IMG/VR virus record: IMGVR_UViG_3300003886_000043
Location: 1-24,437 of that record
Origin: a virus
DNA length: 24,437 nt
Reading direction: 5' to 3' (one strand)
Shown in pieces: positions 1 through 24,437 of the stretch (positions are counted from its first letter, which is position 1; each line of letters begins with the position of its first letter). A model generated the notes under the pieces. That model ran no database searches. It saw only the letters and a program-made list of their open reading frames with translations, and was not told where the DNA came from. The translations under genes and the position numbers were made by a program.

Positions 1-105
1 GTTAGAGGTTAGAGGTTAGAGGTTAGAGGTTAGAGGTTAGAGGTTAGAGGTTAGAGGTTAGAGGTTAGAGGTTAGGGGTTAGAGGTTAGAGGTTAGAGGT
101 TAGAG
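1..105. repeat. Heptamer tandem array (GTTAGAG)15
   Basis: Fifteen uninterrupted head-to-tail copies of GTTAGAG start at the first base and stop sharply at 105. Only the unit at 71-77 differs (GTTAGGG). Read as TTAGAGG, the unit resembles telomere-type repeats, but this is a likeness only. Because the array touches the window edge its true length is unknown, and it may mark an assembly break in a longer array. On the minus strand the last unit supplies the stop codon of a weak ORF (100-255). Confidence 0.97.
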
Positions 106-255
106 GTCACCCGCGCTTCCGTGCGCCGTTGCCGTCCCGTGTTCCCAGCGCCTTTGGTCCGCTCTCGAACTCCTTACTACTAGTCGGAACATGTTCCTTG
201 GTCCACTGATAAATTCATTCGGCCTTGGAACGCGTTCCGCCAATATGTCGTCCAC
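100..255 (-). CDS. Possible 51-aa protein with GTG start, unknown function
   Basis: A minus-strand reading frame starts at GTG (253-255), with a GGAGG Shine-Dalgarno about 8 nt upstream, and ends in a TAA formed by the heptamer array. The product is basic and hydrophilic, with no recognised domain, signal peptide or membrane segment. It would be the last member of the leftward small-gene operon, 82 bases after the 55-aa gene. Two palindromes of the form GGAACnnGTTCC lie inside it, so the stretch may instead be regulatory. The good ribosome binding site is the main support; short length and an unusual start keep confidence low. Confidence 0.35.
   Translation of the reverse strand: MDDILAERVPRPNEFISGPRNMFRLVVRSSRADQRRWEHGTATAHGSAGDL
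186..238. promoter_or_regulatory. Pair of 12-bp palindromes, operator-like
   Basis: Two perfect palindromes, GGAACATGTTCC (186-197) and GGAACGCGTTCC (227-238), share GGAAC-nn-GTTCC with only the two central bases differing. Their centres are 41 bp apart, close to four helical turns, which would put both on one DNA face. This geometry fits a dimeric regulator binding cooperatively, but no regulator is identified in the window. The pair lies inside the weak ORF 100-255. Confidence 0.45.
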
Positions 256-320
256 AATCGGGCCTCCAGAAAATAAACTGGTTCCCGTGACTTTGTTCTG
301 TGCTAGTGGCTAGCTATTCA

Positions 321-337
321 GTGTGTTTCTCCTTATG
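321..337 (-). repeat. Orphan copy of a 17-bp ribosome-binding module
   Basis: The 17 bases here are identical to 507-523, which hold the AAGGAG Shine-Dalgarno and spacer of the 55-aa gene. At the 507 copy an ATG follows directly. At this copy the equivalent position lacks the A and T of the ATG and reads into stops, so no gene starts here. It may be the remnant of a duplicated small gene that lost its start. Confidence 0.6.
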
Positions 338-505
338 TTAGTGGTTATGTCTGATGATCCTGTTGATTTCTTTGCCGAGTTTCATATTACTTTTTGATGG
401 TGCTAAATCACCTTCTGGTCTTATTAGCATTTTGTTAATCGTGTAACCGATTTCCACTCCATCTCCGTTTATGACCTTAATGGTGTACTTGGCTGCTACT
501 TTCAT
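338..505 (-). CDS. 55-aa basic protein of unknown function
   Basis: The frame opens with ATG at 505-503, preceded by AAGGAG eight bases upstream, and ends with TAA at 338-340. The product begins MKVAAKYTIKVING and is lysine-rich, with a beta-like N-terminal half (alternating hydrophobic residues about 3-27) and a basic C-terminus. No family is recognised. Its Shine-Dalgarno overlaps the stop codon of the upstream 27-aa membrane micropeptide (519-602), so the two genes are probably translationally coupled in the leftward operon driven from 1124-1152. The strong ribosome binding site and the coupling support a real gene; the function is not inferable. Confidence 0.7.
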   Translation of the reverse strand: MKVAAKYTIKVINGDGVEIGYTINKMLIRPEGDLAPSKSNMKLGKEINRIIRHNH

Positions 506-518
506 GGTGTGTTTCTCC

Positions 519-602
519 TTATGCGAACCAAGCTATCAAGTTAGCTAAGATGCAAATGCCTAGGATAATCCATGTGTTCCGTGTTTGTGTTGGGTGATAC
601 AT
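519..602 (-). CDS. 27-aa single-span membrane micropeptide
   Basis: A very short frame starts at ATG (602-600) with an AAGGA motif about 6 nt upstream and ends in a TAA at 519-521, embedded in the Shine-Dalgarno of the next gene. After a polar N-terminus (MYHPTQTRNT) the rest is one hydrophobic helix, about residues 11-27 (WIILGICILANLIAWFA). That is enough to cross the inner membrane with a tiny tail. Small membrane peptides of this size occur in phage accessory regions as lysis modulators or exclusion factors, but nothing here identifies which. The overlap with the following ribosome binding site implies coupled translation. Chance production of this combination is possible but unlikely. 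Confidence 0.6.
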   Translation of the reverse strand: MYHPTQTRNTWIILGICILANLIAWFA

Positions 603-627
603 GTCGTGTTCCTTGTGTTAGGTGATT

Positions 628-660
628 GGGGGATTGGCCCGGGTTGCCCCGGGCCGCCCC
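628..660 (-). promoter_or_regulatory. GC-rich intergenic hairpin with GNRA-type loop
   Basis: On the minus strand GGCCCGGG-GCAA-CCCGGGCC forms a perfect 8-bp stem closed by a GCAA tetraloop (636-655). It is flanked by a GGGG/CCCC outer stem across a small internal loop. It sits in the 65-base gap between the 129-aa gene and the 27-aa micropeptide. There is no U-tract, so it is not a classical terminator; a transcript-stabilising or processing element is the more likely role. Confidence 0.65.
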
Positions 661-667
661 ATTCCGG

Positions 668-1057
668 TCAGTGCTTGACCGTGTTGAGCTCCTTGCTCGC
701 TGCCTTCAGTGCCGCAACGACGTCCTTGGCGGTTGCGTCGCCCCGTTTGACGCAGCCCCGGATGATATTACCGCTGTTCATCCGCTTGGCCCCTTGGTTC
801 CGGTCGGCGTAACGTGCCACCAGTGTGCCCGGTTCCAGCTTCTTGAGCTTCTCGGCTGCCGCCATTACTGCCTCCGGGCTGCTGCCCCGAAGAGCCAAGG
901 CGACTTCATCACCGTTGTCCATCGAGAGGCTGCCGTTCGGCGCTTGGTACGTTTCGTACTTATCCTTGTACATTCGCATCTGCTCTGACTTGCTCCGCTT
1001 CGGAGTTCCCTCCACTTCGGTCCCCTGCTCTGGGGCTTGCTCGTCTTGCTTACTCAT
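668..1057 (-). CDS. 129-aa conserved phage-type protein of unknown function
   Basis: The ATG at 1057 follows a GGAG Shine-Dalgarno with 8-base spacing, and a near-consensus sigma70 promoter lies about 70 bases upstream (1124-1152). The first 25 residues are polar and charged, probably disordered. The remaining part contains a block like SLSMDNGDEVALALRG, then a helix (EAVMAAAEKLKKL), then ARYADRNQGAKRMNSGNIIRGCVKRG. That order, NGDEVA...ALRG, then a tyrosine-containing helix, then RMNxGNxIRG, resembles a small conserved protein I have seen in phage and plasmid genomes without a known role. It is soluble, with one cysteine, and leads the leftward operon. Function should be treated as unknown. 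Confidence 0.85.
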   Translation of the reverse strand: MSKQDEQAPEQGTEVEGTPKRSKSEQMRMYKDKYETYQAPNGSLSMDNGDEVALALRGSSPEAVMAAAEKLKKLEPGTLVARYADRNQGAKRMNSGNIIRGCVKRGDATAKDVVAALKAASKELNTVKH

Positions 1058-1260
1058 GGTTGTGCTCCTGTGTTGCGGGGCGGGGGACCGGGGAATCCGG
1101 GCCTTGCCACCACCGACATCCCCATTTTAACACAGCGCGGCCTCCGTGTCAAGTCTGGTCGATGCAACCCGCCCGACGCGGGGTCTGGGCCAGTTCCGTG
1201 TTCCAAGGCCGGTGTCGGGTTGCGCCGAGACATGGAGGAACCACGCATACGTACGGTCAT
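1054..1260 (-). CDS. Weak 68-aa ORF overlapping the 129-aa gene start
   Basis: This minus-strand frame is Arg/Pro/Gly-rich with no recognised domain. Its start (ATG at 1260) overlaps the previous ORF's stop as ATGA, and its own stop overlaps the ATG of the 129-aa gene, again as ATGA. Such overlaps are typical of coupled phage genes. Against it, the strong promoter of the 129-aa gene lies within it, it lacks a Shine-Dalgarno, and its amino-acid mix looks like random GC-rich sequence. It is listed because of the chained overlaps only. Confidence 0.25.
   Translation of the reverse strand: MTVRMRGSSMSRRNPTPALEHGTGPDPASGGLHRPDLTRRPRCVKMGMSVVARPGFPGPPPRNTGAQP
1124..1152 (-). promoter_or_regulatory. 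Sigma70 promoter for the leftward operon
   Basis: On the minus strand TTGACA (1152-1147), a 17-bp spacer, and TAAAAT (1129-1124) match the sigma70 consensus at 11 of 12 positions. Transcription would begin near 1117 and reach the 129-aa gene after about 60 nt of leader. It points opposite to the rightward promoter at 1551-1579, making 1153-1550 the divergent control region. Confidence 0.85.
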
Positions 1261-1352
1261 TTTTTACGCGCACGGTTCCTGTACCCCCGTATGCGCGCGG
1301 TTCCGAGTGGGAAGTATACCCCGAGACGAGGGACCCGCTGTTCCGCGTTCAT
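1257..1352 (-). CDS. Weak 31-aa basic ORF in an ATGA-coupled chain
   Basis: The frame runs from ATG at 1352 to TGA at 1257-1259 and encodes an arginine-rich peptide ending RNRARKK. Both ends form ATGA overlaps: the start with the preceding 23-aa ORF, the stop with the following 68-aa ORF. There is no Shine-Dalgarno of its own, so it would depend on re-initiation. No family is recognised, and chance is a real alternative. Confidence 0.25.
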   Translation of the reverse strand: MNAEQRVPRLGVYFPLGTARIRGYRNRARKK

Positions 1353-1420
1353 GGGGGTTTCGCACGGGGTAACTCAATCTCGCTCCGCTCCCTTTGCCAA
1401 TTTCCTTCGTTCTTGATCAT
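1349..1420 (-). CDS. Tentative 23-aa leader ORF with strong Shine-Dalgarno
   Basis: ATG at 1420-1418 is preceded by GGAGG with exactly eight bases of spacing, one of the best ribosome binding sites on the minus strand. The peptide (MIKNEGNWQRERSE...) is polar and charged, and ends in a TGA that overlaps the next ATG as ATGA. It would start the chain of micro-ORFs leading into the 129-aa gene. I could not identify a convincing promoter between it and 1600 on this strand. It could be a leader peptide; the length alone is too short for coding statistics. Confidence 0.3.
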   Translation of the reverse strand: MIKNEGNWQRERSEIELPRAKPP

Positions 1421-1550
1421 CGAGAATTCCTCCGCTCCCTTATCCGCGCTACGCGGACCGCGCCATTGAGGACTCTTTTCTTTTTCCGCGCGCACGCGTG
1501 TTATCGTAGTACCCTATATGGAGTGGGTCCTCCTATTCCCTTGCCAATAC

Positions 1551-1579
1551 TTGACAGCGAACCACGAATGTGCTATACT
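1551..1579 (+). promoter_or_regulatory. Extended sigma70 promoter opening the structural block
   Basis: TTGACA (1551-1556), 17-bp spacer, TATACT (1574-1579), with TG one base before the -10 (extended -10). The start point would be near 1586, just before the terminase region. The same hexamers, spacing and part of the spacer recur at 6895-6923 and 21350-21378, so this belongs to a phage-wide promoter set that host RNA polymerase should read. Confidence 0.88.
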
Positions 1580-1601
1580 TTTCCCGAGGAGTATCGAATC
1601 A

Positions 1602-1829
1602 ATGAGAAAGTCGCTTTTCAGGGACCTGCCAGTTCTAACTATGGCAGAAGTATCTAAGCCTCTGGCATTGGAGGAGCGAACTTTCATACTCAACGAAAGG
1701 ATGAAGGAAATTGGCCGAGCAAGAACTCGCATCGACGGAAGAATCATCGCAGCCCAGCGTAATGAGCGATTTATCGTCCGACCAGCCGAAGGAGTTGAAC
1801 GAACTCCAATTGGCAGAACAGGAACTTGA
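1602..1829 (+). CDS. Possible 75-aa protein overlapping small terminase
   Basis: The frame begins at ATG 1602, right after the promoter, with GAGGAG (1586-1591) ten bases upstream, and ends at TGA 1827-1829. The first 40 residues look protein-like, with a helix around SKPLALEERTFILNERMKEIG. The second half is Arg/Gly-rich and coincides with the terminase N-terminus in another frame, so it may be a shadow. If the terminase starts at 1711 the two genes overlap by 119 bases, unusually long for this genome. It could be a short leader ORF or an artefact. No family is recognised. Confidence 0.35.
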   Translation: MRKSLFRDLPVLTMAEVSKPLALEERTFILNERMKEIGRARTRIDGRIIAAQRNERFIVRPAEGVERTPIGRTGT

Positions 1830-2304
1830 GCCTCAAGAGAGGCTGTTCTGTTATGAATACCTCGTTGACTACAATCATCGTCGGGCTGCTAGCGCTGTCA
1901 ATCGTAGTCCAAATGCTGGTGTTAAACTCCTCCGAAATCCAAAGATCGCTCGTCTTATTAAGCTTCTTAGCGATGAACTCGCTGCTGATTCTCTTGTTAC
2001 TCGTGATATGGTTCAATACGAGTTACTCCACGGGTATCTCCCGAGGGCAAGAGGTGACATGGCAATCCAGGGAGTTGACAGAGACGGTGTTGCATGGGAA
2101 GGCAAAGTCACAAACATGGCTGCATACGGTAAAGCAATCGATCTCATGTCTAAACACAGTGGATTCACGGTTCCTGAGGTGGTCAAGGGTGGTTTGACCA
2201 TCAACATCAATCACAAAGCAATGGGCATAACAGTCGAAGGAGAATACAGTGAGCAAGGAAACACAAGCGAAGAAGATTGCGAAGAAAGCAGCGAGACGGG
2301 CTGA
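1711..2304 (+). CDS. terS: Terminase small subunit
   Basis: The small terminase recognises phage DNA and loads the large subunit for packaging. The core, QERLFCYEYLVDYNHRRAASAV, then SPNAGVKLLRNPKIARLI, fits the N-terminal helix-turn-helix region of Terminase_2-type small subunits, where a similar EYLxDxNxxxAA pattern and a LLRNPxI motif are typical. A C-terminal part rich in hydrophobic beta residues (GLTININ) and an acidic tail would contact the large subunit. The TTG start at 1711 has an AAAGGA motif nine bases upstream; an in-frame ATG at 1762 is the alternative and would shorten it to 180 aa without touching the core. The end overlaps the next gene by 56 bases. Position directly before terL supports the call. 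Confidence 0.82.
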   Translation: MAEQELASTEESSQPSVMSDLSSDQPKELNELQLAEQELEPQERLFCYEYLVDYNHRRAASAVNRSPNAGVKLLRNPKIARLIKLLSDELAADSLVTRDMVQYELLHGYLPRARGDMAIQGVDRDGVAWEGKVTNMAAYGKAIDLMSKHSGFTVPEVVKGGLTININHKAMGITVEGEYSEQGNTSEEDCEESSETG

Positions 2305-2467
2305 AAGGAAATTGCCAGTTCACGATAGTGGGTCAGATAAAGTTGACTTCGATGAAGTTTTGGCGGCAAGTGCCCTTCTCGATGAAGTTTTGGCGGCAAG
2401 TGCCCTTCTCGATGGTGGGTCCCCCGAACCTTCTTCGGAAGATTTGCCGGTTGAACCCCTTCCCTAG
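2249..2467 (+). CDS. 72-aa protein with a tandem 10-residue repeat, unknown
   Basis: A GTG start at 2249 is preceded by AAGGAG with 6-base spacing; the TAG stop overlaps the GTG start of the large terminase by one base (TAGTG). The N-terminus is strongly basic (QAKKIAKKAARRAERK) and the rest acidic and helical, with DEVLAASALL present twice in direct succession because of an exact 30-bp duplication. It ends in a Pro/Glu-rich tail. No family is recognised. The position between the terminase subunits and the lack of a Shine-Dalgarno for terL suggest it is needed for coupled terL translation; a packaging accessory role is only an inference. Confidence 0.75.
   Translation: MSKETQAKKIAKKAARRAERKLPVHDSGSDKVDFDEVLAASALLDEVLAASALLDGGSPEPSSEDLPVEPLP
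2351..2410 (+). repeat. Exact 30-bp in-frame tandem duplication
   Basis: The 30 bases at 2351-2380 are repeated without a single change at 2381-2410, in frame, giving DEVLAASALL twice. Complete identity including silent positions suggests a recent slippage or duplication event. Confidence 0.97.
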
Positions 2468-3885
2468 TGGCGTTAGATCTCCCTAATGAATGGGCGGCAC
2501 GTGATTACCAGGCTCCCCTCTTTCGACATATGTTTGAGGGTGGTTTGGAACGTAAGAAGGCAGCAGTAGTATGGCACAGAAGGTGTGGGAAGGACAGTTG
2601 TTGTTTACAACTCAGCGCTGTAGCGTCTCAAATGCGTGTCGGAACAATATGGCATATGCTACCCACGCTCAAACAAGGCCGCAGGGTGGTTTGGGACGGT
2701 ATCGACCGAGAAGGTCGAAGAATGATCGATCAAGCGTTCCCAAAGGAAATGCGACAAGTTGCAAATCCAATCAACAATTCGGACATGCAGATAAGGTTTC
2801 GGAATGGTAGCATATATCAAGTCGTCGGAAGTGATAACTATGATAGTCTTGTCGGAACGAATCCTGTTGGAGTTATCTTCTCTGAATTCGCTGTCGCAGA
2901 CCCCAAAGCGTGGGATTATATTCGTCCAATCTTGGCGGAAAACGGTGGGTGGGCATTATTTATATACACCCCTAGAGGCAAAAATCACGGCAAAAAACTT
3001 TTTGACATGGCTCAGGGTAATCCTAAATGGTACTCTAGCCTACTTACAGTGGACGACACATTCAGGCCAAATGGAACCCATGTCATCAGTCCTGACATTA
3101 TCGCAGAGGAACGTGCTGAGGGCATGTCTGAGGAGAAAATTCTTCAAGAATATTTCTGTAGTTTTGAAGCAGGGATGGAAGGAGCGTTTTATACCAAGGA
3201 ACTCAATCTCGCAGAAGAAGAAGGCCGGATCGGACATTTCCCCCACGACCCGGCCAAACAATGTCAAACTTGGTGGGACATAGGATTTAGGGATGCAACT
3301 TCTATTATCGTCACTCAACGGGGTGAAGACGGCAAGCCTGTTATCATCGACTATCTCGAAGCCCGGAACAAAGCTCTTGACGAGTGGGTTAGGGACGTCC
3401 GCTCGCATCCCTACGATTATGATGAGCACTGGGGACCGCATGACCTCGAAAATACCGATTGGACGACCGGCAAGACAAGACGGGAATTCGCCGCTGCGCT
3501 TGGATTTGCATTCGACATTGTACCGAAGCTTCCAGTACAGGACGGAATAGATGCCACAAGAGCCCTTATACGGACAGCACGATTTAATGAGCCTAAAGTT
3601 GGGCGACTCCTTGACGGGCTATATTCCTATCGTCGAGAATACGACGACCGCATGCAAATGTTTCGAGATAAACCCCTCCATGATTGGGCGAGTCACCCCG
3701 CAGACGCTATGCGCTATCTCAGTGTTGGGTGGACAGATTATTCCAGAGGCGTCAAGATGAGCGCATCGAACTTCGGAGTTAAAAGAGCAATAAAAGGAAA
3801 ACAGAAAAACCAACGCCAGAATGCGGTTGACATGTATCCGTGGATGTTCAACGACGATGGGACTACGAGAAATGGAAGGCGCTGA
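2467..3885 (+). CDS. terL: Terminase large subunit (packaging ATPase/nuclease)
   Basis: This is the motor that pumps DNA into the prohead and cuts it. The ATPase domain shows a Walker A-like loop WHRRCGKD (residues 36-43), the variant WxRRxGKD seen in podovirus terminases; a Walker B VIFSE (136-140) with the catalytic glutamate; and a coupling motif YTPRGKN. The C-terminal RNase H-like nuclease domain has WWDIGFRDAT (269-278) with the first metal-binding aspartate, and SHPADAMRYL (409-418) with the last one. The 472-aa length is normal. The GTG start overlaps the preceding TAG and has no good Shine-Dalgarno, implying coupling. The cysteine in Walker A replaces the more usual alanine but should be harmless. 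Confidence 0.96.
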   Translation: MALDLPNEWAARDYQAPLFRHMFEGGLERKKAAVVWHRRCGKDSCCLQLSAVASQMRVGTIWHMLPTLKQGRRVVWDGIDREGRRMIDQAFPKEMRQVANPINNSDMQIRFRNGSIYQVVGSDNYDSLVGTNPVGVIFSEFAVADPKAWDYIRPILAENGGWALFIYTPRGKNHGKKLFDMAQGNPKWYSSLLTVDDTFRPNGTHVISPDIIAEERAEGMSEEKILQEYFCSFEAGMEGAFYTKELNLAEEEGRIGHFPHDPAKQCQTWWDIGFRDATSIIVTQRGEDGKPVIIDYLEARNKALDEWVRDVRSHPYDYDEHWGPHDLENTDWTTGKTRREFAAALGFAFDIVPKLPVQDGIDATRALIRTARFNEPKVGRLLDGLYSYRREYDDRMQMFRDKPLHDWASHPADAMRYLSVGWTDYSRGVKMSASNFGVKRAIKGKQKNQRQNAVDMYPWMFNDDGTTRNGRR

Positions 3886-5551
3886 AATTGTAAAAAGGTT
3901 TGATACTCTTGTGTCACAACGGAAAACCGTTGAGGACATATGGGACGTTATTAACAAGTTGGTTGTACCCTTCCGGGGCGATTTTTTCCGGGACGTTGCC
4001 TCCGAACATGCGGTAACATGGAGGGACAATCGTGAAATATTCGATTCTACGGCAGTGGATGCTACTAACACTCTTGCTGCTTCTATTCATGGCTCTCTTA
4101 CTAGCCCCGCTATACGTTGGTTTGAGCTAGCATTCCGTGAAGAAGAGTTGAATGACGACAAAGAATCGCGTGAATGGCTGGAGGCGGCGGCACACAAGTG
4201 TTTTACAGCTCTGCAGGATTCAAACTTCAACCTAGAGGCCAATGAGACGTATATCGACCTCGTTTCCTACGGTACTTCGATGATTATTGAGGAGGTTGAG
4301 GAAAAGAACGGCGTGTTCCAAAAGCTCAATTTCCAATCGGTGCCGGTTGAGGAAACTTGGTTTGAGCAGGACCATACTGGCCAGGCTAATCGATCTTATA
4401 GGCGGTATATGTGGACTGCTGACCAGATCGCAACCAAATTCGGTGAAGATGCTTTGCCGGATTCAATGAAGAAAATGGTTGGTAGTGCACAAGCCATGGA
4501 CAAGAAGTTCAAGGTAATCCTGTGTATATACCCCCGCGAAGATAAGAAAGATGCCAACGTGTCTAAAGTACTGGCCCCTAAGGAACGCCCATGGGGTATG
4601 AAGTACGTTCTACACAAAGACTCTTTTGAATTGGGTGATGAAGGTGGATATTACGAGAATCCGGCCTTTATCCCGCGCTGGCGCAAAACTTCCAAGTCAA
4701 TGTGGGGCCATGGCCCGGCAATGATTGCACTGCCGGATATCTTGACCATCAACCAACTCGTGGAGTTGATTCTCAAGGCGACAGAAAAAGTTGTCGATCC
4801 GGCATCGCTTGTGTCAGAGAGGGGCTTGCTGTCCGATCTGGACCTTGAACCGGCTGGTATGACGGTTGTGCGGGACGTTGAGAAATCAATCAAAGCACAT
4901 GAGTCCAAGGCACGGTTCGATGTGAGTCAATTGCAACGTGAGCAGTTGAAACAAAGTATCAGGTCTATCTTTTTTGTGGATCAGTTGGAGCTTAAGGAAT
5001 CTCCGGCAATGACCGCCACGGAAGTTCAGACACGGTATGAACTTATGCAACGGCTCCTGGGGCCGACGCTTGGACGGTTGCAATCCGACTATCTGGACCC
5101 ATTGGTACAGCGGACATTCAATATTCTGTACCGGGCTGGCCAGTTCGGTGAAATGCCTGCAACAATCCTTGAACAGGATAACGGCGAACTGGATATTATT
5201 TACACCGGTCCGCTGGTGAGGGCGCAGAGGGCGGATATCGCTCAGGGCGTAGCTCGCTGGATTGCCTCGATTGCCGAGTTGGGCGAAATTGCACCTGAAG
5301 TTCTGGATATCCCCGATTGGGATGCGATCGGTAAGGAGCTTGGATCACTGGAAGGAGTCCCAGCCAAGTTGATGAATTCCAATGCGGCGATCAAGAAGAA
5401 GCGCACAGATCGCAAAGAGGAAGAAGCTCGTACTCGGCAAGGTTTGGAGGATGAGCAGGTAGGCAAGGGCATGAAGGCCCTTGGTGACGGTGAGACAGCA
5501 ATAAGAGGAGTACCGGGTCTTGGACCAGAAGGAGCAGAAGAAGCGGCCTAA
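3872..5551 (+). CDS. Portal / head-to-tail connector (T7 gp8 type)
   Basis: The portal forms the dodecameric ring at one capsid vertex through which DNA enters and leaves and to which the tail attaches. The N-terminal part (EIVKRFDTLVSQRKTVEDIWDVI...PF) followed by TAVDATNTLAASIHGSLTSPAIRWFEL matches the Head-tail_con family, which includes T7 gp8: a long helix, then a conserved serine-rich stretch and a tryptophan. A further family-like piece is SPAMTATEVQTRYELMQRLLGPTLGRLQSDYLDPL. The C-terminus is a charged helix (KKKRTDRKEEEARTRQ). I chose ATG 3872, giving 559 aa and a 14-base overlap with terL; ATGs at 3821 and 3857 are possible but lie deeper in terL. No start has a strong Shine-Dalgarno. 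Confidence 0.94.
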   Translation: MEGAEIVKRFDTLVSQRKTVEDIWDVINKLVVPFRGDFFRDVASEHAVTWRDNREIFDSTAVDATNTLAASIHGSLTSPAIRWFELAFREEELNDDKESREWLEAAAHKCFTALQDSNFNLEANETYIDLVSYGTSMIIEEVEEKNGVFQKLNFQSVPVEETWFEQDHTGQANRSYRRYMWTADQIATKFGEDALPDSMKKMVGSAQAMDKKFKVILCIYPREDKKDANVSKVLAPKERPWGMKYVLHKDSFELGDEGGYYENPAFIPRWRKTSKSMWGHGPAMIALPDILTINQLVELILKATEKVVDPASLVSERGLLSDLDLEPAGMTVVRDVEKSIKAHESKARFDVSQLQREQLKQSIRSIFFVDQLELKESPAMTATEVQTRYELMQRLLGPTLGRLQSDYLDPLVQRTFNILYRAGQFGEMPATILEQDNGELDIIYTGPLVRAQRADIAQGVARWIASIAELGEIAPEVLDIPDWDAIGKELGSLEGVPAKLMNSNAAIKKKRTDRKEEEARTRQGLEDEQVGKGMKALGDGETAIRGVPGLGPEGAEEAA

Positions 5552-5798
5552 AGAAGTCGCAATAGAGAACCTCGAGAAAAAAGCGGGGGACTTTCACAGT
5601 TTATTCACTTCGCCAGTAGGAGTGAAAGTCCTTGAAGCTTTAGAAGAGGAATTTAACCCCGATGTATTATTGGGAAACACTGATGCGGAGACTAATTATA
5701 ATGTCGGTAGGAGAGACGTTGTAATTTATATCCACCAACTAATAAGGTTTAAAGACAATGCCAGAAGGAAACGAGAATTGGAGAGACAGTCTCCCTGA
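5520..5798 (+). CDS. Bbp19-like small head-region protein
   Basis: The TTG start at 5520 follows GAGGAG with nine-base spacing. After a charged N-terminus the segment FHSLFTSPVGVKVLEALEEEF, then NYNVGRRDVVIYIHQLI, matches the pattern of Bbp19-like phage proteins (F..vF.T..G..VL..L, then a GRR(S/D)v.l.I...L helix), named after Bordetella phage BPP-1. These small proteins are regularly found between portal and scaffold; their exact role is not known. The gene overlaps the portal end by 32 bases and the scaffold start by 41 bases, so all three are coupled. Confidence 0.8.
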   Translation: MDQKEQKKRPKEVAIENLEKKAGDFHSLFTSPVGVKVLEALEEEFNPDVLLGNTDAETNYNVGRRDVVIYIHQLIRFKDNARRKRELERQSP

Positions 5799-6573
5799 GG
5801 GAATACGTGACCATGCATCCCTGAAAGATATTAAGGACGTAGGGGTGCTTGGACAATCCTATATTGATGCGCAAGCAACGATGGGGACTTCTATACGTAT
5901 TCCGGGGCCGGATGCGGGTGATGATGCGCTAAAGGCATTTCACACCAAGCTGTCGGACAAAGTGCCGGGTCTTATTCCGACGCCGGACCGGGACAACGTG
6001 GAGCAGATGAATGCTCTATTTAAGACTATGGGGCGACCGGACGATGCTGCAGGGTATGAACACCCAGAAGGTGTCGACGCCACCCAGATGGCGGAATTCG
6101 CAACTCTGGCCCACAGCCTGGGACTGACCAAGACCCAATACACAAAAATGGTCGGGTCGTTGGCTGAACATACCACCAAACAACAGGAAGCCGCCACTGA
6201 GGAGTTTTTGACTTCTCAACGTGCTCTCAAGCAGGAATGGGGGATTGTGTACGAGGACAATCTTCAGTTGGTGAATTCCGTTATGAAGGGAACGGGCGCA
6301 CCAAAGGAAATGATGGAATTGGCCGCGAACGGCAAGTTACCGGCGGATGCAGTCAAATGGCTCCATAACATCGGCAAGCAACTTGGCACCGAGGGCATCA
6401 ACTTCAATAAGGATGAACACACAAGCCGTGTCAGTCCTTCCGAAGCTAAGGCCAGGGTTTCCGAAATCATGGCTGATCGGAAAGGTCCGTATTGGGATGG
6501 TGCACACCCGCAGCATAAAGAGTATGTGCAACGGGTTGTCGATCTAAATCGTGCCGCAGCAGCCGGAAGTTAA
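5758..6573 (+). CDS. Scaffolding protein
   Basis: Scaffolding proteins guide capsid assembly inside the prohead and then leave. This 271-aa product is acidic, predicted largely helical and placed directly before the capsid gene. N-terminal residues (NWRDSLPEGIRDHASLKDIKDVGVLGQSYIDAQ) match the start typical of podovirus scaffolds: W(R)xxLPexlrdhpsLk...l.k.yv..q. A middle region of charged helices follows, then a basic C-terminal end (KGPYWDGAHPQHKEYVQRVVDLNR), the usual capsid-binding position. The pattern YWDxxHPxHK is also common in this group. The start at 5758 has a modest AAGG signal and overlaps the Bbp19-like gene. Confidence 0.88.
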   Translation: MPEGNENWRDSLPEGIRDHASLKDIKDVGVLGQSYIDAQATMGTSIRIPGPDAGDDALKAFHTKLSDKVPGLIPTPDRDNVEQMNALFKTMGRPDDAAGYEHPEGVDATQMAEFATLAHSLGLTKTQYTKMVGSLAEHTTKQQEAATEEFLTSQRALKQEWGIVYEDNLQLVNSVMKGTGAPKEMMELAANGKLPADAVKWLHNIGKQLGTEGINFNKDEHTSRVSPSEAKARVSEIMADRKGPYWDGAHPQHKEYVQRVVDLNRAAAAGS

Positions 6574-6581
6574 TTTTTCTG

Positions 6582-6661
6582 GGTTGGTAACGTATGGTAA
6601 CGCGAATTGGTTGATAACATGACCAACGGCAAGACAGGTTCGATCCCTGCACCAACCTCCA
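6582..6661 (+). other. tRNA-like element, probably degenerate
   Basis: A perfect 7-bp acceptor-type helix joins GGTTGGT (6582-6588) with ACCAACC (6651-6657), followed by U and an encoded CCA (6659-6661). Just inside is a canonical T-arm: stem ACAGG/CCTGC (4 of 5 pairs) and loop TTCGATC. A TGGTA D-loop-like piece and a hairpin TTGGT...ACCAA fill the centre, but I cannot form a normal 5-bp anticodon stem with a 7-base loop; CAT and GAT triplets are in the loop region but neither is properly framed. At 80 nt it is slightly long. It may be a decayed tRNA, a tRNA mimic, or the tRNA 3' portion of a former attachment site. It overlaps the start of the next gene. Confidence 0.5.
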
Positions 6662-6951
6662 TTTTCAAGTGCTGGTCGTGTGGGGCCTGCTGTAAGATGG
6701 CAGGCCTCAATCACCCTGAGTTGGACCGGGGGGATGGGGCTTGCATTAATCTTACTGAAGATAATCTATGCTCCATTTACGACGACCGGCCCGATTTTTG
6801 TCGACTTAATCCAAATCGCCCTGCCGCAGAGCAAGAAAAGTGGTGCAAACTCATTGAAGCTAACTGGCAAGATTATGTCAAAACCTTGAAGGGGTTGACA
6901 GACGATCACGGGTGTGGTATACTCCTCAGGAATGAGAAGGATGATGGGTAG
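6619..6951 (+). CDS. YkgJ/CxxCxxCC-family cysteine-cluster protein
   Basis: With ATG 6619 the product is 110 aa. Its cysteines fall in the pattern of the CxxCxxCC (YkgJ-like) family, thought to bind zinc or iron: CWSCGACC (18-25), GACINL (C42), NLCSIYDDRPDFCR (C51, C61), a further C76, and a late cysteine in HGCGILL. The CSIYxxRPxxCR signature is especially typical. The biochemical role of the family is poorly defined. The start has no Shine-Dalgarno, and the first 14 codons lie inside the tRNA-like element; a TTG at 6607 is an in-frame alternative. The capsid promoter lies within its last 20 codons. Its place between scaffold and capsid is unusual for a metal-binding protein. Confidence 0.78.
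   Translation: MTNGKTGSIPAPTSIFKCWSCGACCKMAGLNHPELDRGDGACINLTEDNLCSIYDDRPDFCRLNPNRPAAEQEKWCKLIEANWQDYVKTLKGLTDDHGCGILLRNEKDDG
6895..6923 (+). promoter_or_regulatory. Extended sigma70 promoter for the capsid gene
   Basis: TTGACA (6895-6900), 17-bp spacer, TATACT (6918-6923), with TGG before the -10 making an extended -10. Expected start near 6930, giving a leader of about 140 nt before the capsid ATG. It lies inside the end of the cysteine-cluster gene and shares hexamers, spacing and GGGT/GTGG spacer pieces with the promoter at 21350. Confidence 0.88.
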
Positions 6952-6969
6952 CCTGTAAAGGTCCAAAAT

Positions 6970-7031
6970 CGCTCCAGTTGGCAGACGGAATCTGCAAGCT
7001 GCGGGTCCGAGTTATCGGGTAGCTCCAAGCG
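6970..7031 (+). promoter_or_regulatory. Structured leader of the capsid transcript
   Basis: Within the leader, two adjacent hairpins can form: GCAGA-CGGAA-TCTGC (6981-6995), and GCTGC/GTAGC (6998-7002 with 7019-7023) carrying an inner CCGA-GTTA-TCGG stem (7007-7018) above a GGGT bulge. CGCT (6970-6973) and AGCG (7028-7031) can close both into a three-way junction. The piece CCAGTTGGCAGA also looks like a tRNA D-loop, but no anticodon arm exists. The RNA could stabilise capsid mRNA or control translation. This is manual folding without energy calculation. Confidence 0.5.
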
Positions 7032-7068
7032 TCAAACTTAATCTTTTAACTTTGCGTAGGAGCCTCTA

Positions 7069-7953
7069 ATGGTTAATACAGTTGACAATGTTTTCGTATC
7101 AACATACGAAAGCATCCTTCGTCACCTCGCGCAGCAGCAGCCATCAAGGTTGCGGTCCAAAGTCACAGAACGTGGCGTGGACTCCGAAGAGCACAACTGG
7201 GAACGGTTGGGCACAGCGGAAGCGCAGGTGAAAACTACACGTCTACAGCCAACGCCGGTCCAAGATTGGCCCTGGTCAAGACGTGTATCCGTCCCAACCA
7301 CGTACGATGTCGGTGACTCAACCGAGCAGGAAGACATTGTGCAGATGATTATCGATCCAAACTCGAATCTCGCACAGTCGCAAGGTTATGCGATGCGTCG
7401 AGCTTTCGATGATGAAATCATTGCTGCTGCAACCGGCACAGCCCTGGATGGTCTTGGCGTCGCTAACCCTTTCCCGGATGCCCAGCGGGTGTTTGGTACG
7501 GCGGTTAACGTTTACGACACCAGTCTCAATTTCGATCTTGTGACGCAGGTTACCGAAAGGTTCCTGGACAATGACATCGATCCCGACGAGCCCAAGTGTA
7601 TTGTAATCGGCCCTGTACAGGCTCGTAAGCTCTTGCAGCTTACGGAAGCTACGTCCAGCGATTACGTTTACGCCAAGACTCTTGGTGAGAACGGTTTCGT
7701 CGAAAATTGGATGGGGTACCAGTGGATTGTTTCCACACGGTTGAACCACCCAACCGCCCCCGGTACAGATATTGATTGCTTTGCTATGACCATGAAGGCA
7801 ATTGGTATGATGATCGACCGGGACGTAACGTCGCGAATCGCTGAAGATCCGTCTATCAGCTTTGCATGGCGCATTTACTCGTTCATGACAATCGGCGCGG
7901 TTCGCGTTGAGGACGAGCACATTGTGAACCTGCAGCTAGCGGATACGATTTAA
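7069..7953 (+). CDS. Major capsid protein (Phage_capsid_2 type)
   Basis: The 294-aa product builds the icosahedral head. The N-terminus (ESILRHLAQQQPSRLRSKV), then RLGTAEAQ, then TPVQDWPWSRRVSVPTTYDVGDSTEQEDIVQMIIDP and GYAMRRAFDDEIIAAATGTA follow the order of motifs in Phage_capsid_2 proteins (HL.Qq..SrLr..V; SRR; D..D..r.l.Dp...ya..ga.a..ra.Dd.ii.A..G.a), an HK97-fold group. The C-terminal half is beta-rich, as expected for the A-domain. The start is clear: GTAGGAG eight bases before ATG 7069. The gene has its own promoter (6895), a structured leader and an immediate terminator (7980-8007), consistent with capsid protein being needed in hundreds of copies. Confidence 0.95.
   Translation: MVNTVDNVFVSTYESILRHLAQQQPSRLRSKVTERGVDSEEHNWERLGTAEAQVKTTRLQPTPVQDWPWSRRVSVPTTYDVGDSTEQEDIVQMIIDPNSNLAQSQGYAMRRAFDDEIIAAATGTALDGLGVANPFPDAQRVFGTAVNVYDTSLNFDLVTQVTERFLDNDIDPDEPKCIVIGPVQARKLLQLTEATSSDYVYAKTLGENGFVENWMGYQWIVSTRLNHPTAPGTDIDCFAMTMKAIGMMIDRDVTSRIAEDPSISFAWRIYSFMTIGAVRVEDEHIVNLQLADTI
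7092..7111 (+). repeat. Inverted repeat in early capsid codons
   Basis: TTTCGTAT (7092-7099) and ATACGAAA (7104-7111) form a perfect 8-bp stem with a CAAC loop, inside codons 8-15 of the capsid gene. In mRNA this hairpin would begin about 20 bases after the start codon, close to the footprint edge of an initiating ribosome. Confidence 0.7.
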
Positions 7954-7979
7954 CCCGTACTTCTGGCGAAGTGTGAGTT

Positions 7980-8007
7980 GGGGTCCCGATATCGGGACCC
8001 CTTTTTT
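7980..8007 (+). terminator. Rho-independent terminator after the capsid gene
   Basis: An 11-base GC-rich arm (GGGGTCCCGAT) and its exact complement (7980-8001) are followed at once by six T (8002-8007). This is the only clear intrinsic terminator I found in the window. It begins 27 bases after the capsid stop, and the next gene's Shine-Dalgarno follows the T-run within four bases, so downstream head and tail genes probably rely on readthrough. Confidence 0.93.
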
Positions 8008-8020
8008 ACAGGAGAATAGT

Positions 8021-8431
8021 GTGGATAAGGTTACTGTTAGCGATATTGCTGACTCAAAACCCAGCATGGTTGTATCGGTAGAGGCGGCGGCAGCACTTAC
8101 TGTTGGGGCAGGTGAGCTTATGATTGCTGTGGGCACAAATGTTAAAGACATCAACAACCAACGAGTTGTATCAGCATTGCAACTTCTTCGTGATCACTTG
8201 CGCGAAACTCAGTACCCAGTGGGACCATTGGCCGTTAATATGGTCAACAGTGTGCCCCCGGGTCATTTAACCCCGGTAACAAATGTGGCGGCGATCCCAG
8301 TTTTAACTGAGGATGATGCTATTATTGCCTATGGCGCAACTTTTTATGGTGCGGGAAATTCATCCAATATTGGGAATGTTATCTCTCGCGCCATTGAACT
8401 GTTTCAGGAGCGAATTCTGAAACTAAATTAA
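8021..8431 (+). CDS. 136-aa putative head-associated protein, unknown
   Basis: The GTG at 8021 has AGGAG six bases upstream, directly after the capsid terminator; an upstream in-frame start at 7973 would place the terminator hairpin inside the gene and is less likely. The product begins with an Ala-rich segment (VEAAAALTVGAGELMIAVGTNVKDI), contains a helix (VVSALQLLRDHLRE), and ends with NVISRAIELFQERILKLN. No domain is recognised. Location next to the capsid suggests a decoration or minor head protein, but this is positional inference only. Confidence 0.8.
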   Translation: MDKVTVSDIADSKPSMVVSVEAAAALTVGAGELMIAVGTNVKDINNQRVVSALQLLRDHLRETQYPVGPLAVNMVNSVPPGHLTPVTNVAAIPVLTEDDAIIAYGATFYGAGNSSNIGNVISRAIELFQERILKLN

Positions 8432-8452
8432 GATCCACATAAGGAGAACTCC

Positions 8453-8803
8453 ATGAGAGTCGGAGCAAACGCAAGACAGTTCGCCAGAATTAAACGGCTG
8501 CATACCGAGAACACACCACCCGCAATAATCGCCAAAATGATCCAAATGACGGAACAATCGTTGGAGAAAATACTGGCGCATATCGATGGTCGCAAGGAAA
8601 AAATCCTTGTGATTGAAGATAACCCGCAGGTGCAGGAACTTCGGCTGCAGAACGCAGAATTAGCCGCCAGATTGGCTAAACATGAGGGTACTGAAGATGG
8701 CGAAGAACCCCGGCTCAACGAGTCACAAACCGAAGAAACAAGGCAAGAAGATGCGCAAGAAGATGCGCAAGAAGATGCGCAAGAAGATGAGGAAAAGAGC
8801 TAA
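8453..8803 (+). CDS. 116-aa protein: helical N-terminus, acidic repeat tail
   Basis: The start ATG 8453 has AAGGAG (7-base spacing). Residues about 10-50 (FARIKRLHTENTPPAIIAKMIQMTEQSLEKILAHIDG) look like a helix-turn-helix module with an IAxxxxxxxxxIxxIL spacing. A short coiled segment follows (VQELRLQNAELAARLAKHE), then a very acidic tail with QEDA three times and QEDE once. The design, a possible nucleic-acid-binding head plus coiled coil plus acidic tail, has no exact family match in my reading. It sits between the head-associated and connector-region genes. It could be a structural adaptor; the helix-turn-helix reading is moderate at best. Confidence 0.8.
   Translation: MRVGANARQFARIKRLHTENTPPAIIAKMIQMTEQSLEKILAHIDGRKEKILVIEDNPQVQELRLQNAELAARLAKHEGTEDGEEPRLNESQTEETRQEDAQEDAQEDAQEDEEKS
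8744..8791 (+). repeat. 12-bp coding tandem repeat (QEDA)
   Basis: CAAGAAGATGCG occurs three times without change (8744-8779), followed by a fourth copy altered in its last codon (8780-8791). The exact DNA identity suggests replication slippage; length may vary among relatives. Confidence 0.95.
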
Positions 8804-8818
8804 AAGCTCTTACTCGTA

Positions 8819-9106
8819 GTGCCTAGTTTAACGGACGAACGCTTCGAGGCGTTGCGGATACTTGTACCTTTAGCCCCACCCACTACCAACGACATGTTGT
8901 TTGCATGGTTGGCAACAGAGGGGGGCACTGGGGATTCGTTGCCTGATCGATGGAATACCATGCTGCTCAGCAAAGCGTCCATCACTTCCCAGGGTCAACG
9001 CAATGATATGTGGTTCACGGTATTGACCAGCAATGGCTTTGCGCAGTTGACTCTCAATGACAAGGAAATGGCCTACTGGTTAGCCGGTGGACCGGCCCTG
9101 GCCTAA
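8819..9106 (+). CDS. 95-aa small phage protein of unknown role
   Basis: A GTG start at 8819 without a clear Shine-Dalgarno lies 15 bases after the previous stop; the TAA overlaps the next ATG (TAATG). The sequence (FEALRILVPLAPPTTNDMLFAWLATEGGTGD...RWNTML) resembles small phage proteins with a PxTxxNLxaLxAWxxxEGG...NPLNTT pattern, seen in several phages with unclear function. The rest (DMWFTVLTSNGFAQLTLND) fits the same shape. It belongs to the head-tail joining gene run. Function should be left open. Confidence 0.78.
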   Translation: MPSLTDERFEALRILVPLAPPTTNDMLFAWLATEGGTGDSLPDRWNTMLLSKASITSQGQRNDMWFTVLTSNGFAQLTLNDKEMAYWLAGGPALA

Positions 9107-11607
9107 TGCGTATATCCCCCATACAAGAATCTTTCGCCTCCGGGGAAATCGATCCACGGATTCATGGGCGAGTGTCCAGTGATGCCTATAAATCTGGTCT
9201 AAAACGGGCGCGCAATTGGCGTCCGTTGGTGCAGGGTGGTATTACACTCAGGGAAGGTTCCAAGTACATTGAAATCGTTGATAATCAGAATTGGATGTCT
9301 GGTATCCCGGGGGCTGAGGGAATTCGGGCATTTACATTTCAGCGTGGTGTTGATGAAGACGTCATTTTGGAAATCGGTGATACTAATATCATTGCTCGTA
9401 ATTCAGTTACTGGTGAACAATTGGTGGGCGGTGTTTCCGATAATCTTCTGCCCGATCCCACGTTCATTAATGGTTTTCCAAGTACTCAATGGATAGTCAA
9501 TACATTTTTTGATACTTTTAACACAACACCAGCTTTGATCGGCACTGGATTTGCTGGTCCATTTTTTCAAGGATTGGAAAATGCCTATATAAAAGTTCTT
9601 GGTCAAGGCCACCGAGTGTCCGCAGCGGAGCCTAACGGGTTCAGAGCCACCGGATTACAGAGCGGATTTTCGTCACCTGTAACAATCCCGGCGGGGTCTG
9701 AACTGCTTTTGAACGAATTAACGTTGTCATATCTATTAATATTTAGTGATGATCAAATTGCTGCTCTCGGTGCTTTTCCCCTTGATGATCCTGTCATTAA
9801 AGTGAGGATTGGGACTACACCCGGTGGGTTTGATGTTCTTGATAATAACATATCAATCGCTGCAAATACCACTCAGGCCGAAACCACTTTGAGTTTTATT
9901 CCAGGTATAGGCAATAATTCATTATTCCTGTCGGTTGGGTTATTTTGGACGGGAACGACTGATCCCGTGCCTGATTTGAGATTTGATGTCAATAATGATG
10001 TTGCTGTTTTCTCTCTTGACTTGGGTCCGATGTCGTGGGTGGCACCACTGGCCGGGGGTTCTGGGTCGAATGTGCAGTTCGTATCACCTTGGACTGCAGA
10101 ACAATTGGAGTGTTTGCAGTTTTGTATGGACCCGGGCGAGCAAGTAGCTTTCTTTACGCACCCGGAGGTTGAAACTCACCGGTTGCGCTTGAGTAATGGT
10201 GAATGGACCTTCGAAGCATTGTCGTCCATAGCACTGCCAGATCCTTTTCAGGGGCCAACTCCCAACAACTGGGCGGCGGGCAATTTTCCTGTGTCATGTG
10301 CTTTTCATGAGGGCAGATTGTATCTAGGAGGTTCGCCTAGCGATCCTGCTACTTTGTGGGCTTCCCGGTCCGGTGACTATGTTGATTTCGATAATGCGGC
10401 CCCAGCAGCGAAAGACGACCCATTACTGTTTCCATTGTCTTCTTCTGGGAGTATTCAGACTCTCACCAGTCGAAAAGAATTGGTAATCAATACCGATATT
10501 TCCGAAGTCATAGGCACTTCGGTTCAAGGTGTGATTTCTTTTGATGATTTTTCATTCCCCAAACAGACTGATTGGGGATCAAATTGTGTTCAGCCGATTG
10601 TGGTTGGCAGAGACATGGTATTTACGTCCAATAGCCGTAGAAGAATGCGCACTTTCAGTGATGAGGGCGGCACCAATTACGGGTGGGATGGACAAGATTT
10701 AACGTTACTGGCTAGGGACATTTTCAATAGCCCGGTACGCCGAATGGTGTACTTGGACGAACCCGCATATCAAGCGTGTTTTCTGTTGGCCGATGGGACA
10801 TTGGGGATGGCCACTTTTTTCTATCCCGAAAAAGTGATTGGTTGGTGGAGGTATACGACCGCATATAATGGCAACAGCACATACGGTGACCAATCGGATC
10901 CAGGTTTGGGGAATCAAGTACCGAACCTGAATCAAGCTGTGAACCAAGTGATGGATATCACTAAAATCAACACATCGCAGGGTGCGCAGCTTTGGATGAT
11001 TATCAATAGGGTGGGATTCCCGGGTACCATTAGGCCTGGTCATGAATTGGTGCAGTTTGATATAGATTTGATCCCGCGCCTGGATTCGTGGTCAAGACGG
11101 AGTGTGGACCCAATTACTTTCCAATGCTCCGATGTTGATGAACTTACGGACCAAAGTGTGAGCGTGGTTGTGGAGGTCCAAAATCCATTTACGAATGAGA
11201 TTCAGTACACCGTTCACCCTAACGTAACGGTGATTGCCGGGGTCACATCACCCCTGCAATCATGGGCGGCAGGTCAAATTGCATATCTCGGATTGTTTTA
11301 TGAAAATGATTTCCAGTTATTGAGTCGTGAAGGTGCCAGTAACAGAGGAACTTCACAAGTCAGTAAACGACGTTGGAATAAAGTGTATGCGAGATTAAAC
11401 AAATCAGCTATACCCTTGATTGAAGGTATTTATGCCAAGGATAGAACCCCGTCGAGTTCTATGGGGCAAGGTGAGCCAATCATAACTGGCGATACAACTA
11501 TGGTTGATTTGGGGTCTGGCGAAGCGGACATCACTATTTTACAGGATAGGCCGTTGCAGACTGAAGTAACGGCTTTGTTTGGTAAATTAACCAGTACGGA
11601 AGTCTAA
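9106..11607 (+). CDS. Tail tubular protein B-like nozzle protein
   Basis: At 833 aa it is slightly larger than T7 gp12, the hexameric nozzle at the tail tip. The N-terminus SPIQESFASGEIDPRIHGRVSSDAYKSGLKRARNWRPLVQGGITLREGSKYI matches the hallmark of this phage group (sF.gGeisp.l.gR.D...Y..gl....N......Gg...RpGt.fi). Residues about 200-330 form a beta-rich insertion unlike the flanks. Further typical pieces are FHEGRLYLGGSPSDPATLWASRSGDYVDFD and a SREGASNRGTSQVSKRRWNKVYARL block. It is stop/start-coupled with both neighbours (TAATG at each end), including the adaptor gene, as expected for tail-tube partners. Confidence 0.88.
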   Translation: MRISPIQESFASGEIDPRIHGRVSSDAYKSGLKRARNWRPLVQGGITLREGSKYIEIVDNQNWMSGIPGAEGIRAFTFQRGVDEDVILEIGDTNIIARNSVTGEQLVGGVSDNLLPDPTFINGFPSTQWIVNTFFDTFNTTPALIGTGFAGPFFQGLENAYIKVLGQGHRVSAAEPNGFRATGLQSGFSSPVTIPAGSELLLNELTLSYLLIFSDDQIAALGAFPLDDPVIKVRIGTTPGGFDVLDNNISIAANTTQAETTLSFIPGIGNNSLFLSVGLFWTGTTDPVPDLRFDVNNDVAVFSLDLGPMSWVAPLAGGSGSNVQFVSPWTAEQLECLQFCMDPGEQVAFFTHPEVETHRLRLSNGEWTFEALSSIALPDPFQGPTPNNWAAGNFPVSCAFHEGRLYLGGSPSDPATLWASRSGDYVDFDNAAPAAKDDPLLFPLSSSGSIQTLTSRKELVINTDISEVIGTSVQGVISFDDFSFPKQTDWGSNCVQPIVVGRDMVFTSNSRRRMRTFSDEGGTNYGWDGQDLTLLARDIFNSPVRRMVYLDEPAYQACFLLADGTLGMATFFYPEKVIGWWRYTTAYNGNSTYGDQSDPGLGNQVPNLNQAVNQVMDITKINTSQGAQLWMIINRVGFPGTIRPGHELVQFDIDLIPRLDSWSRRSVDPITFQCSDVDELTDQSVSVVVEVQNPFTNEIQYTVHPNVTVIAGVTSPLQSWAAGQIAYLGLFYENDFQLLSREGASNRGTSQVSKRRWNKVYARLNKSAIPLIEGIYAKDRTPSSSMGQGEPIITGDTTMVDLGSGEADITILQDRPLQTEVTALFGKLTSTEV

Positions 11608-12197
11608 TGGCCACAGAAACTCAAATTATTAATATTGCTCTGACTTGGATGGGTCAGAACTTGATCAATACTTTAACTGATAATCAGAACGAAGCTAAGA
11701 TCATGAATGCCAATTACGCCACTTCCCGCGATAAGGTGGTGGCCGATCACGCGTGGTCATTTGCCTTAGATCGTCAAATATTGTCCCCGGTTGTTACTCA
11801 ATCTGTTTTTGGCGCGCCCAGTCGATTCTTGATACCATCCGAAGTATTAAGAGTGTGGCGAGTGTACAGACCAACCACAGCTTTGCGAACTCAAGATTTA
11901 CAGAATGCGAATTGGGTCCGAGAGGGCAACCACATTGTTTCAAGGGAAATCCAAATTTGGGCACATTTCATCATACGGGTAACGAATACCAATTTATTCA
12001 GCCCACAGATGGCTCATGCCATTGCGGCACAATTGGCAGCTGATACTTGTATGGCGTTCACGGAGAGTGTTAAGCTCACCGACAGAATGGAAACGAAATA
12101 TGAAACCAAATTGGCTGATGCTATCTATGCAGATGGAAGTCAGGGAAGAACGGAAGTGATCAGAAGTACAAGATTAACCGGCGTGAGGACACGGTAA
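11607..12197 (+). CDS. Tail tubular protein A-like adaptor
   Basis: This protein joins the portal to the nozzle, like T7 gp11 and P22 gp4-type adaptors. The 196-aa length is as expected. The N-terminus IINIALTWMGQNLINTLTDNQNEAKIMNANYATSRDKVVADHAWSFALDRQIL fits the family pattern of an initial helix, a small loop and a second helix ending in a Trp-containing segment (a.......lL..hpWnFA....l). A following beta part (RFLIPSEVLRVWRVYRP) and a C-terminal helix complete it. The start overlaps the nozzle stop by one base; the stop overlaps the next start in the same way. Confidence 0.9.
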   Translation: MATETQIINIALTWMGQNLINTLTDNQNEAKIMNANYATSRDKVVADHAWSFALDRQILSPVVTQSVFGAPSRFLIPSEVLRVWRVYRPTTALRTQDLQNANWVREGNHIVSREIQIWAHFIIRVTNTNLFSPQMAHAIAAQLAADTCMAFTESVKLTDRMETKYETKLADAIYADGSQGRTEVIRSTRLTGVRTR

Positions 12198-12598
12198 TGG
12201 GGTATATATCAGCTGCAATCGGGATTGGCAAAGCTTTGTTTGGCATTGGCGGTGCTCGCAATCAGGAGAAAGCCGACAAACAACAGGTCCAACTTGCTTA
12301 TGAGGATAATCTTGAGAAAATCCGTCGCCGTGAATTTGCACAGGAGCAGACCTTAGGGACTGCTGTCGCTTTCGGTGAGAATTCAGGCGTTCTTCGCACG
12401 GGTGGGTCTACGGCCCAAGCAACTCTTGATGTAATGGCCGGTGAGTTCAAGAAAGAACTTGACTGGATGAAGCAGTATGCGAAACGCGCTAAGGGATTGG
12501 GCGTTAAATCTGCTAGGGTTAATCGACAGGCCAACATTATGGGCGCAATTTCCGGCGGCGCTCAAACCGGACTTAACGTGTATGGGGCGCTTTCGTGA
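12197..12598 (+). CDS. Internal virion protein, T7 gp14 type
   Basis: A 133-aa protein with a small glycine-rich hydrophobic N-terminus (ISAAIGIGKALFGIGGA), a long charged helix (NQEKADKQQVQLAYEDNLEKIRRREFAQEQTLGTAVA), a mid motif SGVLRTGGSTAQATLDVMAGEFKKE, and a glycine-rich end (IMGAISGGAQTGLNVYGAL). This profile is typical of gp14-like ejectosome proteins, which leave the virion first and form a pore in the outer membrane during infection. It lies immediately before two larger internal proteins, the same order as gp14-gp15-gp16. Family assignment rests on profile and position, not on a catalytic motif. Confidence 0.8.
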   Translation: MGYISAAIGIGKALFGIGGARNQEKADKQQVQLAYEDNLEKIRRREFAQEQTLGTAVAFGENSGVLRTGGSTAQATLDVMAGEFKKELDWMKQYAKRAKGLGVKSARVNRQANIMGAISGGAQTGLNVYGALS

Positions 12599-14343
12599 AA
12601 TTGCCTGATATAGTGCAACAGCCAGTTGGCGAATTTGCCAGCGGCAATATTGCCCAGCCAAATTATCAGCGACGTGGCGGGGCTGCTGGGGGTTTGATCG
12701 ATGCCGCCTCCGATGTTGGTGTTGCTCTGTATAATGAGAAGTTAGTCGGTGATGTTGATGAAGCCACAGGTCAAGCAGCTCTTGAATTGAGCGAACTTCG
12801 GGCCGAGCTTGTTAACAGCAATACTCTGGATGCTGACTTTGTGGGGGATGATATTCTAGCCGACATACAGATTCAAGTGTCTGACGGAAAAGGAGGCCGA
12901 AAAGAGATTTCTAAGCCGAAAATTTTCACGCATGAAGTTGCGGAAGAATTGTGGGCTAAGCGATCCCAGGAAATTGTGGGGAATTACGCCAGCCAAATTA
13001 AGAACAAGAAGGCCAGAGAGAAATTTGTCGAAGAAATAATGACGAGGTATGTTGTTCCGGGTTCATCTGCTGTTATGGGTGCCAATATCCTCCGCAGTAA
13101 AGCATTTGGACAGGCCCGGGCGGAACGAGCAGTAGAAGAGGTATTGGCCTCGAATGCCCCGACCGACATAAGAGAAACCAACGCTCGTGAAATAATCGCT
13201 AGGCAAGTTCTATTGGGTGCCGATTCCGTGTGGGCTGAAAATCAGTTAAATAATTTGGGACCGGCGGTCGATCAGATTGATGTTCAGAATAAGATAATGG
13301 GCGCACAGTCAGCCGACCAGATTGATCAGATTGAAGAAACAATGTGGTCCGAAGGCAGCCGAATGACCCCAGAACAGCAGCGAACAATGTCCAATATCAT
13401 GGATCAACGACGAAGAGATTTCAGGATTGAGGAGCAAACTCGTCAAACCGACAATGCTGATGAAATGTTCGTGCAATATTCCCAAGGGGATTTAACCATT
13501 CCACAAGTGTCTGCCGCCGTGGGGTCCAATCAAATTACCCGTGAGGCTGGGTGGACTTTCCTAAACGGATTAAGTAAAGGCAACACAACGAGAGCAACTG
13601 ACCCATTTATGCTTAGTCGGATGCGAGGCGAAATATCCAAACTGAAATACGTTGGTAACAATATGCGTATGACGGATAAGGCTAAATTGCTCAAACTCAT
13701 GATCACACGTGGGTCTATGGGTCTTAATCCTAACGGCACACCATCGGGGCAACCGGCCACAATATCAGGTGAAGATGTTTTCAAGCTCAATAAAGATATT
13801 GATTCAGCCGTGAATGCGACACTGGAAAGTGATGAGTACGACAACGCTCTCCAATCCGTTTATTCGTGGACACGGGTATCACTGGGATTTGGTGGCCAAT
13901 TCACTACCATGCTTGATGGAAATCAAGCCACGGTTGATGCCGCTATAGAATTTAAGAGAGCGCTTGATAATTACATGGACGCGTATGGTGCGGATGCTAA
14001 ACCTTCCGAATTTTTTGAAGCCAATAAAGATTCGTACAGTATGAATTTGTTTGATGATGGTATTAACGGTGCTTTCTATAATGCAGTACCACAAATGAAA
14101 CCGTTTGCCACCATGGACCCAACTGGTTATTTAATCGCGGAATTCAATGTTGTACAGCAAGAGAACTTCATTCTATGGTTATCTGGTGCTAATCTACCAG
14201 TTGATGAGCATAATTCCATTATCACGTTATTTGATCAATATTATCGTGGTAAGGGTATAGCCCCCGATAATGGGGCATTGATGCTGGAACCAGATGATCC
14301 TTTGTACCGTCAATTTCAACAGATGATACCAGACAATGAGTAG
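12595..14343 (+). CDS. Internal virion protein, T7 gp15 position
   Basis: A 582-aa, mostly helical protein, starting with MKLPDIVQQPVGEFASGNIAQP, a start often found in podovirus internal proteins, then a long helical body without signal peptide or membrane segment. In the T7 model gp15 forms the periplasmic tube of the ejectosome; size (T7 gp15 is about 750 aa) and gene order support equivalence. GTG at 12595 overlaps the previous TGA (GTGA), and the end overlaps the next gene by eight bases. No enzyme motif is evident. Confidence 0.78.
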   Translation: MKLPDIVQQPVGEFASGNIAQPNYQRRGGAAGGLIDAASDVGVALYNEKLVGDVDEATGQAALELSELRAELVNSNTLDADFVGDDILADIQIQVSDGKGGRKEISKPKIFTHEVAEELWAKRSQEIVGNYASQIKNKKAREKFVEEIMTRYVVPGSSAVMGANILRSKAFGQARAERAVEEVLASNAPTDIRETNAREIIARQVLLGADSVWAENQLNNLGPAVDQIDVQNKIMGAQSADQIDQIEETMWSEGSRMTPEQQRTMSNIMDQRRRDFRIEEQTRQTDNADEMFVQYSQGDLTIPQVSAAVGSNQITREAGWTFLNGLSKGNTTRATDPFMLSRMRGEISKLKYVGNNMRMTDKAKLLKLMITRGSMGLNPNGTPSGQPATISGEDVFKLNKDIDSAVNATLESDEYDNALQSVYSWTRVSLGFGGQFTTMLDGNQATVDAAIEFKRALDNYMDAYGADAKPSEFFEANKDSYSMNLFDDGINGAFYNAVPQMKPFATMDPTGYLIAEFNVVQQENFILWLSGANLPVDEHNSIITLFDQYYRGKGIAPDNGALMLEPDDPLYRQFQQMIPDNE

Positions 14344-17300
14344 AACTGCAGAACAAGTACAAGAGGAAGCGGAGAAAATTCGTCGCGGTCGATTGGAAGC
14401 TTCAGGATTGGCGGATCAATATGATTCGTGGCGTGAATCTTTGCCGAATGCTCGGATACCGGATAATGAGGTTTATGAAATGTTCATGAACTCTCAGCTT
14501 GCCGAAGAAGCCGCGACTTCTGGTAGGCTGTCCGTGTCCACGGGTGGGACGGAGATCACCACCGATACCGACGTACCGACCCCCGGTCCCGATGCCGAGG
14601 AGACCCGTCCCGATGAGGCCGGAGAAGTATCGAAAGGGGCTGATGAGCGGGACACCGATCTAAAAATTGTGGAGGGCATGTGGCTGCCGCCCGAGGAATC
14701 AGAAGCACTCAACTACGAATCACCTTCGACATATAAGATGTCTCGATCCAGAGATTGGGTTGACAATGCCAAAGTGCTGTATGATTTCATGAAACCTAAA
14801 GGTGAAACTCGCGGTCAGACTGGCGGATTGGGGGCCAATATATCAGGGATCATCGGTAACGCCCCCAAACAATTCAATGACGAAGAAATTGGCCAATGGG
14901 CACGTAATCAGTTATCCGGGTTCCAATGGAACACCGTCATGACTTTGAATTACGCTCAGAAAATTATGACTTCGGACGATCCGAAGTTGGCTCTGGCGTT
15001 CCTGAATCTGATCAATATGTATGATCACTCAGATGGGTCTGCAATGGAGTTTGCCGGGGCGGTTGGTGAAGTGCTAACCGATCCGACTACGTATCTTGGA
15101 CTCGGAGCCGGTGGTGCCGCTGCCAAAGCTGCTACTAAAGCGTTGATTAAAACTAAGTTAAAGAAATCCATCCAAGTAGCCATTGCCGGTGCGACTGCTG
15201 GTACCATAGAAGGCGGCATGTTGGGTGGTGGTTATGACCTCACAGTACAAAACGTCGAACAAGAAGCCGGGGCCAGAGAGGACATTGATCTTGGTAGAAC
15301 TGGCATTGCCACGGGCATCGGCATGGGTGCGGGTGCGTTTCTGGGCGGAGTTGGTGGTGCCTGGGCCGGACGCAAGATGGATAAATTTGCTGCTGAGGTT
15401 GAGAGGCAACGGCTAATATCGGCGGGTGCTGGTGATGTATTGGACCAACGATCCACACAAGAGTTGAATGAACAAGAATTACTTGCAATGCTCGTGGATT
15501 CTGTTAAAGCAGCTGATTCACCTGTGGGTGAAGCGGCCACTGTAACTAAGGGCCAACGGGATGAAACAGCTCAAATTGCCATGCAGATTTTGGGGGACGA
15601 TGGTCAGATCCCTAGACTTGATGATGGCAGTTTGGACTTTGGAAAAATTCACCAGATTGTTAAAGATGTCACAGTTAAACGTGAAGCGGATAGGATCAAA
15701 GAGTTTGGTCCGGATCCTAAACCCCAAGTTGATGACTTAAGTAATGTTATTCAAGCTGAGGATAAGTTTACGCCCAACGTTACTGACAAGGAATCTCGTA
15801 AATTAATCCAAAAAATTATCGAAATGGAGGAGTTGGAGAAGGGCGATATTATTATGCGCACTACCACTCGTCCGGGCAGCAGGGTCGTCGATGAATTAGG
15901 AACCGGATACGAAGTAGTGGGTCGCACCAAAAATGGTTGGTATAAGCTCAGGGATGATTTGGGCCGTGAAAGTAGCTTTCGTCGCAAAGATTTTGAAGTA
16001 ACCATCAAAGCTCCAGCGCCGCGAAAAGCGGGACCAATGCATCTTGACCCTTTCAGTGAAAATGCCGCTAAAATTATTGCCATGAACGAGCGAATTGTTA
16101 GTGGAAAATTGGTCGGTGTTAAAATAACTACCCCAGAACAAATGGCGATTGTAAAAGATTTACGGGATATGGGCGTCAACATAACCAAAAAGCAATTGGC
16201 TTCTTTTTGGACGCCCGCCGAAATGGTGTTTTTACGAAATACATATAATTCTCAAGCATTAGCCATGGCCGATCTTTCCCGTAAATTTGAATCTAAACTG
16301 CGGAATGATGGGGTATTAACGAATCAAGATTTAGCCTTCTTTAACCAGGCCCATTCACAATTTGTGTCGACCCGAGATTTATTTTTTGGGGTATCGGGCA
16401 ATGCCGCTCGCCAATTACAAATTCTCAGAACTAAGCCCACAGACGAGGTCTATCAATTTAGCCAGAGCCTGATGGACTCAATCAGTTTACAGGGTGGCCG
16501 TGCCAATACTGAACGTGCTATCAAATTGATGTCTGATTTTTCCCGTAAGACGGGCGATGATATATCCAATGTCACTCGCGGCATCAGCAAGATGTCCGAT
16601 AGCATTTGGGGGAGTGCTAAAGCATCAGCCATCCTGAATGTCAGATATAATATGATGTTGTCGAGTTGGCGTACCCACTTTTTCAACTTCTTGGGTAATT
16701 CAGCTTCTGGTGTCTATCAACATTTAATGGTAAGTCCCGTACGAATGGGGATTAATAACTTAGCCTATGCTCGAGATTTGGCTAGGTCGGTGATTCAACC
16801 CAAGTACAAGCCCGATCCTGCTGACAGGCTTACTCGACATCAGTGGTATGCCGAACTTCGTGGCCACTATTCGGGCTTCCGTGACAGCTTGGCTCTTGCG
16901 AAAGAAATCGCCATGGGTCGCGATATTGGTGAAGGCAAAGTATGGAATGAGCTTGGTTTGCGATACAATGTCATCAATGTGCCCGATTCGGCATTTGGTA
17001 AAGCAGGCACTACTCCGGTGAGATTGCTTGAGGCTGGGGATGCTTTTTTCAAGAATCAATATTATAATTCCAAAATGCATGAGATTGCCAGTATTCGGGC
17101 CAGGGCCGATGAGGTCAATGGAGGGAAGGATTACGAAACCCGGTACAATCATCATTTAGATAATCCAGATTCGGCTGCGGAAAGAGCGGCGACAGCATTT
17201 GCCGCCAAACAAACCTACACCAATGATCCAAACGTATACGGCGGAGTGTTGGCGGCTTTAGCTAAGGGTGTGTCAACAGCCCAGAACCAGAGTTTATTGG

Positions 17301-18595
17301 TTAACCTGATTGTCCCCTTTGTTCGCACTCCAGCGAATTTATTGAGTTATTCAATGGAAATGATTGGCGGCAATGCGGTCTTGTCCCCGGCAAAAACTTA
17401 TAGGGATATCATGGAGGGTACAGCACTGGAAAGTCAAGAAGCCCTATCCCGATTGACTGTGGCTGCAGGGCTGTGGCTGGCCGTAGCTGAAATGCATGAG
17501 AATGGAGATATCACAGGGACCGGCCCCACTAACTGGGAAGAGCAAAAAGTCTGGGAGGCTGCGGGGTGGCAGCCTAATTCAATAAAAATTCATGGCCAAT
17601 GGTATGATATGTCACGGGCTGCCCCTGCAGGACAATCATTGGCTACTATAGCATCAATATATGATTACTATTCCATGACCCAACAACAGGATAAACCGGC
17701 CATGGAGTGGGTCGGTGTTGGTTTGTTATATACGGCTGACATGATCATTGATGAGTCTTACTTATCCACAGCAAGTGATATAATGACTGCTATCTCGTCC
17801 AAGAAGGGATCCCGAGCAAGATCAGTGGGTGCCAGTATAATTAATTCAATGTTGGTTCCGAATTTGTTGCGCGATTTTCGCCGTCCGGCAGATGAAGTTA
17901 TGCGGAGTACCTCCAGCAATAATTTGATGGTCCAAGTCCATAAGCAGATGATGAATGCCTCACCTTGGCACTCTGAAGATTTGCCGCCCAGCCGGGACTG
18001 GAGGGGTCAACCGAAGAATTATTACGGCAATGCTTACGTTCGGGCTTTGATTCCGTTCAATGTTCGCGATCCTGACAAATCTGATCCGGCCAGTATGGCC
18101 CTTGCTTATTCCCGGATCCCGGTATCTACACCAAACAAAACCATCGATTGGCCTGGTGGAGGCGGTGATGGTGTCGATCTATTTGCTATGGACGGTGGGG
18201 ATGGTTACGTTTATGATAAATATCTCCAACTGATCGGTGAATCGCGTGAACACACCGTGAACAGGGTCATGCAGGCTAGTGCCTGGCGTAAGTTAGTTGA
18301 TGCTGATATGATTGGCCCTAATTCGGTTGGGGATTTCATGCTACGCAAGGCTTTGGGCGTAGGCAGTAAATTGGGCAGAATGGCAATGTTGGATTTCCTG
18401 ATTTCACACCATGGGGAGAACAACACATTTGAACGCGGCAACGGGGAAACGATAGTTATTCAACATTCCGTCAGCGTTGATACTTATCGCAGATTGCGAC
18501 GTGCCATTGGCGGGGAAGTTGATCCGTTGGAACCAACGATGGATCAGTACATAATGAATAAGCCCATTGAAGGTCCAGAGTTCTTTAAACCATGA
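14336..18595 (+). CDS. Giant internal virion protein, T7 gp16 position
   Basis: At 1419 aa it equals the size of T7 gp16, the ejectosome subunit that reaches the inner membrane. Residues about 240-350 contain several glycine/alanine-rich hydrophobic stretches (YLGLGAGGAAAKAATKAL, GIGMGAGAFLGGVGGAWAG) that could insert into membrane; the rest is largely helical. Unlike T7 gp16, I see no N-terminal lytic transglycosylase motif. Residues 80-100 are a Pro/Asp/Glu-rich linker (VPTPGPD...TRPD...GEVSK) nearly identical to residues 125-145 of the secreted protein at 23446-24075. The gene overlaps its neighbours by 8 and 4 bases. Confidence 0.82.
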   Translation: MSRTAEQVQEEAEKIRRGRLEASGLADQYDSWRESLPNARIPDNEVYEMFMNSQLAEEAATSGRLSVSTGGTEITTDTDVPTPGPDAEETRPDEAGEVSKGADERDTDLKIVEGMWLPPEESEALNYESPSTYKMSRSRDWVDNAKVLYDFMKPKGETRGQTGGLGANISGIIGNAPKQFNDEEIGQWARNQLSGFQWNTVMTLNYAQKIMTSDDPKLALAFLNLINMYDHSDGSAMEFAGAVGEVLTDPTTYLGLGAGGAAAKAATKALIKTKLKKSIQVAIAGATAGTIEGGMLGGGYDLTVQNVEQEAGAREDIDLGRTGIATGIGMGAGAFLGGVGGAWAGRKMDKFAAEVERQRLISAGAGDVLDQRSTQELNEQELLAMLVDSVKAADSPVGEAATVTKGQRDETAQIAMQILGDDGQIPRLDDGSLDFGKIHQIVKDVTVKREADRIKEFGPDPKPQVDDLSNVIQAEDKFTPNVTDKESRKLIQKIIEMEELEKGDIIMRTTTRPGSRVVDELGTGYEVVGRTKNGWYKLRDDLGRESSFRRKDFEVTIKAPAPRKAGPMHLDPFSENAAKIIAMNERIVSGKLVGVKITTPEQMAIVKDLRDMGVNITKKQLASFWTPAEMVFLRNTYNSQALAMADLSRKFESKLRNDGVLTNQDLAFFNQAHSQFVSTRDLFFGVSGNAARQLQILRTKPTDEVYQFSQSLMDSISLQGGRANTERAIKLMSDFSRKTGDDISNVTRGISKMSDSIWGSAKASAILNVRYNMMLSSWRTHFFNFLGNSASGVYQHLMVSPVRMGINNLAYARDLARSVIQPKYKPDPADRLTRHQWYAELRGHYSGFRDSLALAKEIAMGRDIGEGKVWNELGLRYNVINVPDSAFGKAGTTPVRLLEAGDAFFKNQYYNSKMHEIASIRARADEVNGGKDYETRYNHHLDNPDSAAERAATAFAAKQTYTNDPNVYGGVLAALAKGVSTAQNQSLLVNLIVPFVRTPANLLSYSMEMIGGNAVLSPAKTYRDIMEGTALESQEALSRLTVAAGLWLAVAEMHENGDITGTGPTNWEEQKVWEAAGWQPNSIKIHGQWYDMSRAAPAGQSLATIASIYDYYSMTQQQDKPAMEWVGVGLLYTADMIIDESYLSTASDIMTAISSKKGSRARSVGASIINSMLVPNLLRDFRRPADEVMRSTSSNNLMVQVHKQMMNASPWHSEDLPPSRDWRGQPKNYYGNAYVRALIPFNVRDPDKSDPASMALAYSRIPVSTPNKTIDWPGGGGDGVDLFAMDGGDGYVYDKYLQLIGESREHTVNRVMQASAWRKLVDADMIGPNSVGDFMLRKALGVGSKLGRMAMLDFLISHHGENNTFERGNGETIVIQHSVSVDTYRRLRRAIGGEVDPLEPTMDQYIMNKPIEGPEFFKP
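14573..14635 (+). repeat. Dispersed 63-bp coding cassette, copy 1
   Basis: This segment and 23818-23880 agree at 57 of 63 bases and are read in the same frame in two unrelated proteins. The encoded linker holds VPTPGPD, TRPD and GEVSK. Identity drops away at both ends, so it behaves like a discrete cassette. Confidence 0.93.
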
Positions 18596-19794
18596 CTGTT
18601 CAGGACAACACACCATCGGTTACACATATTGGCACAGGTGCGCAGATATCTTTTCCATTTGCGTTCCGGGTCAATGACGCCGCTTGGTTGAATCTCGATT
18701 TTTTGACTGATTTTGACCAATTTATCCTTAACCCGGATCAGGATATTGCACCCGGCGGCTCAGTTGAGTATTTAGTGGCTCCACCATTGGCTCAGGCATT
18801 AACTGTCACAAGGGACACACCCAATACTCAGGAATTGAATTACACCCGGTATGACCCATTTGACTCTGAATCGCACGAAGATGCACTTGATCGACTAACA
18901 ATGCAAATTCAGGATCTCGAATTTACCCTCGGTGGAAGTTTTACCGTAATCAATGCACATATTGCCGATGTTATAATCCACTTCGCGGATGCCCCAAATG
19001 ATGGCAACGATTATGTGCGGAACAATAATTTATGGGTTATAGCGTCTCCCGGCGGCGTTACTGATCACCTTTTATTGACTAATATTGGTGTCAATACCCA
19101 TGCACAGATTGATTCGATGCTGGCGATTACTGGTGCACATATTGCCGATGGATTAATTCATTTTTCTGAAGGGTCTATAGATCATACTAACATTTTGAAT
19201 GTCGGTGTCAACACTCATGTTCAGATCGATTCCCACATCGCTGATGGATTAATTCATTTTTCTGAAGGGTCTATAGATCATACTAACATTTTGAATGTCG
19301 GTGTCAATACCCATGCGGACATTGACTCGATGTTGGCGATCACTGGTGCGCATATCGCTGATGGATCAATTCATTTTTCTGAAGGGTCTATAGACCACGC
19401 TAATATTCTGAATATTGGTGTCAACACTCACGCACAGATTGATGCACAACTAATCACCTTGGCCCTAAAAGCTCGCGGCATAACTATAGAAAATCCCCTT
19501 ACTAATGATAATTTTGCAATTTTCTTCACTGATGTTGAAATTATCATCCAACAATTGAATTTTGTGCTACAGGGGACGGTTGATGCCACAGTATTCATTT
19601 CATTTGGTCCAGATCGATCAACAACCCCTACCGATGTAGTCAATGCCGGGACAGTTGTATCAAACAGCACGGTGGGTCAGGAAATTGCGGTCTTCGACAA
19701 CCCAATAATACCCGCCGGTAATTGGGTAGTAGTTCGTATAACCGCTATAACAGCAACTCCTGATGAACTCAATGTTTCTATGGTATTCGTCTAA
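18592..19794 (+). CDS. Tail fibre 1 with T7 gp17-type N-terminus and repeats
   Basis: Residues 1-110 form the virion-anchoring domain of T7-type fibres: MTVQDNTPSVTHIGTGAQISFPFAFRVNDAAWL, then ELNYTRYDPFDSESHEDALDRLTMQIQD. Residues about 120-290 are a repeated stalk with IGVNTHAQID and HIADGLIHFSEGSIDHTNIL motifs, typical of trimeric phage fibre shafts. The C-terminal ~110 residues (ARGITIENPLTNDNFAIFFTDVEI...) are a beta domain seen at the ends of various phage tail proteins. This domain order gives a stalk with a host- or particle-binding tip. ATG overlaps the previous TGA (ATGA). A second fibre with the same anchor occurs at 21637. Confidence 0.92.
   Translation: MTVQDNTPSVTHIGTGAQISFPFAFRVNDAAWLNLDFLTDFDQFILNPDQDIAPGGSVEYLVAPPLAQALTVTRDTPNTQELNYTRYDPFDSESHEDALDRLTMQIQDLEFTLGGSFTVINAHIADVIIHFADAPNDGNDYVRNNNLWVIASPGGVTDHLLLTNIGVNTHAQIDSMLAITGAHIADGLIHFSEGSIDHTNILNVGVNTHVQIDSHIADGLIHFSEGSIDHTNILNVGVNTHADIDSMLAITGAHIADGSIHFSEGSIDHANILNIGVNTHAQIDAQLITLALKARGITIENPLTNDNFAIFFTDVEIIIQQLNFVLQGTVDATVFISFGPDRSTTPTDVVNAGTVVSNSTVGQEIAVFDNPIIPAGNWVVVRITAITATPDELNVSMVFV
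19147..19424 (+). repeat. Fibre-stalk repeats, two copies identical over 65 bp
   Basis: The 65 bases at 19147-19211 recur without change at 19243-19307 (96 bp, 32 codons apart). A third, diverged copy starts at 19360, 117 bp (39 codons) after the second. The extra seven codons hold the SMLAITGA segment, which is also upstream of the first copy and missing between the first and second. Confidence 0.95.
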
Positions 19795-20033
19795 TGCCTC
19801 GAGATAGATTACAGTCTTCTAAATCCGATATTAAACGTCGTGATGTGGTGAAAAGTATTGTCGAATTTGTTGAGGATGAAAAAAGATCCGGTCGTACTAA
19901 GCCGAATCGTAGAACCATTGAGACTAGGATACGATTAACAGATGAACTATCCCAAAGGCAGGTGAATGAAGCGCTGATTGAAATTTATAATAACCTGGTA
20001 CTGCTTGGTCTGGTGCCCCCCCGTGTTAGATGA
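19794..20033 (+). CDS. 79-aa basic protein, possible helix-turn-helix
   Basis: The ATG overlaps the fibre stop as TAATG. The product is basic at the N-terminus (RLQSSKSDIKRRDVVKSIVEFVEDEKRSG) and continues NRRTIETRIRLTDELSQRQVNEALIEIYNNLVLLGLV. The IETRIRLTDELSQRQVNEALIEI stretch resembles the turn and second helix of a winged-helix unit, followed by a beta-like LVLLGLVPP. It might regulate gene expression or act as a fibre accessory; no specific family is recognised. Placement inside the fibre cluster leaves both open. Confidence 0.75.
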   Translation: MPRDRLQSSKSDIKRRDVVKSIVEFVEDEKRSGRTKPNRRTIETRIRLTDELSQRQVNEALIEIYNNLVLLGLVPPRVR

Positions 20034-20145
20034 TATTGAATTTGATGCGCTTATTAATATCCTAGAGGCTGCCAACCAGTTGCCACTAATTGAGTACGGT
20101 GACGATGGCATGCCTCTCCCGATTGTTTTGCCGGACCCTGACTAA
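20023..20145 (+). CDS. 40-aa acidic protein between fibre genes
   Basis: A GTG at 20023 opens a short frame that ends at TAA 20143-20145, overlapping the next ATG (TAATG). It overlaps the previous gene by 11 bases, following the packing style of this whole run and filling a gap that would otherwise be the only one here. The peptide is acidic (LDDIEFDALINILEAANQL, then a Pro-rich acidic end LPIVLPDPD). No Shine-Dalgarno is visible, so translation would depend on coupling. No function can be suggested. Confidence 0.6.
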   Translation: MLDDIEFDALINILEAANQLPLIEYGDDGMPLPIVLPDPD

Positions 20146-21353
20146 TGGCCCAACAAGTTATTGTCGTTGAAGAAGCGATTGACAACTATGCGACGTGGTC
20201 GCATACATTCCAGAACGCCAACACCCAATGGCTTTTCTTTGATACGCGGCAGATTTTTAGTAACTTTTTTATCGGATTGCAGGGCCAGACTGAGAACGCT
20301 TGGAACACTCAAATTCCTCCTGGAAGTACCATTCTGTCGGCCACAATGGAGTTCACGCCTTTCCAATCAAACAGCGGACTATTTGGAAGTACGCTCGCGG
20401 CCACCATAAGTTCACCGAACAGAGCGCTGCAAGCACAGAAACAAGACCCACTACAATTGCCGTTTGAGCCGTTTGTGGGTCAGCGGCGGGACAGATTTTC
20501 AAATGCCGATGTTGTCGTTTTGTCGACAACTTTTACCACGATTGCAGCACCCGCAGGAGGCGCGGCAAATGCTTCTTGGGCATTGCGTCACTTTACCTAC
20601 TCGCCCGGCACTGCAATACCCAACCGGGCACGACTTGAACAGCGGATCACTGCGGCGGTGGGTAATACAGACATATCGTCAATCACATGGAGATTGATTA
20701 GATCTGCTGTTGCACCACCGGGGGATGTGCGGGTCAGAATTCAAGGCGTGACCGTTGATCGAGGCGTGACGATTGCCGATGGTGTAGACGTTGCAGTGTC
20801 TAATCCAGTGTCAATGGCTACACTCACAACCGTGGCGGGGGGAGCGGGCGTTCCGTTCACCTTCCCCGGCGTAGTGTCGTTGATCGCTGGGCAGCAATAC
20901 TTTCTAGTTCTGGACCCGGACCCGTACTTTTCCCCTGCATTTCCGTTGTCGGTGACATCATTCATAGCAGCGTATCACTACAACGCTTTCCTGCAAGATG
21001 GTCAGCTATATCATTATGGTGGGGGTCTTGGTTTCGATTGGCAGAACTACCCCGGCACGACGGACTTAAATTTTGCAGTGGTGCTGGCGGCAGACGATAT
21101 TATTCCGGGCGGGATATCGTGGCTGATAGGTAACGTCGTTGTCGGTGTTTTGGAAACGTCGCCGGATCTTTCTGCGCTGGTGCAAGCCCAGATCGATATG
21201 CCGAACTACACGGCGGACTCGGGCATCATCCTTACTTTGTCACGGTCAACTTCTCAGGCAAACACGCGCATCCTGAGTTCTAACTATCACCCGACCTTTC
21301 CCGGCCCCGTGCTTCGCATTACCTATATACCTAGACGAATTATGGTAACTTGA
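20145..21353 (+). CDS. 402-aa beta-rich tail fibre/receptor-binding candidate
   Basis: The product is beta-rich, without signal peptide. The halves at about 1-190 (PPGSTILSATMEFTPFQS...) and 330-402 (ADSGIILTLSRSTSQANTRILSSNYHPTFPGPVLRITY) look like parts of a DNRLRE-type beta sandwich, with an inserted domain around 200-310 (VSNPVSMATLTTVAGGAGVPFTFPGVVSLIAGQQYFLVLDP) resembling carbohydrate-binding jelly-roll folds. Similar arrangements occur in phage tail proteins that decorate or tip fibres. Its position between the two gp17-type fibre genes supports this. Its codon choice seems somewhat GC-richer than neighbours, which would fit acquisition by exchange. Its stop codon lies within the -35 of the next promoter. 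Confidence 0.72.
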   Translation: MAQQVIVVEEAIDNYATWSHTFQNANTQWLFFDTRQIFSNFFIGLQGQTENAWNTQIPPGSTILSATMEFTPFQSNSGLFGSTLAATISSPNRALQAQKQDPLQLPFEPFVGQRRDRFSNADVVVLSTTFTTIAAPAGGAANASWALRHFTYSPGTAIPNRARLEQRITAAVGNTDISSITWRLIRSAVAPPGDVRVRIQGVTVDRGVTIADGVDVAVSNPVSMATLTTVAGGAGVPFTFPGVVSLIAGQQYFLVLDPDPYFSPAFPLSVTSFIAAYHYNAFLQDGQLYHYGGGLGFDWQNYPGTTDLNFAVVLAADDIIPGGISWLIGNVVVGVLETSPDLSALVQAQIDMPNYTADSGIILTLSRSTSQANTRILSSNYHPTFPGPVLRITYIPRRIMVT

Positions 21354-21378
21354 CAGAGAACCCGGGTCGTGGTATACT
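21350..21378 (+). promoter_or_regulatory. Extended sigma70 promoter for the second fibre unit
   Basis: TTGACA (21350-21355), 17-bp spacer, TATACT (21373-21378) with TGG before the -10. The -35 includes the stop codon of the preceding gene. Start point near 21385, inside a perfect palindrome. Hexamers and spacing equal those at 1551 and 6895. Confidence 0.88.
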
Positions 21379-21400
21379 GGTGTATCTGTACAGATACACC
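21379..21400 (+). promoter_or_regulatory. 22-bp perfect palindrome over the transcription start
   Basis: The arm GGTGTATCTGT (21379-21389) is followed directly by its exact complement (21390-21400), starting one base after the -10. It covers the expected +1, the classic place for a repressor operator. As RNA only part would be transcribed from near 21385, so a 5' hairpin is less favoured than an operator. No T-run follows, which excludes an intrinsic terminator. Confidence 0.75.
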
Positions 21401-21417
21401 ACCACAAGGATAATAAC

Positions 21418-21633
21418 ATGAATGACGAAAATTCAGAACCAGTAATCCCATCGCCAGCAGAGCAGGGGCAAGCTTCTCATGTTGCTGTGCCAGTTAAATT
21501 ATTGAACATGGTTACAGCACTGATCGGTAGTAAAATTCCATGGGCGGAAGCTGATGGTGTAATGTCGCAATTAAAAGTCAGCTGCATTGCCATTAACTTA
21601 AAACCTGTGAAGATACCTCCAGAACAGGACTAA
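21418..21633 (+). CDS. 71-aa small phage protein between the fibres
   Basis: ATG 21418 follows AAGGA (7-9 base spacing), about 33 nt after the expected transcription start. It begins with a polar, proline-containing tail, then VPVKLLNMVTALIGSKIPWAEADGVMSQLK, resembling small phage proteins with a VPxxLLxxVxxYLxxxPxxEVxxLxxxL pattern, often near lysis or tail genes and of unknown role. It is the first gene after the palindrome-overlapped promoter and lies three bases before the second fibre gene, so the two are co-transcribed. Being first makes it a candidate fibre accessory; it has no obvious DNA-binding motif. Confidence 0.82.
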   Translation: MNDENSEPVIPSPAEQGQASHVAVPVKLLNMVTALIGSKIPWAEADGVMSQLKVSCIAINLKPVKIPPEQD

Positions 21634-21636
21634 ACC

Positions 21637-22974
21637 ATGACGGTTCAAGATGATCCTAATTTTATTGAGTATATCGGAGACGGTGCTCAATTGACCTTTG
21701 CCTTTTCGTTTCGGGTGGATGATGTTGCCTGGGTATCATTGAGTTACGTACTCAATCTCCTCGACATTACTCTGAATGTTGATCAGGATTTGAATCCAGG
21801 CGGTGTTGTGTCATACAACATTGCCCCCCCAAATTTGCAAAGTATTCGAATCCTGCGGATTACCCCGAATAATCAGGAACTCAATTACACTCGGTATGAC
21901 CCATTTGACTCGGAGTCACATGAATCTGCACTTGATAGATTAACTATGCAGATTCAAGATGCGGGGCAGGCTTTCGTTGATTTGGTGGCTCCCGGCACTG
22001 TTGCAAACAGTTCTTTACGGTACGACCCAACAACCCCACCGGGTTATCGAGAATTTGGTCCGGGAGTAGATGAGTATTTCTTCCCGGCTGTTGATGGCCT
22101 TCCTGGTCAGGTTATGATCACTGATGGTGCAGGTCAAGTATTTTTTGCCAATGCGGGTGGTGGTGGTGGCGGTGCACAAATTTCAGGGGCACCAACAAAT
22201 AATCAACTTGCTGTCTGGGTGAATCCGACAGATATAGAGGGTGAGTCTGAACTGACCTACGAGGACGGTATTTTCGAACTAACGTATGCAGGAGTCGGAA
22301 CATCGATAAATCTTAACGCCAACAATGGTAATGCGATTATCGCTCTTGATGGAGAGGAGGCGGGATTTGGTCGACCGCAACTTTTCTTTACTAGTTCTGA
22401 TGTGGGTAACGGTGGGGTCCTGTTCGACTTAAGTGCTAACTTGGGATTATTCGATTTTTGGCAAACAAACACTTCCGGCACCGTTCTTCAGAATAGGTGG
22501 TTGTCCTTCCAGAGAAATGGATCCGCCAATTTCTTCTTCAATGGAGTTCAGTCTTTACGAACTTCGAATAGTGTCGGTAATGATGTCGGCATGGGGGCTG
22601 AAGTACTCCGCACCAATGGGGCTTTTGAGCCTGTGGGGATGAATGTTCTACCTCTTCGTGTTCAAAATGCCGATTTGATTTTTGGACTTAGCACAGTCGG
22701 TGAAATGATTATTCACGATGAAGTCCCATCAAGAACTTACTCCTTGGTGGATATCCCAGGAACTAAAGTTGGTTCGATGTGGGCGGTCATAAACGACGCT
22801 GGAGCGGGAGACATTTTATTTCAAGCAGGGCCGGGTTGTGTCATAACTTACTGGAATGGTACTGGTTGGACAACATCACTCGTTGCTGGGTTTGTGATTG
22901 CAGGGGAAGGTCAGTTTACTGTGTACAAGCGTACGGACTTCGAATATTACCTGACTGGGCCTAATCTAACGTGA
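21637..22974 (+). CDS. Tail fibre 2 with T7 gp17-type N-terminus
   Basis: Residues 1-110 repeat the anchor domain of fibre 1 (MTVQD start, GDGAQLTFAFSFRVDDVAW, then ELNYTRYDPFDSESHESALDRLTMQIQD). After a variable part there is a GQVMITDGAGQVFFANAGGGGGGA hinge, then a beta-rich body (about 190-370) with T/N-rich strands, and a C-terminal ~80-residue domain (TYSLVDIPGTKVGSMWAVINDAGAGDILFQAGPGCVITYWNGTGW) of a kind found at fibre ends. No intramolecular chaperone motif is obvious. Both fibres having the same anchor suggests two fibre types competing for or sharing tail sites. Its TGA overlaps the next start (GTGA). Confidence 0.9.
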   Translation: MTVQDDPNFIEYIGDGAQLTFAFSFRVDDVAWVSLSYVLNLLDITLNVDQDLNPGGVVSYNIAPPNLQSIRILRITPNNQELNYTRYDPFDSESHESALDRLTMQIQDAGQAFVDLVAPGTVANSSLRYDPTTPPGYREFGPGVDEYFFPAVDGLPGQVMITDGAGQVFFANAGGGGGGAQISGAPTNNQLAVWVNPTDIEGESELTYEDGIFELTYAGVGTSINLNANNGNAIIALDGEEAGFGRPQLFFTSSDVGNGGVLFDLSANLGLFDFWQTNTSGTVLQNRWLSFQRNGSANFFFNGVQSLRTSNSVGNDVGMGAEVLRTNGAFEPVGMNVLPLRVQNADLIFGLSTVGEMIIHDEVPSRTYSLVDIPGTKVGSMWAVINDAGAGDILFQAGPGCVITYWNGTGWTTSLVAGFVIAGEGQFTVYKRTDFEYYLTGPNLT

Positions 22975-23432
22975 CAATCCAAATGGCAAATATTGGGGCA
23001 GTTGCGGTTATTTCTCCCACCTCACCATCATTTTTCACGGCCCCTTTACGCATAGTAGATCAGGAATATCACGGGGTAGGTAGCGTGGCACTAGACATAG
23101 ATTTCAGGTTTGGAACCTTTCAGAACAAGCTTCAAAATAAAACACCCGTAAACACATTTGTAAATGTTCCTAACCAGAATCAGTGGAAGGACGATTTCCT
23201 TGCAGCGCCGTCATATTCAGTTCGACATATTTCACTTGAAGGTGACGGTGTAGCGATAATGCCTGCGATAAATATATGGCGTACAATCGATACGACTCGC
23301 ACGTTTGGTATACAACGCCCCGCACCTGGAACTAGCAGATTCATAACTATCAGGGTGGAGCTAGCGGAATCGGCGGACTTATCGACTGTGCTCGCTAGTG
23401 CTCTTTTAACTTTACGATACACAAGGCCATAA
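22971..23432 (+). CDS. 153-aa beta-rich protein downstream of fibre 2
   Basis: A GTG at 22971 overlaps the fibre 2 stop as GTGA. The protein contains strands such as VGSVALDIDFRFGTF, the segment YSVRHISLEGDGVAIMP and RFITIRVELAES, with few charged helices and no signal peptide or cysteines. No domain is recognised. The coupling with fibre 2 suggests a fibre chaperone, tip or tail accessory; the evidence is only position. An in-frame ATG five codons in is an alternative start. Confidence 0.75.
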   Translation: MTIQMANIGAVAVISPTSPSFFTAPLRIVDQEYHGVGSVALDIDFRFGTFQNKLQNKTPVNTFVNVPNQNQWKDDFLAAPSYSVRHISLEGDGVAIMPAINIWRTIDTTRTFGIQRPAPGTSRFITIRVELAESADLSTVLASALLTLRYTRP

Positions 23433-23445
23433 TGGAGTTTTTCAC

Positions 23446-24075
23446 ATGAAATGGTTAATTGTTATATTATTGGCACCTGCTCTAGCATTTGCCACCCCTG
23501 ACATCGTTCAAAGTAACGATAACAACGCCCAAACTACGGGCGATGTCGTAACAGGAGATTCAAAGGCATTTGCATTTGCTCATTCTCTCGGGGACGTTGA
23601 TATTAACCAATGCTTAGGATCCACTCAGTGGGGCACAATATTGGTGTCCAAGCAAAAGTTGGTTCTTAACAAATGGTGTGCCGCCGAAGTTTACGACGCC
23701 AAGGGCATGCATTCAATGGCAGCCCGTCTAAGATGCCAAATATCTGAGATCAAGACCCTATTCAACACCCACCAATCATGTATATTGGAAAACACGTACG
23801 AGCCTATCCCGGTGGGTGTACCGACCCCCGGTCCCGATGATGAGGGGACCCGTCCCGATGCGGTCGGAGAGGTATCGAAATATGAGGATCAGGACCTCCC
23901 GGATATGGATGTTGTGCAGCACCAAATTGACCTACAAGAAGAAGAATTTGACACCCTGACACAAAGAGTCGCCAGAATAGAGTCGGGCAATATTTTAGCG
24001 GCGCGTAGGGCGCAACAACGACGTGATTATGCTCAACTCACGATAGAGAGACTTGAAAATGACCGCGAAAAGTAA
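23446..24075 (+). CDS. Secreted four-cysteine phage protein in the lysis region
   Basis: ATG 23446 has GGAG nine bases upstream. Residues 1-16 form a signal peptide (MKWLIVILLAPALAFA) with likely cleavage before TPDI. The following domain (DVDINQCLGSTQWGTILVSKQKLVLNKWCAAEVYDAKGMHSMAARLRCQ) resembles a protein I know only as hypothetical in podovirus lysis regions; its cysteines 56, 78, 97 and 112 could form two disulphides in the periplasm. Residues 125-145 are the shared linker cassette. The C-terminal 50 residues are a charged coiled coil (LQEEEFDTLTQRVARIESG...). It overlaps the membrane protein gene by 17 bases. A spanin-like or periplasmic role is possible, but no lipobox is present. Confidence 0.82.
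   Translation: MKWLIVILLAPALAFATPDIVQSNDNNAQTTGDVVTGDSKAFAFAHSLGDVDINQCLGSTQWGTILVSKQKLVLNKWCAAEVYDAKGMHSMAARLRCQISEIKTLFNTHQSCILENTYEPIPVGVPTPGPDDEGTRPDAVGEVSKYEDQDLPDMDVVQHQIDLQEEEFDTLTQRVARIESGNILAARRAQQRRDYAQLTIERLENDREK
23818..23880 (+). repeat. Dispersed 63-bp coding cassette, copy 2
   Basis: This is the counterpart of 14573-14635, with six base differences, some silent and some changing residues within the Asp/Glu/Ala/Gly part. It separates the four-cysteine domain from the coiled coil in the secreted protein. Confidence 0.93.
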
Positions 24076-24340
24076 ACAAATAACACAGTGGGTCATCGCT
24101 GTTGTGGCTAGCTTAGGGGGATTAACTGTTCTCGGAATGGCAGCGCAGTTTTGGATCGCCACTGAAGTTAAAGCGCAGCTAACCAGTGTTTCAATACCAG
24201 ACACCAGTCAGATCACTACTGATGTGGAGGTAATAAAAAGCACCGTTGTTGCAATGGACAGTAAAATTGATACCGCCATATCAAATCAGCAACGGTTTGA
24301 GGAAATTTTCACGGCATACTTAATTAACGAGGCTAACTAA
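24059..24340 (+). CDS. 93-aa single-span membrane protein, holin or spanin candidate
   Basis: ATG 24059 (GAGAG about 8 bases upstream) fits better than an in-frame TTG two codons before. A short basic N-terminus (TAKSKQITQW) precedes one hydrophobic helix of about 22 residues (VIAVVASLGGLTVLGMAAQFWIA), and the remaining ~60 residues are polar and helical with heptad-like spacing (VEVIKSTVVAMDSKIDTAISNQQRFEEIF). One segment followed by a coiled coil suits a class III-type holin or an inner-membrane spanin; gene order directly before an endolysin favours the lysis cassette. Which role it has cannot be decided here. Confidence 0.78.
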   Translation: MTAKSKQITQWVIAVVASLGGLTVLGMAAQFWIATEVKAQLTSVSIPDTSQITTDVEVIKSTVVAMDSKIDTAISNQQRFEEIFTAYLINEAN

Positions 24341-24437
24341 TGTTTGTGTACGGTAGTGGGTCCGAATCTAAGATCATAACATGTACTCCCAATCTTAAAA
24401 AGGTGATGTACCGAGGTCTTGAGTTATCTCCATACGA
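24340..24437 (+). CDS. Endolysin N-terminus, M15 peptidase-like (truncated)
   Basis: Only the first 32 codons lie in the window. The start overlaps the previous stop as TAATG. The segment TPNLKKVMYRGLELSPY fits the N-terminal helix of VanY/M15-type phage endopeptidases, whose usual form is S...L.gvhPdLv.vv.rAlelSp.dF.V.eG.R. Such enzymes cut peptidoglycan cross-links (L-Ala-D-Glu or related). The zinc-binding His/Asp residues would come after the window edge, so the catalytic class is not proven. Confidence 0.7.
   Translation, partial: MFVYGSGSESKIITCTPNLKKVMYRGLELSPY

Follow-up and report, generated by a model that had tools for sequence, protein, structure and literature searches.

The window analysed here (the whole stretch of 24,437 bases of the virus record IMGVR_UViG_3300003886_000043) covers the late region of a podovirus, with PHROG matches for a terminase-like protein, a portal/head-tail adaptor, the major head protein, tail proteins, an internal virion protein and two fibre genes. 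Relatives of the portal are encoded at 40 IMG/VR loci, 39 of them with 74-86% identity to the window portal, and the nearest isolates by this protein are Vibrio podoviruses at 53-55% identity, phiVC8 (53%) among them. The window is part of a podovirus genome whose kin include 2-aminoadenine phages, phiVC8 (Enhodamvirus) being one example; a 2-aminooxy adenylosuccinate synthetase and a dATP triphosphohydrolase are among the products annotated in the phiVC8 record. The early region falls outside the window itself. The relatives probably form a 2-aminoadenine (Z-genome) group, since an adenylosuccinate-synthetase-like protein of 350-355 aa was found in 7 of the 14 related records searched, including the longest ones, which extend to the early region. 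At the start of the contig (positions 1-107) the 7-bp unit GTTAGAG is repeated about 15 times; no exact arrays like this were seen in related contigs. The array recalls the 7-bp repeat arrays near the T7 genome ends. On the minus strand, a promoter TTGACA-17-TAAAAT (1152-1124), close to early-type promoters of relatives, sits upstream of a 129-aa ORF of the same strand (668-1057); the early region probably begins there.

Neither a T7-type RNA polymerase (the T7 positive control was recovered by the same search), nor an integrase, nor an HTH_3 (CI/Cro-type) repressor was found in the 14 related records. For this reason the group looks lytic and reliant on host RNA polymerase, always considering that the records may be fragments; phiVC8 is described as lytic. 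T7-like RNA-polymerase control of the late genes was rejected on the evidence of these 14 records, and a temperate-phage repressor system (CI/Cro-type HTH plus integrase) had no counterpart in these records. The features discussed below are collected in Table 1.

Table 1 Promoters, palindromes and genes of the window around the second fibre unit
Feature	Position	Strand	Remarks
Sister promoter before terminase genes	1551-1579	+	No palindrome
Sister promoter before major capsid gene	6895-6923	+	No palindrome
Intrinsic terminator after major capsid gene, GGGGTCCCGATATCGGGACCCC + TTTTTT	7980-8001	+	The window's other long perfect palindrome
Fibre 1, 400 aa	18592-19794	+	N-terminus matches fibre 2
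402-aa protein (p402)	20145-21353	+	Stop codon 21351-21353 within the -35; part of a cassette also in unrelated phages
Extended -10 sigma70-type promoter	21350-21378	+	TTGACA 21350-21355, 17-nt spacer, TG 21370-21371, TATACT 21373-21378; member of a 68-copy class
Perfect 24-bp palindrome TGGTGTATCTGTACAGATACACCA, operator-like	21378-21401		12-nt arms, no loop, centre between 21389 and 21390 (about +5)
Ribosome-binding site AAGGA for p71	21406-21410	+	Read from sequence
71-aa protein p71, first gene of the unit, function unassigned	21418-21633	+	No Pfam or PHROG match
Fibre 2, 445 aa	21637-22974	+	Shares 60% identity with fibre 1 over the first 108 residues
153-aa protein p153	22971-23432	+	A fibre gene of L059 is followed by a weak relative
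209-aa protein p209, signal-peptide-like start	23446-24075	+	Precedes DUF5675 and holin in relatives
95-aa protein p95, hydrophobic membrane-like segment, TTG start	24053-24340	+	With p209, precedes DUF5675 and holin in relatives

The existence of two units with paralogous fibres, as the original prediction had it, was borne out: the 400-aa and 445-aa proteins share their first 108 residues (Table 1) and are unrelated in the remainder. A close-relative search with fibre 2 gave no match. The unit continues into p209 and p95, after which relatives have DUF5675 and a GTA-type holin, and because of this lysis-adjoining position the promoter at 21350, going by gene order, heads a fibre-2 plus lysis segment. 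The internal virion protein (14336-18595) and p209 have a common 34-residue segment, VPTPGPD.E.TRPD..GEVSK, with 59% identity. Six related podoviruses (L048, L049, L054, L056, L061 and L067) resemble the window in having a pair of genes that begin with the same fibre N-terminus; in most of them p209/p95 come after the second gene, and lysis genes come next where the sequence reads further. Relatives vary in the stretch that separates the two fibre N-termini. The C-terminus of fibre 1, a small protein (p79 or an equivalent) and the 402-aa protein form a cassette (within 18592-21353 of the window) that moves as a unit and is found also in L002, L003 and L005, phages with unrelated neighbouring genes. 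Both this variability and the presence of the cassette in unrelated phages make it seem more likely that host range in the group changes by module exchange than via the 21350 promoter.

The consensus promoter that had been proposed between the first fibre cluster and the second fibre unit was confirmed as TTGACA-17-TGgTATACT, with a consensus score of 11/12, the best-scoring site within 14437-24437. Its transcription start is predicted at A21384. It belongs to a class (TTGACA, 17/18-nt spacer, TG(N)TATACT) of which 68 distinct copies, counting both strands, were found in the window and related contigs; they precede early operons, terminase and major capsid genes. At least two copies (L049-17365 and L063-2812) fall within genes and may be accidental. 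The first of them, on the minus strand, is a strong TTGACA-17-TATACT match that lies 580 bp upstream of the second fibre of that relative, inside a small gene and with no palindrome, and it resembles the window promoter beyond both hexamers (common TATACTGG..TATCTG). As one of a 68-copy class, the fibre-2 promoter is very probably real and served by host RNA polymerase, with predicted activity. Switchable production had also been considered unusual for late structural genes. That was too strong a claim for the promoter part, since terminase and capsid carry the same class. Judging from the scan, a promoter ahead of late genes is normal in this phage group, and the unusual feature is the intergenic copy ahead of fibre 2.

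The palindrome described originally as a perfect 22-bp one is indeed perfect, only longer, with 24 bp, and it lies over the expected start as proposed, centred about +5 relative to A21384. Its first base is the last base of the -10 (21378) and it ends 4 bases ahead of the p71 ribosome-binding site. The symmetry extends to the centre (TGTACA) and the outer boxes are TGGTG-N14-CACCA. The chance expectation of a palindrome with 12-nt arms is 0.0015 per window (24437 x 4^-12) and about 2.4e-6 at this exact position and gap, while in 200 first-order shuffles palindromes with arms of at least 10 numbered 0.015 per window and arms of at least 11 did not occur. Among the 67 class promoters with enough downstream sequence, this is the only one with arms of at least 8 at that place, and the arm outside the -10 measures 11 here versus at most 7 at all the others. 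The palindrome is real and non-random.

It is also private to this phage. Sought elsewhere, it turned out to be present in one copy in the 24-kb window, and no copies within 3 mismatches were found in 19 other records, mostly relatives, so that no regulon is visible. Since single-site operators exist, one copy is still compatible with an operator. IMG/VR contains neither the exact 24-mer nor its 18-bp core. In 257 Gb of prokaryotic genomes (genome_contigs), where chance alone would give about 4 matches, the exact core had a single one, which lies ahead of a response-regulator gene in a Clostridiaceae MAG. By these exact searches, which degenerate sites would escape, the palindrome is not the exact consensus of a common regulator, and a widespread host operator was discarded with the same reservation. 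The 18-bp core was not found as a published motif in the literature searched, where the matches were 11-12-nt sub-strings of it and, among the matches listed, unrelated by title and abstract. The text of the MocR motif paper contained nothing similar, and a MocR-type motif was rejected. The six two-fibre relatives, unlike the window, have no intergenic promoter within 700 bp upstream of the second fibre and no comparable palindrome there. Lack of conservation in relatives that keep the promoter had been named in advance as evidence against a regulatory role; the palindrome is unconserved in relatives, yet the intergenic promoter is equally unconserved there, and the argument holds only by half.

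The best reading, which we put forward tentatively, is a putative lac-operator-like site for a symmetric (dimeric) repressor. The symmetric site overlaps the core promoter and start, and a centre near +5 is the position of a steric repressor site. The lac operator lacO1 is a symmetric site over approximately -7 to +17 of a strong sigma70 promoter. The window site is like lacO1 and similar start-site operators in this overlap, and differs in being a perfect palindrome of unrelated sequence at an internal phage promoter, without known cognate repressor. YtrA-type GntR repressors use long palindromes, typically of 24 bp, for example GGTG-N16-CACC (PMC6746942; PMC4494728), which is the X. citri YtrA site, and the Sulfolobus YtrASa site covers the transcription start and represses (PMC6746942). 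Such operators are like the window site in the length of about 24 bp, the outer GGTG/CACC boxes and the start-site position. However, the spacing is N14 here, not the N16 of the X. citri motif, which on this count places the site outside the YtrA type, and no GntR domain was found in 10 related phage records.

The placement, a perfection beyond chance and the fact that this is the sole palindrome of its size in the promoter class argue for the operator. The absence of HTH_3 repressors (14 records) and GntR proteins (10 records), of a regulon and of conservation argues against it. Thus the look of a repressor-controlled promoter that had been pointed out stands as regards an operator-like palindrome over the start of a real promoter; the HTH_3 and GntR searches of related records gave no candidate for a cognate repressor. 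No terminator was found between the fibre-1 cluster and the 21350 promoter; read-through from the upstream late genes can therefore still express fibre 2, and repression of the promoter alone would lower, not abolish, its expression. Such read-through should escape the repression, except if the bound protein halts the passing polymerase as a roadblock.

If the operator is real, the arrangement could work as follows. An extra copy of the phage's own host-RNA-polymerase promoter, as its sequence and the sister promoters show, is placed before the fibre-2/lysis segment, and the 24-bp palindrome would be the operator for a symmetric dimeric DNA-binding protein. A protein bound from about -7 to +17 would, with the geometry of lacO1, block open-complex formation or promoter escape until its departure. 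The gain might lie in when, or in what dosage, fibre 2 and the lysis genes are expressed rather than in a choice between fibres or, alternatively, in keeping a very strong promoter silent early in infection. The repressor could be a host protein or a product of the unsequenced part of the phage genome. This would mean that a lytic phage without a recognisable repressor controls an internal late promoter via a host or unrecognised phage protein, with fibre and lysis gene dosage tied to the state of the cell. A more specific version, in which a strictly lytic 2-aminoadenine phage gates its internal fibre-2/lysis promoter with a host repressor (for instance a YtrA-like, envelope-stress-responsive GntR) and the cell state sets fibre composition or lysis time, is speculative and quite improbable. 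If there is no operator, the locus remains a clear-cut case of a strong class of phage promoter acting on DNA that is probably 2-aminoadenine DNA; the transcription of such DNA appears little studied.

The possibility that comes next, although rather less probable than the operator, is that the promoter works and the palindrome has a non-transcriptional role or origin: it may mark a junction of module exchange, serve recombination or DNA structure, or be left over from the acquisition of the unit. It lies at the border between the exchanged cassette (fibre-1 C-terminus, p79 and p402) and the fibre-2 unit, and its privacy to this phage would fit. The related podovirus phiVC8 offers a comparison, as it has perfect 20-22-bp palindromes GGGTGTCGACGTCGACACCC upstream of purZ and ssb, some beside predicted promoters. 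They differ from that of the window in sequence and number, and are annotated as predicted terminators or inverted repeats. The palindrome GTGTCGACGTCGACAC occurs in 8 copies in the phiVC8 genome, both within genes and between them, including just upstream of purZ and ssb, indicating that such palindromes need not be operators. On the other hand, the single copy in our phage has no partner for inversion or exchange, the exact registration with the -10 is left unexplained and no integrase was found in the 14 related records. An invertible segment, or a site for DNA inversion or recombination, was rejected for the lack of a second copy in the window.

An RNA element is unlikely, a little more so than the previous possibility. 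Here late transcripts from the capsid promoter would contain the palindrome folded into a 10-bp hairpin just ahead of the p71 ribosome-binding site, with a possible role in mRNA protection, processing or spacing. Folding of the complete palindrome as RNA is favourable, with a 10-bp stem (-13.7 kcal/mol, z -3.3) ending 4 nt from AAGGA, and the lack of a terminator towards the upstream genes would let it be transcribed. The capsid terminator at 7980-8001, conserved with its T-run in relatives, is a precedent for a perfect palindrome acting as RNA in this phage; because of it, being a perfect palindrome does not by itself identify a site as an operator here, and symmetry up to the centre says little for one. 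However, the hairpin can be present only in read-through RNA. The RNA that starts at A21384 begins inside the left arm, loses most of it and is almost unstructured (-0.6 kcal/mol, z +0.9), with a residual 4-bp stem, MFE values from -0.6 to -3.1 and z not below zero. A 5'-leader hairpin, which cannot form in the promoter's own transcript, is therefore not the obvious alternative. Neither are leader hairpins a general trait of the promoter class (mean leader z -0.53 versus -0.50 in control stretches), and a hairpin requires neither a symmetric loop nor alignment with the -10. An intrinsic terminator at 21378-21401 was also considered and rejected, as there is no U-tract (CCACAAGG comes next) and the site was not in the output of the terminator scan.

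The switchable production of fibre 2, and with it of host range, that had been suggested originally did not find support, and a repressor-controlled promoter with this purpose is highly improbable. The idea is natural enough with two fibres that share an attachment domain and an operator-like promoter between them, but fibre 1 would be unaffected and stay on, read-through reaches fibre 2, and the unit continues into lysis-type genes. Moreover, the two-fibre relatives do without the intergenic promoter, and no known repressor (CI-type) or lysogeny gene such as an integrase was found in relatives. A chance palindrome without function would agree with the lack of conservation in relatives but is hardly credible given the expectations calculated above for this position and for the window.

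One more trait of the promoter class is its internal complementarity. Between the spacer and the bases that follow the -10 there is more complementarity than expected, with a mean longest helix of 3.90 versus 3.50 +/- 0.11 when the arms were re-paired between promoters, and 0 of 500 re-pairings reached 3.90. Promoters that display it are, for example, L034:5527, L041:2462, L016:3968 and, on the minus strand, L045:1225, L020:2277 and L026:760; the three promoters of the window do not clearly do so. The complementary arms vary from promoter to promoter yet match inside each one (for instance GAGGCTCCG..CGGAGCCTC), pointing to an inverted repeat whose loop contains the -10.
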